Positions 1-64,000 of a DNA stretch of 64,000 nucleotides are shown in pieces. The number at the start of each line of letters is the position of its first letter. Positions within the stretch are counted from its first letter, which is position 1. The translations under genes were made by a program, and so were the position numbers. Under the pieces are notes generated by a model. The model ran no database searches and was not told the origin of the DNA. It was given only the letters and a program-made list of their open reading frames with translations. The DNA is from Nocardia tengchongensis (GTDB lineage Bacteria > Actinomycetota > Actinomycetes > Mycobacteriales > Mycobacteriaceae): assembly GCF_018362975.1 (NCBI RefSeq), contig NZ_CP074371.1, positions 1,984,001-2,048,000 on the forward strand, in the 5' to 3' direction.

Positions 1-1019
1 TGGTGGAGCACGGCCTGGCGCCGCAGACCCCGGTCGCGGTGACGGTCCGCGGCACCACCCGCCAGCAGCGCACCATCGACGCCACGCTGGCGACCCTGAA
101 CAATGCCGCGTCCGAACTGGTCGGCCCGCTGGTGGTCACGGTCGGCAAGGAAGTGGACAAGCGCGCCAAGACCTCCTGGTGGGAGTCGCGGGCGCTCTAC
201 GGCTGGACGGTCCTGGTGCCGCGCACCAAGGAGCAGGCCGGCGAGATGAGCGAGAAGCTCGTCAACCACGGCGCCATCCCGATGGAGGTCCCGACCATCG
301 CGGTCGAGCCGCCGCGCAGCCCCGCCCAGATGGAGCGCGCGGTCAAGGGCCTGGTCGACGGCCGCTACCAGTGGGTCGTCTTCACCTCCACCAACGCGGT
401 GCGCGCGGTGTGGGAGAAGTTCGGCGAATTCGGTCTGGACGCCCGCGCTTTCAGCGGCGTCAAGATCGCCTGCGTCGGCGAGGCCACCGCCGAGAAGGTG
501 CGCTCCTTCGGCATCAACCCCGAGCTGGTGCCCTCCGGTGAGCAGTCCTCCGAGGGCCTGCTGGCCGACTTCCCGCCCTACGACGACGTTTTCGACCCGG
601 TCAACCGGGTGCTGCTGCCGCGCGCGGATATCGCCACCGAGACCCTCGCCGAGGGCCTGCGCGACCGCGGCTGGGAGATCGACGACGTCACCGCCTACCG
701 CACCGTGCGCGCGTCCCCGCCGCCCGCGGAGACCCGCGAGATGATCAAGACCGGCGGCTTCGACGCCGTGCTGTTCACCTCGTCCTCCACGGTCCGGAAC
801 CTGGTAGGCATCGCGGGCAAGCCGCACGCCCGCACCATCGTGGCGTGCATCGGTCCCAAGACCGCCGAGACGGCCATCGAATTCGGCCTGCGCGTGGACG
901 TGCAGCCCGAGACCGCCCAGGTCGGCCCGCTGGTCGAGGCGCTCGCCGAGCACGCCGCGCACCTGCGCGCCGAGGGCCTGCTGCCCCCGCCGCGCAAGAA
1001 GAGCCGCCGCAGCCGCTAG
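1..1019 (+). CDS. hemD: Uroporphyrinogen-III C-methyltransferase / uroporphyrinogen-III synthase fusion, 3' part
   Basis: The frame enters from the left edge, so the true start is outside the window. The first ~60 visible residues (PVAVTVRGTTRQQRTIDATL, then PLVVTVGKEVD) match the C-terminal end of a SUMT/CobA methyltransferase. The remaining ~270 residues, from GWTVLVPRTKEQAGEMSEKL onward, form a two-lobed uroporphyrinogen-III synthase (HemD) that closes hydroxymethylbilane into uroporphyrinogen III. Such fusions are usual in Mycobacteriales, and hemB follows nearby as in M. tuberculosis. The protein ends in a basic tail (PPPRKKSRRSR). Cytoplasmic tetrapyrrole synthesis. The assignment of the synthase part is firm; the methyltransferase part is inferred from its last residues only. 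Confidence 0.92.
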   Translation, partial: VEHGLAPQTPVAVTVRGTTRQQRTIDATLATLNNAASELVGPLVVTVGKEVDKRAKTSWWESRALYGWTVLVPRTKEQAGEMSEKLVNHGAIPMEVPTIAVEPPRSPAQMERAVKGLVDGRYQWVVFTSTNAVRAVWEKFGEFGLDARAFSGVKIACVGEATAEKVRSFGINPELVPSGEQSSEGLLADFPPYDDVFDPVNRVLLPRADIATETLAEGLRDRGWEIDDVTAYRTVRASPPPAETREMIKTGGFDAVLFTSSSTVRNLVGIAGKPHARTIVACIGPKTAETAIEFGLRVDVQPETAQVGPLVEALAEHAAHLRAEGLLPPPRKKSRRSR

Positions 1020-1039
1020 CTTCGGCACGAACAACGGCC

Positions 1040-1076
1040 ACACCGGCCCCACGTCCCGGCGACGCGGGGCCGGTGT
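1040..1076 (+). terminator. Hairpin after hemD
   Basis: An 11-bp inverted repeat (arms 1040-1050 and 1066-1076, ACACCGGCCCC and its complement) with a 15-nt loop starts 20 bases after the hemD stop. No T-tract follows, as is common for terminators in high-GC actinobacteria. Confidence 0.55.
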
Positions 1077-1225
1077 CGTATTCGCCAACGGGCGCACTCC
1101 GATCATGGTGAATCCGTTGGTTTCTCGCGTTCGCTGGGTGGATGCCCATGGAACTGTCGTCGTTTCATCCGGAAGCGAAATGCCTACGCTGCATGAGGTA
1201 TTCGATCTTCGAGAGGTGAACATTC

Positions 1226-1465
1226 ATGAAGCGCGTAACTGTCGGTCTGATCGCGATGTGTGGAATCGCGCTGGGTGCGGGCCTGTCCCCGGCGGCGCTG
1301 GCCGAGGCCCCGAGCGCTGCGGCGCCGGTCGCCGACGCGCCGGGGGTCAGCTCGTCCGGCATTCCCGCCGTGACCGTGCTGCAGACCCTGCTGAAGTGCC
1401 TGACCAGCGGTTCCGCTGATCCCGGCACGCCGGGATCGACCCACACCGGCTGCCTGAACTCCTAG
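1226..1465 (+). CDS. Small secreted protein of unknown function
   Basis: A 79-residue protein opens with a typical Sec signal peptide: basic MKR, a hydrophobic core (VGLIAMCGIALGAGLSPAAL) and a likely cleavage after ALA near residue 26. The mature part of about 53 residues is Ala/Ser/Gly-rich with two cysteines near the C-terminus (LLKCLTSGS and THTGCLNS) that could form one disulfide. A GAGAGG ribosome-binding site lies 7-8 bases before the ATG. I recognise no family. It sits between hemD and hemB, which are neighbours in M. tuberculosis, so it looks like a lineage-specific insertion together with the next gene. Confidence 0.75.
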   Translation: MKRVTVGLIAMCGIALGAGLSPAALAEAPSAAAPVADAPGVSSSGIPAVTVLQTLLKCLTSGSADPGTPGSTHTGCLNS

Positions 1466-1552
1466 CGCCGCCGCGTGCCGCGGAGGCGTGCCGACGTCCG
1501 GTCGTGCGGACGTCGGCAGGCCCCCGCCACGGTCAGCGGCTCCGCGTGGTGG

Positions 1553-1960
1553 TCAGCGTTGCGCCGCCATCAGGCGGCGGACCATGCGGCAGGTGGCGTC
1601 CGAGGGCCGGTGCACGCCGACGACTTCGGCTGTCTCCCTGATCTTCTCGTTGGTTGCCTGGTCCGGGGCAAAGGCGCCGGAGTCCAGCAGCGCGATGGCC
1701 AGGCGCATGGCCTTCAACCGGCGGTTGTGCGAGACGTACCACGTGCGCGGCTGCCCCGCCGGCAGCGGCTGCTTGGCCAGCGGTCGCCACGCGTGATCGA
1801 TGACCTCCCCCTTCTTCGGAACCCCGGCGCCCCGGTTCACCTTGCCGGACATGCTGGTAACGGCTGCGAGCACGGCCAATCCTCCCGTCGCGATCCGGAA
1901 TCGCGCCTTCGAACGCGGCGCGATCCCTTCGAACACATCTTCGATTCTACTCGGACCCAC
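1553..1960 (-). CDS. Conserved hypothetical protein, basic
   Basis: The frame is open further upstream to 2026, but a GTG at 1960 (reading VGPSRIEDVFEG) leaves room for a promoter before the divergent hemB; the start is uncertain and no clear ribosome-binding site is visible for either choice. The 135-residue product has one mildly hydrophobic stretch (FRIATGGLAVLAAVTSMSG) and then a basic region rich in Arg/Lys (WYVSHNRRLKAMRLAIALL, DATCRMVRRLMAAQR). I recognise no named domain. Its body reads as an ordinary folded protein, unlike the proline/arginine-rich frames that shadow real genes here. Confidence 0.6.
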   Translation of the reverse strand: MGPSRIEDVFEGIAPRSKARFRIATGGLAVLAAVTSMSGKVNRGAGVPKKGEVIDHAWRPLAKQPLPAGQPRTWYVSHNRRLKAMRLAIALLDSGAFAPDQATNEKIRETAEVVGVHRPSDATCRMVRRLMAAQR

Positions 1961-2057
1961 CGACAAAATCCGCTGCTCACAATGACTTTGGCGCCCGGCC
2001 GGGCCCGGCCCAGGAGGCGCGCGCACCCCGGCCGCGAGCCGGGCATATCATGCGAGC

Positions 2058-3036
<979 letters not shown>

Positions 3037-3074
3037 GCGGGGCAGCGGCCGGCGTGCGTGGTATCGGATAATTC

Positions 3075-3596
3075 GTGATCGTGAATCCTATGGTCCCGCC
3101 GAATGTTTCGGCGCGCCCGGCCCCGGAGGACGTGGGCACGGCCTGTCAGCTCTGGTACGTCGCGCTCGGTGTCGGCCTGGTGCAGTTGATCGCGTCGCTG
3201 ATCTCGCAGTTCGGGCAGCGGAACGAGTTGGCGCAGCAGATGTTCGACCAGGTGCACGAGCAGCAGCCGGCTGTCACGCTGGCGCAGGTGCAGGTCTGGA
3301 CGGCCGTGGTGTTCGTGCTGGTCGCGGTGTTCTGGCTGGTGCTGTCCGGGGGCGCGGTGGCGGTGGTGTGGCAGTTGGGTCGCGGAAAGAACTGGGCCCG
3401 AGCGGTTCTCACCGGATTCGGGATCTTCCTGGTGCTCGGCGCGGCGGGCACGCTGTTCGGGGTCGGCGCCAAGGAAGGGGTGGCCGCGCTGGTCGCGGGC
3501 GGCGCCGGGATCGTGCAGGCGGTGGCGGCGGCCGGGGCCGTGTTCCTGTGCTACCGAAGCGAATCCGAGGCCTACTTCCGTCCCGGACCGGGTTGA
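3075..3596 (+). CDS. Conserved four-helix membrane protein
   Basis: The 173-residue product has four predicted membrane helices at roughly residues 25-47, 72-99, 106-128 and 131-160, separated by short loops. A predicted outside loop (QFGQRNELAQQMFDQVHEQQ) lies between helices 1 and 2. A GTG at 3075 is taken as start. The gene begins 39 bases after the restored hemB stop, so it may be cotranscribed with it. No catalytic motif is visible and I cannot name a function. Confidence 0.8.
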   Translation: MIVNPMVPPNVSARPAPEDVGTACQLWYVALGVGLVQLIASLISQFGQRNELAQQMFDQVHEQQPAVTLAQVQVWTAVVFVLVAVFWLVLSGGAVAVVWQLGRGKNWARAVLTGFGIFLVLGAAGTLFGVGAKEGVAALVAGGAGIVQAVAAAGAVFLCYRSESEAYFRPGPG

Positions 3597-3726
3597 CCCA
3601 GCCCGAGTTTGTCGCCAGGCTACCAACGGGTATGGTGAGGGCTGTCACAACTATTTCGGGAACCGGAAGTCGGCCGTCGCGCGTTAGATAATGGCGCGTC
3701 GAGCCCCCCGGGAAGGCGGAGCAACG

Positions 3727-3846
3727 ATGCGAGTGGTGATCCAGCAGCCGCACAGCCTGCGGCGCGATGTGCTGGTACTGAGTCTGTTGTTCGTCTTCGG
3801 ACTGCTGACCCTTGCCGTACTGCTGATTCCGGGCCTGGCCCACTGA
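3727..3846 (+). CDS. Very small single-helix membrane protein (39 residues)
   Basis: The product reads MRVVIQQPHSLRRDVLVLSL followed by more hydrophobic residues to a final GLAH: a basic N-terminal stretch, then one membrane helix (about residues 15-37). A strong ribosome-binding site (GGAAGGCGGAG, 3712-3722) stands before the ATG. The next gene starts 29 bases downstream. Support is the ribosome site, spacing and clean membrane-helix composition; the function is unknown. Confidence 0.6.
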   Translation: MRVVIQQPHSLRRDVLVLSLLFVFGLLTLAVLLIPGLAH

Positions 3847-3874
3847 GTCGTTCCGCGATCTTTACGCTCGACCT

Positions 3875-4387
3875 ATGAGTGAGGCCCTCCACGCCCCCGG
3901 ACCCGTGCTGTTCTCCGAGCCGGGCGCGCGCTGGCGAACCATTGCCTACGGGCCCGCGATGTGCGCGATCATCCTGGTGATCGAGCTGTTCCGTGGCGGC
4001 GACATCCACTGGTTCGGACTGGCCTTCTGTGCCGTGCTGCTGGCCGGCTTCGTCTGGTTGCAGGTGATCGCGGGCAAGCGCCACATCAGTGTCGAGCTGA
4101 CGCCGGAGCATTTGCGCGAGGGCACCGAGGTGGTGCCGCTGCGCGAGATCGCCGCGGTGCTGCCCGAAGAGGACGAGGAATCCTGGGACTATGAGGATTG
4201 GCAGTCCGCGCGGGCGCTGGGCGAGCTGACCGGAGTGCCGCGGCGGCGCAAGGGAATCGGCCTGAAGCTGACCGACGGCCGGCTGGTGCAGGCGTGGGCC
4301 CGCGACCATGTCACGCTGCGCGCGGCGCTGAACGATGCGCTGGAGCCGCCGGGCGGGACCGACGACGAGGCCCAGGAGGCACTGTGA
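3875..4387 (+). CDS. Membrane protein with two N-terminal helices and a cytoplasmic domain
   Basis: Two membrane helices (about residues 24-40 and 46-66) are followed by a ~100-residue soluble domain (KRHISVELTPEHLREGTEVV, then GIGLKLTDGRLVQAWARDHV) that resembles the PH-like, DUF3093-type layout of actinobacterial membrane proteins. That comparison is by eye. By position after hemB and pairing with the next small membrane protein it looks like the M. tuberculosis Rv0513-Rv0514 pair. Its TGA overlaps the next ATG by one base (TGATG), which suggests coupled translation. Confidence 0.78.
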   Translation: MSEALHAPGPVLFSEPGARWRTIAYGPAMCAIILVIELFRGGDIHWFGLAFCAVLLAGFVWLQVIAGKRHISVELTPEHLREGTEVVPLREIAAVLPEEDEESWDYEDWQSARALGELTGVPRRRKGIGLKLTDGRLVQAWARDHVTLRAALNDALEPPGGTDDEAQEAL

Positions 4388-4623
4388 TGCGGTGGCTGAC
4401 CGTGATCGCCGAGATCGTGCTGGTGCCGGTGCTGCTGGTCGCGGCGGTGTGGTGCTGGCGCAACGGCGTGCAGACCACTGTGTTCAAGCCGCAGGGCGAG
4501 GTGCCCGCGTTCACCGCGACCCGCTATGTCGGGCCGTGGCTGGCGGGGTGCGCGCTGCTGGCGATCATGTCCGGATCGGTGCTGATCGACGGGGCCGCGC
4601 GGGCGGTTCGGCTCGCCCGCTGA
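4387..4623 (+). CDS. Small two-helix membrane protein
   Basis: The 78-residue product has two membrane helices (VIAEIVLVPVLLVAAVWCW and PWLAGCALLAIMSGSVLIDG) joined by a short polar loop (RNGVQTTVFKPQGEVPAFTA). The ATG overlaps the stop codon of the preceding gene by one base, so the two are very probably made together. It corresponds in size and place to Rv0514 of M. tuberculosis. Function unknown. Confidence 0.75.
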   Translation: MRWLTVIAEIVLVPVLLVAAVWCWRNGVQTTVFKPQGEVPAFTATRYVGPWLAGCALLAIMSGSVLIDGAARAVRLAR

Positions 4624-4753
4624 CCCTTTGACCGAGGTTGACCGTTTTGTCTGATCAGCTGATTCGTGCTCGGCGAGCCCGGCGCGACACACCGCGCTGA
4701 AGGGTGCGAAGTCTGATTTGGCCTAGGCCCGGTCCGGGCGGGCGCGGAGAATC

Positions 4754-4984
4754 ATGGCCATGAAGCGCACAGATCTCGTGAAACGCATCGCCCCCGCGGT
4801 GCTGGCCGCGGGGCTCGTCGGCGCTGTGGCCGTGGCACCGGCGGCCGCGGCTCCCGTCGATTTCGTCGCGGATTACCGGCCACCCTCGGTGGCGTCGTCC
4901 TGGGTAGACCTACTACCACCCCAGCTGAACTGCCTGCTGTCCACCGGATGGGCGGCGTTCTGCCTGGGGGTTCCGCTCTTGTAG
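4754..4984 (+). CDS. Small secreted protein of unknown function
   Basis: A 76-residue protein with a clear signal peptide: basic MKRTDLVKR, hydrophobic core (IAPAVLAAGLVGAVAVAP) and a likely cleavage after AAAA near residue 33. The mature peptide of about 43 residues holds two cysteines (LNCLLSTG and AAFCLGVP) and is hydrophobic at its end. Translation could start at the ATG at 4754 or the one at 4760. It resembles the secreted protein at 1226-1465 in general plan (signal peptide, short mature chain, two late cysteines) but not in sequence. Confidence 0.65.
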   Translation: MAMKRTDLVKRIAPAVLAAGLVGAVAVAPAAAAPVDFVADYRPPSVASSWVDLLPPQLNCLLSTGWAAFCLGVPLL

Positions 4985-5069
4985 CGGGGGGTGCGGCGGC
5001 GCGCCCGCAGACCGCGCCGCCGTCTCCGCTCGACTGGATCAGGCGAGGGATGAAACCGGCGAAAAGGAC

Positions 5070-5450
5070 TCAGCCCCAGTTCTGGTAAACATCCAGCACT
5101 CGACCGCCCTTGCTCGGCACGTTCACGAACAGGGTGACACTGCCGTCGGGGTGATCCGCGGCCTCCGACATCACCTGCCGCAACGAGGCGTGCACGCCGC
5201 CCTTGTCGTCCTTGTAGATGGTGGTATCCGGCTGCAGGCCCGCGCCCATCCGGCTCAGCGGCACGAACATGCTGATCACCGCCGGTAATGGACCATCGGC
5301 GATCGCGGCCGTCTCCTGGTGCGACAGCGCCACCCCCACCCGGCCCTGATCGATCTGGACCACCGGCACCGCGGCCTGCGCCGCTCCGGCCCCGGCGGCC
5401 AGCCCCGCCGCCACCGCCATGATCCCAACCCCGTACCGAACGACCCGCAT
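5070..5450 (-). CDS. Secreted protein of unknown function
   Basis: The 126-residue product has a signal peptide ([20 protein letters not shown], cleavage likely after AQA near residue 26). The ~100-residue mature part is soluble and mixed in composition ([40 protein letters not shown]) and has no cysteine. I recognise no domain. It is convergent with the small secreted gene at 4754-4984 and divergent from hemL. Confidence 0.75.
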
Positions 5451-5701
5451 GCGTCCCGCCCTCTCTCCGAAGCCGCTTCCTGCGTCGAGACATTACGCAC
5501 CAGCAATCGAGTAGCGAATCACGTTGTCCGAATCGCACTCCGGCGTGTTGCCCGACCGCCCGCCCTCCAGGATCTCAGCCGTTGGTCTCCGGGATGCGGT
5601 GTTCGGTGCAGAGTGCGAAGATGACGGGTTGGCTGTGGGAAGAGCCACTCGACTACACCCTGTCGTCGACGAGGGCCGGGGCGGCTGAGAGACTGGGTGC
5701 C

Positions 5702-7039
5702 GTGAGTTCTTCTCCGCGTGTGAGCCAGGTGTCGGTCCCGGTCTCAGCTCAACTTTTCGAACGCGCCGCGGCGGTCATCCCCGGCGGCGTGAATTCGCCG
5801 GTGCGGGCCTTCAATTCCGTGGGCGGCACGCCGCGGTTCATCGCCTCCGCGCGCGGGTGCACGCTGACCGACGCCGACGGCAACGACTACGTGGACCTGG
5901 TGTGCTCGTGGGGTCCGATGATCCTCGGGCACGCGCACCCGGCGGTCGTCGAGGCCGTGCAGCGGGCGGCCACCGGCGGACTGTCCTTCGGCGCGCCGAC
6001 CGAGGCGGAAATCGAACTCGCCGAGGCCATCGCCGGCCGGGTCGCTCCGGTCGAGCGCGTGCGCCTGGTGAACTCGGGCACCGAGGCCACCATGAGCGCG
6101 GTCCGGCTGGCCCGCGGCTTCACCGGCCGCACCAAGATCGTGAAGTTCAGCGGCTGCTACCACGGTCACGTGGACGCGCTGCTGGCCGACGCCGGATCCG
6201 GCGTGGCCACCCTGGGTCTGCCGACCTCGCCGGGCGTCACCGGTGCGCAGGCGGCCGACACCCTGGTGCTGCCCTACAACGACCTGGAGGCTGTGGCCGC
6301 CGCCTTCGCCGCCCACCCGGGCGAGATCGCGTGCGTCATCACCGAGGCCGCGGCGGGCAATATGGGCGCGGTCGCGCCGGTCCCCGGTTTCAACGAGGGC
6401 CTGCGCCGGCTCACCACCGAGCACGGCGCGCTGCTCATCATGGACGAGGTCATGACCGGTTTCCGGGTCAGCCACTCCGGCTGGTTCGGGATCGACGGCG
6501 TGGCCGGCGACCTGTACACCTTCGGCAAGGTGATGAGCGGTGGCCTGCCGGCCGCCGCGTTCGGCGGGCGCGCCGACATCATGAATCACCTGGCCCCGCT
6601 GGGCCCGGTCTATCAGGCGGGCACCCTGTCCGGGAACCCGGTGGCGGTGGCGGCGGGCCTGGCCACGCTGCGCGCCGCCGACGAGTCGGTGTACGCGACC
6701 TTGAACAAGAACTCCGAGCGGCTGGGCGGGCTGCTGATCGAGGCGCTGACCGCCGAAGGCGTCGCGCACCGGGTGCAATTCGCGGGCAATATGGTGAGCG
6801 TGTTCTTCGCCGAGAACCCGGTCACCGACTACGCCGCCGCCAAAGCCGCCGAGACCTGGCGTTTCCCAGCCTTCTTCCACGCGCTGCTGGATGCCGGCGT
6901 GTACGCGCCGCCGAGCGCTTTCGAAGCCTGGTTCGTTTCGGCCGCTCTCGACGAGGACGCTTTCGACCGCATCGCCGCCGCCCTCCCCGCCGCCGCGCGC
7001 GCCGCGGCGGCCGCCACTCCCGAAGGATCCGCCGCGTGA
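5702..7039 (+). CDS. hemL: Glutamate-1-semialdehyde 2,1-aminomutase
   Basis: HemL converts glutamate-1-semialdehyde to 5-aminolevulinate, the last step of the C5 route. The 445-residue protein is a class-III PLP aminotransferase. Seen: [20 protein letters not shown] near the N-terminus, [20 protein letters not shown], the aspartate motif [20 protein letters not shown], and the PLP lysine in TFGKVMSGG (Lys276). The GTG at 5702 is chosen because the family normally begins near here; the frame stays open upstream but that part is not HemL-like. Its TGA overlaps the next gene's GTG (GTGA), making it the first gene of a tightly coupled heme/cytochrome operon. Confidence 0.96.
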
Positions 7040-8220
7040 GCTCGTCCCACCCCGATTCGGGCCTACCCGCCCCCGCCCAGCACGAGGCCCCGCTCTCCGC
7101 CGAAGAGGCGACCCGCCTGCTGGACTCCATCCGCCAGGCCGAAGACGAACTCGCCGAGACCGGCGAGCAGATCGCCGTCGTCGCGGTGGCCGAATCCGCC
7201 TCCGCCGCAACGGAATCGCAGGTTTCCGAGGCGGCCACCGACCGCGCTGATCAAGATGTCGCCGAGGTCGCCGGAAACAGCACCGCCGCCACCGAATCCG
7301 AGAGCGGTTACGACGACCCGACCCCGGTGTTCGAGGCTGCCGTGTCCGCGGCGGAGGAGTTCGCCGCCCCGGTCGTCGAGACCCCGGCCGCGTCGTTCGC
7401 TGCCGCTGACGTCGATGACGAGGTGGAATCCGCCGCCGATGTCGCTTCGTTCTCGTCCGAGATCGTGGTCGAGGTCGATCCCGATGCGAGCGAATCCGCC
7501 GAATCGGACACCGAATTCGTTGCCGCGGAAGCGATCGACGCGATTCCGGCTCCCGGCGTCGCCGGCGGATTGATCCTGCCCGGTGACGTGGCCGGTGACG
7601 TCGAGACGATCGTCCACGTGCTGCGGCACGGCGAGGTGCACAACCCGAACGGTGTGCTCTACGGCCGCTTGCCCGGCTTCCAGCTGTCGGTGACGGGCCG
7701 CGCGCAGGCGCAGGCCGTGGCGCGCTCGCTGGCCGACCACGACATCGCGCTGGTGGTGGCGTCGCCGTTGCAGCGGGCGCAGGAGACGGCTAATCCGATC
7801 GCGACCGGGCACGGCCTGGTCATCCGCACCGACGACAACCTGATCGAGGCGGGCAACACTTTCGAGGGCCTGCGGGTCACGGCCGGTGCGCTGCGCAAGC
7901 CCCGGCACTGGTGGAAGCTGCGCGACCCGCTCTCCCCGTCGTGGGGCGAGCCGTATCTGCAGATCGCGCACCGCATGCTGGCCGCGGTGAACAAGGCGCG
8001 GGTGGAGGCCGCCGGCCGCGAGGCCGTGCTGGTGTCGCATCAGCTGCCGGTGTGGACCCTGCGCCGTTTCCTGCAGGGCCAGCGCCTGTGGCACGACCCG
8101 CGCAACCGCCAGTGTTCGCTGGCATCGCTGACTTCCCTGGTCTACCAGGGCGATACGTTGATCGACATCGTCTACTCGGAGCCCGCGGGCGCGTCCGATC
8201 CCTCGGTGACCGGGGCATGA
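7036..8220 (+). CDS. Histidine phosphatase (phosphoglycerate-mutase-like) with long acidic N-terminal extension
   Basis: The C-terminal ~200 residues form a histidine phosphatase domain: [20 protein letters not shown] with the phospho-accepting His, [16 protein letters not shown], and the second catalytic His in [10 protein letters not shown]. The M. tuberculosis counterpart between hemL and the thioredoxin gene (Rv0525) is only about 200 residues. Here ~190 residues precede the domain and are low in complexity, rich in Glu, Asp, Ala, Ser and Val (for example DADQDV-like and [16 protein letters not shown]), so probably disordered. The GTG start overlaps the hemL stop by four bases and supports the long form. 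The substrate is unknown. Confidence 0.88.
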
Positions 8221-8855
8221 GCCGCGCCATCGCGTCCCGGCCCGGATCCGCCCGCCGCCCGCTGCGGCGGGTGGCGGCCGTGCTGGCGGGACTGACCGTG
8301 GTGGCCGTGCTCGCCGGATGCACGACGGCGGGCAAGGACGCGGTGGCCCAGGGCGGCACCTTCGACTTCGTCTCGCCGGGCGGCAAGACCGAGATCTTCT
8401 ACGATCCGCCGTCCGCGCGCGGCACCATCGGCAAGCTGTCCGGCCCGGATCTGATGCACGATGGCAAGACCGCGTCGGTGGACGATTTCCCGGGCAAGGT
8501 CGTGGTCCTCAACATCTGGGGTCAGTGGTGCGGCCCGTGTCGCGCGGAAGTGTCTGCGCTGGAACAGGTTTACGAGGCGAGCAAGGACAAGGGCGTCGCC
8601 TTCCTGGGCATCAATGTCCGGGACAACCAGAAGGACAAGGCCCAGGATTTCGTGACCGACAACAAGGTCGGTTACCCCTCCGTCTACGACCCGTCCATGC
8701 GCAGCCTGCTGGCGCTCGGCGGCAAGTTCCCCACCAGCGTCATTCCCACCACCATCGTGCTGGACAAGCAGCATCGGGTGGCGGCGGTGTTCCTGCGCAG
8801 CCTGCTGGTCGAGGACCTGCAGCCGGTGGTGGATCGACTGGCGGCCGAGCAGTGA
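8217..8855 (+). CDS. TlpA/ResA-like thioredoxin lipoprotein
   Basis: A 212-residue membrane-anchored thiol-disulfide protein. A basic, hydrophobic signal sequence ends in a lipobox (VLAGC, lipidated Cys35). The thioredoxin fold follows, with VVVLNIWGQWCGPCRAEVSA carrying the CGPC active site (Cys105, Cys108) and a cis-Pro region SVIPTTIVLD. Such proteins reduce the haem-binding cysteines of apocytochrome c outside the membrane, taking electrons from CcdA, which is the next gene. Its ATG overlaps the preceding stop (ATGA) and its stop overlaps the ccdA start (GTGA). Confidence 0.92.
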   Translation: MSRAIASRPGSARRPLRRVAAVLAGLTVVAVLAGCTTAGKDAVAQGGTFDFVSPGGKTEIFYDPPSARGTIGKLSGPDLMHDGKTASVDDFPGKVVVLNIWGQWCGPCRAEVSALEQVYEASKDKGVAFLGINVRDNQKDKAQDFVTDNKVGYPSVYDPSMRSLLALGGKFPTSVIPTTIVLDKQHRVAAVFLRSLLVEDLQPVVDRLAAEQ

Positions 8856-9685
8856 ATCACGTGACCTACCTGGCGAGCGTGGGGGATTCGTTCCAGCAGA
8901 CCGCCGCGACCGGCCCGCTGCTGCTGGCCCTGGGGGCGTGCGTGCTGGCCGGTCTGGTGTCGTTCGCGTCGCCGTGCGTGGTGCCGCTGGTGCCCGGCTA
9001 CCTGTCGTATCTGGCCGGGGTGGTCGGTGCGGAGGCCCCGCCGGTGACGGTGGAGTCGGCGCGCAACGCGAGCACCGCGGTGGCGAGCCGTGGTTCGGCG
9101 CGCCTGCGGGTGGCGGGTGCGGCGGCCCTGTTCGTGGCGGGTTTCACCGTCGTGTTCGTGCTGGCCGCCACCACCGTGTTCGGCACCATGCAGGCGCTGG
9201 ACGTCAATCGTGAACTGCTGCAACGGGTCGGCGGCGTGGTGACCATCGTGATGGGTCTGGCCTTCATCGGCCTGATCCCGGTGCTGCAGCGCGACACCCG
9301 GATGGAGCCGCGCCGGTTCAGCGGCATCATCGGGGCGCCGTTGCTGGGCGCGGTGTTCGCGCTGGGCTGGACTCCGTGCCTGGGCCCGACGCTGTCGGGC
9401 GTGATCTCGGTGTCGGTCGGCACCCAGGGCGCCACCGCGGTCCGCGGCGTGGCCCTGATCGTGGCCTACTGCCTGGGCCTGGGCCTGCCGTTCATCATCC
9501 TGGCCTTCGGTTCGGCGACCGCGCTGCGCGGCGTCGGCTGGTTGCGCCGTAATTCCCGCACCATCCAGGTGATCGGCGGGCTGCTGTTGGTGGCCGTCGG
9601 CATCGCCCTGGTGACCGGATCGTGGGACCTGTTCGTCTCGTGGGTCCGCGACGCCTTCGTCTCGAATGTGACCCTGCCGATCTGA
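8852..9685 (+). CDS. ccdA: Cytochrome c biogenesis protein CcdA
   Basis: A 277-residue polytopic membrane protein that carries reducing power across the membrane to the thioredoxin lipoprotein encoded just before it. The two redox cysteines are in the family's motifs: SFASPCVVPLVPGYLSYLAG (Cys42) and ALGWTPCLGPTLSG (Cys176). About six membrane helices can be drawn. A ~40-residue loop (GAEAPPVTVESARNASTAVA and on) between helices 1 and 2 is longer than in minimal CcdA. GTG start with a four-base overlap; resB begins two bases after the stop. Confidence 0.94.
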   Translation: MNHVTYLASVGDSFQQTAATGPLLLALGACVLAGLVSFASPCVVPLVPGYLSYLAGVVGAEAPPVTVESARNASTAVASRGSARLRVAGAAALFVAGFTVVFVLAATTVFGTMQALDVNRELLQRVGGVVTIVMGLAFIGLIPVLQRDTRMEPRRFSGIIGAPLLGAVFALGWTPCLGPTLSGVISVSVGTQGATAVRGVALIVAYCLGLGLPFIILAFGSATALRGVGWLRRNSRTIQVIGGLLLVAVGIALVTGSWDLFVSWVRDAFVSNVTLPI

Positions 9686-9686
9686 C

Positions 9687-11306
9687 ATGACTGCCACCAT
9701 CGAAACCCCCAGCGCCCCCACCCGTCCGCCGCGTCAGTCGCTGCCGCGCCGCGTCTTCGGCCTGCTCCGCAATACCTGGCGCGGCCTGACCAGCATGCGT
9801 ACCGCGCTCATGCTGTTGTTCCTGCTGGCCCTGGCCGCCATTCCGGGCGCGCTGCTGCCGCAGCGCAGCCTGAACGCGGGCAAGGTCGACGACTACATCC
9901 GCAATCGCGCGACCCTGGGTCCGTGGATGGACCGGTTGCAGCTGTTCGACGTGTTCTCCAGTTTCTGGTTCACGGCCGTCTACGTGCTGCTGTTCGTCTC
10001 GCTGGTGGGCTGCATCCTGCCGCGCTGCGTGGACCACTACCGCGCGCTGCGCGCCCCGCTGACCAAGGCGCCGCGCAACCTGTCGCGGCTGCCGCATCAC
10101 TGGTCCGGCGCCGACGCGGCCACCCCGGAGCAGGTGCTGGATCGGGCCCGCGGCCAGATGCGCGGCTGGCGCACGGTGGTGCAGCCCGGCGAGCGCGAAG
10201 GGGAACTGACCCTCTCGGCGGAGAAGGGCTACACCCGCGAGCTCGGCAACCTGGTCTTCCACCTGGCCCTGGTGTGCCTGCTGGCCGCGATCGCGATCGG
10301 CAAGCTGTTCGGCTACGAGGGCAATGTGGTGGTGCTGGCCAACGACGGGCCGGGTTTCTGCACCACGTCGCCCGCGGTGTTCGACTCGTTCAAGGCCGGC
10401 AACGTCAACGACGGCACCGGGCTGACCCCGATGTGCGTGCGGGTCAAGGACTTCAAGGCCGACTACCTGAAGAACGGTCAGGCGGCGATGTTCACCTCGA
10501 ACATCCAGTACCAGACCGGTTCGGATCTGGCCGATGGCAAGTGGAACGACACCACCATTCAGGTGAACCATCCGCTGCGTGTCGCCGGGGACCGGGTGTA
10601 CCTGCAGGGCCACGGTTTCGCGCCCAAGTTCACGGTGACCTTCCCGAACGGGCAGACCCGCACCGAGGCCATCCAGTGGAAGCCGGACGACGGCACCACC
10701 TTCCTGTCCTCGGGCGTGCTGCGCATCGATCCGCCGGGCGGCATGTATCCGAACGAGGACGAGCGCCGCAAGCATCAGGTCGCGATCCAGGGTCTGTTCG
10801 CGCCGACCGCGTTGATGCACGGGCAGCTGCTGACCTCCCGCTATCCGGCGATGACCGATCCGGCCGTCGCGATCGACATCTACCAGGGCGATACCGGTCT
10901 GGACACCGGCCGCGCGCAGTCGTTGTTCTCGCTGGATCCGGAGATGATCAAGCAGGGCCGGCTGGTGAAGGCGCAGCGCGTGAACCTGAAGCCGGGGGAG
11001 ACCTCGACGCTGGCCGACGGCACCAAGGTGACCTTCGACGGTGCGGAAGAGTTCGTGAACCTGCAGGTTTCGCATGATCCGGCGCAGCAGTGGGTGCTGG
11101 TGTCGGCGCTGACCATGATGGCGGGCCTGCTGGTGTCGCTGCTGGTGAAGCGTCGCCGCATCTGGCTGCGCGTGTACCCGGACACCGCGCCGGACGGTGT
11201 ACGACGTACCGTAGTAGAAATGGGCGGATTGGCCCGCACCGACCAGGCCGGTTGGGGCGGCGAGTTCGACCGCCTGCGCGAGCGGCTGCTGACGGGAGAG
11301 AAGTAA
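9687..11306 (+). CDS. resB: Cytochrome c biogenesis protein ResB
   Basis: The 539-residue product is the ResB half of the system II cytochrome c haem lyase. Seen: three N-terminal membrane helices (TSMRTALMLLFLLALAAIPG; FTAVYVLLFVSLVGCILPRC; NLVFHLALVCLLAAIAIG), a large extracytoplasmic domain of ~280 residues, and a last helix (WVLVSALTMMAGLLVSLLV) with a cytoplasmic tail. ResB works with CcsB, the next gene, whose ATG overlaps this stop by one base (TAATG). Confidence 0.94.
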   Translation: MTATIETPSAPTRPPRQSLPRRVFGLLRNTWRGLTSMRTALMLLFLLALAAIPGALLPQRSLNAGKVDDYIRNRATLGPWMDRLQLFDVFSSFWFTAVYVLLFVSLVGCILPRCVDHYRALRAPLTKAPRNLSRLPHHWSGADAATPEQVLDRARGQMRGWRTVVQPGEREGELTLSAEKGYTRELGNLVFHLALVCLLAAIAIGKLFGYEGNVVVLANDGPGFCTTSPAVFDSFKAGNVNDGTGLTPMCVRVKDFKADYLKNGQAAMFTSNIQYQTGSDLADGKWNDTTIQVNHPLRVAGDRVYLQGHGFAPKFTVTFPNGQTRTEAIQWKPDDGTTFLSSGVLRIDPPGGMYPNEDERRKHQVAIQGLFAPTALMHGQLLTSRYPAMTDPAVAIDIYQGDTGLDTGRAQSLFSLDPEMIKQGRLVKAQRVNLKPGETSTLADGTKVTFDGAEEFVNLQVSHDPAQQWVLVSALTMMAGLLVSLLVKRRRIWLRVYPDTAPDGVRRTVVEMGGLARTDQAGWGGEFDRLRERLLTGEK

Positions 11307-12295
11307 TGCCGATCGACGAGAACCTCGCCTCCTACAGCGACCTCGGGTTCAAATCGGCCATCGTGATCTACGCGCTGGTCTGGATCATGCTGGTCTGGCA
11401 GTTCGCGCTCACCCGCACGGTGCCGACCACCACCCGCGAACTGGTCACCGCCGGAGGCGGTTCCGAGCCGGTGGCCGAACCGCCCGCACCGAACGTGCCC
11501 GGCAAGGTGGAGCCCCGCGGCGCCGGTCGTCCGTTCTCCGAGCGGCTCGGCAATATGGGCTTCGCGGTGCTGTTCGTCGGCTTCGGCGTGCACGTGGCCT
11601 CGATCGTGTTGCGCGGCTTCGCGACCCACCGTTTCCCGCTGGGCAATATGTTCGAGTTCATCTCGATGGCCTGCGCGGCCGCGGTGCTGCTCGGCCTGAT
11701 CCTGCTGAACGACCAGCGCTACCGCGGCATGTGGTCGTTCCTGCTGACCCCGGTGCTGATCCTGCTGTTCCTGGCGGGCACCAAGCTGCACGTGGACGCG
11801 GCCCCTGTGGTCCCCGCCCTGAAGTCCTACTGGCTGCCGATCCACGTCACCGTGATCTCGATCGGTTCGGGCGTCTTCCTGGTCTCGGGTATCGCCAGCC
11901 TGCTGTTCCTGTTCCGCATCTGGCAGCCCGCCGGCGCGGAGGCCGACAACATCTGGGGCCAGCTGGCCCGTCGTCTCCCCGACGCCCAGCTGCTGGACCG
12001 ACTCGCCTACCGCACCACCATCATCGGCTTTCCGATCTTCGGTTCGGGCGTCATCCTGGGCGCGATCTGGGCCGAGGCGGCGTGGGGCCGTTTCTGGGGC
12101 TGGGATCCCAAGGAGACCTGCTCGTTCATCGCCTGGGTCCTCTACGCCGCCTACCTGCACGCCCGTGCCACCTCCGGCTGGCGTGACACCAAGGCGGCCT
12201 GGATCAACATCGCCGGTTTCGTCGCGATGCTGTTCAACCTCTTCATCATCAACATCGTGGTCAGCGGCCTGCACTCGTATGCCGGACTGAACTGA
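11306..12295 (+). CDS. ccsB: Cytochrome c haem lyase subunit CcsB/ResC
   Basis: A 329-residue polytopic membrane protein that moves haem and joins it to apocytochrome c. The diagnostic tryptophan-rich WWD-type segment reads WGRFWGWDPKETCSFIAWVL near residue 255, and conserved histidines (GVHVASIVL, LPIHVTVIS, SGLHSYAG) could ligate haem. An N-terminal helix (SAIVIYALVWIMLVWQFAL) is followed by a Pro/Gly-rich linker of ~45 residues. Last gene of the hemL operon; a hairpin follows 14 bases after the stop. Confidence 0.95.
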   Translation: MPIDENLASYSDLGFKSAIVIYALVWIMLVWQFALTRTVPTTTRELVTAGGGSEPVAEPPAPNVPGKVEPRGAGRPFSERLGNMGFAVLFVGFGVHVASIVLRGFATHRFPLGNMFEFISMACAAAVLLGLILLNDQRYRGMWSFLLTPVLILLFLAGTKLHVDAAPVVPALKSYWLPIHVTVISIGSGVFLVSGIASLLFLFRIWQPAGAEADNIWGQLARRLPDAQLLDRLAYRTTIIGFPIFGSGVILGAIWAEAAWGRFWGWDPKETCSFIAWVLYAAYLHARATSGWRDTKAAWINIAGFVAMLFNLFIINIVVSGLHSYAGLN

Positions 12296-12309
12296 TCCAA
12301 CGGTTTTCG

Positions 12310-12344
12310 AAGGCCCCGGCGCGGTTGTGCCGGGGCCTTCTTTG
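12310..12344 (+). terminator. Intrinsic terminator of the hemL-ccsB operon
   Basis: An 11-bp stem (AAGGCCCCGGC at 12310-12320 with its complement at 12329-12339) and an 8-nt loop, followed by CTTTG. It ends the operon just before the kshA promoter region. Confidence 0.8.
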
Positions 12345-12398
12345 TGCCGGCACTACCCCTGAACGCTGTTGCGCTGTACGGTATTAAGCGACAGTGAT

Positions 12399-12412
12399 TA
12401 GAACACGTTCTA
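12399..12412 (+). promoter_or_regulatory. KstR operator upstream of kshA
   Basis: TAGAACACGTTCTA is a perfect 14-bp palindrome and matches the known KstR consensus TNNAACNNGTTNNA. KstR is the TetR-type repressor of cholesterol catabolism genes in Mycobacteriales and is released by steroid-CoA intermediates. The site ends 24 bases before the kshA ATG. Confidence 0.9.
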
Positions 12413-12436
12413 GTTTTCAAGTGAGGGGACCTCGAC

Positions 12437-13627
12437 ATGGCAGTGTCGCCGGAAGGCCGCGTTCGCAAGGTTCGCGAGATCGATGTGGGCGAGGCGCCCT
12501 CGCGGTACGCGCGGGGATGGCATTGCCTCGGGCTGGCCGGCCCGTTCCGGGACGGCAAGCCGCATCAGATCTCGGCTTTCGGGACCAAGCTGGTGGTCTT
12601 CGCCGACAGTAAGAACGAGCTGCACGTGCTCGACTCCTACTGCCGGCACCTCGGCGGCGATCTCTCCATGGGTGAGGTCAAGGGCGACTCCATCGCGTGC
12701 CCGTTCCACGACTGGCGCTGGGGCGGCAACGGCAAGTGCACCGGGATTCCCTACGCCCGGCGGGTTCCGCCGCTGGCGCGGACCCGGTCCTGGACCACGC
12801 TCGAGCGCAACGGCCAGCTCTACGTGTGGCACGACCACGAGGGCAACCCGCCCACCGACGAGGTGACGATCCCCTACATCGAGGGCCCGTTCACCGACGC
12901 AGAGGGCAAGGGCCTGGAGGCGATCGGCGACGGCTGGACCGACTGGACCTGGGAGTCCATGGTCATCGAGGGCTCCAACTGCCGCGAGATCATCGACAAC
13001 GTCGTGGACATGGCCCACTTCTTCTACATCCACTACGCATACCCGACGTTCTTCAAGAACGTCTTCGAGGGCCACGTCGCGACCCAGTACCTGGACTCCA
13101 CGGCCCGCCCGGACAAGGGCATGGCCACCCAGTACGGCGGCGACTCGACCCTGAAGTCGGTGGCCTCCTACTTCGGCCCGTCGTACATGGTGAACCCGCT
13201 GATCAACAACTACAGCGGTTTCGAGCTCGAGACCGTGCTGATCAACTGCCACTACCCGATCTCGCAGGACGCGTTCGTCCTGCAGTACGGCATGTCGGTG
13301 CGCAAGCCGCAGGGTGTGAGCGACGAGCAGGCCGACAAGATCGCCAAGAAGATGACCAAGGGCATCGGCGACGGCTTCCTGCAGGACGTCGAGATCTGGA
13401 AGCACAAATCCAAGATCGAGAACCCGCTGCTGACCGAGGAAGACGGCCCGGTCTACCAGCTGCGCCGCTGGTACGAGCAGTTCTACGTGGATGTCGCCGA
13501 TATCGACCCGAAGTCGGTGCAGCGCTTCGAGTTCGAGGTCGACACCACCAAGGCCAACGAGGCCTGGCAGGCGGAGGTCGCGGACAACCTGCGCCGCAAG
13601 GCGGAAGAGGACGCTGTCAGCCACTGA
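12437..13627 (+). CDS. kshA: 3-ketosteroid 9-alpha-hydroxylase, oxygenase component
   Basis: KshA is the Rieske oxygenase that hydroxylates C9 of androstadienedione or its CoA-thioester precursors, which opens steroid ring B. The 396-residue protein shows the Rieske [2Fe-2S] ligands in DSYCRHLGGDLSMGE and SIACPFHDWRWGG (CxH...CxxH). The mononuclear iron site is NVVDMAHFFYIHYAYP (Asp, His, His). The ATG has a GAGGGG ribosome site nine bases upstream and a KstR operator beyond that. The reductase partner (KshB) is not in this window. It ends in a convergent arrangement with a small gene at 13707. Confidence 0.95.
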   Translation: MAVSPEGRVRKVREIDVGEAPSRYARGWHCLGLAGPFRDGKPHQISAFGTKLVVFADSKNELHVLDSYCRHLGGDLSMGEVKGDSIACPFHDWRWGGNGKCTGIPYARRVPPLARTRSWTTLERNGQLYVWHDHEGNPPTDEVTIPYIEGPFTDAEGKGLEAIGDGWTDWTWESMVIEGSNCREIIDNVVDMAHFFYIHYAYPTFFKNVFEGHVATQYLDSTARPDKGMATQYGGDSTLKSVASYFGPSYMVNPLINNYSGFELETVLINCHYPISQDAFVLQYGMSVRKPQGVSDEQADKIAKKMTKGIGDGFLQDVEIWKHKSKIENPLLTEEDGPVYQLRRWYEQFYVDVADIDPKSVQRFEFEVDTTKANEAWQAEVADNLRRKAEEDAVSH

Positions 13628-13648
13628 CGGCGGAATCGGCTGCCGCGC

Positions 13649-13698
13649 AAGGGCCCCGCGCCGGTCTCGGTCACCCGAGGCGAGGCGTGTGGGCCCTT
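13649..13698. terminator. Bidirectional hairpin between convergent genes
   Basis: Outer arms AAGGGCCC (13649-13656) and GGGCCCTT (13691-13698) enclose an inner stem CTCGG/CCGAG (13666-13670, 13675-13679). It lies between kshA and the opposing small gene and can serve both. Confidence 0.55.
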
Positions 13699-13706
13699 CG
13701 GCCCTT

Positions 13707-13907
13707 TCACTCGGGCTCGTGTTCCCCGAGTTCGACGTCGGCCATGCGTACTTCGCCGCGGGTCAGCGGTTCGTAGTCCGAGCCCGTTTCCTCCCGGATC
13801 AGGTGCATGTCCGATAGTTGCCCGTGCCGCTCGGCCCGCCGGGCGGCCGCTCGCTCGTCCCCGGCCTTGCGCCGCGCGTCCTGCGACAGGTTCTGTTCAC
13901 GCTCCAT
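13707..13907 (-). CDS. Small charged protein of unknown function
   Basis: A 66-residue hydrophilic protein with a basic first half (LSQDARRKAGDERAAARRAE) and an acidic second half (MADVELGEHEPE). The ATG at 13907 is supported by a strong GGAGGTG ribosome site seven bases upstream. No hydrophobic segment or known motif is visible. It belongs to a run of small minus-strand genes (13.7-14.6 kb). Confidence 0.6.
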   Translation of the reverse strand: MEREQNLSQDARRKAGDERAAARRAERHGQLSDMHLIREETGSDYEPLTRGEVRMADVELGEHEPE

Positions 13908-14088
13908 CGAGGCACCTCCACATGGGACCCGCTGTGGAACCAGTCTGGCTCAGTATGCGCGCGACGGCGGCGCGGGGCGATGGGCTCGGCCCGGAAAACG
14001 ACCATCCCCCGTGGGCTGCGCCGAGGCGGTTCCACGGGGGACGGTCACATATATCGCTATGGCTACTTCGTTGGCGAGCTTCGGTAAT

Positions 14089-14277
14089 TCATTTGGATTC
14101 GCCATCACGATGCTCGCGGGCGAGCTTGGCGAGGAAATCCGGATCGTCTTCTGGACCGATGATGCGGTTGCGCCGAGCGGGTGCTGGGCCGGTGCCGGCC
14201 GATCGCTGGGGTCCGAAAGCCTTCCAGCACAGCATCGCGACGGTCACCACCGCGATGAGTGCCAACAGATACGTCAC
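14089..14277 (-). CDS. Small single-helix membrane protein
   Basis: The 62-residue product begins with a membrane helix (TYLLALIAVVTVAMLCWKAF) and continues as a charged cytoplasmic tail (RNRIIGPEDDPDFLAKLARE). Two GTG codons are possible starts. The one at 14277 is preferred because AGGAGG stands eight bases before it, whereas the GTG at 14286 overlaps that same AGGAGG. No family recognised. It lies just downstream of the BldC-like regulator on the same strand. Confidence 0.65.
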   Translation of the reverse strand: MTYLLALIAVVTVAMLCWKAFGPQRSAGTGPAPARRNRIIGPEDDPDFLAKLAREHRDGESK

Positions 14278-14359
14278 GTCGCTCACCTCCTGAGATCGAG
14301 GGTAATCCGAGTGCGTACCCGCAGCATGTGAAGCGGGCGGTTATCCGTGAAAATCGGTA

Positions 14360-14590
14360 TTACACGCGGGCCTCGGTGGTGAGGGACCGCAAGAGTTGCA
14401 GAACTTCCGACTCCCGGAACCGGCGGTGACCGCCCGGAGTCCGGAGGGAGCCGAGCCGACCCGCGTGAGCCCACCGGGTCACGGTCTTCGGATCGACATG
14501 GAACATGGCAGCGACTTGGCCTGGGGTGAGCAGGGTGTCCTGACCGGTGACGGAACCCAATGCGCGGCTCGCCGCGGTGAACGCAGTCAT
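14360..14590 (-). CDS. BldC-family helix-turn-helix regulator
   Basis: A ~76-residue DNA-binding protein consisting almost only of a MerR-like winged helix: LLTPGQVAAMFHVDPKTVTR, then WAHAGRLGSLRTPGGHRRFR with the wing motif TPGGHRRF, and ESEVLQLLRSL. This is the BldC pattern, a small actinobacterial regulator of development and stress that binds direct repeats head to tail. The frame stays open upstream to 14635, but MTAFTAASRALGSVTGQD at 14590 is the usual family start. Target genes cannot be told from the sequence. Confidence 0.85.
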   Translation of the reverse strand: MTAFTAASRALGSVTGQDTLLTPGQVAAMFHVDPKTVTRWAHAGRLGSLRTPGGHRRFRESEVLQLLRSLTTEARV

Positions 14591-14842
14591 TCGCAAACCT
14601 TTCCGTTTCGACAGATCCCTCATCAGTAGCGACATCGTTGCACTGCAACCCCTGGGTGTTCGAACGGTCTCGCTTTGGTAAAGAGGAAGTAATAGACAAA
14701 ACGGATATCCGTTATGTGTTTACGGTCACGTTTGGCCGCGATGCAGCGAACCGCCAGCGACATACGGGGCGGTTGGCTTTCTGACCTGGGCGGACGAGGG
14801 TCGCGGCGGTTTCCGGTTCCGCCGTCACCTAGGCTGGGCGGC

Positions 14843-15154
14843 GTGAGTGAAGCAACCCGACCCGACGGTGCGGGCCGCAGCCTGGCCCGCAATCTGGCCC
14901 TCTACACCGTGGCCCGGCTCGGGCTGGTCGTCATCATCACCGCGGTCATCATGGGTGTGGCCGCCCTGGTGAAGGTGTCCATTCCGCTCATCGTCGCCCT
15001 GCTGTTCGGCCTGCTGATCGCCATGCCGCTGTCGCTGGTGCTGTTCAAGAAGCTGCGCACGCAGGTCAACAAGGACATCGCGGCGGTGGACGCCAAGCGC
15101 CGCGCGGACCGCGATCAGCTGCGCTCGCGGCTGCAGGGCAAGGACGAGCAGTGA
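14843..15154 (+). CDS. DUF4229-type membrane protein
   Basis: The 103-residue protein has two membrane helices ([20 protein letters not shown] and [21 protein letters not shown], residues ~25-70) and a charged C-terminal helix ([20 protein letters not shown]). This is the layout of the actinobacterial DUF4229 family, by recall. The GTG at 14843 is the last sensible start; its TGA overlaps the next GTG by four bases, so it is translationally coupled to the cysteine-metabolism enzyme gene that follows. Confidence 0.75.
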
Positions 15155-16237
15155 AACGCTGCGATCGCAGCGCACCCCGCGACTGGGTGGACAACGCCGT
15201 CCGGCTCATCGACGCCGACTCCCAGCGCAGCGCGGACACGCATTTGCTGCGCTACCCGCTGCCCCCGGAGTGGGGCGTTCAGCTTTATCTGAAGGATGAA
15301 TCCACCCATCCGACCGGCAGTCTCAAGCACCGCCTGGCGAGATCGCTGTTCCTGTACGCCATTTGCAACGGCTGGGTCACCGAGGGCACCACGGTGGTGG
15401 AGGCTTCGTCCGGATCGACCGCGATCAGCGAGGCGTACTTCGCCAAGATGCTGGGCCTGGACTTCGTCGCCGTGGTCCCGGCCAAGACGTCTCCGGAGAA
15501 GCTGGCCCTCATCGAGGCCCAGGGCGGACGCTGTCACCTGGTCGAACGCGCCCCCGACATCTACGCCGAGGCGGCGCGCTTGGCGGCCGAGACCGGCGGC
15601 CACTACATGGACCAGTTCACCAATGCCGAGCGCGCCACCGACTGGCGCGGCAACAACAACATCGCGGAATCCATCTTCCAGCAGATGGAACTGGAGACCC
15701 ATCCGGTGCCGGACTGGGTGGTGGTCGGTGCGGGGACCGGCGGCACCGGTGCGACCATCGGCCGCTATCTGCGCTACAAGCGGCACGCCACGCGGCTGGC
15801 CGTGGTGGACCCGGAGAATTCGGCCTTCTACGGCGGCTACGAGCTGGGGGACCTGGGATTCGAGACCGGAATGCCGTCGCGGATCGAGGGTATCGGGCGG
15901 CCGCGGGTGGAACCGTCCTTCGTGCCGACGGTGGTGGACTGCATGATCGAGGTGCCGGACGCGGCCTCGGTGGCGGCTACCCGGCATGCCGGCACGGTGC
16001 TGGGCCGGCGGGTGGGCGGCTCCACGGGCACCAATCTGTGTGGGGGCCTTTGCCCTGATTGCCGAGATGATCGCGGAGAACCGTACCGGCAGTGTGGTGA
16101 CGCTGCTCTGTGACGGCGGAGACCGTTATGCCGGAACCTATTTCAATGACGAATGGGTTGCCGACCAGGGGCTGAGCTTGGCCGAGCCCACCGCGACGCT
16201 GACCGAATTCATCGCCACCGGTACTTGGTCGGGCTAG
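15151..16237 (+). pseudogene. cds1: Cds1-like PLP enzyme (cysteine desulfhydrase/synthase family), frameshifted near the 3' end
   Basis: The fold-type II PLP enzyme resembles Cds1 of M. tuberculosis, an L-cysteine desulfhydrase. Seen: [20 protein letters not shown] with the PLP lysine, [16 protein letters not shown] (phosphate contact), and a glycine-rich loop [20 protein letters not shown]. At [10 protein letters not shown] the frame is lost at 16041-16046 (a T followed by five G). Removing one base restores the rest: [20 protein letters not shown] through [12 protein letters not shown] at 16235-16237, about 361 residues. Removing the T would restore TNLWGAF, the wording I recall for the family; removing a G gives TNLCGAF. 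This is either a real lesion or an error. Confidence 0.88.
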
Positions 16238-16290
16238 TTTCCGCACCGCACGACGGGTCGGCTGATGTCGGTTGGTCACTCATCGGAAAG

Positions 16291-17160
16291 TTAGCTATCA
16301 AGTTGCCGCAAGGGGGTTGTCGGCATCGGATCTTTGCCTTGCGCAACGTTTTTCGGGCGTCTCGGCGGGGTCACAGTGCCCTCGGGGCTGTTAATAGCCC
16401 TTGACGTTTCGGGGCGCTGCCGCAGCATCGGACGGGTCACCGCGGTGGGTCGATCCACGACGGTGCCCATCACCAGAAGCCACGATTGCAGCGTCGATTG
16501 GGTGCGCCACAGATTGATCCGGAGCTCGGTGATGGCCAGTGTCCTCGGGTTGCGCACCAACTTGGTGAGATCGCCGCGTTCGACCGCGACCGTGTCGGAA
16601 TGCCACAGCAGTGCGAAATCCGGGTCGACCAGGCAGCGTTCGAGAATCTCGGCCCCGCGCTCGTCCTCGCCGGCGCGCGCGAGCTGCATGCGGAACCGGC
16701 TGACCGCCATGCGAGTCTCGTTGTCCCAGTTCACCATGACGGTGCGCGAGATCGGATTGAAGAACAGTCATTCCAGGTAGTTCGCGCCGGCCATCATCTC
16801 GGGGAAGAACTCGTGGTGCGCGGCATTGACGGCGACGATGTCCCACAGTCCGGTGATGTAGGCGCCGATGGCGGGGTTGAGCAGGTCCAGGTATTCCAGG
16901 TCGGCCGGGGTCGGCTGGTCCGGTTCGATGCGCGGCAGCGGTCCCTCGGCGAGCACGAGCGCATACTCGAAATCGACCGGTGTCAGCTTCAGTGCGGTGG
17001 TCAGGGATTCGATCACCCGTCGGGACGGATTGGCGCCGCCTTCGATCTTGGTCAGGTAGGGCACCGAGAGGTTGGCCAGCCAGGCCAATTGTGGGCGCGT
17101 GAGATTCGCGGTGGTGCGGCGCTGGCGAATGTACTCGCCGAACGTAGGAACTCCATCCAT
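16291..17160 (-). pseudogene. XRE-family regulator with MmyB-like ligand domain, interrupted by a TGA
   Basis: The first 130 codons give an XRE helix-turn-helix (FGEYIRQRRTTANLTRPQLA, LANLSVPYLTKIEGGANPSR) and the start of an MmyB-like domain (IGAYITGLWDIVAVNAAHHE). Codon 131 is TGA (16768-16770). Beyond it the same frame continues with LFFNPISRTVMVNWDNETRM and FRMQLARAGEDERGAEILER, the normal remainder of an MmyB domain. Family members carry Trp at this point (E-W-L/M-F), so a single TGG-to-TGA change explains it. The whole gene would encode about 289 residues. The downstream part could be made from an internal ATG at 16737, but without the DNA-binding domain. Confidence 0.85.
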
Positions 17161-17301
17161 TTACTTAGGCAGACCTTACTTGTATGGCCGTCAGGTACAC
17201 ACGCGGTTGGCGACGGATACCCGTGCGGTTCTTGCTGGACGGGGGCTCGGGCGATCCGTTCTGCTCCAATAGTTTGAAACAACAACAAATGGGGAGTCGA
17301 G

Positions 17302-17589
17302 TTGGGGCAGCAACCACGGGCGGCCGGAGATATGAATGTCACATTCGGGCCATGGGTGATCTCGACGGCGCACGGTCGCGCCGTCACCACGCAGCGCGGC
17401 ACGATCGGCAATGCCTGGGAGCCGACCGCACTCGGCCTGTATCGGGATCGCGACGGTGATCTCTGGGAGAAGGAAGCCGGCGGCTGGCGGCTGCGGCTGC
17501 AGGACGGCGTCCCGGTGGATCCCGACGCGCTGTGGGACTGGACCGACGGCTGCGTGCGCGACTACGCCCCGTTCGTCCCCTGCCGCTGA
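17302..17589 (+). CDS. Small hypothetical protein rich in tryptophan
   Basis: A 95-residue soluble protein: FGPWVISTAHGRAVTTQRGT, LGLYRDRDGDLWEKEAGGWR, ALWDWTDGCVRDYAPF. Five or more tryptophans and many acidic residues suggest a small beta-rich fold. The TTG at 17302 has a GGGGAG ribosome site 5-10 bases upstream; an ATG at 17332 is the alternative. It is divergent from the broken XRE regulator, whose family usually controls a neighbour, so this may be its former target. No family recognised. Confidence 0.55.
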   Translation: MGQQPRAAGDMNVTFGPWVISTAHGRAVTTQRGTIGNAWEPTALGLYRDRDGDLWEKEAGGWRLRLQDGVPVDPDALWDWTDGCVRDYAPFVPCR

Positions 17590-17644
17590 GGCGGCGCTCC
17601 ACGCCGTCCGCGGGGTTCCGCCGACGGTGAACACCCCCTCCGGA

Positions 17645-17691
17645 TTGTCAATTTTCGTTGACGCGCCGCGAGTGTCAACGTAAATTGACAC
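17645..17691 (+). promoter_or_regulatory. Promoter overlapped by two TGTCAA-N6-TTGAC palindromes
   Basis: Two inverted repeats share one pattern: TTGTCAA-N6-TTGACG (17645-17663) and GTGTCAA-N6-TTGACAC (17672-17691, perfect), with centres 27 bp apart. A sigma-70-like promoter can be read across them: -35 TTGACG (17658-17663), a 17-bp spacer and -10 TAAATT (17681-17686). The ATG of the HTH gene follows at 17694, seven bases after the -10 box, so the mRNA is probably leaderless. A protein bound to both sites would cover the whole promoter. Confidence 0.65.
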
Positions 17692-17693
17692 TC

Positions 17694-17915
17694 ATGAGTG
17701 AAGCAACGACTCTGGCGGCCGCCGCCGGCAGCCCCGACCCCCAGGTCGGGCTCCGCGCGGTGCTCGCGCTGCGTCGGCTGCTCGAGCGACTCGAGGCCAT
17801 CCAGGTCACCAATGCCCGCAAACAGGGCTGGTCCTGGCAGGCCATCGCCGACGCGCTCGAGGTCAGCCGGCAGGCGGTCCACCAGAAGTACAACCGGAAG
17901 GGCGGTATCCGCTGA
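17694..17915 (+). CDS. Small helix-turn-helix protein paired with a Clp_N protein
   Basis: A 73-residue protein with an N-terminal helical part (VGLRAVLALRRLLERLEAIQ) and a C-terminal helix-turn-helix (QGWSWQAIADALEVSRQAVH, then QKYNRKGG). It is likely to bind the palindromes directly before its own start codon and to control itself and the next gene; that is inference. No ribosome-binding site can be placed upstream because the second palindrome ends two bases before the ATG, which fits leaderless translation. Its TGA overlaps the next ATG by one base (TGATG). Confidence 0.82.
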   Translation: MSEATTLAAAAGSPDPQVGLRAVLALRRLLERLEAIQVTNARKQGWSWQAIADALEVSRQAVHQKYNRKGGIR

Positions 17916-18505
17916 TGTTCGAAAGATTCGCCAAACCCGCCCGCACCGCGGTCGTCCTGGCCCAGGAGGAAGCGCGCGACCTGTGCTCCTCGAGCATCGA
18001 GGTCGAGCACATGCTGCTCGGACTGCTCGCCTGCCCGGACGGCGGCCTGCGGGAAATCCTTGCGGCGCACGGCCTCACCGCCGACGACGTGCGAGAGGCG
18101 CTGGCCCGCAAGCGGACCGGGGAACCGCTGGGCGCCGAGGACGCGGAGGCCCTGCGTTCCATCGGCATCGATCTCGACGCCGTCCGGGAGAGCCTCGAGG
18201 CGACCTTCGGCGAGAACGCCCTCGACGAGGCGGCCGTTCCGCCCGAGGGATCGCGCTGGCGCAAGTACTGGGGGGCGGAAGGCGGCCCGCGCGGCCACAT
18301 TCCCTTCACCTCGGATTCGAAGAAGATCGTCGAGCTCTCCCTGCGGGAGGCGTTGGCCCGCAAGGACGACCGCATCGAGGCCGGGCACATGGTGCTGGCC
18401 GTGCTGCGCGCGCCCAACCCGGTCACCCGGCGGCTGCTCGGCGACGACGACGCGGTCCGCACCCTGCGCGACGCGGTGACGGGGTACCTGGATCGCGCGG
18501 CCTGA
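17915..18505 (+). CDS. Clp N-terminal (Clp_N) repeat protein without an ATPase domain
   Basis: The 196-residue protein contains two Clp_N half-repeats like those that receive substrates in ClpC/ClpA: FAKPARTAVVLAQEEARDLC with SIEVEHMLLGLLACPDGGLR, and DSKKIVELSLREALARKDDR with IEAGHMVLAVLRAPNPVTRR. No Walker motifs follow, so it cannot unfold proteins on its own. It may bind adaptors or damaged proteins, or act on the small HTH protein encoded with it (inference). The HTH/Clp_N pairing is, as I recall, recurrent in actinobacteria. Confidence 0.85.
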   Translation: MFERFAKPARTAVVLAQEEARDLCSSSIEVEHMLLGLLACPDGGLREILAAHGLTADDVREALARKRTGEPLGAEDAEALRSIGIDLDAVRESLEATFGENALDEAAVPPEGSRWRKYWGAEGGPRGHIPFTSDSKKIVELSLREALARKDDRIEAGHMVLAVLRAPNPVTRRLLGDDDAVRTLRDAVTGYLDRAA

Positions 18506-18573
18506 TCGGGTGCCACGGTCGGGCAGGTCCGTGATATCCGGCCCCGGCGGCGATCTCGCCCTACGATCGGGGC

Positions 18574-18954
18574 ATGACGCTACTGATACGTCTGCTGATC
18601 AACGGGGTGGCCATCTGGCTGGCCGCCGCCTGGGTGAACGGCATCGAGATCAAGACCCCCGAGGACACCACCCAGAGCAAGATCCTGGTGATCGCTGCCA
18701 TCACAGTGGTGTTCGCGATCGTGAACACGCTCGTGAAACCGATCGTGAAGGTGCTCTCGTTCCCCTTCATCGTGGTGTCGCTGGGCCTGTTCCTGCTGGT
18801 GATCAACGCGCTCATGCTGTGGCTGACCGCGAAGATCACCGGCACCACCGAATACGGCCTGCGGGTGGACGGCTTCTGGGCGGCGGTGCTCGGCGGTCTG
18901 ATCATCTCGCTGGTGAACTGGGTGCTCGGCGTCCTGGTCCCCGACGAGGACTGA
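18574..18954 (+). CDS. Phage-holin-4-type (YvlD-like) membrane protein
   Basis: The 126-residue product has four membrane helices (LIRLLINGVAIWLAAAWVNG; ILVIAAITVVFAIVNTLVKP; LSFPFIVVSLGLFLLVINAL; FWAAVLGGLIISLVNWVLGV). The motif NTLVKPIVKVLSFPFIVVSLG is typical of the family named phage holin family 4 / YvlD. Despite the name these are chromosomal proteins of unknown role, sometimes linked with envelope stress. It is convergent with menA. Confidence 0.85.
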   Translation: MTLLIRLLINGVAIWLAAAWVNGIEIKTPEDTTQSKILVIAAITVVFAIVNTLVKPIVKVLSFPFIVVSLGLFLLVINALMLWLTAKITGTTEYGLRVDGFWAAVLGGLIISLVNWVLGVLVPDED

Positions 18955-18977
18955 ACCCGGCCGGCCGGCCGCGCGGG

Positions 18978-19847
18978 CTAACCGATGGCCAGCGCGGCGG
19001 CCACCACGATCGACCAGACCAGCATCGCCTGACCGGTACCGGCAAGGGCGGGAATCAGACCCGGCCCGTTCTTGCCGGTCCGGACCGGCTCGTTGGCCTT
19101 CACCGCGAGCGGCAGCGCCACCAGCGCGGCCAGCGTCCACGGACTGCGCCAGGCCAGCAGGGCCAGGGCCAGGAACGGGATCAGGATCAGCACCTGGTGC
19201 AGGGTGCGGGTGCGGGCGTCGCCCAGCCGCACGGCCAGGGTGAGCTTGCCCGATTCGGTGTCGGTGGGAATGTCGCGCAGATTGTTGGTGACCAGCACCG
19301 CGCTGGAGAACGCGCCGACCGACACCGCACACACCAGCCCGGCCCAGTCGACCCGTCCGGCCTGCACGAACTCGGTGCCCAGCACCGCCACCAGGCCGAA
19401 GAACACGAAGACCGCGATCTCACCGAAACCGCTGTAGCCGTACGGGTTCCGGCCGCCGGTGTAGAACCAGGCCCCGGCCAGGCAGGCCGCGCCGACCAGG
19501 ATCAACCACCAGGCGGTGGTGAACACCAGCACCAGCCCGACCGCCGCGCCGACCGTCAGGCAGGCGATGGCGGCATTGCGCACCGCGGCCGGGGACGCGA
19601 GTTTGGAGCCGACCAGTCGCAGCGGGCCGACCCGCTCGTCGTCGGTGCCGCGGATGCCGTCGGAGTAGTCGTTGGCGTAGTTGACGCCGATGATCAGCGC
19701 CACCGAAAGCAGCAGGCACAGCACCGCTTTCCACCACACGAACCCGTCGATCGAGGCCGCGGCGCCGGTGCCCGCGAGCACCGGGGCGATGGCGTTCGGA
19801 AGGGTGCGCGGCCGCGCGCCCTCGATCCACTGTGCTGCTGTAGCCAT
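18978..19847 (-). CDS. menA: 1,4-dihydroxy-2-naphthoate polyprenyltransferase
   Basis: MenA joins the polyprenyl chain to dihydroxynaphthoate and gives demethylmenaquinone at the membrane. The 289-residue polytopic protein carries the aspartate-rich motif of UbiA-type prenyltransferases in [20 protein letters not shown] and a second acidic motif in [20 protein letters not shown]. It begins with [20 protein letters not shown], typical of MenA. Other men genes lie further along the window. Confidence 0.95.
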
Positions 19848-19898
19848 GCTCCGCAGCCTAATGCGACAGTCGTCCGCCGCGCCCCCGCGCGGGCCCGG

Positions 19899-20354
19899 TC
19901 AGGCTTCGGCGGCGGCCTTGAGCTGGGCCAGGCCCTTCTCGAAGTCCTTACCCACCAGGCGATCCATCGGTATCAGCTTGCCGAACAGGGCCATGAAGCC
20001 GTTCTGCTCGCCGGTCATGCGCCAGGTCACCGCGGTGGTGTCGCCCTGCGGCCGGAATTCGAAGGTGACCCGGTTGGTCGCCTTGAACGGCTTCTCGAAG
20101 TGCAGCGCGATGCCGATGCTGTCGGCGGTGGCGGAGGTGATCTCCATGTCGCCGCGCCCGGCCTTGCGGTTGCCGTTCCAGGCGTAGCGGGCGCCGATGC
20201 CACGATCGGCGCCGCTGTAGACGCGTTCCATGGCGGGGTCGGCGTCCTCCCACGGCGACCACTTGCGCCACTGGTGGAAGTCGTCGACCAGCTCTTGGAC
20301 CCGGGCGGGAGCGGCCTTGATGACCGTTTCCCGGTGAATGTCGAATTCGGCCAT
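19899..20354 (-). CDS. SRPBCC-family (polyketide cyclase-like) protein
   Basis: A 151-residue single-domain protein with the START/Bet v1 fold pattern: HRETVIKAAPARVQELVDDF, the WRKWSPWEDADPAMERVYSG segment, and the long C-terminal helix (GKDFEKGLAQLKAAAEA). Such proteins bind hydrophobic ligands in a deep cavity. Nothing shows the ligand. It follows the men gene menA on the same strand but 51 bases upstream of its start, so cotranscription is possible. Confidence 0.85.
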   Translation of the reverse strand: MAEFDIHRETVIKAAPARVQELVDDFHQWRKWSPWEDADPAMERVYSGADRGIGARYAWNGNRKAGRGDMEITSATADSIGIALHFEKPFKATNRVTFEFRPQGDTTAVTWRMTGEQNGFMALFGKLIPMDRLVGKDFEKGLAQLKAAAEA

Positions 20355-20525
20355 GCGCTGAGCCTAAGCGCTGCCCGGGCGCTGATGGCCGACCCGCGCA
20401 AATCCGGTTGAACAGAGTCCGGTCCTCCGGGTAAGCCGATACCCGCGCACCGGCGCGGGTGACATCGCGCACCGGGCTCGGCGGAACCGGCGGCCAGGTG
20501 GCCGCTCGCCTACGATTGGCAAGGA

Positions 20526-23500
20526 ATGAATTCGGAAAAAGGCAGTTCGAGCAGCGCGGGAAGCCCGCATGTGGCGACGATGGGCGACTCGACCCTGATA
20601 GCCCTGCTGGGCGAGATCGCATTGCGCCGCGACGGCGCGCTCGCCGCCGTACCCGGAGCTCGGGCCCGGCTCCTGGTGGCGGCCCTGGCCGTGCACCCCG
20701 GCCGCAGCCGCAGCGCGCAGGCCCTGATCGACGACGTGTGGGGTGAGGATCCGCCCCGTGCGCCGATGAACGCCCTGCACACCCAGGTCTCGCGACTGCG
20801 TTCCGCGCTGCCCGAGGGCGTGCTCGAGATCGGCCCCGCCGGCTACCGGCTGATGCTGACCCCCGAACAGGTCGACCTGAGTCTGGCCCACCAGCTGGAA
20901 AGGCAAGCCCGCCAAGCCCATACCGCCGGCCACCACGCCGCCTGCCTGGACCTGCTGGCCGCCGCCCGCGCCCTGTGGCGCGGCGAACCCGCCGCGGACC
21001 TGCCGCCCGGACCCGTCGCCGAGGAACTCGCGACCCTCGCCGCCGGCCGCCGCCGCGCCCTCGACGTCCTGGAACTGGCTGCCCGCGAAGCCGCCGGCGA
21101 CCTGCCCGCCGCCATCGACCTGGCCCAGCAGGCCGTGGCCGCCGACCCGTTCGACGAACCCGCGCACGGGACCCTGATGCGGCTGCTCGCCGCCGCGGGC
21201 CGCACCAACGAGGCCCTCGACGTGTTCGCCACCCTGCGCACCCGGCTGGTGGATCAGCTCGGCGCGGATCCGGGTCCGGCGCTGGTGGCCTTGAACACCG
21301 CCATCCTGCGCGGCGAACCGCTCCCCGGGGCTCCGGCGGGGCGTGACGCCACCGGGCCTTCGAAAGCTCTTGCGCGGCTGGATACTCCCGCCGCAGCGGG
21401 CGGGGGTGGGTCGGCGAACGGCATGACCGGCCACGGATACCCGTCCGGAACGATCTCCGGTTCCGGCCCGCTCGACGGCGGCCACGCTGTCGATACTGTC
21501 GCGAACTCGCCGGGAGCCGTTCGCGCACAGCGGGATCCGTCGGCATTCGACCTCGCCCAGGAGCCCGTGACCGCCGGGCAGGTGCACTCTCTGCGCCGGG
21601 TACTGAGCGCGCAGCATGCCGCAGAGGCGCGGGACCAGTTGGGGGAGAAGGCCATCGGCTTGCGCGTAGCCCCGAATCCCTTGCTGGGTCGCGAATCCGA
21701 CCTGGAGCAGCTCGAGCAGCTGGTCCGGATCTCCCGGGTGACCACCGTGCTCGGCCCCGGCGGCACAGGCAAGACCCGCGTCGCCAACGAACTCGGTACG
21801 CGCCTGGCGCACGACACAGCGGTGGCGCTGGTCGAATTGGCCTCGCTGCGTGCCGATCCGGAGGGCGCGGCCGACACCCGCGCCGAGATCGAGGTCGCCA
21901 TCGCCGCCACGCTCGGCGTCACCGATGTCGGCCGCGAGACGAATGTGCTGCGCCAGCAGCGCGGCCGCGATATCGGGCAGCGGCTGCGGGAGGCGCTGGC
22001 GGTGCGGCCCACCCTGCTCATCCTCGACAACTGCGAGCATCTGATCGAGCCGGTGGCCGAGGTGGTCGCGGATCTGGTCGGCGCCAGCGATCAGCTGACG
22101 GTGCTGACCACCAGTCGCGCGCCGTTGGAGATCACCGCCGAGGCCGTCTATCCCTTGCCGCCGTTGACCATCGACCCGGCGGGTTCGCCCGCGACCGAAC
22201 TGTTCGAGGCCCGTGCCCGCTCGGTGCGGCCGTCGGTGCGGCTGGATCCGGAGGTGGTGGCCCGCCTCTGCCGCACCCTGGACGGTCTGCCGCTGGCGAT
22301 CGAACTGGCGGCGGCGCGGGTGCGCACTATGAGCGTGGAGGAGATCGACGCTCGCCTCGATCACCGTTTCGCCTTGCTGCGCAGCGGGGATCGCAGTTCG
22401 CCGCAGCGGCATCGCACCCTGTACGCGGTGATCGAGTGGAGCTGGAACCTGCTCGACGGGCCGCAGCGCGTCGCGCTGCGCCGATTGTGCCGATTTCCGG
22501 CCGGTTTCACCCTGGCGGCGGCCGAAATCGTCCTCGCCGGGCCCGACAGCGGAACTGCTGCGGCGGACATCGATGATGCCGCGACGGCCGTCGATGGTCT
22601 GGTGAGCCAGTCCCTCCTGACCGTGCTGGAAGACGAGCAGGGCGGCACCCGCTACCGGATGCTGGAGACCGTCCGCGAATTCGGCGAGGAGCAGCTCACC
22701 GTCCACGGCGAGGCCGACCTGGTGATGGACCGGATGTCGGAGTGGGCGCGGCAGTTCGCGCGACAGATCGTGGCGGGATCCCAGTTGCCCGAACAGGTTT
22801 CCACGGTGCTGGCCCTGAGCGCGGAGCAGGACAACCTGGTCGCCGTGCTGCGCCGGGCCGTCGACCGCCGTGACCCGGCGCTCGTGCACACCGTCTTCCC
22901 GATCCTGGCCGGGCTGTGGGCACTGCGCGGCGCGCATATGGAATTGGTGAGCTGGTCGGGGCGCATCATGTCGGTGCCGCCGCGCGGCCGCCCGGCGGTC
23001 ACGGCGGAGACCGATCTGCAGCTCTACGGCCACCTGATGCTGGGCCTGCACATGATGTTCGGCGGCCGCCTGGTGCGCGACGCGATCCGGATCAGGCACT
23101 GGATTCGGCGGACACTGCATTCCGGCGCGCCGATGAGTCCGCTGCTCCGCTTTCTCGGCGAGCTGGTGACCGTGCCGCGCAACACGATCGGTCTGGGCCG
23201 GATGCTCGCGTATGGAGCCCGGTCCGCCGACTCGCGGATTCAGGTCATGGCCTTGCTGTTGCGCGCGAACATGCTCGAGAACGACGGCCGGGTGTACCCC
23301 TCGATCCGGGACGCCGACAACGCGCTGCGCATCAACGGCGATCACAGCCGGTGGGAAACCGTCATGATCTGCCAGCACCTGGGCAGCATGCATGGGCAGT
23401 CGGGCCGCTACGACGTGGCGGCCCGCTACTATCGCCGCGCCGTCGAGCTCATGGAGGAGTTTCGCGCCTGGGACGAGAGCGTGGAGATCCGCGGCTATCT

Positions 23501-24155
23501 GGCGGTGGCGCTGGCGGGTGTGGGCGAACCCGCGGCGGCGCGGCGTGAACTGGAGCCGGTGCTGGGTGGGCACGGCGGCATCCCCGCAGCCGATGCCCCG
23601 GTGACCCAGCCCAACCACCGGCTGGCCGCGGGGGCGGCCGCGCTCGCGGAAGTCGAACTGGCCGAGGGCGATACCGAGACCGCGCTGCGCCGATTCCGGC
23701 AGGTGCCGGCGCTTTTGAACTGGCCGGGCAGCGCGTCCGTGCCCGGACCGGGTGACCTGATCCTGGTCTCCGTGACCATTGACGCGCATGTCCTGCACGG
23801 CCGCGCCGACCAGGTCCGGCGGCTCGTCTCCGAACTGACCGAGGTCGCGGTGCGCAAGCTCAGCCAGTTCTTCGATCTGCCGCAGATCGGTGCGGTCGGT
23901 TGCGCGGTCGGCACCTACCTGCTTGCCACCGGGCAGAACATCGACCGGGGTCTGGAACTGGTGGCGTTGACTCCCAAGGCCTTCGGCCGCCAGGACTATC
24001 CGTCCATGCGATGGCAGCGTCATTACGACCTGCACCGCCCTGTCGTCGGTGACGAGCGCGCGGACGCGGCACTGAAATCGGTTGCGGGACTGGGCCGTCG
24101 AGCTGCAGCCCAGCGCATCTTGGACCACCTGCGTGCACTCGAGGGCACGTCCTGA
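20526..24155 (+). CDS. SARP/AfsR-type transcriptional regulator with BTAD, NTPase and TPR-like regions
   Basis: The 1,209-residue protein starts with a winged-helix DNA-binding domain (about 25-110; QALIDDVWGEDPPRAPMNAL, HTQVSRLRSALPEGVLEIGP). A bacterial transcriptional activation domain follows (BTAD, ~115-260; VAADPFDEPAHGTLMRLLAA). After a Gly/Ser-rich linker comes an NB-ARC-like NTPase with Walker A GPGGTGKTR (Lys416) and Walker B TLLILDNCEH (Asp501), then GLPLAIELAAARVRTMS. The last ~450 residues are helical and TPR-like. This is the AfsR/SARP plan of activators of secondary metabolism. It is convergent with an ABC exporter, but no biosynthetic cluster is visible. ATG at 20526; an ATG at 20580 is possible. 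Confidence 0.92.
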   Translation: MNSEKGSSSSAGSPHVATMGDSTLIALLGEIALRRDGALAAVPGARARLLVAALAVHPGRSRSAQALIDDVWGEDPPRAPMNALHTQVSRLRSALPEGVLEIGPAGYRLMLTPEQVDLSLAHQLERQARQAHTAGHHAACLDLLAAARALWRGEPAADLPPGPVAEELATLAAGRRRALDVLELAAREAAGDLPAAIDLAQQAVAADPFDEPAHGTLMRLLAAAGRTNEALDVFATLRTRLVDQLGADPGPALVALNTAILRGEPLPGAPAGRDATGPSKALARLDTPAAAGGGGSANGMTGHGYPSGTISGSGPLDGGHAVDTVANSPGAVRAQRDPSAFDLAQEPVTAGQVHSLRRVLSAQHAAEARDQLGEKAIGLRVAPNPLLGRESDLEQLEQLVRISRVTTVLGPGGTGKTRVANELGTRLAHDTAVALVELASLRADPEGAADTRAEIEVAIAATLGVTDVGRETNVLRQQRGRDIGQRLREALAVRPTLLILDNCEHLIEPVAEVVADLVGASDQLTVLTTSRAPLEITAEAVYPLPPLTIDPAGSPATELFEARARSVRPSVRLDPEVVARLCRTLDGLPLAIELAAARVRTMSVEEIDARLDHRFALLRSGDRSSPQRHRTLYAVIEWSWNLLDGPQRVALRRLCRFPAGFTLAAAEIVLAGPDSGTAAADIDDAATAVDGLVSQSLLTVLEDEQGGTRYRMLETVREFGEEQLTVHGEADLVMDRMSEWARQFARQIVAGSQLPEQVSTVLALSAEQDNLVAVLRRAVDRRDPALVHTVFPILAGLWALRGAHMELVSWSGRIMSVPPRGRPAVTAETDLQLYGHLMLGLHMMFGGRLVRDAIRIRHWIRRTLHSGAPMSPLLRFLGELVTVPRNTIGLGRMLAYGARSADSRIQVMALLLRANMLENDGRVYPSIRDADNALRINGDHSRWETVMICQHLGSMHGQSGRYDVAARYYRRAVELMEEFRAWDESVEIRGYLAVALAGVGEPAAARRELEPVLGGHGGIPAADAPVTQPNHRLAAGAAALAEVELAEGDTETALRRFRQVPALLNWPGSASVPGPGDLILVSVTIDAHVLHGRADQVRRLVSELTEVAVRKLSQFFDLPQIGAVGCAVGTYLLATGQNIDRGLELVALTPKAFGRQDYPSMRWQRHYDLHRPVVGDERADAALKSVAGLGRRAAAQRILDHLRALEGTS

Positions 24156-24164
24156 TCGTCGGCG

Positions 24165-24218
24165 ACGACGAAGAACGCCCGCCCACCGAGGTTTCGGTGG
24201 GCGGGCGTTCTTCGTCGT
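24165..24218. terminator. Perfect 25-bp hairpin between convergent genes
   Basis: Arms at 24165-24189 and 24194-24218 pair without a mismatch around a 4-nt loop (GGTT). The hairpin fills the gap between the regulator's stop (24155) and the ABC permease stop (24227), so it can end transcription from both sides. No T-tract is present on either strand. Confidence 0.8.
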
Positions 24219-24226
24219 GCGGAAGC

Positions 24227-25066
24227 TCAGGCGCGGCGCATGTACGCGCGCACCGCGAGCGGCGCGAAGATCGCGATCACCACGATCGAGCCGATGATCG
24301 ACCAGGTCAGGTTGGAGCTGTAGACGTTGCCGTTCATCAGTTCACGGGCGGCCTCGACCATGTAGTAGATAGGGTTTGCCTTGTTGATGCCCTGCAGCCA
24401 GCCCGGCATGGTCGACGCCGGGGCGAACGCGCCGGACATGAACGTCAGCGGGAACATGATCATCATCGACATGCCTTGCACCGCAGGGGCGCTCTTGCCG
24501 GTGATGCCGATCAGCGCCCAGATCCAGCTGATGGCGAAGGAGCAGAACACCACCAGCAGCCCGGCGACTACCACGGCGACGAAACCGCCGTGCGGCCGGT
24601 AGCCCAGGATCAGGCCCATGCCTAGGGTCAGCGTGGTGGCCAGTCCGTAGCGCACCATGTCGGCGATCAGCGCACCGGCCAGCGCCGAGATGCGGGCGAT
24701 GGGCAGGGATTTGAAGCGGTCGAACACGCCCTTGTCCATGTCCTCACGCAGCTGGGTGCCGGTGACGACGGAGGTCAGCACCACAGTCTGGACCAGGATG
24801 CCGGGGATCAGGATGGGCAGGTAGTCGTGGACGTTGCCGCCGATCGCGCCGCCGAAGATGTAGGCGAACAGCGCGGTGAACAAGATCGGCTGCACGGTGA
24901 CGTCGAACAGCTGCTCGGGATTGTGCTTGATCTTGACGATGCCGCGGTAGGCCATGGTGAGCGAATTCGCCACGGTCTGCTTGAACGGGATGTGGTTGGA
25001 GACTTCGGGAATGGGGGCGGCGGTGGCCGCGTGCCGCCCAGCGGGGGCGGTGAGAGTCGTGGTCAT
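24227..25066 (-). CDS. ABC-2 type exporter permease (DrrB-like)
   Basis: The 279-residue membrane protein has about six helices. It shows the ABC-2/DrrB pattern: a first helix (LFDVTVQPILFTALFAYIFG), VLTSVVTGTQLREDMDKGVF, DRFKSLPIARISALAGALIA, and the late motif PLTFMSGAFAPASTMPGWLQ before NPIYYMVEAARELMNG. It pairs with the ATPase gene upstream, whose stop overlaps this ATG by four bases. Such exporters remove drugs or lipids; the substrate cannot be told. Confidence 0.92.
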   Translation of the reverse strand: MTTTLTAPAGRHAATAAPIPEVSNHIPFKQTVANSLTMAYRGIVKIKHNPEQLFDVTVQPILFTALFAYIFGGAIGGNVHDYLPILIPGILVQTVVLTSVVTGTQLREDMDKGVFDRFKSLPIARISALAGALIADMVRYGLATTLTLGMGLILGYRPHGGFVAVVVAGLLVVFCSFAISWIWALIGITGKSAPAVQGMSMMIMFPLTFMSGAFAPASTMPGWLQGINKANPIYYMVEAARELMNGNVYSSNLTWSIIGSIVVIAIFAPLAVRAYMRRA

Positions 25067-26076
25067 GCCGCGCTCCGTTCGGTGTCGGTGGTGTCGTCGT
25101 CCTCGGCGCCGTGCCCGGTGAGTGCGAAGAACACTTCGTCCAGGCTGGGCTTGGCGACATTGATCTCGTCGACCCGGATGTCGCTTTCGCGCAACCGGAT
25201 CAGGATGTCGGTGGTGATGGCGGGGTCGGGCAGGGGCGCGGTGATGCGGCCCGCCTCGGGGGTGATGGTGGCGTCGACGACCCGGCCGGCGGCGCGGGAC
25301 AGATACTCGCCCACCAGGATCCGGGCCTCGTCGATGCGGTCGCGGTCGGCCAGGCTCAGCTGCAGCGTGGACAGTCCGACCGAGGACTTGAGCTGGTCGG
25401 AGGTGCCGTCGGCGATGACCTTGCCGCGGTCGATGACCGCGATCCGGTCGGCGAGCTGATCGGCCTCGTCCAGGTACTGCGTGGTGAGCAGCACCGTGGA
25501 GCCGTCGCGCACCAGCCGCCGGATGGTGTCCCACATCTGGGCGCGGGTGCGCGGGTCGAGGCCGGTGGTCGGCTCGTCGAGGAACAGCAGCGGCGGGCGG
25601 GCGATCAGGCTGGCGGCCAGATCCAGGCGCCGCCGCATGCCGCCGGAGAAGTTCTCCAGCGCCTTGTCGGAGGCTTCGGTGAGGCCGAACTCCTCGAGCA
25701 GTTCGGCGGACTTGCGTCGCGACTCGGCCCGGGACAGGCCGAGCAGCCGCGAGAAGATCACCAGATTCTCGGTGGCCGTGAGCTTTTCGTCGACGGACGC
25801 GTACTGGCCGGTCACGCCGATCAGCGAGCGGACCGCGGTCGGTTCGGCCACCACGTCGCGGCCGAAGATGCGGGCGCTGCCGCCGTCGGGGCGGAGCAGG
25901 GTGGCGAGCATGCGGATGGTGGTGGTCTTGCCGGCTCCGTTCGGACCCAGCACGCCGTAGACGGCCCCCCGCGGCACCGCGAGACTCACGCCGTCCACGG
26001 CCCGCTGCTCCCCGAAGACCTTGACCAGGCCGTCCGCCTCGATGGCGAGCGTCTCAGCAGGTGTGTAAGAAGTCAT
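25063..26076 (-). CDS. ABC exporter ATP-binding protein (DrrA-like)
   Basis: A 337-residue ATPase with Walker [19 protein letters not shown], signature [17 protein letters not shown], Walker [21 protein letters not shown] and the switch-histidine region [16 protein letters not shown]. The ~100-residue C-terminal part ([40 protein letters not shown]) is the extension of the daunorubicin-resistance (DrrA) family. The ATG at 26076 ([19 protein letters not shown]) is preferred over open frame upstream. It is coupled to the permease gene. Confidence 0.93.
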
Positions 26077-26249
26077 GGCACTACCTTGGCGGCCGCCCCT
26101 TGCACCCCCCTTGCACCGCGATTGCACGCCCCACGCAAGAAGGAACAACTCTCGTAACTCTCAGGGGCTTCGCCCCCGAACCCCCAGGTACGCCGGGGTC
26201 TCCGCCCCCGACCCCCCCGCAAGAATCACGGCCGGGCGGCAGCGACCGA

Positions 26250-27416
26250 TCAGTTCGGGGACGCGGCCAGCAGGAGTGCTCTGAGCTTGGCGCGGTCGGG
26301 CTTGCCGGGGCCGCGCAAGGGCAGCTCGTCGAGGACGGCGAGTTCGCGCGGGGCGGCGATGGCGTCGAGTTCGGCGACCACGTGGTCGCGCAGTTCGTCG
26401 AGGGTCGGGGCGGTCGCGCCGGGCGCGGGGACGATGGCGGTGACCACTCGCTGGCCGAGGCGGTCGTCGGGCAGGCCGAGGACCACGCATTCGGCGACGG
26501 CGGGGTGGGTGATCAGGACGGCCTCGACGACCTGGGGGATGACCAGCAGGCCGCCGGTCATGATGGCCTCGTCGAGGCGGCCGGTGATGGTGAGCACGCC
26601 GTTCTCGTCGAGGTGGCCCGCGTCCTCGGTCCGGAACCAGCCGGGCTCGGCGAAGGCGGGGTGGTCGGGGATGTTGCGGTAGCCCCTGGCGATGGTCTCG
26701 CCGCCGAGCATGACCCGGCCGTCCTCGATGCGTACCTTGGTGCCCGTCAGCGGTACTCCCTCGTACACGCACCCGCCGCAGGTCTCGCTCATGCCGTAGG
26801 TGCGGAACACCTTGATGCCCGCGGCGCGGGCCCGGTCCAGCACCGGCTTCGGGGTGGCGGCGCCGCCGACGAGCACGCCGTCGAGTCCGGCCAGGGCCGC
26901 GGTGGCGGCCGGCTCGTCGAGGGCCTTGATCAGCTGGGTGGGGACCAGCGAGGTGTAGCGGCGCGGGCCGCGCATGCTCGCGATGGCGCCGACCAGGGCT
27001 TCGGGCAGGAAGCCGCCGGACACGTCCAGGAAGGTCGGTTCGGTGCCGGCCAGAATGCTGCGCAGCAGCACCTGGATACCGGCGATGTGATGGGTCGGCA
27101 GCGCCAGCAGCCACTGGCCGGGCCCGCCCAGCCGTTCGTGGGTGGCGTCGCCACTGGCCCGCAGATTGGCCGCGGTGAGCATGGCGCCCTTGGGATTTCC
27201 GGTGGTGCCGGAGGTGGTGACCACCAGGGCCACCTCGTCGTCGATGTCCTCGCCGGGCCGCAGGCTGCCGCTCAGGCGCTGGGTCTCGCGGCGGTCGGCG
27301 GTGGGGACGGGGAGCCAGGCGGGGCCGTTGCCCTCCAAGGCTTCCCGCAGATGCGGCAATACATCGCCCACCGCTGCGCCGGTGGGCATGGGGAGGATTC
27401 GGAGGGTATTGCTCAC
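26250..27416 (-). CDS. menE: o-succinylbenzoate-CoA ligase
   Basis: MenE activates o-succinylbenzoate with ATP and CoA for MenB. The 388-residue protein is short for an AMP-forming ligase, as usual for actinobacterial MenE. Seen: the P-loop-like motif LVVTTSGTTGNPKGAMLTAA, YGMSETCGGCVYEG (motif A5), GWFRTEDAGHLDENG and the C-terminal lysine motif LPLRGPGKPDRAKLRALL. Its place before a DUF3349 gene and pitA matches M. tuberculosis Rv0542c. Confidence 0.95.
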   Translation of the reverse strand: MSNTLRILPMPTGAAVGDVLPHLREALEGNGPAWLPVPTADRRETQRLSGSLRPGEDIDDEVALVVTTSGTTGNPKGAMLTAANLRASGDATHERLGGPGQWLLALPTHHIAGIQVLLRSILAGTEPTFLDVSGGFLPEALVGAIASMRGPRRYTSLVPTQLIKALDEPAATAALAGLDGVLVGGAATPKPVLDRARAAGIKVFRTYGMSETCGGCVYEGVPLTGTKVRIEDGRVMLGGETIARGYRNIPDHPAFAEPGWFRTEDAGHLDENGVLTITGRLDEAIMTGGLLVIPQVVEAVLITHPAVAECVVLGLPDDRLGQRVVTAIVPAPGATAPTLDELRDHVVAELDAIAAPRELAVLDELPLRGPGKPDRAKLRALLLAASPN

Positions 27417-27497
27417 GTTCGCGATCGTGTCATTCCGTGGAGTGGCGGCGCGCGGTGGGGTCAGCGGCCGCGTATCGATGCTGCGGGGCTCGTGCGG

Positions 27498-27878
27498 TCA
27501 GTCGGACGTCGGTGTCGCCAGCGGCCATCCACCGGCTGCGAGCCTGGATGCCACTCGAGCGATATCGTCCTCGCCGGGCTGCTCCTTGGCAACTCGGGCG
27601 ATGGCCGCCTCGATGTCGGCGCGTTCGATGTCGGCCCGCTCGATATCGGTGCCGGCCACCCGGTCCCGGACCAGCCGCTCCACCACGAGCTGCACCTCGT
27701 AGTCGGTGAGCCGCCGGTGCAGGACGGCGAGCAGCGCCACGTAGTCGGACTGCGGAATGCCCTGCGGGTATCCCGCTTTGAGCCAGTCCAGCACCTTCTG
27801 CAGCACGTTCTGCCGCGGCGGCGCGGCGACGAGGGCCGGGTCGGCGACAGGCTGGGCGGGTGTTTCCGGGGTACTCAC
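27498..27878 (-). CDS. DUF3349 protein
   Basis: A 126-residue soluble protein. The core (LQKVLDWLKAGYPQGIPQSD, YVALLAVLHRRLTDYEVQLV, VERLVRDRV) is the actinobacterial DUF3349 fold, known as a small helical domain of unknown role (Rv0543c in M. tuberculosis, also next to menE). Unusually, the middle contains a short in-register repeat, IERADIERADIEAAI, from a 15-base duplication. The N-terminal ~20 residues are Pro/Ala-rich. Confidence 0.88.
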   Translation of the reverse strand: MSTPETPAQPVADPALVAAPPRQNVLQKVLDWLKAGYPQGIPQSDYVALLAVLHRRLTDYEVQLVVERLVRDRVAGTDIERADIERADIEAAIARVAKEQPGEDDIARVASRLAAGGWPLATPTSD

Positions 27879-27903
27879 GAGCGTGCCTTTCGATCAGGCG
27901 GCG

Positions 27904-28173
27904 TCACGCGCCGAGCAGGTGAATTCCGAGTCGGGTGGCGAGGAAGCCCTTTGCGATGAAGAGCACACCGACCACCACCGCGATCATGACCACCGCGAAG
28001 CAGAGTGTCGAGGCGACCAGCGCGGCGGTGCGGGTGACGCCGGTCGCACCGTCGTCCACCCGGGCGCGGCAGCGGATGCCGACGGCGAAGACGGTGGGCA
28101 GCCCGGCGCCGAAGAGCATGGCCGCCAGCATGACTCGCCACAGGTCGGAGAGGTTGTGCAGCAGGGTGTGCAT
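27904..28173 (-). CDS. Small two-helix membrane protein beside pitA
   Basis: The 89-residue product has two membrane helices (VMLAAMLFGAGLPTVFAVGI and LVASTLCFAVVMIAVVVGVL). It starts at an ATG 11 bases after the pitA stop, so it is probably cotranscribed with the phosphate transporter. The same small gene sits beside pitA in M. tuberculosis (Rv0544c). Its function is unknown; a role as partner of PitA is only suggested by position. Confidence 0.82.
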   Translation of the reverse strand: MHTLLHNLSDLWRVMLAAMLFGAGLPTVFAVGIRCRARVDDGATGVTRTAALVASTLCFAVVMIAVVVGVLFIAKGFLATRLGIHLLGA

Positions 28174-28184
28174 CGCGGTCTCTC

Positions 28185-29396
28185 CTACCCGATGCCGACG
28201 GTGTCGTCGTTGCGGTGGTTCGGGGCGGGTGTCGCGGCCGGGGCGGCGGGGGCCTCGGCGCCTTCCCATTCGGCGGTGACGTTGTGCGAGTTGACCACCG
28301 CGCGCTTGGACCGGAACCAGATCAGCGCGGCCATCGCGATCAGCAGCGCGAACACCACGAGCACGCCGACGGTGCCGCCGATGCCGTGCAGGATGGCCCA
28401 GCAGATCGCGCCGACCACGCCGGCCAGCGGCAGCGTCAGCACCCAGGCCACCACCATGCGGCCGAGCACGTTCCAGCGCACTTCCGCGCCGGGGCGGCCG
28501 ATGCCGGAGCCGAGGATGGATCCGGTGACCACCTGCGTGGTGGACAGCGGCAGGCCGAAGTGGGCCGAGGTGAGAATGATCGCCGCGCTGGTGGATTCGG
28601 CGGCGAAGCCCTGCGGCGGCGCAATGTCGACCAGGCCCTTGCCCAGGGTGCGGATGATGCGCCAGCCGCCGAGGCAGGTGCCGGCGGCCATGGCGACGGC
28701 GCAGGACACGATCACCCACAGCGGCAGCGGGTCGCTGGCTTTGGCCGAACCGTGCGCGATGAGCGCCAGGAAGATGATGCCCATGGTCTTCTGCGCGTCG
28801 TTGGTGCCGTGCGCGAGCGAGACCAGGGAGGAGGTGCCGATCTGTCCCCAGCGGAAGCCGCGGGACACGGTCTTCTCGTTGCTGCCGCGGGTGATCCGGT
28901 ACACCAGCCAGGAGGCGGCGGACGCGACCAGCGCGGCCACGATGGGGGAGAGCACGGCCGGGATGATGATCTTGGCGATGACACCCTTGCTGCCCGCGGT
29001 CCAGATCACCCCGTGCAGGCCGAGCGCCGCCAGTGTCGAGCCGATGATGCCGCCGAACAAGGCGTGCGAGGAACTCGACGGCAAACCCAACAGCCAGGTG
29101 AACAGATTCCACAGGATGCCGCCGACGAGACCGGCGAAGACGATGTCGAGCAGGGCCCGTCCGCTCACCTCCGAGAGGTCGACGATGCCCGAGGCCACCG
29201 TCGCCGCGACGGCCACACTGAGGAAAGCACCGATGAGATTCAACGCCCCGGACAGGAGTACGGCGGTACGCGGCCGCAACGCCCCGGTGGCGATGGAGGT
29301 AGCCATCGCGTTCGCGGTGTCATGGAATCCGTTGGTGAAGTCGAACGCCAAGGCTGTGCAAACAACGATCAGCAGAACGAGCAGTTCGGCAGACAC
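28185..29396 (-). CDS. pitA: Low-affinity inorganic phosphate transporter
   Basis: The 403-residue membrane protein belongs to the PiT family, which takes up metal-phosphate complexes with protons. Seen: the N-terminal signature FDFTNGFHDTANAMATSIAT, the matching C-terminal half signature VSLAHGTNDAQKTMGIIFLA, and about ten helices. The glycine-rich region LPSSSSHALFGGIIGSTLAA is typical. No PHO-box-like sequence was identified in the short upstream region. Confidence 0.95.
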   Translation of the reverse strand: MSAELLVLLIVVCTALAFDFTNGFHDTANAMATSIATGALRPRTAVLLSGALNLIGAFLSVAVAATVASGIVDLSEVSGRALLDIVFAGLVGGILWNLFTWLLGLPSSSSHALFGGIIGSTLAALGLHGVIWTAGSKGVIAKIIIPAVLSPIVAALVASAASWLVYRITRGSNEKTVSRGFRWGQIGTSSLVSLAHGTNDAQKTMGIIFLALIAHGSAKASDPLPLWVIVSCAVAMAAGTCLGGWRIIRTLGKGLVDIAPPQGFAAESTSAAIILTSAHFGLPLSTTQVVTGSILGSGIGRPGAEVRWNVLGRMVVAWVLTLPLAGVVGAICWAILHGIGGTVGVLVVFALLIAMAALIWFRSKRAVVNSHNVTAEWEGAEAPAAPAATPAPNHRNDDTVGIG

Positions 29397-29489
29397 ACCG
29401 ATCAGTTTGCGTCATACCCTTTACGCTCTGTTAACCGGTGCCCCCGGACGTATTTCACAGTTACCTTCGTGCTAAGGACCGCGGCGACC

Positions 29490-29882
29490 TCAGTCGTCGC
29501 CCCGGATGTCCCGGCGGATCGGGTGATTCGCCGGGATTTCCACCAGGACCAGCGGCACCTCGTCGGGGTCGTGGATCCACATCTCGATGAGCCCCCACGG
29601 TTCGCGCACGGGTGCGCGATCGATGGCGATCCCGCGCAGCGCGAGTTCCGCGGCGGCGTCGGAGCAGTCGCGCACCTGCAGCCAGATCGCCCCCGCGAAT
29701 CCGCTCGGGGCGTCGTCCGCGCGTCCGTGCCCGGCCACCTCGAGCAGCGCTTGCCCCGCGAAAAAGACCGTCCCGCCCGGATACTCGCGGGCGATGGCCA
29801 GACCCAGCGCGTCGCGATAGAACGCGAGCGTCTTCTCGTAGTCGCGGGGCCGCAGGATTACCCGACTGCTCAGTATCTCCAT
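29490..29882 (-). CDS. VOC (glyoxalase-like) family protein
   Basis: A 130-residue protein with two beta-alpha-beta-beta-beta modules: SRVILRPRDYEKTLAFYRDA (first) and AIWLQVRDCSDAAAELALRG (second), ending in the metal-site-like PWGLIEMWIHDPDEVPLVLV. The ATG at 29882 is chosen over upstream open frame because the family begins with this strand. The M. tuberculosis gene in this place (Rv0546c) is of the same family. The substrate is unknown. Confidence 0.88.
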   Translation of the reverse strand: MEILSSRVILRPRDYEKTLAFYRDALGLAIAREYPGGTVFFAGQALLEVAGHGRADDAPSGFAGAIWLQVRDCSDAAAELALRGIAIDRAPVREPWGLIEMWIHDPDEVPLVLVEIPANHPIRRDIRGDD

Positions 29883-29956
29883 GAGTGCAGCATGACAGCT
29901 TGCCGTTTGCTGCACCTGCGGGTTCGGCGGCGCGGCCCCCGGCGGATTTCGGAAGG

Positions 29957-30850
29957 TCAGAAGTAGTACGGGTACGGCTTCCAGTCCGGGTCGCGCTTCT
30001 CGAGGAACGCGTCACGTCCTTCGACGGCCTCATCGGTCATGTATGCCAGCCGGGTCGCCTCGCCGGCGAAGAGCTGCTGACCGACCAATCCGTCGTCCTG
30101 AAGGTTGAAGGCGTACTTCAGCATCCGGATGGCCTGCGGCGACTTGCCCAGAATGTCGGCGGTCCACTCCAGCGCGACGTCCTCGAGCTGCTCGTGATCC
30201 ACGACCACATTGACCGCGCCCATGGCGTGCATCTCCTCGGCGGTGTAGGGCCGCCCCAGGAAGAAGATCTCGCGGGCGAACTTCTGCCCCACCATCTTCG
30301 CCAGGTAGGCGCTGCCGTAGCCGCCGTCGAAGCTGCCCACGTCGGCGTCGGTCTGCTTGAACCGCGCGTGCTCGCGCGAGGCGAGGGTGAGGTCGCAGAC
30401 CACGTGCAGGGAGTGCCCGCCGCCCGCCGCCCAGCCGTTGACCAGGGCGATGACCACCTTGGGCATGAAGCGGATGAGCCGCTGCACCTCGAGGATGTGC
30501 AGCCGCCCGGCACGGGCCGCGTCCACGGTGTCGGCGGTCTCACCGGAGGCGTACTGGTAGCCGCTGCGGCCGCGGATGCGCTGGTCGCCGCCGGAGCAGA
30601 AGGCCCAGCCGCCGTCCTTGGGGCTGGGTCCGTTGCCGGTGATCAGGACGGCGCCGACATCGGAGGTCATGCGGGCGTGGTCGAGGGCGCGGTAGAGCTC
30701 GTCGACGGTGTGCGGCCGGAACGCGTTGCGGACTTCGGGGCGATCGAAGGCGATCCGTACCGTGCCCTGCTCGATGTGCCGGTGGTACGTGATGTCGGTG
30801 AGGTTCTCGAAGCCCGGAACGGGTCGCCACAGCGTCGCATTGAAGGTCAC
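29957..30850 (-). CDS. menB: 1,4-dihydroxy-2-naphthoyl-CoA synthase
   Basis: MenB closes the second aromatic ring of menaquinone from o-succinylbenzoyl-CoA. The 297-residue crotonase-fold protein shows ITYHRHIEQGTVRIAFDRPE, the oxyanion segment WAFCSGGDQRIRGRSGYQYA, VIALVNGWAAGGGHSLHVVC, and catalytic-region KQTDADVGSFDGGYGSAYLA (Asp/Ser). The C-terminal PDWKPYPYYF is the usual MenB ending. It would follow MenE in the pathway. Confidence 0.96.
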   Translation of the reverse strand: MTFNATLWRPVPGFENLTDITYHRHIEQGTVRIAFDRPEVRNAFRPHTVDELYRALDHARMTSDVGAVLITGNGPSPKDGGWAFCSGGDQRIRGRSGYQYASGETADTVDAARAGRLHILEVQRLIRFMPKVVIALVNGWAAGGGHSLHVVCDLTLASREHARFKQTDADVGSFDGGYGSAYLAKMVGQKFAREIFFLGRPYTAEEMHAMGAVNVVVDHEQLEDVALEWTADILGKSPQAIRMLKYAFNLQDDGLVGQQLFAGEATRLAYMTDEAVEGRDAFLEKRDPDWKPYPYYF

Positions 30851-31202
30851 GGGAGTTGAACATACTGTTCCGGCTCTTCGCGCGGTGAAGACCCACCGCA
30901 GTTCGGCGCGGTGTTTCGCACGTCACCCCGGAATGGCGGCGGCGGAATTCGGCCATCCGACAAGCGTGCTGATCGTTAGCCGGAAGGCTGCCCGAAGTGT
31001 TAACCGGTCGCTTGTTACTCGCGAGAAATGAACGAGCGGCGAACTGTCGTCGAAAGTGAAACGCTGCCAATCGATTGCGGAGGGCTTACAGTGCTGTTGC
31101 TGCTGTGGCAGTAGCGGCGCATTGGCATCGTGTGTGTGGGGGCACCGGTGCGTATAGTTGCGTGCGCTCGTTCATCGAAAAACTATCCGGAGGAACCTGA
31201 AA
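30851..31202. other. Non-coding interval between menB and the DUF6918-like gene
   Basis: This 352-base divergent interval holds no convincing gene on either strand. It must carry the menB promoter (left) and the promoter of the gene at 31203 (right). A ribosome site (GGAGGA) lies about ten bases before the GTG at 31203. I see no clear operator palindrome. Confidence 0.6.
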
Positions 31203-31649
31203 GTGGTTGCAGCACTGTCTGAATCCCTGCTCGACGACGCCAAGCGTCCCGCCTTCATCGCGGATGCGGAGAAGGTTCTGGACGAGGAGGTGTCGGACAA
31301 GGGCGGCGCGTCGGGCCTCGTCGTCAAGGGCGGCTACGCCGCGATCAAGAAGGTCAGCCCTTCGATCGTGGGTGACGCGCTGGAGTCCTTCGTGCCCAAG
31401 TTCGTCGAGCAGCTCGAGCCGTTCTGGGTCGAGTACAAGAACGGCGGCACGGGTTCGTTCGCCGAACTGCTGGTCGCCAAGCAGGACCAGGTCGCCGACG
31501 CTCTGCTGTCGGTCACCGACGCGCGGGCCGAGGCGTCGTCGCGTCCGGCGCTGACCAAGGTCTACAACTCCATGCGCTCGTCGGCGAAGAAGCATGTCGC
31601 CGAGGCTCTTCCGCGCCTGGGTGAGCTGGTCCAGCGTCACGCTGGTTAA
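31203..31649 (+). CDS. Conserved mycolata protein (DUF6918-like)
   Basis: The 148-residue protein is mostly helical and soluble: LSESLLDDAKRPAFIADAEK, KGGASGLVVKGGYAAIKKVS, FVEQLEPFWVEYKNGG, SSAKKHVAEALPRLGELVQR. I recall proteins of this pattern as DUF6918, common in Mycobacterium and Nocardia, function unknown. The GTG at 31203 follows an AGGA ribosome site. A terminator hairpin follows the stop, so it is a single-gene unit. The strong upstream spacing suggests its own promoter. Confidence 0.78.
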   Translation: MVAALSESLLDDAKRPAFIADAEKVLDEEVSDKGGASGLVVKGGYAAIKKVSPSIVGDALESFVPKFVEQLEPFWVEYKNGGTGSFAELLVAKQDQVADALLSVTDARAEASSRPALTKVYNSMRSSAKKHVAEALPRLGELVQRHAG

Positions 31650-31660
31650 TCAACCGACCG

Positions 31661-31688
31661 GTTCGCGGCCCGGCGAGGGGCCGCGAAC
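31661..31688 (+). terminator. Hairpin after the DUF6918-like gene
   Basis: An 11-bp perfect stem (GTTCGCGGCCC at 31661-31671, complement at 31678-31688) around GGCGAG. The same stem sequence forms the outer arms of the 120-bp repeats at 43109 and 49575, so this may be a relative of that element. Confidence 0.7.
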
Positions 31689-31698
31689 AGGTCAGTGT

Positions 31699-32526
31699 TC
31701 ATCCCTGGGACTTGCCGACCCGCCAGTAGCCGGTGAAAGTGATGTCCGCCTTGGGGATTTCGCGCTCCTGCGCGAGGTGCCGCCGCACGCCGGCGGCCAA
31801 CTTCTGCTCGCCCGCCACGAAGGCGTAGACGCCCGTCGCGGGCAGATCCGCCGCCCGCACGGCCTCGGCCGCCAGCACGCCCACCTCGCCGTGCGTCTCG
31901 GTGCGGACCAGCCAGTTCACCTGCACGCCTGCGGGTTCGCCCAGTTCCTGTGCGTCCTCGGCGGCCGGAATCTCGATATAGGCCGCGCCCTTCGCGTCGC
32001 GCGGCAGCGACCGCAGCACGCCCGCGATGCCGGGCAGCGCGCTCTCGTCGCCGACCAGCAGGGTCCAATCACTGTGGTCGGGCGCCTGATACGTGATGCC
32101 CTCGTCCAGCAGTCCGGCCTTGCAGCCCGGGGTGACGGTGTTCGCCCAGGCGGCGGCGGGGGTGTCGTCGCCGTGGATGGCGAAGTCGATGTCGATCTCG
32201 GCGGTGGAGCCGTACTCGCCGAAGCCGGCGGCCCGGTAGTCGCGGACGGTGTAGTTGCGGGCCAGCGGCCGGTGTTCCTTGCCCATCATCAGGTACTGCG
32301 CGTACCAGCCGAGATTGGTGGCCGAGGTGGGCAGGCGCAGTTCGCCGTCGCGGCCGGGCATGAACAGCCGGAACCACTGGTCGAAGCCCATGGCGGTGAA
32401 GCCCGCCAGGCCGGGTCCGCCCAGGGTGACGCGCACGAAGTGCGGGCTGATCCGTTTGCTGGCCAGTACTTCGGCGGTGAGGATTTCCCGGTGCTCGGGC
32501 TTGACATGCTTAGTGCGCTTCGCCAT
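31699..32526 (-). CDS. Siderophore-interacting protein (ferric-siderophore reductase, ViuB-type)
   Basis: A 275-residue flavoprotein that reduces iron in imported siderophores. Seen: a FAD-binding barrel (FVRVTLGGPGLAGFTAMGFD, then HRPLARNYTVRDYRAAGF with the RxYTxR flavin motif), the middle segment GDDTPAAAWANTVTPGCKAG and a NAD(P)H-type domain (WTLLVGDESALPGIAGVLRS, GVYAFVAGEQKLAAGVRRHL). An IdeR-like box ends five bases upstream of the ATG, so iron should repress it. It is divergent from menD. Confidence 0.93.
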   Translation of the reverse strand: MAKRTKHVKPEHREILTAEVLASKRISPHFVRVTLGGPGLAGFTAMGFDQWFRLFMPGRDGELRLPTSATNLGWYAQYLMMGKEHRPLARNYTVRDYRAAGFGEYGSTAEIDIDFAIHGDDTPAAAWANTVTPGCKAGLLDEGITYQAPDHSDWTLLVGDESALPGIAGVLRSLPRDAKGAAYIEIPAAEDAQELGEPAGVQVNWLVRTETHGEVGVLAAEAVRAADLPATGVYAFVAGEQKLAAGVRRHLAQEREIPKADITFTGYWRVGKSQG

Positions 32527-32530
32527 TCGC

Positions 32531-32549
32531 TTAGGTTAGCAAACCCTAA
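32531..32549 (-). promoter_or_regulatory. IdeR/DtxR-like iron box
   Basis: TTAGGTTAGCAAACCCTAA matches 16 of 19 positions of the IdeR consensus TTAGGTTAGGCTAACCTAA. It sits five bases before the start of the siderophore-interacting protein gene and 65 bases before the divergent menD start. Iron-loaded IdeR bound here would block the former. Confidence 0.78.
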
Positions 32550-32614
32550 CTTTCCAGTATAGGTGTGATCGGGCCGACGCAGCGCCCGCCCCGGCTGTCT
32601 GAGAGGCTGGAGGC

Positions 32615-34249
32615 GTGAATCCATCGACAGCACAGGCGCACGTCGTCGTCGACGAGCTCGCGCGCGGCGGAGTGCGAGACGTGGTCCTGTGCCCGGGATC
32701 GCGAAACGCGCCGCTGGCCTTCGCCTTACAGGCCGCCGACCAGGCCGGCCGGATTCGGCTGCACATGCGCATCGACGAACGCAGCGCCGGATTCCTCGCA
32801 GTCGGGCTGGCCCTCGCCAGTGGCCGCCCGGTGCCCGTCGTCATGACCTCCGGCACCGCCGTGGCCAATCTCGGCCCCGCCGTGCTCGAAGCCAACTACG
32901 CCCGCGTCCCGCTGATCGTGCTCAGCGCCAACCGGCCCTACGAGATGCTCGGCACCGGCGCGAACCAGACGGTCGAGCAGTTCGGGCTCTTCGGTAGCCA
33001 GGTGCGCGCGAACATCAGCCTCGGCCTGGCCGAGAGCGAACCGGGCGCCGAGCTCTACCCGGCCCAGAACAGCGTATGGCGCTCGGCGGTGTGCCGGGTG
33101 CTGGCCGCCGCCCGCGGCACCCGCTCCGGCAATGCCGGTCCCGTGCACTTCGACATCCCGCTGCGCGAACCGCTGGTCCCCGACCTGGTCGCCGGCGACC
33201 CGCTGCCCCTCGGCCGGGACGGCGAACTGCCCTGGACCGCAACCCAATACGCCACCCTGGACGTGCCGCTCGATATCGACCTGACCCCGGACACCGTGGT
33301 CATCTCCGGGCACGGCGCGGGCCATCGCCCCGAACTGGCGGCCCTGCCGACCGTGGCCGAGCCGACCGCACCCATGCACGGCCCGGCGCTGCATCCGCTG
33401 GCGCTGCCGTTGCTGCGGCCCAAGCAGGCCATCATCACCGGGCGGCCGACGCTGCACCGGCAGGTGTCGAAGGTGCTGGCGGACCCCGAGGTCACGGTGT
33501 TCGCGCTGACCACCGGCCCGCGCTGGCCCGATGTGTCGGGCAATGTGGTCGGCACCGGCACCCGGGCGGTGACGCACGGCGCGCCGCGGCCGGAGTGGCT
33601 GGAGCTGTGCCGGGATCTGAACGAGAAGGCGGTCGGGGTGGTGCGGGCCGAGCTGGCCGGCCACCCGAAGCCGACCGGTCTGCATGTCGCGGCGGTGGTG
33701 CTGGACGCCCTGCGCGACGGCGATCAACTGCTGCTCGGCGCCTCGAACCCGGTCCGCGACGCCGCGCTGGTCGCGCAGCCGCGCCCCGGCATCCGGGTGC
33801 TGTCCAACCGCGGCGTGGCCGGTATCGACGGCACCGTCTCGGCCGCGGTCGGCGCGGCCCTCACCCACCCGGGCCGCACGGTCGCGCTGATGGGCGACCT
33901 GACCTTCCTGCACGACGCCTCCGGCCTGCTCATCGGCCCGGGCGAACCGCGGCCGGAGGACCTCACCATCGTGGTCGCCAACGACGACGGCGGCGGCATC
34001 TTCGAACTGCTCGAACAGGGCGACCCGCAGTACGCGGGCGTGTTCGAGCGGGTCTTCGGCACCCCGCACGGCATGGATCTGGCCGCGCTGTGCGCCGCCT
34101 ACCGGGTCCCGCACCTCCAGGTCGACCCGTCCCAGCTGGCCGACGCGCTGACCGGCAACGCGCACGGCATCCGCGTGCTCGAGGTCGCGACCGAACGCTC
34201 GAGCCTGCGCGAACTGCACGCCACCGTGCGTGCGGGGGTGTCGAACTAA
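32615..34249 (+). CDS. menD: SEPHCHC synthase (2-succinyl-5-enolpyruvyl-6-hydroxy-3-cyclohexene-1-carboxylate synthase)
   Basis: MenD is the thiamine-diphosphate enzyme that joins isochorismate and 2-oxoglutarate. The 544-residue protein shows the N-terminal pattern [20 protein letters not shown], the activating-Glu region [40 protein letters not shown], and the C-terminal ThDP motif [17 protein letters not shown] with [18 protein letters not shown]. Four bases overlap the convergent small gene at its 3' end. The iron box upstream lies on the other side of its promoter region. Confidence 0.96.
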
Positions 34250-34497
34250 CTCGGCGACGATTCCCAGTCGTCACCCATCGGGACGGGAATCGCCTGCTCC
34301 ACGAGGTCGCCCTCGGAAGCCGACCAGCCGTTGTCGTCGGCCGGTAGCGGCGTGATCTCGGAATCGGATTCGAGGACGCGGTCCGTGAGTACGTCGTCCT
34401 CCGGATAGATCTCGGGGTAGGGCTGGTCCGCCGGGTAGGCGGGGATGTGCTGTTCGACGTAATCGGCCTCGGGCACCGCGTCGATACGATCGATCAT
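34246..34497 (-). CDS. Small acidic protein of unknown function
   Basis: An 83-residue, strongly acidic protein ([60 protein letters not shown]). The phrase D/YVEQxIP occurs twice, near both ends, hinting at an internal duplication. The ATG at 34497 has an AAAGGAG ribosome site. Its stop overlaps the convergent menD stop by four bases. No family recognised; probably cytoplasmic. Confidence 0.65.
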
Positions 34498-34579
34498 CGG
34501 GGGCTCCTTTCTGCCGGGTGTAGCCGTCCAGTCGGGCACCTTCGAGGATGCTCCGGTTCCACCCCGTCGGCAACCGGCG

Positions 34580-34813
34580 TCACTCGCCGGGGAGCGCCGG
34601 GTCCTCGGCCGGGTATTCGACGAGGGCCAGCACCCGTCCGGCCATGAACCGTGCGGTGCGAACCTGCCCTCCGGTTCTTGTCACTTCGCTGACTTCCACG
34701 ATGCCGCGCGCGATGCGCGTCTCGATCCTGCGGCCGGCTCTGGTCGCGACGATTTCGTAGTTCCGAGACCCGTCGCCGGTATCGACGACGATCTCCACTC
34801 GATCACCCTTCAT
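34580..34813 (-). CDS. Small hypothetical protein, beta-rich
   Basis: A 77-residue protein (MKGDRVEIVVDTGDGSRNYE, RRIETRIARGIVEVSEVTRT, MAGRVLALVEYPAED) with alternating hydrophobic residues, as in a small beta-barrel. The ATG at 34813 is preceded by GGAGGAG nine bases upstream, a strong ribosome site. It lies between the small acidic gene and the TetR regulator, all on the minus strand. No family recognised. Confidence 0.62.
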   Translation of the reverse strand: MKGDRVEIVVDTGDGSRNYEIVATRAGRRIETRIARGIVEVSEVTRTGGQVRTARFMAGRVLALVEYPAEDPALPGE

Positions 34814-34888
34814 CTATCAATTCTCCTCCCTACCAGCGCTTTTCGCCGCAGATCCGGCCTAACGAACCGGTTGCGACCGGGCGCGGGA

Positions 34889-35518
34889 TCAGGCGGACGG
34901 TGTTGCGCCGGAGACGAATACGCCCTGCTCGGCGGCGATCGCGGCCGCCCTCGCCGCTGCGGCGATCGCGGCCTCGTCGACCGGGTCGCCGCTGACCAGC
35001 AGGCGGTAGTAGAGCGGAGCCGAGACGGCGGAGAGTACCGCGCGCGGGTCGGTTCCAGCCGGGACCTCGCCGCGGGCGACGGCCGCTTCGACGCACGGCG
35101 ACCATTCGGCGAGCCGGGTGTCGTAGAAGCCGCGCAGGGCCGCGGCGGCAGTGTCGTCGCTGGTGGCGGCGGCGATGACGGCCCGGAACAGGCGGCCTTG
35201 ACGGGTGTCGGTGAGGGTCTTGCCGACCAGCCGCGCATTGTCGAGCAGGTCGCCGCGCAGGCTGCCGGTATCGCTGTGGGGGAGTGAGGTTTCGGCCATC
35301 TCGGCGAGTAGGTCGGCGACCAGGCCGGCGGGGGTGCGCCAGCGGCGGTAGACGGTGGTCTTGCCGACTTCGGCGCGGGCGGCGACCTCGGCCAGGTCGA
35401 GGGTGGCGAAGCCGCGTTCGGCGAGCAGGTCGCCGGCGGCCCGCAGTACGGAGTCGCGGACGCGGGCTGTGCGTCCGCCGGGGCGGACCGAGCCGGGGGT
35501 CGCTGTGTCCTGATTCAT
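34889..35518 (-). CDS. TetR-family repressor
   Basis: The 209-residue protein has an N-terminal TetR helix-turn-helix (RDSVLRAAGDLLAERGFATL, DLAEVAARAEVGKTTVYRRW) and a helical ligand-binding half ending with a TetR_C-type segment (TDPRAVLSAVSAPLYYRLLV). It is divergent from the aldo/keto reductase gene with 86 bases between, so it probably controls that gene and itself. Direct repeats in the gap are candidate binding sites. The ligand is unknown. Confidence 0.92.
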   Translation of the reverse strand: MNQDTATPGSVRPGGRTARVRDSVLRAAGDLLAERGFATLDLAEVAARAEVGKTTVYRRWRTPAGLVADLLAEMAETSLPHSDTGSLRGDLLDNARLVGKTLTDTRQGRLFRAVIAAATSDDTAAAALRGFYDTRLAEWSPCVEAAVARGEVPAGTDPRAVLSAVSAPLYYRLLVSGDPVDEAAIAAAARAAAIAAEQGVFVSGATPSA

Positions 35519-35528
35519 AACGGGTCTC

Positions 35529-35591
35529 CAGTTCCGTTTGTGGCGAGACGAGTGTAGCGTCGGCGATGTTAATGAAACTTGCAGTTCCGTT
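35529..35591. promoter_or_regulatory. Direct repeats CAGTTCCGTT in the TetR/reductase gap
   Basis: CAGTTCCGTT occurs at 35529-35538 and again at 35582-35591, 53 bp start to start, in the gap between the divergent genes. The second copy is part of an imperfect palindrome (GAAACT-TGC-AGTTCC). These are the best candidates for TetR binding sites. Confidence 0.45.
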
Positions 35592-35604
35592 AGGAGCGAT
35601 GGTC

Positions 35605-36639
35605 ATGGAATACCGCCGGCTCGGCGCTTCCGGTCTGCTGGTTCCCGCCCTGAGTTTCGGCGCGGGCACCTTCGGCGGCCGCGGCGAACTCTTCTCCGCC
35701 TGGGGCGATACCGACGCCCGTCAGGCCCGCCGCCTGGTGGACATCAGTCTCGAGGCGGGCGTCACCCTCTTCGACACCGCCGACGTCTACTCCGACGGCG
35801 CCTCGGAAGAGGTACTGGGCGAGGCGATCCGGGGCCGGCGCGACCGGGTGCTCATCTCGACCAAGGCCACCCTGCCGATCGGGCCGGGCCCCGCCGACGC
35901 GGGATCCGGTCGCGGCCGGTTGATCTCGGCGGTGGAGGGCTCGCTGCGCCGGCTCGGCATCGATCACATCGACCTGTTCCAGCTGCACGCCTTCGACGCG
36001 GGCACGCCGGTCGAGGAGGTGCTCTCCGCCCTCGACACGCTGGTGCGCGCCGGCAAGATCCGCTATGTCGGTGCTTCCAACTTCGCCGGCTGGCAGCTGA
36101 TGAAGTCGCTGGCCGCCGCGGACCGGCACGGCCTGCCGCGCTATGTCGCGCACCAGGTCTACTACTCGCTGGTCGGCCGCGACTACGAATGGGAGCTGAT
36201 GCCATTGGGCCTGGATCAGGGTGTCGGCGCGGTGGTCTGGAGTCCGCTCGGCTGGGGGCGGCTCACCGGGAAGATCCGTCGCGGCCAGCCACTTCCGGCC
36301 GGCAGCCGACTGCACCAGACCGCCGAGGCCGGGCCGCCCGTCGACGACGAGGTGCTCTACGACGTGGTCGACGTGCTCGACGAGATCGCCGCGGAGACCG
36401 GCCGCACCGTCCCGCAGATCGCCTTGAACTGGCTGTTGCGCCGCCCGACCGTGGCCACCGTCATCGTCGGCGCCCGGGACGAGGAGCAGCTGCGCCAGAA
36501 TCTGGGTGCGGTCGGCTGGAGCCTGGACGCCGATCAGATCGCCCGGCTGGACAAGGCGAGCGCGGTCACCCCGCCCTACCCCTATTACCCGTACTACCGG
36601 CTCGGGGACTTCGCCCGCGTCAATCCGCCTGCCGTGTAG
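35605..36639 (+). CDS. Aldo/keto reductase
   Basis: The 344-residue NADPH-dependent reductase has a TIM-barrel AKR pattern: EYRRLGASGLLVPALSFGAG, VTLFDTADVYSDGASEEVLG (catalytic Asp and Tyr), RVLISTKATLPIG (Lys), IDHIDLFQLHAFDAGTPVEE (His) and VATVIVGARDEEQLRQNLGA. The ATG at 35605 has TAGGAG eight bases upstream; the ATG at 35599 is too close to it. It ends with an odd tyrosine-rich stretch PYPYYPYYRLGDFARV. Its divergent TetR partner suggests induction by a specific aldehyde or ketone. Confidence 0.93.
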   Translation: MEYRRLGASGLLVPALSFGAGTFGGRGELFSAWGDTDARQARRLVDISLEAGVTLFDTADVYSDGASEEVLGEAIRGRRDRVLISTKATLPIGPGPADAGSGRGRLISAVEGSLRRLGIDHIDLFQLHAFDAGTPVEEVLSALDTLVRAGKIRYVGASNFAGWQLMKSLAAADRHGLPRYVAHQVYYSLVGRDYEWELMPLGLDQGVGAVVWSPLGWGRLTGKIRRGQPLPAGSRLHQTAEAGPPVDDEVLYDVVDVLDEIAAETGRTVPQIALNWLLRRPTVATVIVGARDEEQLRQNLGAVGWSLDADQIARLDKASAVTPPYPYYPYYRLGDFARVNPPAV

Positions 36640-36643
36640 GGGA

Positions 36644-37720
36644 TTACGCGTCCGGGAACAAGCCCTTGGCGAGGACCGGCCAGGAGGCCTTCAGGTCGTC
36701 CTGCCAGTAGCCCCAGATGTGGGTGCCGCTACTGCGGAATTCGAAGGTCGCGGGAATGTTCATCGATTCCAGGCGCTTCTGCAGGATCACCGTGGACAGC
36801 TCGCAGTTGGCCTCGATGATCGAGCCCAGCGCCACGGTCTTGGCGGTGTCCTCGGGCTTCTCCATGCGGCCGCGCGCGCCGGGCGCGTCGAACGCGCCGG
36901 GGATGCCGTTGCCGGTGGAGATGAAAAGGTTGGTGCCGCGCAGTTTCTCGGCATTGAGGGTGGGGTCGTTGGCCGCCCACACCGGGCCGCCCTCGGGGCC
37001 CCACATGTTCTCGACCTTGCCGCCGCCGTACAGCTCGGTGACCATCTTGATCGCCTCGCGGGCGAGCGGCGTGGTGGTCTGGAAGAAGCCGCTGTACACG
37101 GCCGCGCTCTTGAACAGGCCGGGGTTGAAGATCACCGAATTCAGCACGGGCAGACCGGCCATGGAGATGCCGGCGATGGCGTTGTTGCCATTGCTGCCCA
37201 GCGCGGCGTCCATCAGCGGGGGCAGTTCCTTGCCCAGGTAGGTGGACCACTTGTTGACGCCGAGCGACTTGTCGGCCTGCATCCAGTCGGTGTACCAGCT
37301 GAACGCGCCGCCGATGATCTGCACGACATTGATGTTCTTGTCGGACAGGAAACTCAGTGCGTCGGTGCGCAATTGCCAGGTGGCGGCGTCCACACCGCCA
37401 CCCGCGCCATTGAGCAGGTACAGGGTGGAGCGGGCCTCGGAGGTGTCCTCGGGGCGCTGCACGTCGACCGGGAAGGTCTGGTTCATGGCCGCGGAGTAGA
37501 CGGTGAAGACGACGTGGCGGCTGTCGGTGGCGGCGACGCTCTGGATGTAGGAGCCGTCCTCGGTCTTGAGGTCCGGGACGGTGACGCCCGGGGCGACCGG
37601 TGCGGCGGGGGAGTTCGCGGGATCCGCGCCGGCGGGCACGCCGCCCAGGCTCAGGGTCGCGGCGGCCGCGAGGGCGGCCACGGCGATTCGTCCGGTGATT
37701 CGACTGATCCGACCGTTCAC
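36644..37720 (-). CDS. Secreted esterase / antigen-85-like mycolyltransferase
   Basis: A 358-residue secreted alpha/beta hydrolase with a signal peptide (VNGRISRITGRIAVAALAAA, cleavage near AGADPA). Seen: LYLLNGAGGGVDAATWQLRT (substrate pocket), the nucleophile motif GISMAGLPVLN (Ser186), an acid-region segment TNLFISTGNGIPGAFDAPGA and the histidine SSGTHIWGYWQDDL (His334). GxSMAG and HxWxYW are hallmarks of the antigen 85 fold, which transfers mycolates between trehalose esters and the cell wall. Whether this paralogue acts on mycolates is inferred. The GTG at 37720 is chosen because the signal peptide begins there. Confidence 0.9.
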   Translation of the reverse strand: MNGRISRITGRIAVAALAAAATLSLGGVPAGADPANSPAAPVAPGVTVPDLKTEDGSYIQSVAATDSRHVVFTVYSAAMNQTFPVDVQRPEDTSEARSTLYLLNGAGGGVDAATWQLRTDALSFLSDKNINVVQIIGGAFSWYTDWMQADKSLGVNKWSTYLGKELPPLMDAALGSNGNNAIAGISMAGLPVLNSVIFNPGLFKSAAVYSGFFQTTTPLAREAIKMVTELYGGGKVENMWGPEGGPVWAANDPTLNAEKLRGTNLFISTGNGIPGAFDAPGARGRMEKPEDTAKTVALGSIIEANCELSTVILQKRLESMNIPATFEFRSSGTHIWGYWQDDLKASWPVLAKGLFPDA

Positions 37721-37836
37721 GCTCCCGGCCCTCCGTGCTGCTGGCAGCCGTCGGGTGACGGCTCGCCCGCCTGTAAGACTGGACGGGCGAGTTACAAATA
37801 CCACAGTTTCACATTCGGGGGTCCCGAATCGGACGA

Positions 37837-40800
37837 TCAGTACACGTCGCGCACGTACCGCTTCTCCGCCACCAGCTGCTTCTTGAACGCCAGCGCACCG
37901 TCCTCGCTCAACTTGCCGTGAATGCGCGCGATCCGCAGCAGGGTGTCGTCCACGTCCTTCGCCATCCGCGCCGCGTCACCGCACACGTAGAAGTGCCCGC
38001 CCTCGCGCAGCCACGCCCACAACTCCGCGCCGTGCTCGATCATGCGGTGCTGCACATAGATCCGCTCGCGCTGATCCCGCGAGAACGCCAGATCCAGCCG
38101 GGTCAGGAAACCGAAGCGGAACATGTCCTCGAGCTCGGCCCGGTAATAGAAATTGTCCTTGGCGTGCTGATCGCCGAAGAACAGCCAATTGCGGCCCGTG
38201 CACCCCAGAGCGCGGCGCTCCTGCAGGAAGCCCCGGAACGGGGCGATCCCGGTGCCCGGTCCCACCATGATCATCGGCGCGGTCGGGTCCAGGGGCGGCC
38301 GGAAATGCGGGGCCCGCTGCAGGAAGATCGGCACTTCGGCATGGGCGCGATCGGCCAGGAATGTCGAGCTGACCCCGCCGCGCCGGGCCGCCGAACCGAT
38401 GGCGGTCAGATCGCCGTAGCGCACCACGCCGACCGTCAGCTGCACCTCGTCCGGACTCACCAGCGGACTCGACGAGATCGAATACTGGCGCGGCTGCAGC
38501 TTCTTCAACGCGCCCAGCCACTCCACCAGATCGGCCCGCACCGGGAAATCGCGCAGCACGTCCACCGCCTGCCGATCCCACAGGTAGCCGTCCAGCTCAT
38601 TGCGATTGTCGCGGCGCAACAGCTTGGCCAGCCGCGGGCTCGCATTGCGCTCACCCACGAACGACAGCAGATCCGTGCTCACCCGCGTGATGTCGTACTG
38701 CGTGCGCAGCGCCTCGGCGAGCGGCATCTCGCCAGTGTCGACCTCGATGAGCCGGCGACCCTCGAGCCCGGTCGCCGCCAGCCATTCCTGGACCAGCGAC
38801 TCGCAATTCGAGGGCCGAATACCCAGCGAATCCCCGACCTCGTACGTGGTTTCCGGATCGCTCAGATCGAACCCGAACTGCCGCACCTCTTTCCCGGACC
38901 CATCGCGGGAAAGCAATTCATTGCGAACCAATTTCGAGAGCACCGGCGAATTCCGCGTGAAGGGCGCGGCGACGCGGGTCCGGCCCGGCGCGACAGCCGT
39001 GGTGCCCCGCGCGCTTCCGGAGCCGCCGTCCGCGCCGCGTCCGAGCGGACTCGCCACGCCGTTGCGCTGGTCGTATCCGGTGCCGTTCCAGATCGCAGGA
39101 TCGTCCACCGACCCCCGGCCGCCGGGAGCGCCGAACGGTGCGGGCGGCGTGGGGCTTCCGGGGCGCGCGCCTCCACCCCGATTCGTGGCGTCGGTCCCCG
39201 GATCGCCCGCGCCCTCGGCCAGCGCGCCGGTCACGGCGTCGAACCAGGCCGCCGACAGGTCCTCGTGGTCGGGTTCGCTGTCCACGCGCGGCAGCAGGCG
39301 GGTCGCGCCGCGCTGGGCGAGCAGTTCGTCCAGTTTGCGGCCGTGGCCGCAGAAGTCGTCATAGGAGGAGTCGCCGAGCGCGAAGACCGCGTAGCGCACG
39401 CCCGGCAGCCGGATCGCGCTGTCGTTCAGGCGTTCCCAGAAGTCCGCGCCATTGTCGGGCGGGCCGCCGTCGCCGAAGGTGCTGCTGATGACCAGCACAT
39501 CCCCGGTGAGATCGGACAGTTCGGTGGAGTCCATGTCCAGCAGTCGCGGCGCGAAGCCCGACTCCACCAGGTGGGTCGTCAGCGCGGCGGCCAGATCCTC
39601 GGCCGTCCCGGTCTGCGAGGCCCACAGGATGGTCACCATCCGCGCGGGCGCACCGGCTGTGTCCGCGCCACCGGCGGACCCGGTGACATCGACCGCGGTC
39701 GCGATCGCCGGTGAAACCACCTGCGCCCCGCGCGAATACATCCCGCCCAGCAGTCCGTCGATCCAGGTCCGGCTGCGCTCGGAGATCGGCGCGGTCACGG
39801 GCAGCACGGGCACGCCGTGCACCGGCAGGGTCTGCAGGGCGGCGAGAAAGCCACCGAGGTAGATCCGCTCGACCTCGCTCAGGGTGGGCGCGGTGGCGCC
39901 GTCCAGGCCGAGCATCACCGCCAGCGGATGCGGCCCGCCGCCGCTGCTCGCGCCGCCGATCGCCTCCGCTGCCGGGGCCGTGCCGCTGTCCGCAGGCGTG
40001 ACGGGAATCGGTTCGGCGACAGCGGCTTCCGAGTCGGGGCCGTCGGGAGCGGTGGCGTTCAGCACCGCGACCTTGCGCAGCCGCACGGCGCACGCCTTGA
40101 ACTCCGGTTGCAGCGAGATCGGGTCCACGGCGTCGTTGGTGACGGCGTTGATGGTCAGGTATTCGCCCTGTTCGTCGTTCCAGTGGAAGGGCGCGAAGCA
40201 GTTGCCGGGCAGCACCCGGTCGCTGAGCTGTGCGGGCAGCACGGCGCGGCCGCGGCGGGAGGCGATCTCGAGCTGGTCGCCGTCGCGCACCTGGAGCCGG
40301 GCGGCGTCGTCGGGGTGGATCTCCAGGAACGGCTTGCCGTTGAGCTTGTTCAGTTTCGCCACCTTCCCGGTCTTGGTCATGGTGTGCCACTGGTGTTGCA
40401 GGCGACCGGTATTGAGGACGAACGGGTGGTCGTCGTCGGGCATCTCGTCGGGCAGCAGATGCGGGCGCGCCCAGAACACGGCCTTGCGGCTCGGGGTGGC
40501 GAAAGCCAGGCGCGGGGTGTGGCCGTCCGCATCGGTGAACAGCGTCTGGCTGACGCCGTCGTTGCGGTAGCGGATCGGGTTGCGCCGCTGCGCCGGATCG
40601 GGGCACGGCCACTGCGCGGGCCCGGCCCGCAGTCCGTCGTAGTCGATGCCGCGCAGGTCGTAGCCGGTGGCCGGGTTGGCGAAGCGGCGGATCTCGTCGA
40701 AGATCTCGGCGCTGGAGCCGTAGTCGAAGCCCGGGAATCCGAGTGCCGTCGCCATTTGCGCGATCAGCTGCCAGTCCGGTCGTGCGTCGCCGACCGGCTC

Positions 40801-42240
40801 CACCGAGCGTTGCAGCAGGGTCAGGTTGCGTTCGGAATTCACCTGCACCCCGTCGGCCTCGGCCCACAGGGTGGCGGGGAGCAGCAGGTCGGCGTAGGCG
40901 TTGGTGGCGGTGTCGGTGTACACGTCCTGCGCGATCACCAGGTCCGCGGCTTCCAGCCCGGCGATCACGGTGCGCCGATTGGCCATGGAGGCAACGGGAT
41001 TGCTGCACAGGATCCAGCAGGCCTTGATGCGCCCGTCGGCGAGGCCGCGGAACATCTCGATGGATCCGGGCCCGGCCTCGGCGCGAATGGTACCGGGTGC
41101 CAGGCCCCATTCGGCTTCCACGAAGGCTCGGTCGCCGTCGGAGAGCACGCTGCGCTGTCCCGGCAGTCCCGGTCCCATGTAACCCATGTCGCGCCCGCCC
41201 ATGGCGTTGGGCTGCCCGGTGAGCGAGAACGGCCCGCTGCCGGTGCGGCAGATGGCCCCGGTGGCCAGGTGCAGGTTGATGATGGCGTTGGCGGCCCAAG
41301 TGCCGTGCGTGGACTGGTTGATGCCCATGGTCCACAGCGACATCCATTCGCCGGCCGCGCCGATCCAGGCGGCGGCGGTGCGGATGTCGGCCTCGGCGAG
41401 GCCGGTCACCTTGGCGACCAGTTCCGGGGTGTAGGCGGCCAGGAATTCGGGCAGCCCGTCGAAGCCCTCGGTGTGCTCGGCGATGAAGTCGGCGTCGATG
41501 TCGCCGTTCTCGATCAGCAGGTGCAGCAGCCCGTTCAGCAGTGCCAGGTCGGTGCCGGGCTTGATCTGCAGGAACAGATCGGCGCGGGCCGCGGTGTCGG
41601 TGCGCCGCGGGTCCACCAGGATGAGTTTCGCGCCCGCCTTGAGCCGATCGGCCATGCGCAGGAACAGGATCGGGTGGCAGTCGGCCATATTGGCGCCGAT
41701 GACGAAGAACAGGTCGGCGTGGTCGAGGTCGTCGTAGGAGCCGGGCGGCCCGTCCGAGCCCAGCGACAGCTTGTAGCCGCTGGCCGCGCTGGCCATGCAC
41801 AGCCGCGAATTGGCCTCCATGTGCACGGTGCGCAGGTGGCCCTTGGCGAGTTTGGTGGCCAGGTACTGGGCTTCGAGCGACAGCTGGCCGGACACGTAGA
41901 GCGCGATGGCATCCGGTCCGTCCGTGTCGAGGATCACGCGAAGTTGTTGGGCGGCTTCGTGAATCGCCTCGTCGACCGGCATCGGCACGGGCGGCTGACC
42001 GCGTTCGGGGCGGCGGTAGGCGGTCTCCATGCGACCGGGCGCGGCCATCAACTCGGCGTGCGTATTGCCCTTGGTGCACAGTCGCCCGGCATTGACCGGG
42101 TGCTCCTTGTCGCCCTTGACCTTGGTGATCACCGGCAGGCCGAGCGGGCCGGTCGTGGTTTCGACGGTGATGCCGCAGCCCACCCCGCAGTACGAGCACG
42201 CGGTCCGGGTGCTCGTCGGGGGAATGGGCTGCTCGGGCAT
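37837..42240 (-). CDS. Fused assimilatory nitrate reductase / flavodoxin-FAD-NADPH reductase
   Basis: The 1,467-residue enzyme joins two machines. Residues ~10-720 are a molybdopterin nitrate reductase with a [4Fe-4S] site (CSYCGVGCG, Cys15/18/22, and GRLCTKG) and motifs [20 protein letters not shown] and [20 protein letters not shown]. After a linker, residues ~865-1010 are a flavodoxin domain ([20 protein letters not shown]), ~1090-1300 a CysJ-type FAD domain ([20 protein letters not shown]), and ~1320-1467 the NADPH domain ([20 protein letters not shown]). Electrons can therefore flow from NADPH to nitrate in one chain. No BFD-like [2Fe-2S] domain is seen. A nitrite reductase is not in this window. 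Confidence 0.93.
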
Positions 42241-42304
42241 GCTTCCGAGTTAAGCCACCCCGAGTTGCGGGGGATTTACCAAACGTTATCGGCAGATGAC
42301 GATC

Positions 42305-42337
42305 CACCTCACAGCCGTTTTTCGCGGCTGTGAGGTG
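42305..42337. terminator. Hairpin between menG and the nitrate reductase gene
   Basis: A 13-bp perfect stem (CACCTCACAGCCG at 42305-42317, complement at 42325-42337) with a 7-nt loop. It lies 49 bases after the menG stop on the minus strand, before the nitrate reductase start, so it probably ends menG transcription. Confidence 0.65.
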
Positions 42338-42385
42338 CAGGTCGGCCCGCCGCCGTGAGCAATGCCACAGGCCGGAACCGGGGTA

Positions 42386-43099
42386 TCAGCCCAGCTTGTA
42401 GCCGCGGTGCAGGGCCACGATGCCGCCGGTGAGATTGCGCCACCGCACCGAGGACCAGCCCGCGTCGGCGATCCGCATGGCCAGCTGCGGCTGGTTCGGC
42501 CAGGCCCGGATGGACTCGGCCAGGTAGACGTAGGCGTCCGGATTGGAGCTGACCGTGGTGGCCAGCTTCGGCAGCGCCTTCATCAGGTACTCCATGTACA
42601 CGGTCCGGAACGGCGCGAAGGTCGGGGTGGAGAACTCGGCCACCACCAGCCGGCCACCGGGCTTGGTGACCCGCAGCATCTCGCGTAGCGCCAGGTCCGG
42701 GTCGGACACATTGCGCAGACCGTAGGAGATGGTCACCGCGTCGAAGGAGTCGTCGGCGAAGGGCAGGGCCATGGCGTCGCCCGCCACCATCGGCACGTTC
42801 CGCCAGCGTCCGGCCGAGAGCATGCCCTGGGAGAAGTCGGCGGCCAGGCACCAGGCCCCCGATTTGGCCAGCTCCACCGTCGAAACACCGGTTCCGGCCG
42901 CCAGATCGAGCACCCGCTCACCGGGACGCAGCGCCAGCGACTTGCGCGTCACCGACCGCCAGTAGCGGTCGATGCCGCCGGTCATCACCGTGTTGGTGAT
43001 GTCGTACCGCTTGGCCACCCCGTCGAACATGGACGCGACTTCATTCGGCTGCTTGTCCAGCTGGGCCCGAAACGACTCCCGCTGCCTGATTTTCGCCAC
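42386..43099 (-). CDS. menG: Demethylmenaquinone methyltransferase
   Basis: MenG adds the last methyl group to form menaquinone. The 237-residue SAM enzyme shows the UbiE/MenG pattern: [40 protein letters not shown] (SAM loop), and a late signature [23 protein letters not shown] start at 43099. The region directly upstream is one copy of the 120-bp repeat, so the 5' untranslated region is made of that element. Confidence 0.95.
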
Positions 43100-43108
43100 G
43101 GTGTTTAT

Positions 43109-43228
43109 TTTGCCCTCCGCTTCGCTCCGGGCGGGTTCGCGGCCCTGGAGGTCTCGTTCTTCCCTCCCTCCGCTCCTCCGCTTCGCTCCCCCGCTCCACT
43201 CAGTCCAGAACGAGACGGGCCGCGAACC
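43109..43228 (-). repeat. 120-bp inverted repeat element, copy A (leader of menG)
   Basis: On the minus strand this 120-base sequence matches the plus-strand copy at 49575-49694 at 119 of 120 positions. It begins GGTTCGCGGCCC and ends GGAGGGCAAA, nine bases before the menG GTG. The outer parts fold back: GGTTCGCGGCCC-GTCTCGTTCT pairs with the second half except for a 5-base bulge. The loop is purine-rich, and GGAGCGAAGCGGAGG occurs twice. Confidence 0.92.
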
Positions 43229-43251
43229 TTCGGGTGAATGGCCGGGACTGC

Positions 43252-43746
43252 CTATCGTCGGAGCCTAGTTCGCACGCGGGTCCGTAGTGCGCCGAGCCAC
43301 CGCGTCGGTGGCGAGCCGCAGAGCCAGAGCGCGGGGATGGCGATGGCCCAGGAGACCACGATGACCGACAGCGCGGGAATGATGGCGACACGCGCATCGC
43401 GACCCGCCACACGCACCAGATCGGGATCGCTGCGCCGGTATTCGACGTTGATGCGTTCGCCGACGGTCAATTTGGTCGGGTACAGCACGCCGGTCTTCGG
43501 ATTGTGGGTCTCGCCGTCGGGCGTGACGAAGATGACCGCGGACCGCAGGGTGCCGGCCGACAGCACTTCCGCGCTGGTCACGCCCCGATCGGCATTGATG
43601 AGATGGTCGTCGCGCCAGGCCGCGAGCACCAGCAGCACGGCCAGGAAGCTGACCGAGGCGGCCGTGATGACGATCCCGAGCCGAGCCCGCCGCCACCGAA
43701 CCGCCTGCCGCTGTTCAGTCCTGGGAGACTGGCTAGTTTCCGACAC
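43252..43746 (-). CDS. DUF3592-type membrane protein
   Basis: The 164-residue protein has a membrane helix near each end ([40 protein letters not shown]) and a small domain between them outside the membrane ([40 protein letters not shown]). This is the DUF3592 layout. Ends are basic (TRVRTRLRR), so both termini are probably cytoplasmic. Function unknown. Confidence 0.82.
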
Positions 43747-43785
43747 TTCAGCAGGCTATTCCATCGCTGGGCTACGGTCTTCGCC

Positions 43786-44289
43786 ATGTCCCGAAAATTC
43801 AGCTTCACCGTGCAGTACAGCATCCCGGTCGAAGAGCTTCACCGGGCACTCACCAATGACGAGATGTGGCAGTCCCGCTTCGCCGAGGCGAGCACCGCCA
43901 CGCTGGAGCTCACCCACCCGGACGGGCCCGGCACCATCCAGATCCAGATGACCGAGAAGGCCCCCGAGGACCAGATTCCCGGCATCGTCAAGAAGGTCCT
44001 CAAGAGCGATCTCATGCTCGAGCGCACCGACGTCTGGGGCCCGCTGGCCGACGGCGTCGCGCAGGGCAGCTTCAACGGCCGCTCCGGCGGCATCACCACC
44101 GAGATGGCGGGCGCGTTCGAATTGCGGCCCACCGCCAAAGGTTCCGAGATCGAGGCCACCGGCACCGTCGACGTGAAGGTCCCGCTGGTCGGCGGGGCCA
44201 TCGAACCGCTGGTCGAGAACCTGCTCAAGAAGGTCATGAACAGCGAACGCAAGTCCGTCGAATCCTGGTTCGCCGCACAGAACGCCTGA
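43786..44289 (+). CDS. DUF2505 protein
   Basis: A 167-residue soluble protein of the START-like DUF2505 group: FSFTVQYSIPVEELHRALTN, MWQSRFAEASTATLELTHPD, and a C-terminal amphipathic region (VGGAIEPLVENLLKKVMNSE). The ATG at 43786 is 39 bases from the divergent DUF3592 gene's start. Such proteins are common in mycolata; a lipid-binding role is a guess from the fold. Confidence 0.82.
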   Translation: MSRKFSFTVQYSIPVEELHRALTNDEMWQSRFAEASTATLELTHPDGPGTIQIQMTEKAPEDQIPGIVKKVLKSDLMLERTDVWGPLADGVAQGSFNGRSGGITTEMAGAFELRPTAKGSEIEATGTVDVKVPLVGGAIEPLVENLLKKVMNSERKSVESWFAAQNA

Positions 44290-44350
44290 TCCCGGGAGCG
44301 TGGATGTGGGGGTGGTCCCGCATCCACGCTCGGGTCGGCGGAGCCGTTGG

Positions 44351-44776
44351 TCAGGGCCGGAATTCGCGCGGCTCGGTCAGCACCAGCCAGTTGCCGGAGT
44401 TGTCGCGGATGATGGCCTCCACGCCGTAGGGCCGCTCCGACGGCGGCTGCACGAACTCCACGCCCTTGGCGGTGAGCTCGTCGAAAGTCTTCTGGCAGTT
44501 GTCGGTTCGCAGCCCCAGCGACCCGTGCGTGCCGTTGGCCATGGACCGGCGGATGGCCTCGGCCAGGTTGTCGTCCAGCGGGGGCCCGGGAATCATCAGC
44601 GTGACCTCCAGCTCCGGATGATCCGGATGCGCCACGGTCACCCACCGGAAGCCGTTGTCGCCCATGGTGACATCGCTGCCCTCCACGAAACCCAGCTTGT
44701 CGATGTACCAGGCCTTGGCGGCCGACTGGTCCGTCACGTAGACGGTCACGAGCGAGACATTGGTGATGGTCGTCAT
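44351..44776 (-). CDS. VOC (glyoxalase-like) family protein
   Basis: The 141-residue protein has the VOC repeat pattern: NVSLVTVYVTDQSAAKAWYI, DKLGFVEGSDVTMGDNGFRW, and a second module around KTFDELTAKGVEFVQPPSER ending in IIRDNSGNWLVLTEPREF. Ile-Met-rich hydrophobic strands between the two suggest one compact domain. It could be a metal-dependent lyase or an antibiotic-binding protein; no substrate can be told. It is convergent with the DUF2505 gene. Confidence 0.88.
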   Translation of the reverse strand: MTTITNVSLVTVYVTDQSAAKAWYIDKLGFVEGSDVTMGDNGFRWVTVAHPDHPELEVTLMIPGPPLDDNLAEAIRRSMANGTHGSLGLRTDNCQKTFDELTAKGVEFVQPPSERPYGVEAIIRDNSGNWLVLTEPREFRP

Positions 44777-44978
44777 GTCTTTCAGGCTAGGGACGCCGAC
44801 CCGCCGCGAGCTTCTCCGAAATTGCTCGATTCACGCCCGGATAGCTGAGTTCACACGCTCGGAACCTCGGTGAGGCTGACGTAACAGACGCGCAATGGCT
44901 CGGAAAGCCATGATCAACATTCACTGACCACTCTCGAATCGGAAAACAGCTCGCGACGAGCCCGAACGAGGAGTGCCG

Positions 44979-46622
44979 GTGGTTCAAGTAGAAGCCCCGA
45001 CGGCCAACGCGGTCGCCGCGTCCAAGGAGACGCTGGAGGATTACACGCTGCGGTTCGCGCCCCGCAGCTACCGCAAGTGGAGTCCGGCGGTGGTCGGCGT
45101 CTCGGCCCTCGGCGGCATCGCCTACCTGGCCGACTTCTCCATCGGCGCGAACATCGGCATCGCCAACGGCACCGGCAACGCGCTGCTGGGCATCGGCATC
45201 TTCGCCGTCGTGGTCATGCTGACCGGCTTCCCGCTGGCCTACTACGCCGCGCGCTACAACATCGACCTGGACCTGATCACCCGCGGCAGCGGCTTCGGGT
45301 ACTACGGGTCGGTGGTGACGAACATCGTGTTCGCCTCCTTCACCTTCATTTTCTTCGCGCTCGAGGGCTCGATCATGGCGCAGGGCCTGAAACTCGGCCT
45401 GCACGTGCCACTTCCGCTCGGCTACCTGGTGTCCACGGTGATGATCTTCCCGCTGGTCATCTACGGCATGAACACCCTGGCCAAACTGCAGGTGTGGACC
45501 ACCCCGCTGTGGCTGGTGCTGATGGTGCTGCCGTTCGGCTTCCTGCTGGTGCGCCACCCCGACTCGGTCGGCACCTTCCTGTCCTACGGCGGCCAGGACG
45601 GCAAGGGCGTCAGCTTGTCGGGCGCGCTGCTCGCCGCCGGCGTCTGCCTCTCGCTCATCGCCCAGATCGCCGAACAGATCGACTACCTGCGCTTCATGCC
45701 GCCCCGCACCCCGGACAACGCCCGCCGCTGGTGGGGCTGGATGCTGCTGGCCGGACCCGGCTGGGTGCTGTTCGGCGCGATCAAGCAGGTCGTCGGCCTG
45801 TTCCTGGCGGTCTACCTGATCGCGAGCCTGCCCGGCGCGCAGGACATCGCCAACCAGCCGGTGCACCAGTTCCTGGAGATCTACCGCGACATGATGCCGG
45901 CCTGGCTGGCCATGACCCTGGCCGTGGCGCTCGTGGTCATCAGCCAGATCAAAATCAATGTGACCAACGCGTATTCGGGTTCGCTGGCGTGGACCAACTC
46001 CTTCACCCGCGTCACCAAGACCTACCCGGGCCGGCTGGTGTTCCTGGGCCTGAACCTGGCCATCGCGCTGATCCTGATGGAAGCCAACATGTTCGACTTC
46101 CTCAACAACATCCTCGGCTTCTACGCCAACTGCGGCATCGCCTGGATCGTCACCGTCGCAACCGATATCGCGGTCAACAAGTACGTGCTGAAGCTCTCGC
46201 CCAAGGAGCCGGAGTTCCGGCGCGGCATGCTCTACGACTTCAACCCGGTCGGCCTGGTCGGTTTCGGCCTGTCGGCGGTGCTGTCGATCATGACCTTCTT
46301 CGGCCTCTTCGGTGACACCCTGAAGCCGTACTCGCCCATCGTGGCCGTGGTGGTCTCGTTCCTGGCCACCCCGGCGACCGCCGTCCTCACCAAGGGCAAG
46401 TACTACCTGCGCCGCGACCACGACGGCATCGAACTGGACATGTTCGACGAGCACGGCAACCCGTCGGGGGAGACCCTCACCTGCGCGGTCACCGGCATGG
46501 AGTTCGAGCGCCCCGACATGATCGCCTCCGCGGTTCCCGGACCCGAGGGCGAGATCCAGTACATCAGCTCGCTGGCCCTGTCCACCGACAAGACCGGCAT
46601 CCACGTGCTGCCACCGAAGTAG
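44979..46622 (+). CDS. NCS1-family purine/cytosine permease
   Basis: The 547-residue transporter has about twelve helices. Its N-terminal part EDYTLRFAPRSYRKWSPAVV runs into the first helix (SALGGIAYLADFSIGANIGI), and the family region IAQIAEQIDYLRFMPPRTPD is present. The C-terminal ~90 residues are a charged cytoplasmic tail. The GTG at 44979 is preferred because GAGGAG lies five bases before it. NCS1 proteins take up nucleobases, hydantoins or allantoin with cations; the substrate here is unknown. It is convergent with the AraC-type gene. Confidence 0.88.
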   Translation: MVQVEAPTANAVAASKETLEDYTLRFAPRSYRKWSPAVVGVSALGGIAYLADFSIGANIGIANGTGNALLGIGIFAVVVMLTGFPLAYYAARYNIDLDLITRGSGFGYYGSVVTNIVFASFTFIFFALEGSIMAQGLKLGLHVPLPLGYLVSTVMIFPLVIYGMNTLAKLQVWTTPLWLVLMVLPFGFLLVRHPDSVGTFLSYGGQDGKGVSLSGALLAAGVCLSLIAQIAEQIDYLRFMPPRTPDNARRWWGWMLLAGPGWVLFGAIKQVVGLFLAVYLIASLPGAQDIANQPVHQFLEIYRDMMPAWLAMTLAVALVVISQIKINVTNAYSGSLAWTNSFTRVTKTYPGRLVFLGLNLAIALILMEANMFDFLNNILGFYANCGIAWIVTVATDIAVNKYVLKLSPKEPEFRRGMLYDFNPVGLVGFGLSAVLSIMTFFGLFGDTLKPYSPIVAVVVSFLATPATAVLTKGKYYLRRDHDGIELDMFDEHGNPSGETLTCAVTGMEFERPDMIASAVPGPEGEIQYISSLALSTDKTGIHVLPPK

Positions 46623-46625
46623 CTG

Positions 46626-47045
46626 CTAGCCAGGCGGTTTCCGATCCGAGAGACCGTGCATGAAGACGTAGCAACCCGGGATATGGGGTGCGCCCTCGGC
46701 CGCGAATTTCGCTTGATACTCCGAGGGCGACATCCCGACCAGGTCGGTGAACTTACGGCTGAACGAGCCCAGACTGCTGTAGCCGACCAGCATGCAGGCC
46801 TCGGTCACCGTGACATTGGTGGCGCGCAACAGATCCTGCGCCCGCTCGATGCGGCGCTCGGCCAGATACAGGGCGGGCGTCTTGCCGTAGGTGGCGGCGA
46901 AACACCGCAGGAAGTGGTACTTCGACACCCCCGCGGCCGCCGCCAGCGCGCCCAGATCCAGCGGTTCCGCGTAATTCCGGTCGGCCAGATCCCGCGCTCG
47001 CCGCAGATGCGGCAGTAGCTCCTCGGGAACCGGCCGCTCGGTCAT
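46626..47045 (-). CDS. AraC-family DNA-binding protein, minimal form
   Basis: The 139-residue protein is little more than an AraC/XylS double helix-turn-helix: DLGALAAAAGVSKYHFLRCF, TYGKTPALYLAERRIERAQD, LLRATNVTVTEACMLVGYSS, LGSFSRKFTDLVGMSPSEYQ. There is no effector domain, as in MarA/SoxS-like members. Its ATG overlaps the menJ stop by four bases, so it is made as part of the menJ transcript. The targets cannot be told; the neighbouring permease is convergent. Confidence 0.9.
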   Translation of the reverse strand: MTERPVPEELLPHLRRARDLADRNYAEPLDLGALAAAAGVSKYHFLRCFAATYGKTPALYLAERRIERAQDLLRATNVTVTEACMLVGYSSLGSFSRKFTDLVGMSPSEYQAKFAAEGAPHIPGCYVFMHGLSDRKPPG

Positions 47046-48316
47046 GCGAACGGCTGGATCTTGTCGGCCCGCATCGAGGCCCGGCCCGCACCCCGCCACA
47101 GCCGGGCGGTCAGATCCAGATCCTCGTCGGTGACCAGATTGCCCATCACCCGGACCGCGGTGCGCTGCAACAGCTTCGACCGCATCAGCGGCGGCCCGCC
47201 CAGCGGCACCGTGCGCGGATGGGTGGCCAGCGCCGCCAGCCGCCGCGCCACCGAATAGGTGCGGCCGTAGCGTTCCCGCAGCAGCTCCGGCCAGCTGTGG
47301 GTGAGATCGGGCTGGTCCAGCAGGCCGGCCAGCATGTGCCCGCCCTCCAGGCCGTAGTCGATGCCCTCGCCGTTGAGCGGGTTCACGCAGCCCGCGGCGT
47401 CACCGACCAGCGCCCAGTTGCGGCCCGCCAGATTCGAGACCGCGCCGCCCATCGGCAGCAGCGCCGACGCCACCGCCCGCGCCTCGCCCTCGAAACCCCA
47501 TTCCGCGCGGCGCTGGGAAACGTAGTGCTGCAACAGCGGTTTCAACGCGATATGCGAGGGCCGCTTTTCGGTGGCCAGCGAACCGACCCCGATATTCACC
47601 TCGCCATTGCCGAGCGGGAACACCCAGCCGTAGCCGGGAATCAATTCGTTCTGCGCATCACGCAATTCCAGATGTGAGGTGATCCACTCGTCGGCACTGC
47701 GCTCGGACTTGATGTACGCCCGCGCCGCCGTCCCGTACGCGTACTGCCGATGCCAGGTCCGGCCCACCATCTTCCCGACGGGGGAGCGCACGCCGTCGGC
47801 CACGATCAGCATCCGGCACGACACCGCCCGCAGGTCGGCGTCGGTCTTGATCGTCACCCCGGTCACCCGGTCACCCTCGCGGGCCACCTCCACCACCTTG
47901 GCGCCGTCCACCATCCGGGCCCCCGACTTCACCGCGGTCTCGCGCAGTTTGTCGTCGAGTTCGGTTCGCGGAACAGCACTTCCGTAGCTGGGGAAGGACC
48001 CTTCGGGCCAGGGCAGCAGGGCCTCGCGCCCGAATCCGGCCATCCGCAGCCCGCGATTGACCGTGTGCGCCCGCACCCAGTCGCCGAGCCCCAGATGCTC
48101 GAGTTCGGCGGTGGCCCGCGGGGTCAGTCCGTCGCCGCAGGTCTTGTCTCGCGGGAACAGCGCGGAGTCGGTCAGCAGTACGTCACGGCCCGCCCGGGCC
48201 GCCCACGCGGCCGCCGCGGAGCCCGCCGGACCAGCCCCGACGACCAAAATATCGGCGTGTGCCGGCAGAACATCCGACGATTTCCCCTGCTCGGGCGCGA
48301 CTTCCGGTGAACCCAT
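47042..48316 (-). CDS. menJ: Geranylgeranyl-reductase-family flavoprotein, menaquinone side-chain reductase
   Basis: MenJ saturates the second isoprene unit of the menaquinone side chain in mycobacteria (Rv0561c). The 424-residue FAD protein shows ADILVVGAGPAGSAAAAWAA (dinucleotide fold), DKTCGDGLTPRATAELEHLG, and the second FAD motif NWALVGDAAGCVNPLNGEGI. It lies divergent to grcC1, which makes the polyprenyl chain, the same order as in M. tuberculosis. Assignment as MenJ rests on family and synteny. Confidence 0.88.
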   Translation of the reverse strand: MGSPEVAPEQGKSSDVLPAHADILVVGAGPAGSAAAAWAARAGRDVLLTDSALFPRDKTCGDGLTPRATAELEHLGLGDWVRAHTVNRGLRMAGFGREALLPWPEGSFPSYGSAVPRTELDDKLRETAVKSGARMVDGAKVVEVAREGDRVTGVTIKTDADLRAVSCRMLIVADGVRSPVGKMVGRTWHRQYAYGTAARAYIKSERSADEWITSHLELRDAQNELIPGYGWVFPLGNGEVNIGVGSLATEKRPSHIALKPLLQHYVSQRRAEWGFEGEARAVASALLPMGGAVSNLAGRNWALVGDAAGCVNPLNGEGIDYGLEGGHMLAGLLDQPDLTHSWPELLRERYGRTYSVARRLAALATHPRTVPLGGPPLMRSKLLQRTAVRVMGNLVTDEDLDLTARLWRGAGRASMRADKIQPFA

Positions 48317-48494
48317 GCGACCAATACTCGCAGCACATCACCGCGTGTGCCTATTCACCCCGCGCTACATCACAGGCGTTTCGATTCGCGTGGCGGCTGT
48401 TTCGTTGGTCGCACTACGGTGGTGTCCATAGGGGGTTATCGACGCACACGCTAGGTTCTTTGGCGTGGGGTCGGACGCGGCACTGGGAGAAGAA

Positions 48495-49517
48495 ATGAGC
48501 GCATCAGCTGTGAGCGATGAGAGCACCGTGGTCGCGGGGGTGGATCTCGGTGATCCCGAGCTCGCCGCCACAGTGCGCAAGGGCCTGATCGAAGTCGAGG
48601 ACCTGCTCATCACCGAGCTGTCCGACGGCGAGGAGTTCCTGCAGGAAGCGGCGCTGCACCTGGCCAAGGCCGGCGGCAAGCGCTTCCGCCCGCTGTTCAC
48701 CATCCTCACCGGTCAGCTCGGACCCGACCCGACCAGCCCCGACCTGGTCGTTGCCGGCACCGTGGTGGAGCTCGTGCACCTGGCCACCCTGTACCACGAC
48801 GACGTCATGGACGAGGCGTCCATGCGGCGCGGGGCGCCCAGCGTGAACTCCCGCTGGGGCAACAGCGTCGCCATCCTGGCGGGCGACTACCTGTTCGCGC
48901 ACGCCTCCCGCCTGGTGTCCACGCTCGGACCCGACGCGGTCCGGATCATCGCCGAGACCTTCGCCGAACTGGTCACCGGCCAGATGCGGGAAACCATCGG
49001 CGCCCGGCAGTCCCAGGACCCGGTCGAGCACTACCTGCGCGTGGTGTGGGAGAAGACCGGCTCGCTGATCGCGGCCGCCGGCCGCTTCGGCGGCACCTTC
49101 TCCGGCGCCGGCCTCGACCACGTGGAGCGGCTGGCCCGCCTCGGCGACGCCGTGGGCACCGCCTTCCAGATCGCCGACGACATCATCGACATCTCCTCGG
49201 CGTCCGAGCAGTCCGGCAAGACCCCGGGCACCGACCTGCGCGAGGGCGTGCACACCCTGCCGGTCCTCTACGCCCTGCGCGAGGAGGGTTCCGAGGGCGA
49301 CCGGCTGCGCAAGCTGCTGGCCACCCCGCCGCAGACCGACGCCGCCGTCGACGAGGCCCTGTACCTGCTGTCCCGCTCGCGCGGCCTGGTGCTGGCCAAG
49401 GAGAAGCTGCACGGCTACGCCGACATCGCGCACGCCGAACTCTCCGCGCTGCCCGGCGGCCCGGCCAACGACGCCCTCGAACAGCTGGTCCGCTACACCA
49501 TCGAACGCGTCGGCTGA
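48495..49517 (+). CDS. grcC1: Polyprenyl diphosphate synthase
   Basis: The 340-residue all-trans prenyltransferase makes the long isoprenoid chain used by MenA. The first aspartate-rich motif is LVHLATLYHDDVMDEASMRR and the second is QIADDIIDISSASEQSGKTP; the GGKRFRP motif (AGGKRFRPLFTILTG) binds isopentenyl diphosphate. The ATG at 48495 (MSASAVSDEST) has GGGAGA just upstream; a GTG at 48465 is possible. The counterpart beside menJ in M. tuberculosis is GrcC1 (Rv0562). Confidence 0.92.
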   Translation: MSASAVSDESTVVAGVDLGDPELAATVRKGLIEVEDLLITELSDGEEFLQEAALHLAKAGGKRFRPLFTILTGQLGPDPTSPDLVVAGTVVELVHLATLYHDDVMDEASMRRGAPSVNSRWGNSVAILAGDYLFAHASRLVSTLGPDAVRIIAETFAELVTGQMRETIGARQSQDPVEHYLRVVWEKTGSLIAAAGRFGGTFSGAGLDHVERLARLGDAVGTAFQIADDIIDISSASEQSGKTPGTDLREGVHTLPVLYALREEGSEGDRLRKLLATPPQTDAAVDEALYLLSRSRGLVLAKEKLHGYADIAHAELSALPGGPANDALEQLVRYTIERVG

Positions 49518-49574
49518 CGGTCCCGGGGGAACCGCTCGGCGAGCTTTATCGTTGACCTGATGTAACGACCTGGT

Positions 49575-49694
49575 GGTTCGCGGCCCGTCTCGTTCTGGAC
49601 TGAGCGGAGCGGGGGAGCGAAGCGGAGGAGCGGAGGGAGGGAAGAACGAGACCTCCAGGGCCGCGAACCCGCCCGGAGCGAAGCGGAGGGCAAA
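49575..49694 (+). repeat. 120-bp inverted repeat element, copy B (leader of htpX)
   Basis: This plus-strand copy matches the reverse complement of 43109-43228 at 119 of 120 positions (the only difference is C at 49605 against T). It ends one base before the htpX ATG. Its last bases GCGGAGGGCAAA supply the GGAGG ribosome-binding site, six bases from the ATG. Outer arms GGTTCGCGGCCC-GTCTCGTTCT (49575-49596) pair with about 49643-49669; GGAGCGAAGCGGAGG is repeated at 49614 and 49675. Confidence 0.93.
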
Positions 49695-49695
49695 T

Positions 49696-50580
49696 ATGCA
49701 CAGCCACGGGTATGCGAACGGGTTGAAGACGTTCGGTCTGCTCGTCGGGATGTCGGCCTTGATCGTGTTCGTGGGGGCGCTGTTCCGCAGCCCCACGATC
49801 CTGATCCTGTCGATCGTGCTGGCCGTGGGCATGAACGCCTACGCCTACTTCAACAGCGACAAGCTCGCGTTGAAGGCCATGCACGCGCAGCCGGTGACGG
49901 AGCTGGAAGCGCCCGCCATGTACCGCATCGTGCGCGAACTGGCCACGGCCGCCCGCCAGCCCATGCCGCGGCTCTACATCAGCCCCACCAACGCGCCCAA
50001 TGCCTTTGCCACCGGCCGTAATCCGCGCAATGCCGCGGTCTGCTGCACCACCGGCATCCTGCAGATCCTCGACGAGCGGGAACTGCGCGCGGTGCTGGGT
50101 CACGAGCTGTCCCACGTCTACAACCGCGACATCCTGATCTCGTCGGTCGCCGGCGCGCTGGCCTCGGTCATCTCGGGTCTGGCGAACCTGGCCTTCTTCG
50201 CGGGCGCCTTCGGCGGCGGCAACCGCAATGGCGAAGGCCCGAATGTCATTGCGATGCTGCTGGTTTCGCTGCTGGGACCGCTCGCCGCCTCGCTCATCAA
50301 ACTGGCCGTCTCGCGGTCGCGTGAGTACCAGGCCGACCAGGACGGCGCGGAACTCACCGGCGACCCCCTGGCCCTCGCCTCGGCCCTGCGCAAGCTGGAG
50401 CGTGGCACCCAGGCCGCCCCGCTGCCCCCCGAGCCGCAGCTGACCGCCCAGTCGCACCTGATGATCGCCAACCCCTTCCGGGCCGGCGACAAGATGGCCC
50501 GCTGGTTCTCCACCCACCCCCCGATGGCGGACCGTATCGCCCGCCTCGAGGAGATGGCCGGTGGGAACCGGAACTACTAG
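49696..50580 (+). CDS. htpX: Membrane zinc metalloprotease HtpX
   Basis: HtpX removes damaged membrane proteins. The 294-residue protein has two N-terminal helices, the zinc motif [13 protein letters not shown] (HExxH), two further helices and the third-ligand region [20 protein letters not shown] (Glu). The ATG at 49696 directly follows the 120-bp repeat, which provides its ribosome site. Order grcC1-htpX is as in M. tuberculosis (Rv0562-Rv0563). It is convergent with the yajQ gene, with no gap. Confidence 0.95.
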
Positions 50581-51072
50581 CTAGCGGTAGTTCACGAACT
50601 GCAGGGCGATCTCGAAGTCGCCGCCCTTGAGCAGTGCGATGACGGCCTGCAGGTCGTCGCGGTTCTTGCTGCTGACCCGCAGCTCCTCGCCCTGGATCTG
50701 CGCCTTGACGCTCTTGGGGCCCTCGTCGCGGATCTTCTTGGCGATCTTCTTCGCGTGCTCGGTGCTGATGCCCTCGACCAGGGTTCCTGTGATCTTGTAC
50801 ACCTTGCCGGAGGCCTGCGGATCGCCGGCGTCGAACGCCTTGAGCGAGATGTCGCGGCGAATCAGCTTCTCCTTGAACACGTCCAGTGCCGCCTTGACGC
50901 GGTCCTCGGACTCGGCGCTGAGGACGATCTTCTCCTCGCCGGACCATTCGATGCTCGCGCCGGTGCCACGGAAGTCGTAGCGCTGGCCCAGCTCCTTGGC
51001 AGCCTGGTTCAGGGCGTTGTCCACCTCCTGGCGATCGATCTTGCTGACCACATCGAACGACGAATCCGCCAC
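50581..51072 (-). CDS. YajQ-family nucleotide-binding protein
   Basis: The 163-residue soluble protein is of the YajQ/DUF520 family, some members of which bind cyclic di-GMP. Seen: [40 protein letters not shown] and the C-terminal [20 protein letters not shown]. The GTG at 51072 has AGGAG six bases upstream. Its stop abuts the htpX stop, so the two genes converge. Whether it binds cyclic di-GMP here is not shown. Confidence 0.93.
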
Positions 51073-51210
51073 ACTCTTCTCCTGTCCGAGATCGGATATT
51101 CCGGGATGTTCCCCGCCGACGCTAGCCGCTCCGGCATGCCTGTATCCAGCCGGTTTGCATTCCGGGCGTGGGTTCGTTGTATTCTGCTGGAGCGCTGCAA
51201 GGCGCACCCT

Positions 51211-51295
51211 GGCGGATTGCCCGAGCGGCCAAAGGGAGCTGACTGTAAATCAGCCGCGTAATGCTTCGGAGGTTCAAATCCTTCATCCGCCACCA
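51211..51295 (+). tRNA. tRNA-Tyr (anticodon GTA)
   Basis: Acceptor stem GGCGGAT (51211-51217) pairs with ATCCGCC (51285-51291). The anticodon loop CTGTAAA has GTA at 51245-51247. A long variable arm marks class II. The CCA end (51293-51295) is encoded. Confidence 0.95.
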
Positions 51296-51299
51296 CGAC

Positions 51300-51329
51300 G
51301 AGCCCCGCAGACGAGAGTCTGCGGGGCTC
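51300..51329 (+). terminator. Hairpin after tRNA-Tyr
   Basis: A 13-bp perfect stem (GAGCCCCGCAGAC at 51300-51312, complement 51317-51329) with loop GAGA, followed by TTCTGG. It starts five bases after the tRNA's CCA. Confidence 0.8.
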
Positions 51330-51505
51330 TTCTGGTTTCGCGGGGGTGCAAGGCTGCGTGGCCGGGTCGAGCGGGTAGCTCCCGGCGAGTGTCTGCCGGT
51401 GGCTGGAAACCGGCGGTGACCAGCCGGTTTGGATAGTCGGGCGGGATGTGTGTAATCTCGTTCAAGTCGTCAGCGCCCCGGCCGAGACCGGAGCAAGACA
51501 GACAC

Positions 51506-51578
51506 GCCCCCTTAGCTCAGTCGGCAGAGCGTTTCCATGGTAAGGAAAAGGTCAACGGTTCGATTCCGTTAGGGGGCT
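51506..51578 (+). tRNA. tRNA-Thr (anticodon GGT)
   Basis: Acceptor GCCCCCT (51506-51512) pairs with AGGGGGC (51571-51577). The anticodon stem TTTCC/GGAAA encloses ATGGTAA with anticodon GGT. The T loop is TTCGATT. CCA is not encoded. Confidence 0.94.
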
Positions 51579-51633
51579 CGCCGGATTGCCGGTGGTGACC
51601 GACCCGTCCCGCCGTCAAGTACCGACACCAGAT

Positions 51634-51706
51634 GGCGGTGTAGCTCAGTCGGTAGAGCAAACGACTCATAATCGTTGTGTCGCCGGTTCAAGTCCGGCCA
51701 TCGCTA
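51634..51706 (+). tRNA. tRNA-Met (anticodon CAT), elongator type
   Basis: Acceptor GGCGGTG (51634-51640) pairs with CATCGCT (51699-51705) using two G-U pairs. The anticodon loop CTCATAA gives CAT. It lacks the mismatch at the end of the acceptor stem and the three G-C pairs of an initiator tRNA, so it is read as elongator tRNA-Met. Confidence 0.92.
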
Positions 51707-51748
51707 CATACTGATATCCCAATCAGGCTGACCGGAAAGAAGGCAATC

Positions 51749-51919
51749 GTGGCCGCGAAGTCCACTGATATCCGGCCAAAGATCACCTTGGCCTGCGAGC
51801 AGTGCAAGCACCGCAACTACATCACCAAGAAGAATCGGCGTAACGACCCGGACCGTCTCGAGCTGAAGAAGTTCTGCCCGAACTGCGGTACCCACCGGGC
51901 GCATCGCGAGTCTCGCTAA
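51749..51919 (+). CDS. rpmG: 50S ribosomal protein L33, zinc-binding form
   Basis: A 56-residue ribosomal protein: [20 protein letters not shown] and [20 protein letters not shown]. The two CxxC pairs show the C+ form, which binds zinc; many bacteria hold a second, cysteine-free copy for zinc shortage. The GTG at 51749 has GAAGG upstream. It lies 42 bases after tRNA-Met, the same place as rpmG2 before hadA in M. tuberculosis. Confidence 0.95.
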
Positions 51920-52081
51920 CTTAACCCCGCGCGAATCAACCGCGTGGACAGAGTGCCGGATCGGTAAGTCATCTCGTCTCTTAGAAAGGGACTGTGGCCC
52001 CGGTCCGGCACTTGGCGTATATAGCGGTGGTTCAGCGTCTTGCCCGTTCCCTTTACCGGGATCAGATAGGGACTTCCTGCC

Positions 52082-53164
52082 GTGACGATCAACACCGATA
52101 TCGACATCGAGGCCGACATGGTCGATTCCAGCGAGGTTTTCGACCCCGCCGCGCACGCCGCCGCCATGGTCGGCCATCACTACCGTGTCGAGGATTACTA
52201 CGAGGTCGGCCGCGAGAAGGTGCGTGAGTACGCCCGCGCCGTGCAGGACTACCACCCGGTGCACTGGGACGAGGACATCGCCCGCAGCCACGGCCACGAC
52301 GCCCTGGTCGCCCCGCTCACCTTCATCTCCCTCGTCGGAATCCTGGCCCAGCGCAAGCTGTTCGAGCAGATCGTCACCGGCTACGACCTGAGCCAGATCA
52401 TGCAGACCGACCAGATCCTGGAGTTCCACCGCCCGATCCGGGCCGGCGACAAGCTGTCCTGCGTCGTCTACCTGCACTCGTTCCGCCAGGCCTTCGGCGG
52501 CGACATCATCGTCACCCGCAACGACGTGCTGGCCGAGAACGACGAGCTGGTGCTCACCACCTACACCACCCTGATCGGCCGCAGCGGCGGTGACATCGAT
52601 CCCAATATCGGTGACGCCGTGCGCAATGTGCTCATGCACGGAGTCGGCCCGGACGCCGTCGACGCCGGTCAGCCCGTCGAGATCGACACCCCCGACCAGT
52701 CCGTGTCGGCGGTCCCGACCAGCGTCGTGGTGGCGGGCCCGCACACCCGTCGCTTCGAGGACATCGCCGCCGGCGACGAATTGCCCGCGCGCACCGTGCT
52801 GCTCACCCGCGGCGACCTGGTGAACTACGCCGGCGTCTCCGGCGATGCCAACCCGATCCACTGGAGCGACGAGGTCGTGAAGCTGGTCGGCCTGGAAAAC
52901 GTTGTCGCGCACGGCATGCTGACGATGGGCCTGGGCGGCGGCTTCGTCACCTCCTGGCTGGGCGACCCGGGCGCGGTCAAGGAGTACAACGTCCGTTTCA
53001 CCAGCCCCGTGTACGTCCCGATCGACCACCCCGCGGCGGTCGAGTACACCGGCAAGGTCAAGTCGGTGGACCCCGAGACCCGCACCGCCGTGGTCGCCAT
53101 CGTGGCGAAGTCGGAGGGCCGCAAGATCTTCGGCCGCGCCACCGCGACCGTCCAGCTCGCCTGA
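52082..53164 (+). CDS. Fused HadA-HadB (3R)-hydroxyacyl-ACP dehydratase
   Basis: The enzyme removes water from 3-hydroxyacyl-ACP in the FAS-II elongation cycle that makes mycolic acids. Residues ~1-180 match HadA, the substrate-binding subunit (YARAVQDYHPVHWDEDIARS, LVAPLTFISLVGILAQRKLF). Residues ~205-360 match HadB, with the hydratase-2 motif YAGVSGDANPIHWSDEVVKL (Asp255, His260). In M. tuberculosis hadA, hadB and hadC are three genes at this locus. Here A and B are one reading frame of 360 codons with a short linker, and no hadC follows before tRNA-Trp. Confidence 0.93.
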   Translation: MTINTDIDIEADMVDSSEVFDPAAHAAAMVGHHYRVEDYYEVGREKVREYARAVQDYHPVHWDEDIARSHGHDALVAPLTFISLVGILAQRKLFEQIVTGYDLSQIMQTDQILEFHRPIRAGDKLSCVVYLHSFRQAFGGDIIVTRNDVLAENDELVLTTYTTLIGRSGGDIDPNIGDAVRNVLMHGVGPDAVDAGQPVEIDTPDQSVSAVPTSVVVAGPHTRRFEDIAAGDELPARTVLLTRGDLVNYAGVSGDANPIHWSDEVVKLVGLENVVAHGMLTMGLGGGFVTSWLGDPGAVKEYNVRFTSPVYVPIDHPAAVEYTGKVKSVDPETRTAVVAIVAKSEGRKIFGRATATVQLA

Positions 53165-53216
53165 CCAACTTCCCGAGGTACGCGGCGAAACCGCAGGGTC
53201 CGCCGCGACACCCCGA

Positions 53217-53247
53217 TTGGCGATCGCCGCGCGGGGTAACGTACACT
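53217..53247 (+). promoter_or_regulatory. Possible promoter for tRNA-Trp/secE/nusG
   Basis: TTGGCG (53217-53222), a 19-bp spacer and TACACT (53242-53247) lie 130 bases before tRNA-Trp in a gap with no gene. The spacing is longer than ideal, so the call is tentative. Confidence 0.35.
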
Positions 53248-53377
53248 CGAAAATCTGGGGTCACCAGCCGATGCGCGCTGCTCCGAGGAGCGGCGCGTGT
53301 TGTATGAAAAGCCCCGGTGTGCAATGCCGTAGTACAACTGAACAGATCAGTGGCTGGAATCAACCCCGTCCAGCCGA

Positions 53378-53450
<73 letters not shown>

Positions 53451-53479
53451 CCCTGGATGCCGACTTAGAGAGGATCGAC

Positions 53480-53869
53480 GTGAGCGACGAGCGGGACACT
53501 CGCCACGAAGATGGCGATGACACCGCCGCGGTGGCTCGGCCGAGCGGCAAGCGGTCCGCCCGGCGCACACGCGCCGCGTCGTCCAGCGCCGTCGCGACGA
53601 TCGAACGACCGTCGGATTCGGCCAAGGCAACCACGAAGCAGTCCGGCAAAGGCAAGAAGGCCGGGCAGAGCGGTACGGGCAATCCGTTCAAGCGCCTGAT
53701 GAAGTTCCTCAAGGAAGTCATCGCGGAACTTCGCAAGGTCATCTGGCCCAACCGCAAGCAGATGGTCACCTATACGAGCGTTGTCCTGGTGTTCGTGATT
53801 TTCATCATCTCGTACATCAGCGGGTTGGATCTGGCGTTCATCAAGGGTGTCAACTGGCTTTTCGGCTAG
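53480..53869 (+). CDS. secE: Preprotein translocase subunit SecE
   Basis: SecE clamps the SecY channel. The 129-residue protein has ~75 N-terminal residues that are charged and low in complexity (RPSGKRSARRTRAASSSAVA). The conserved amphipathic helix and single membrane helix follow: FLKEVIAELRKVIWPNRKQM, then TYTSVVLVFVIFIISYISGL. GTG start at 53480 with GAGAGG upstream. It precedes nusG. Confidence 0.95.
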   Translation: MSDERDTRHEDGDDTAAVARPSGKRSARRTRAASSSAVATIERPSDSAKATTKQSGKGKKAGQSGTGNPFKRLMKFLKEVIAELRKVIWPNRKQMVTYTSVVLVFVIFIISYISGLDLAFIKGVNWLFG

Positions 53870-53907
53870 GCGGCACGATGACCGCGTCTGACCGTCGCGG
53901 CCGGTGA

Positions 53908-54816
<909 letters not shown>

Positions 54817-54824
54817 GCGTAAAG

Positions 54825-54865
54825 AGGCGGTGGCCCGGGTTTCACCCGGTGTCACCGCCTTTTTT
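54825..54865 (+). terminator. Intrinsic terminator after nusG
   Basis: Arms AGGCGGTG (54825-54832) and CACCGCCT (54853-54860) with an inner CCGGGT/ACCCGG pairing, followed by a T-run. This is a textbook factor-independent terminator, although rplK follows 116 bases later. Confidence 0.9.
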
Positions 54866-54980
54866 GCGTTCACGTAGACTTGCCGGGTTGTGCCTTGGGC
54901 TGAACCTTGACAGTCCCCAGGGCGCAAGTCCCGGAAAAGGCTTACGGGTAATCCGTAAGGAACCTAACCAAGGAAGAAAG

Positions 54981-55415
54981 ATGCCCCCGAAGAAGAAGAA
55001 GGTCTCTGGGCTTATCAAGCTCCAGATCCAGGCTGGTGCCGCTAACCCGGCCCCGCCGGTCGGTCCCGCGCTGGGCCAGCACGGCGTCAACATCATGGAG
55101 TTCTGCAAGGCGTACAACGCGGCGACCGAGTCGCAGCGTGGCAACGTCATCCCGGTCGAGATCACGGTCTACGAAGACCGCTCGTTCGACTTCAAGCTGA
55201 AGACGCCGCCCGCCGCGCGTCTGCTGCTGAAGGCCGCCGGGATCCAGAAGGGTTCCGCCGAGCCGCACCGCCTGAAGGTCGCGCAGATCACCATGGACCA
55301 GGTCCGTGAGATCGCCAAGACCAAGCAGGAAGACCTCAACGCCAACGACATCGACGCCGCGGCGAAGATCATCGCCGGCACCGCCCGCTCGATGGGTATC
55401 ACCGTCGCGGAGTAG
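54981..55415 (+). CDS. rplK: 50S ribosomal protein L11
   Basis: The 144-residue protein binds 23S rRNA at the GTPase centre: [40 protein letters not shown], and a C-terminal rRNA-binding domain ([20 protein letters not shown]). ATG at 54981 with AGGAAG upstream. It is followed by rplA. The usual size and full length are present. Confidence 0.98.
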
Positions 55416-55485
55416 AGCTTTCGAGCTCATGTGGGAGGGACGGCCAGTCCCGCACCACTTCTGACTTAGACAAGGACAGAGAATT

Positions 55486-56196
55486 ATGGCAAAACGCAGC
55501 AAGGCTTATCTCGAGGCGGCCGCCAAGGTCGACCGCGACTCGCTCTACGCTCCGCTGGCCGCCGCGCGCCTGGCGAAGGAGACCGCGACCACCAAGACCG
55601 ACGCGACCGTCGAGGTCGCCGTCCGTCTGGGCGTCGATCCCCGCAAGGCCGACCAGATGGTCCGTGGCACCGTCAACCTGCCGCACGGCACCGGTAAGAC
55701 CGCCCGCGTCATCGTGTTCGCCGTCGGCGACAAGGCCGCCGAGGCCGAGGCCGCCGGTGCCGACGCCGTGGGCGCCGAGGACCTGATCGAGCGCATCCAG
55801 GGCGGTTGGCTGGACTTCGACGCCGCGATCGCCACCCCGGACCAGATGGCCAAGGTCGGTCGTATCGCTCGCGTGCTGGGCCCGCGTGGCCTGATGCCGA
55901 ACCCGAAGACCGGCACGGTCACCCCCGATGTCACCAAGGCTGTCAACGACATCAAGGGCGGCAAGATCAACTTCCGCGTCGACAAGCAGGCCAACCTGCA
56001 CTTCGTGATCGGCAAGGCTTCCTTCGACGAGAAGAAGCTGGCCGAGAACTACGGCGCCGCCCTCGACGAGATCCTGCGTGTCAAGCCCTCCACTGCGAAG
56101 GGCCGCTACGTCAAGAAGGTGACGTTCTCGACGAACACCGGACCGGGCATCCCGGTGGATCCGAACCGCACCCGCAACTTCGCTGAAGAGGACTGA
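55486..56196 (+). CDS. rplA: 50S ribosomal protein L1
   Basis: The 236-residue protein forms the L1 stalk: [40 protein letters not shown], and the central [21 protein letters not shown]1 also represses the L11-L1 transcript in many bacteria by binding its leader; no leader copy was identified here. ATG at 55486 with GGACAGAG upstream. A terminator follows. Confidence 0.98.
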
Positions 56197-56233
56197 GTCC
56201 CCTTCACGGAGCTTGCGTAGCAACGCAAAGCAA

Positions 56234-56274
56234 CCAAGGGCCCGCACGCAATAGCGTGCGGGCTCTTGGCTTTT
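56234..56274 (+). terminator. Intrinsic terminator after rplA
   Basis: A stem of CCCGCACGC (56241-56249) and GCGTGCGGG (56254-56262), extended by CCAAG/CTTGG, is followed by CTTTT. It ends the L11-L1 unit. Confidence 0.85.
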
Positions 56275-56614
56275 GGCGTCGATCAGCGCGGGTACGCGAC
56301 CCCGTTTTGGTGTATCGATGCTGGTCGGCTATATTGGACGACGGTCATCGACATGCTCTCCGGAGCTTCCGGTGATCACCCCACATCGTTCTACCGAAGA
56401 CCGTTGGTTGCTGCCGTCAGGCGGCTGAAGGTCCGGCGATATTGCCGGCGGCCCACGCAGGGAGAGCCGAGGTCGGGAAACCCGCGAGAAATCGCGATTG
56501 TTTCTTGTGCGCCCCGGGTTCGCTCTGCGACCGGGGCGTTAGCTTTGTCGCCGGCCCCTGCGGCGGAACTCGGTAGTTCATACGAGAACCGACCATCCAG
56601 AGAGGAGGCGAAGT
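56275..56614 (+). ncRNA. rplJ leader region, probable L10 leader
   Basis: No gene lies between rplA and rplJ. The stretch from about 56391 (CTACCGAAGACCGTTGG) to 56460 (CCCACGCAGGGAGAGCC) resembles the L10-L12 protein-binding leader recalled from actinobacteria. A stem CGCCCCGG/CCGGGGCG (56510-56517, 56531-56538) follows. L10(L12)4 would bind here and repress its own operon. The match is by eye, so the exact fold is uncertain. Confidence 0.6.
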
Positions 56615-57178
56615 ATGGCAAAGCCTGAGAAGGTCACCGCGGTTGCGGAGATCACCGAGCAGTTCAAGTCGTCGACCGCGACTGTCGTCACGGAATACCG
56701 TGGTCTGTCCGTCGGCAAGATCACTGAGCTGCGTCGTGCCCTCGGCGCGAACGCTACCTACTCCGTCGCCAAGAACACCCTGGTCAAGCGCGCTGCCGCC
56801 GAGGCGGGCGTGGAAGGCCTGGATGACTTGTTCGTCGGTCCGACCGCCATCACCTTCATTACGGGTGAGCCGGTCGACGCCGCGAAGGCGCTGAAGGCGT
56901 TCGCCAAGGACAACAAGGCGCTCATCATCAAGGGCGGCTACATGGACGGCGCTGCGCTGTCCGTGTCCGAGGTCGAGCGTATCGCCGACCTCGAGTCGCG
57001 CGAGGTGCTGCTGGCCAAGCTGGCCGGCGCCATGAAGGGCAACCTGTCCAAGGCTGCCGGCCTGTTCGCCGCTCCCGGCAACCAGGTCGCTCGCCTGCTG
57101 GCGGCCCTGCAGGAGAAGAAGGTCGCGGAGGGTGGCGCTGCCGCTCCCGCCGCCGACGCTCCGGCCGACGCCGAATAA
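56615..57178 (+). CDS. rplJ: 50S ribosomal protein L10
   Basis: The 187-residue protein anchors the L7/L12 stalk: [60 protein letters not shown]. The C-terminal helix that holds L12 dimers is followed by an Ala/Pro-rich tail. GAGAGGAGG precedes the ATG. It is cotranscribed with rplL 64 bases downstream. Confidence 0.98.
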
Positions 57179-57242
57179 GTCACTACCCCAAACCTCTTCG
57201 TCGCCGTTCGCGCGGTGACGGAACTACCGAAAGGAAATATCA

Positions 57243-57620
57243 ATGGCCAACGTTGATGAGCTGCTCGAGACCTTCGCCGGCATGACCCTGCTGGAGCTGT
57301 CCGAGTTCGTGAAGGCGTTCGAGGACAAGTTCGAGGTCACCGCTGCCGCTCCGGTCGCCGTCGCCGTCGCCGGTGGCGCTGCCCCCGCCGAGGCCGCCGA
57401 GGAGCAGGACGAGTTCGACGTCATCCTCGAGGGTGCCGGCGACAAGAAGATCCAGGTCATCAAGGTCGTGCGTGAGATCGTCTCCGGCCTGGGCCTGAAG
57501 GAAGCCAAGGACCTGGTCGAGGGTGCCCCGAAGGCGATCCTGGAGAAGGTCGCCAAGGATGCCGCCGAGGCCGCCAAGGCGAAGCTCGAAGAGGCCGGCG
57601 CCAAGATCACCATCAAGTAA
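57243..57620 (+). CDS. rplL: 50S ribosomal protein L7/L12
   Basis: The 125-residue stalk protein has the N-terminal dimer domain ([20 protein letters not shown]), an Ala-rich hinge ([20 protein letters not shown]) and the factor-binding domain ([40 protein letters not shown]). Full usual length. GAAAGGAA precedes the ATG. A strong terminator follows. Confidence 0.98.
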
Positions 57621-57667
57621 GACGGTGTCTTTGCCGGGGTTCACACCCCGGTGGCGTAGCTATTGTG

Positions 57668-57702
57668 AAAAGGGCGGTTTCCTTTGGGAGACCGCCCTTT
57701 TC
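57668..57702 (+). terminator. Intrinsic terminator after rplL
   Basis: AAAAGGGCGGT (57668-57678) pairs with ACCGCCCTTTT (57691-57701), with further pairing inside. The downstream TTTT gives a standard terminator for the rplJ-rplL operon. Confidence 0.92.
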
Positions 57703-57897
57703 GCGTATTCTGCTGCCGTGATTGGCGCGTGATCGGGATAGCAATACGAATGTTGCTACCGACCGGTCAGGTCCCGGTGTCCGAGACGGTATATATGCGA
57801 TACAGTGACCGGACCTACTGTGACGCGCCACACCGCGCGATATTTGTGGCGGAACGTCCCACATGTAGGGCGCTCGTCGGAGAAAGTGGAGGTTGGC

Positions 57898-58956
57898 GTG
57901 GGCGTCGAGGTCAGGACCGAAGGCATCACGAAGTCGTTCGGATCCCAGCGTATTTGGCAGGACGTCTCGCTGACGCTGCCGTCGGGGGAAGTAAGCGCTC
58001 TGCTCGGCCCTTCGGGTACCGGTAAGTCCGTCTTCCTGAAGTCGTTGATCGGTCTGCTCCGTCCGGAGAAGGGCTCGATCTACATCGATGGCACCGACAT
58101 CACCACCTGCTCGAACAAGGAGCTCTACGAGATCCGCAAGCTGTTCGGCGTCCTCTTCCAGGACGGCGCGCTGTTCGGGTCGATGAACCTGTTCGACAAC
58201 ACGGCCTTCCCGTTGCGCGAGCACACCAAGAAGAGCGAATCCGAGATCAAGAAGATCGTCATGGAGAAGCTCGAGCTGACCGGTCTGCTCGGCGCCGAAG
58301 GCAAGCTGCCCGGCGAGATCTCCGGTGGTATGCGCAAGCGTGCCGGCCTGGCCCGCGCGCTGGTGCTGGACCCGCAGATCATCCTCGTCGACGAGCCGGA
58401 CTCCGGTCTGGATCCCGTTCGCACCACGTACCTCTCGCAGCTGTTGATCGATATCAACGCGCAGATCGACGCGACGATCCTGATCGTCACGCACAACATC
58501 AACCTGGCCCGTACGGTGCCGGACAACATCGGCATGCTGTTCCGCCGCAACCTGGTCATGTTCGGTCCCCGCGAGGTGCTGCTCACCTCGGAGGAGCCGG
58601 TGGTCAAGCAGTTCCTCAACGGCCGCATGCAGGGCCCCATCGGTATGTCCGAGGAGAAGGACGAAGCCCAGATGGCCCGCGAGCAGGCCATGTTCGACTC
58701 GGGTCACCACGCCGGTGGTGCCGAGGAGATCGAGGGCATCATCCCGCAGATGGTGGCCACCCCCGGCATGCCGGTGCGTGGCGCCGTGCACCGCCGCCGT
58801 GAGCGGGTCAAGCAGATCATGCACACACTGCCGCCCTCCGCGCAGGAGGCGATCCGGGAGTCGATGTCGCAGAACGGCGATGACGACACGCAGGTGATGC
58901 CCGCGTATCAGGGTGGCTACGACTCCACGGTTCGACAGAACCTAACTAACGGGTAA
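57898..58956 (+). CDS. mceG: MceG, ATPase of the Mce transport system
   Basis: The 352-residue ATPase drives Mce importers of lipids or sterols. Seen: Walker A GPSGTGKSVFLKSLIGLL, Q-loop GVLFQDGALFGSMNLFDN, signature LPGEISGGMRKRAGLARALV, Walker B IILVDEPDSGLDPVRTTYLS. A ~100-residue C-terminal extension (EGIIPQMVATPGMPVRGAVH) is present, as in Mkl/MceG (Rv0655). The GTG at 57898 has GGAGG five bases upstream; the open frame before it is not conserved in type. Here it stands directly before yrbE and mce genes. Confidence 0.93.
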   Translation: MGVEVRTEGITKSFGSQRIWQDVSLTLPSGEVSALLGPSGTGKSVFLKSLIGLLRPEKGSIYIDGTDITTCSNKELYEIRKLFGVLFQDGALFGSMNLFDNTAFPLREHTKKSESEIKKIVMEKLELTGLLGAEGKLPGEISGGMRKRAGLARALVLDPQIILVDEPDSGLDPVRTTYLSQLLIDINAQIDATILIVTHNINLARTVPDNIGMLFRRNLVMFGPREVLLTSEEPVVKQFLNGRMQGPIGMSEEKDEAQMAREQAMFDSGHHAGGAEEIEGIIPQMVATPGMPVRGAVHRRRERVKQIMHTLPPSAQEAIRESMSQNGDDDTQVMPAYQGGYDSTVRQNLTNG

Positions 58957-58966
58957 CATACGCGGC

Positions 58967-59761
58967 GTGAACCCCACCCTGACGCGACTGCGCACCCCGG
59001 TCGAGTCGGGACTTGCCCAGGCAGGCAACATTTTCGGACTGTTCTTGGACGTGTTCCGGAAGACGTTCCGCCGGCCTTTCCAGTGGCGGGAGTTCATCGA
59101 GCAATCGTGGTTCATCGCGAGTGTCTCGATCCTCCCGGCCGCACTGGTGGCAATCCCGTTCGGCGCCGTGGTGGCCTTGCAGACCGGCTCGCTCATCAAG
59201 CAGCTGGGGGCGGAGAACTTCACCGGTGCGACCAGTGTGCTGGCCACGGTCCAGCAGGCCGCGCCGGTCGTCACCGCATTGATCATCGCCGGAGCCGCGG
59301 GCTCCGCAGTGGCCGCCGATCTCGGCTCGCGCACCATCCGCGAGGAGATCGACGCCATGGAGGTGCTCGGCATCGATCCCATTCAGCGCCTGGTGGTTCC
59401 ACGCGTGCTGGGCATGATGCTGGTCGCCTTCCTGCTCAACGGCATGGTCTCGGTCGTCGGCATCTGCGGCGGCTACTTCTTCAACGTGGGGCTGCAGGGC
59501 GGCACCCCGGGCGCCTACCTGGCGTCCTTCTCCGCCCTCGCGCAGATCCCCGACCTGGTGATCGGTGAGATCAAGGCACTGATCTTCGGCGTGGTGGCGG
59601 GCGTGATCGCCGCCTATAAAGGCTTGCATCCCAAGGGGGGACCGAAGGGCGTGGGCGACGCGGTGAACCAATCGGTGGTCATCACGTTCCTCGTGCTCTT
59701 CTTCCTGAACCTCGTCCTCACCCTGATCTATCTTCAGGTCGTACCCGCAAAGGGCGCGTGA
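58967..59761 (+). CDS. MlaE/YrbE-family permease, first subunit (YrbEA)
   Basis: The 264-residue membrane protein has about five helices and the MlaE pattern: FIASVSILPAALVAIPFGAV, IIAGAAGSAVAADLGSRTIR, EEIDAMEVLGIDPIQRLVVP (the contact to the ATPase) and a C-terminal helix. It pairs with the following YrbEB as a heterodimeric permease. GTG start 10 bases after mceG stops. Confidence 0.93.
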   Translation: MNPTLTRLRTPVESGLAQAGNIFGLFLDVFRKTFRRPFQWREFIEQSWFIASVSILPAALVAIPFGAVVALQTGSLIKQLGAENFTGATSVLATVQQAAPVVTALIIAGAAGSAVAADLGSRTIREEIDAMEVLGIDPIQRLVVPRVLGMMLVAFLLNGMVSVVGICGGYFFNVGLQGGTPGAYLASFSALAQIPDLVIGEIKALIFGVVAGVIAAYKGLHPKGGPKGVGDAVNQSVVITFLVLFFLNLVLTLIYLQVVPAKGA

Positions 59762-59765
59762 CTAA

Positions 59766-60632
59766 ATGGTCGTTTCGCAGCGCTCCACCGTTTTCTCCCG
59801 GTCGGCGCGCCGGGTCAAGCCCGCGCTGATGGCTCCGGTCAACATGGTCGACAGGGCCGGCGACCAGATGTCGTTCTACTCGCGGGCCATCGGCGCCATC
59901 CCGAAGACGATGGTGCACTTCCGCAAGGAGGTCACCCGGCTGCTGGCCGAGGTGACCTTCGGGTCGGGTGCGCTGGCGGTCATCGGCGGCACCATCGGCG
60001 TCATCATTTTCATGTCGGCCTCGGTCGGCGTGGTGGTGGGCCTGCAGGGCTTCAAGGCGCTCGACGCGCTGGGCTCCGGCGTGCTCACCGGCTTCCTCAC
60101 CGGGTACATCAACACCCGTGAGCTCGCGCCTCTGGTTGCGGCACTGGCACTTTCGGCGACAGTGGGCTGTGGTTTCACCGCCCAGCTGGGCGCCATGCGG
60201 ATCTCCGAGGAGATCGACGCGCTCGAGGTGATGGCGGTGCCGTCGGTGCCGTTCCTGGTGACCACGCGCGCCATCGCGGGCTTCCTCGCGGTGATTCCGC
60301 TGTACGTGGTCGGCCTGCTGGGCACCTACCTGGCCTCGCGGTTGATCAGCATCTACTTCAACGGGCAGTCGAGTGGCTCCTACGACCACTACTTCAGCCT
60401 GTTCCTGCCACCCGAGGACGTGCTCTATTCGTTCGTGAAGGTGCTGATCTTCGCCTTCGTGATCATCCTCGTGCACTGCTACTACGGCTACAACGCCACC
60501 GGCGGCCCCGCGGGCGTCGGCGTGGCCGTGGGCCGCGCGGTGCGTGCCGCGATCGTGCTGATCAACGTGCTGGACTTCTTCCTGTCCCTGGCGATCTGGG
60601 GCACGACCACGACGGTGCGGGTGGCCGGATGA
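59766..60632 (+). CDS. MlaE/YrbE-family permease, second subunit (YrbEB)
   Basis: The 288-residue protein has the same permease plan (GTIGVIIFMSASVGVVVGLQ, MRISEEIDALEVMAVPSVPF, VVGLLGTYLASRLISIYFNG). A basic N-terminal ~25 residues precede the amphipathic start. ATG four bases after the previous stop. Its stop overlaps the mceA start by four bases (ATGA). Confidence 0.93.
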   Translation: MVVSQRSTVFSRSARRVKPALMAPVNMVDRAGDQMSFYSRAIGAIPKTMVHFRKEVTRLLAEVTFGSGALAVIGGTIGVIIFMSASVGVVVGLQGFKALDALGSGVLTGFLTGYINTRELAPLVAALALSATVGCGFTAQLGAMRISEEIDALEVMAVPSVPFLVTTRAIAGFLAVIPLYVVGLLGTYLASRLISIYFNGQSSGSYDHYFSLFLPPEDVLYSFVKVLIFAFVIILVHCYYGYNATGGPAGVGVAVGRAVRAAIVLINVLDFFLSLAIWGTTTTVRVAG

Positions 60633-61963
60633 GCCACCCCGAGCGCGGGCAGACGCTGCGCAAACGGACCCTCGGCGTGCTCTTCTTCGCCCTGGTCGCG
60701 CTGTTCCTGTGGACCACCATCGCCATCTACAACAAGCAGTTCGTGGACACGGTGCGGGTCAACCTGGTCACCGACACCGTCGGCAACGCGCTGACCCGCA
60801 ACGCGGACGTGAAGGTCCGCGGCGTCACCGTCGGCGAGCTGCGCTCGAGCAGCTACGACGGCAAGAACGTGCACCTGGACCTGGCCATCGATCCGTCCAA
60901 GGCGGAGAAGATCCCGTCCAACGTGACCGCGCGACTGCTGCCCAAGACCCTCTTCGGTGAGCGCTACATCGACCTGGTGTGGCCGGACAGCCCGCAGGGC
61001 CACCTGACCGCGGGCGCGACCCTGCACCAGGACACCTCCGGCAATGCCGTCGAGGTGAGCCAGCTGCTCGACCACATCCTGCCGCTGCTGCAGGCGATTC
61101 CGCCGCAGTACCTGTCCTCCACGCTGGGCGCGCTGTCCAACGCGTTGCAGGGTCAGGGCGAGGAACTGGGCAAGACCATCGACCGGCTCGACGACATCGT
61201 CACCCAGGTGAACGGCGAGATGCCGACGCTGCAGGACGATCTGAAGAGCCTGGCCGACGTGGCCACCACCTATGCCGATGCCGCGCCGCAGCTGGTGTCC
61301 GCGCTGGACAACCTGCGCACCACCAACGCGACCGTGGTGCAGAAGAAGTCGCAGATCGACACCCTGCTGGCGACGCTCACCCCGAGCGCCCAGACCACCG
61401 CCGACTTCCTGGTGCTCAACCGCGACAACATCATCGACGTGGCCGCGGACTCGCGGCCCGCGCTGGAGGCGCTGGCCAAGTACTCGCCCAGCTACAGCTG
61501 CGCGCTGGCCGGTTTCGCGGAGCTCAAGCCGCGCATCGACACGCTCTTCGGCAAGGGCACCGATATGCCGGGCTCCCGGGTGAGCGTCTCGATCGTGAAC
61601 CCCCGCGGCCGCTACGTCCCCAACCAGGACGAGCCGCGCTGGTTCGATTCGCGCGGCCCGCTGTGTGTCCCGATGTACCCGCCCTTCACCGATCCGGGCC
61701 AGTACACCGACGGTTCCGCCAATGACGGCTCCTACCAGCCGCCGAGCCGGAACCCGGGCGACCAGAACATCGGCCGCATGCAGCAGCCGCAGTACAAGGT
61801 GTACGGGCCCCAGACGCCGACCACCGCGTACTCGCCGGCCGAGTCCCAGGCGCTGGGCACGATCTACGGTGCCGCGCACGGCGTTTCGCCCGAGGAGGTG
61901 CCCAGCTGGGTCACCAAGATCGCGGCTCCCGCCTTCCGCGGCAGTGAGGTGAGCGTCAAGTGA
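60629..61963 (+). CDS. Mce-family substrate-binding protein, MceA subunit
   Basis: The 444-residue protein has one N-terminal membrane anchor (RTLGVLFFALVALFLWTTIA), the MCE domain (VRVNLVTDTVGNALTRNADV, KVRGVTVGELRSSSYDG, LFGERYIDLVWPDSP), a long helical part (IDRLDDIVTQVNGEMPTLQD) that forms the needle, and a Pro/Gln-rich tail. Six such subunits (A-F) form the shuttle. ATG overlaps the yrbEB stop. Confidence 0.93.
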   Translation: MSHPERGQTLRKRTLGVLFFALVALFLWTTIAIYNKQFVDTVRVNLVTDTVGNALTRNADVKVRGVTVGELRSSSYDGKNVHLDLAIDPSKAEKIPSNVTARLLPKTLFGERYIDLVWPDSPQGHLTAGATLHQDTSGNAVEVSQLLDHILPLLQAIPPQYLSSTLGALSNALQGQGEELGKTIDRLDDIVTQVNGEMPTLQDDLKSLADVATTYADAAPQLVSALDNLRTTNATVVQKKSQIDTLLATLTPSAQTTADFLVLNRDNIIDVAADSRPALEALAKYSPSYSCALAGFAELKPRIDTLFGKGTDMPGSRVSVSIVNPRGRYVPNQDEPRWFDSRGPLCVPMYPPFTDPGQYTDGSANDGSYQPPSRNPGDQNIGRMQQPQYKVYGPQTPTTAYSPAESQALGTIYGAAHGVSPEEVPSWVTKIAAPAFRGSEVSVK

Positions 61964-63048
61964 AGGATGTGTTGCGCGGCCTCGGGCCGACGCTGACCAA
62001 GCTCATCGCCTTCATTCTCGTCACGGTCTTCCTGACGGGCGTGCTGGCGCTGACCATCGCCAACTACGGTGGCGGCGGCACCAAGTTCAATGCCCGCTTC
62101 ACCGACGTCACCTCCCTGAACAAGGGTGACGAGGTGCGCGTCGCGGGTGTCCGCGTCGGCAAGGTGACCAATGTGGCCATCGTGGACAAGCGCCTGGCCA
62201 ATGTGGAATTCGAACTGACCGACCGGGATTGGCTGCCCGCCTCGGCAACCGCGACCATCAAGTACCGGAACCTGGTGGGCCAGCGCTACATCGCGCTCGA
62301 CCAGGGCGCCGGTGAGCAGGGTCGCAAGCTGAACAAAGGCGGGACCATCCCGCTGGAGCGCACCAAGCCCGCGGTCAATCTGACCGAGCTGTTCAACGGG
62401 TTCCGGCCGCTGTTCCAGACCCTCACGCCCGAAGACGTGAACAAGCTGTCCTACGAGATCATCCAGGTCTTCCAGGGCGAGTCCGGCACCATCGCGGACC
62501 TGGTGGCCAACACCGCCTCGCTGACCAACAAGATCGCCGACAAGGACGCGGTGATCGGCGAGCTGATCAAGAACCTGAATCTGGTGCTGGACAGCATCAA
62601 TTCGCGCGGCGACCAGCTCGACCAGTTGATCGTGAACACCGAGGCGCTGGTCTCCGGCCTGAACGCCGAGCGCGGCACCATCGGCTCGGCGGTCTCCTCG
62701 CTGGGCAGCCTGGCCTCGGCCACCGCCGACCTGCTGGTCCCGGTCCGGCCGAACCTGCAGGGCGCGATCGCGGGCCTGAACCAGCTCACCGGCACGCTCA
62801 ACGACCGCAAGGACGAGGTCGACGAGGGCCTGACCAACCTGCCCATCAAGATGGAGAAGCTGGGCCGCGCCGCCTCCTACGGCTCCTGGTTCCAGTTCTA
62901 TCTGTGCGGCATCGACATCGTCGCCGGCCCGGGCCTCAAGGACGCGCCGCAGCTGAACTTCCCGCCCGCACTACAGAACATGCCGACGGTGAATCAGCCG
63001 GTCTACACGAATCCGGCGCCGCGCTGCCACGGGAAGGGAGGCCGCTAG
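61960..63048 (+). CDS. Mce-family substrate-binding protein, MceB subunit
   Basis: The 362-residue protein has an N-terminal membrane anchor (LIAFILVTVFLTGVLALTIA), the MCE domain (RFTDVTSLNKGDEVRVAGVR, VGKVTNVAIVDKRLANVEFE, KYRNLVGQRYIALDQG) and the helical needle region (LVLDSINSRGDQLDQLIVNT). GTG start overlaps the mceA stop (GTGA). Its stop TAG is directly followed by the mceC ATG. Confidence 0.93.
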   Translation: MKDVLRGLGPTLTKLIAFILVTVFLTGVLALTIANYGGGGTKFNARFTDVTSLNKGDEVRVAGVRVGKVTNVAIVDKRLANVEFELTDRDWLPASATATIKYRNLVGQRYIALDQGAGEQGRKLNKGGTIPLERTKPAVNLTELFNGFRPLFQTLTPEDVNKLSYEIIQVFQGESGTIADLVANTASLTNKIADKDAVIGELIKNLNLVLDSINSRGDQLDQLIVNTEALVSGLNAERGTIGSAVSSLGSLASATADLLVPVRPNLQGAIAGLNQLTGTLNDRKDEVDEGLTNLPIKMEKLGRAASYGSWFQFYLCGIDIVAGPGLKDAPQLNFPPALQNMPTVNQPVYTNPAPRCHGKGGR

Positions 63049-64000
63049 ATGGATGACCGCATTGTCATGGGCAAGCGCAGTCCGGCATTCATGGGCGGGC
63101 TCGGCCTGCTCCTGGTGCTGCTGGTGACCTTGTCCGCGTTCAACCTGGACAAGCTGCCGCTGATCGGTGCCGGCACCAAGTACACCGCCGAGTTCTCCGA
63201 GGCCGCCGGCCTGAAGAAGGGCAACGAGGTCCGTATCGCCGGCGTGAAGGTGGGCGCGGTCTCCGACGTCCGCCTCGACGGCGACAAGGTGCTGGTCGAC
63301 TTCCGCACCCAGGACGCCTGGATCGGCAACGAGACCACCGCGTCCATCCAGATCAAGACGCTGCTCGGCCAGAAGTACCTGGCGCTCGACCCGAAGGGCG
63401 ACCGCACCGCGAACCCGCGCGACCGGATTCCGCTGTCGCGCACCGTGTCTCCCTACGACGTGGTCGACGCCTTCAGCGACGCCGCGAAGAACATCGAGGA
63501 GACCAACACCGGTCAGCTGGCGCAGAGCTTCCAGGTGCTGTCGGACGCCTTCTCGGCGACCCCGCCGCAGCTGCGCGGTTCCATCGACGGCGTGGCCCGG
63601 CTCTCGGAGTCGCTGGCCAAGCGCGACGACCAGCTCAAGAAGCTGTTCGCCGCCACCAAGACCACCTCCAAGGTGCTCGCGGACCGCAATCAGGAGTTCG
63701 AGCGGCTGCTGGCCAACGGCGGCCAGCTGATCGCGGAACTGAACGTGCGCCAGCAGGCCATCCACCAGTTGCTCACCGGCGCGAAAACCGTTGCGGCGGA
63801 ACTGACCGCGCTGGTCAAGGACAACGAGGCGCAGATCGGCCCGGCGCTGACCAACCTGAACAAGACGATCGACCTGCTCAACAGTCACCAGGCCGACCTG
63901 TCCAAGACCCTCACCCTGGCGGCGCCCTTCTACGGGCTGTACTCCAATGTGCTGGGCACCGGCCGCTGGTTCGACGCGGTCATCACGAACCTGATTCCGC
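63049..64000 (+). CDS. Mce-family substrate-binding protein, MceC subunit, 3' end beyond the window
   Basis: The frame is open to the right edge (317 codons visible). Seen: membrane anchor (SPAFMGGLGLLLVLLVTLSA), MCE domain (KYTAEFSEAAGLKKGNEVRI, AGVKVGAVSDVRLDGDKVLV, IKTLLGQKYLALDPKGD) and the helical needle with heptad pattern (DRNQEFERLLANGGQLIAEL). It begins at the base after the mceB stop. The rest of the operon (D-F) should lie beyond. Confidence 0.92.
   Translation, partial: MDDRIVMGKRSPAFMGGLGLLLVLLVTLSAFNLDKLPLIGAGTKYTAEFSEAAGLKKGNEVRIAGVKVGAVSDVRLDGDKVLVDFRTQDAWIGNETTASIQIKTLLGQKYLALDPKGDRTANPRDRIPLSRTVSPYDVVDAFSDAAKNIEETNTGQLAQSFQVLSDAFSATPPQLRGSIDGVARLSESLAKRDDQLKKLFAATKTTSKVLADRNQEFERLLANGGQLIAELNVRQQAIHQLLTGAKTVAAELTALVKDNEAQIGPALTNLNKTIDLLNSHQADLSKTLTLAAPFYGLYSNVLGTGRWFDAVITNLIP

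Follow-up and report, generated by a model that had tools for sequence, protein, structure and literature searches.

A probable mobile structured repeat upstream of htpX and menG in Nocardia tengchongensis

The window, a stretch of 64,000 nucleotides from the Nocardia tengchongensis chromosome (NZ_CP074371.1, positions 1,984,001 to 2,048,000), carries two inverted copies of one sequence, upstream of menG and of htpX. As the earlier note had it, the blocks at 43109-43228 (minus) and 49575-49694 (plus) agree at 119 of 120 positions, with a sole mismatch at 49605. Each block ends within 0-9 bases of a start codon, as also claimed: the htpX ATG at 49696 begins 1 nt beyond it and the menG GTG at 43099 lies 9 nt beyond. 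The core word GGAGCGAAGCGGAGG occurs four times in the window at no more than one mismatch, where shuffles lead one to expect 0.03. The GGAGG before htpX is present and supplied by the repeat, while that of the menG-side copy lies 14 nt from the GTG. The identity holds over 120 bp, but the conserved element is longer: conservation and tandem junctions delimit it from a CACC-like left end to an ACACNG right end. The right-end CAC of the htpX copy (copy B) overlaps codon 2 of the gene. The features are as follows.

42386..43099, minus: menG, demethylmenaquinone methyltransferase (NCBIfam NF001241, 405 bits, cut-off 327)
~43101..43236, minus: element copy A, upstream of menG, with left end CACCC and right end AAACAC (CM R1, 150.2 bits)
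43112..43132, minus: hairpin 2 of copy A
43262..43267, minus: TAGGCT, putative menG -10, the element now lying between this box and the GTG
49528..49553, plus: putative htpX promoter GGAAC-N17-CGTT, just 5′ of the element (a similar stretch recurs in many element-less relatives)
~49567..49701, plus: element copy B, upstream of htpX (CM R1, 149.7 bits, and family comparison; left end weakly defined)
49575..49586, plus: hairpin 1 outer stem, 5′ arm, pairing with 49658-49669 (covariation)
49587..49596, plus: hairpin 1 inner stem, 5′ arm, pairing with 49643-49652 (covariation)
49597..49642, plus: purine-rich apical loop, starting GGACTGA and holding GCGAAGC at 49617-49623
49643..49652, plus: hairpin 1 inner stem, 3′ arm
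49653..49657, plus: one-sided 5-nt bulge CTCCA
49658..49669, plus: hairpin 1 outer stem, 3′ arm
49671..49691, plus: hairpin 2 (proposed), GCCC-GGA-GC-GAA-GC-GGA-GGGC, with the GGAGG ribosome site in its 3′ strand
49696..50580, plus: htpX, zinc metalloprotease HtpX (NCBIfam NF002839, 502.9 bits, cut-off 412)

The GGAAC-N17-CGTT sequence before htpX is a putative promoter of the ECF type, and in many relatives a TAnnnT-like box can be discerned by eye about 6 nt before the menG GTG.

The long stem with a 5-base bulge described in the earlier note consists of 12 bp and 10 bp separated by CTCCA on the 3′ side. The 15-base direct repeat that the note placed inside one loop does exist, but only one of its copies lies in the big loop (at 49614); the other falls outside, in hairpin 2 (at 49675). 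When covariation of the stem is modelled, as had been proposed, hairpin 1 proves conserved with strong covariation. Among 30 copies, pairing is intact in 97.6% of cells and 21 of the 30 pairs have double-sided changes; the covariation score is 0.424, against 0.123 for shuffles and at most 0.066 for slid controls. The stem mismatches include 39 G.T/T.G and 6 A.C/C.A cells, a single pair type making up 26 of the 39; another 142 G.A/G.G cells in the stem alignment are taken to reflect shifted register where the stem ends. Hairpin 2 varies in stem length and keeps its pairing, with few variable pairs. It contains the GGAGG in most copies, altered in some to GTAGG, GAAGG or GCAGG. GNA triloops cap the second hairpin in 131 of 143 copies and the mini-hairpin of the big loop in 130 of them, and all four middle bases occur. 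Such loops on G-C stems are described in PMC4686876 as very stable, nuclease-resistant DNA mini-hairpins. A single-stranded DNA energy model favours neither hairpin 2 (z -0.02) nor the big-loop mini-hairpin (z +1.7), though it may leave GNA loops uncredited. The predicted stability of the element (z -1.8 as RNA, -1.4 as DNA) is unremarkable for such GC-rich sequence; the evidence for the fold is its covariation.

The two window copies belong to an abundant family. The 8.0-Mb genome holds 28 strong CM matches, or 33 blastn matches with fragments included; matches occur in 102 of 118 genomes of the genus, and 6 of the 31 genera sampled across the taxonomic family have them. Copies at unrelated loci of one genome are about 98-99% alike. 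The 143 copies analysed leave out one cut-off match of 144 (L221 1-118), and the context table covers 130 of them, 13 having been dropped because their flanks were short or because another unit of the array followed them; those taken from other genomes were chosen for high scores among the matches listed and are no random sample. Some copies form head-to-tail arrays, the tightest of which (L261 and L263) have a single common CAC at the junction; in the remaining arrays, successive units are separated by spacers or solo hairpins. Searching the N. tengchongensis genome with the hairpin-2 pattern (up to 3 mismatches) returned 47 matches, comprising the known copies, three consisting of hairpin 2 only, and weaker matches. 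In all three hairpin-2-only copies the right end is retained and the 5′ part is missing, and no larger relative with hairpin 2 was seen among the pattern matches inspected. At the level of literature listings on Nocardia and Rhodococcus repeats, no description of the family was found, and a word search of the main text of the REP survey PMC12306157 returned neither genus.

The earlier note suggested a mobile or duplicated sequence, and this is well supported by the many near-identical copies and their variable presence at orthologous genes. The element is absent directly before htpX in 44 relatives' loci, directly before menG in at least 33 Nocardia loci, and from 4 orthologous sites of mutY and 11 of glmS. 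Since the relatives examined lack it at all four genes, the element moves or has moved. Two of the 44 htpX loci, L098 and L139, have weak matches nearby on the other strand. Joined-flank searches gave element-less orthologous sites with flanks too diverged or replaced for a clean empty site or a target duplication to be read; at the htpX site about 35 nt are lost or replaced. CAC stands at the left end in 56 of 137 copies against a background of 27, a modest enrichment. The idea that recombination between the inverted copies flips the 6.3 kb between them found no example: the order menG- menJ- grcC+ htpX+ is preserved in 32 of 33 Nocardia loci that carry both genes, and in the 33rd htpX is involved in a different rearrangement. 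As the element was seen before both genes at none of these loci, this test of the flip is weak.

We regard the window copies as a mobile structured repeat and not a gene-specific switch, with a probability of roughly 0.8. In the best reading, the repeat is a non-autonomous palindromic mobile element of about 135-145 nt found in Nocardia and some related genera.

Both window copies point towards their genes, as the earlier note had observed, in keeping with an orientation bias toward the downstream gene in Nocardia. By gene calling, the next gene is co-oriented for 27 of the 28 copies of the N. tengchongensis genome, or 26 once one RNase P neighbour is corrected, and for 78 of 92 copies outside genes in other Nocardia genomes (opposed for 14). 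Of 18 copies from other genera, 15 face an opposed gene. Judged by eye from positions along the N. tengchongensis chromosome alone, orientation shows no pattern of the kind a replication-strand rule would give. The exact start-codon placement remarked on for the two window copies does not hold generally: 9 of 27 co-oriented starts in this genome lie within 15 nt, the rest further, and distances from element to start vary widely. Positions within the intergenic gap do not depart significantly from uniform in this genome (n=25, KS p 0.17); over 97 Nocardia copies including these they are non-uniform (p 1.6e-6). At htpX and mutY the element sits directly at the start codon and supplies the GGAGG, and perhaps the start codon as well. 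The glmS copy lies upstream of a -10-like box, and some copies adjoin stop codons or the 3′ end of RNase P RNA. Seven of the 130 placed copies fall inside genes, using more than one frame, and at all seven loci a long frame in the sense direction runs through. Over the 143 copies, 386 of 429 antisense frames are open, against 247 of 429 sense frames.

How such an element would move is suggested by its layout. IS200/IS605 elements have end hairpins, short linkers and a short sequence common to the left flank and right end. The present repeat resembles these and REP elements in its hairpins near both ends (imperfect, conserved in structure, and strongest for hairpin 1), its short linkers, the sequence shared between left flank and right end, its head-to-tail arrays and the lack of visible target duplication. 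It differs in its strong transcription bias and in that the N. tengchongensis genome has no Y1_Tnp (PF01797) match (5 of 14 control genomes have one); only 19 of the 118 genus genomes have matches. Among the matches listed, these 19 have a median of 15 copies against 6 for the rest, a difference that is not significant (p 0.10). Of the 11 genomes with at least 30 listed copies, just 2 have Y1_Tnp. Near the 10 of 36 Y1 loci inspected there was one weak 16-bit match to the element and otherwise none. These figures neither demonstrate nor refute a link, and a Y1 transposase was not retained as the mobiliser. The repeat is also like classical MITEs in being short, dispersed and apparently non-autonomous, and unlike them in that its outermost ends (CACC on the left, ACACNG on the right) form no inverted repeat and no target duplication was read, although none of the sites was cleanly empty. 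Rickettsia palindromic elements, which PMC10969869 describes as palindromes of some 150 bp that recur at many loci and insert in frame into protein genes, share its palindromic nature, approximate size, multiple loci and in-frame gene insertions; the present element lies mostly outside genes, has no conserved peptide frame and occupies different hosts.

Mobilisation through single-stranded DNA, to which we give somewhat less than even odds, would involve an enzyme that copies or moves the folded strand, recognises the hairpins together with the conserved flanks of the loop (GGACTGA...GGAAG), and makes its cut at CAC. A right end that often brings GGAGG and an A-rich spacer would make copies tolerable between promoter and start codon, and both window copies would thus serve as passive 5′ leaders of htpX and menG. 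Ordinary transposition gives no explanation of the transcription-aligned bias. Insertion itself could be polarised by transcription, an unlikely proposal in which the element, close to promoters and start sites, enters in sense into either the nascent transcript or the non-template strand displaced during transcription. Copies would then survive through their own ribosome site and start-codon context, each acting as a portable 5′ leader and, now and then, as a protein insert in frame.

Selection acting alone on random insertions is compatible with the mobile repeat and competes with transcription-polarised insertion; it is a sizeable minority possibility. Sense copies would survive because only the sense strand offers a ribosome site and a tolerable RNA, which accounts for the near-start copies at htpX and mutY without special targeting. 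It does not obviously explain the sense copy upstream of the -10-like box at glmS, nor the in-frame sense copies inside genes, given that the antisense strand has fewer stops.

The sense bias, the sense frames through the seven in-gene loci (although antisense frames of the element are the more often open) and the three hairpin-2-only copies, truncated at the 5′ side with the right end retained, could also point to RNA-mediated mobility, in which an RNA copy would insert into or beside transcripts and then undergo reverse transcription. Copies facing opposed genes (14 of 92 outside genes in Nocardia, 15 of 18 in other genera) speak against it, and hairpin-2-only units in arrays equally resemble independent units; we consider it improbable.

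Slightly less probable still is a cis-regulatory RNA that has spread before a set of genes to form a regulon and whose hairpin 2 would mask the GGAGG ribosome site. The strongly conserved structure, the sense orientation, the GGAGG inside hairpin 2 in most copies and the start-codon position at htpX and mutY are what such an RNA would show. The genes next to copies are, however, functionally unrelated, as had been remarked for menG and htpX, and the element is absent at the orthologous genes examined. Its position upstream of a -10-like box at glmS or beside stop codons and the RNase P RNA 3′ end, the mostly opposed genes in other genera and the altered GGAGG of some copies fit such a role poorly. 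No Rfam match lies within the element, and the RNA switch or thermosensor once proposed for menG and htpX is not upheld.

MIRUs, which according to PMC12548453 are apparently mobile and insert at start codons, likewise come from actinobacteria, and the similar orientation and the opening of copy B in frame with htpX recall their short ORF, whose translation is coupled to that of the gene following it. The orientation bias is shared in Nocardia, and placement at the start holds for part of the copies. In place of such an ORF, the present element shows covarying hairpins and, in many copies, a ribosome site of its own. Across 138 copies the open frames are not the same, and in only 29 does the main frame meet its first stop directly after hairpin 2. 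A coupled ORF was rejected for this lack of conserved reading frames, and a MIRU-type element is very improbable.

Small mobile repeats shape promoters and leaders in many bacteria, and the enzymes and placement rules behind them are often unknown. The mobile repeat described here is abundant, structurally well defined and strongly transcription-polarised in Nocardia, and the copies sampled from related genera differ in their placement. This contrast makes it directly testable whether orientation originates in insertion or in selection. The start regions of the housekeeping genes htpX, mutY, glmS and menG have been rebuilt by the repeat, which matters for annotation and promoter mapping.

The repeat upstream of menG and htpX is a two-hairpin element whose two copies in the window are inverted and identical at 119 of 120 positions.

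43101..43236, minus strand: copy A, upstream of menG
49567..49701, plus strand: copy B, upstream of htpX
49573-49695: the part of copy B that reads open in the htpX frame from a GTG
31659-31690: short hairpin, GGTTCGCGGCCC-GGCGAG-GGGCCGCGAAC, with the outer-stem sequence of the element and a different remainder

In both copies, hairpin 1 has an outer stem of 12 bp and an inner one of 10 bp around a purine-rich big loop; a 5-nt bulge lies on one side. A possible small hairpin 2 lies downstream (GCCC-GGA-GC-GAA-GC-GGA-GGGC). The 15-nt direct repeat that the earlier note had placed in the loop is present, with one copy there and the other in hairpin 2. Fold energy of the element is unremarkable as RNA (z -1.8) or DNA (z -1.4); taken alone as DNA, neither hairpin 2 (z -0.02) nor the big-loop mini-hairpin (z +1.7) gains any preference from the energy model. 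The short hairpin at 31659-31690 is not matched by the covariance model and is perhaps a terminator or a remnant.

The conserved feature of the element is its structure. Across 30 copies, mostly from different genomes and in an alignment fitted to the model and hence leaning towards it, 97.6% of cells are paired and 21 of 30 pairs changed on both sides; the covariation score of 0.424 compares with 0.123 after shuffling and no more than 0.066 after sliding. Covariation is also found in a MAFFT alignment of 16 copies from the N. tengchongensis genome made without model fitting (six double-changed pairs, 0/500 shuffles). Hairpin 1 gives the strongest signal (18/22 pairs, against 3/6 in hairpin 2), bearing out the fold proposed earlier, and one-sided G.U changes are few. 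Mismatches in hairpin 1 over 138 copies (39 G.T/T.G versus 6 A.C/C.A) favour the strand sense to the downstream gene as the one that folds, but 26 of the 39 belong to a single pair type, possibly inherited; the 142 cells with G.A or G.G probably reflect a shifted register where the stem ends. Triloops, located with a GC...GC pattern, are of the GNA type in 131 second hairpins and 130 big-loop mini-hairpins, out of 143 each. DNA mini-hairpins with a GNA loop and a G-C stem are described as very stable and nuclease-resistant (PMC4686876).

In the N. tengchongensis genome blastn gives 33 matches, and a covariance model trained on 16 copies gives 28 at E <= 1e-12 plus two weak ones. The model matches 102 of 118 genomes of the genus and, in a family-level sample of 31 genera, 29 of 201 genomes (12 Nocardia and 17 from five other genera). 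Elements from the other genera (L345-L364) are related, with differing stems and similar loop flanks and tail, and several lie between convergent genes. Among named Nocardia, N. acidivorans, N. acididurans, N. elegans, N. kruczakiae and N. nova carry copies in the gap between what we take to be menJ and grcC. No published description was found in the searches made of literature outside subscription journals.

Copies about 98-99% identical occur at unrelated places within one genome, which suggests recent activity; the earlier idea of a mobile or duplicated element holds. With array members included, 15 of 28 N. tengchongensis copies have their nearest relative in the sample within their own genome (19% by chance). 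Most copies do so in three other genomes (G073, 14/21; G072, 12/18; G001, 10/17), and fewer in a further three (G070, 3/7; G027, 1/14; G050, 0/6). The layout resembles that of IS200/IS605- or REP-type elements, which move as single-strand DNA. Their hallmark enzyme, the Y1 transposase (PF01797), has 0 matches in the N. tengchongensis genome; the element may therefore work like these types and is not assigned as a member. Y1 is matched in 19 of 118 genus genomes, which carry somewhat more copies, though not significantly so (median 15 versus 6 in the others, p 0.10; up to 30 candidates were scored per genome, making high values lower bounds). None of 10 inspected Y1 matches out of 36 had a good copy nearby.

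Conservation reaches C-rich positions -7 to -4 on the left and about +13 (AAAWTAGACACNG) on the right. CAC is enriched in the right window (81/137, background 15) and more weakly in the left one (56/137, background 27). In the closest-packed arrays (L261, L263) consecutive units share a single CAC at their junction; in the remaining arrays they are set apart by spacers or lone hairpin-2 units. Three isolated copies in the N. tengchongensis genome consist of hairpin 2 only. A second-level insert of about 20-26 nt, of CGGCTTGATAGACCTCCGCCTTGG or CGGCTCCATAGACCTGCGCCTTGG type, occupies either of two big-loop positions in some copies (L021, L023, L025 and L026 in N. tengchongensis, L262 in G001), and one L262 copy seems to carry both.

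The proposal of a 5' leader stands in part. By a simple codon-usage gene caller, the downstream gene is co-oriented with 27 of 28 N. tengchongensis copies; one of these (L042, 1062-1491) in fact borders the RNase P RNA gene, at its 3' end and antisense to it, which corrects the count to 26 of 28. Among 95 copies outside genes in other Nocardia, high-scoring picks rather than a random sample, 78 share the direction of the downstream gene, 14 oppose it and 3 are uncalled. Gaps with both neighbours in the same direction give sense:antisense ratios of 13:1 and 45:9, respectively. With approximate gene starts, copies in N. tengchongensis show no significant preference for one part of the gap (n=25, p 0.17), whereas a set of 97 copies is shifted towards the downstream gene (p 1.6e-6). 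Among 20 copies from other genera, 18 have a called downstream gene and 15 of these genes are opposed; same-direction gaps hold six antisense copies, four with similar downstream sequence, and one sense copy; a leader role is thus not family-wide. Nor is a switch or thermosensor supported, the downstream proteins being functionally unrelated (Pfam match in 19 of 20; MenG and HtpX identified by name in a separate scan).

Individual loci were compared by eye. Many relatives keep a GGAAC...CGTTGAC-like promoter and native ribosome site at htpX; in N. tengchongensis the promoter is kept and the element has taken the place of about 35 nt immediately preceding the ATG. An N-terminally extended HtpX starting at the GTG inside the element may be possible. 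Upstream of menG, a TAnnnT-like box stands about 6 nt from the GTG in many relatives, a spacing consistent with leaderless starts, and in N. tengchongensis the element lies between TAGGCT and the GTG. At mutY the element provides both GGAGG and ATG. At glmS a TAGGCT box near the ATG follows immediately after the element, which may therefore be untranscribed. Near grcC and a gene presumed from its end to be rplL in other species, its right end adjoins the stop codons of genes that run the opposite way.

Of 130 placed copies, seven are intragenic, each in a long sense frame, although open element frames are commoner antisense (386/429) than sense (247/429). In-frame copies in presumed NRPS-like genes, an assignment resting on motif, are L260, L263 and L264 (G001), L244 (G027) and L235 (G073); four sit at roughly one position, an adenylation-domain loop that precedes VFASGE, and add about 40 residues.

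The suggested flip of the segment between the two copies was not seen among 33 Nocardia loci, none having the element before both genes. In Nocardia sp. CC227C (L101), menG lies on the opposite side of htpX relative to the 32 other loci, a rearrangement that includes htpX. The element is a real, well-conserved two-hairpin repeat, apparently mobile.
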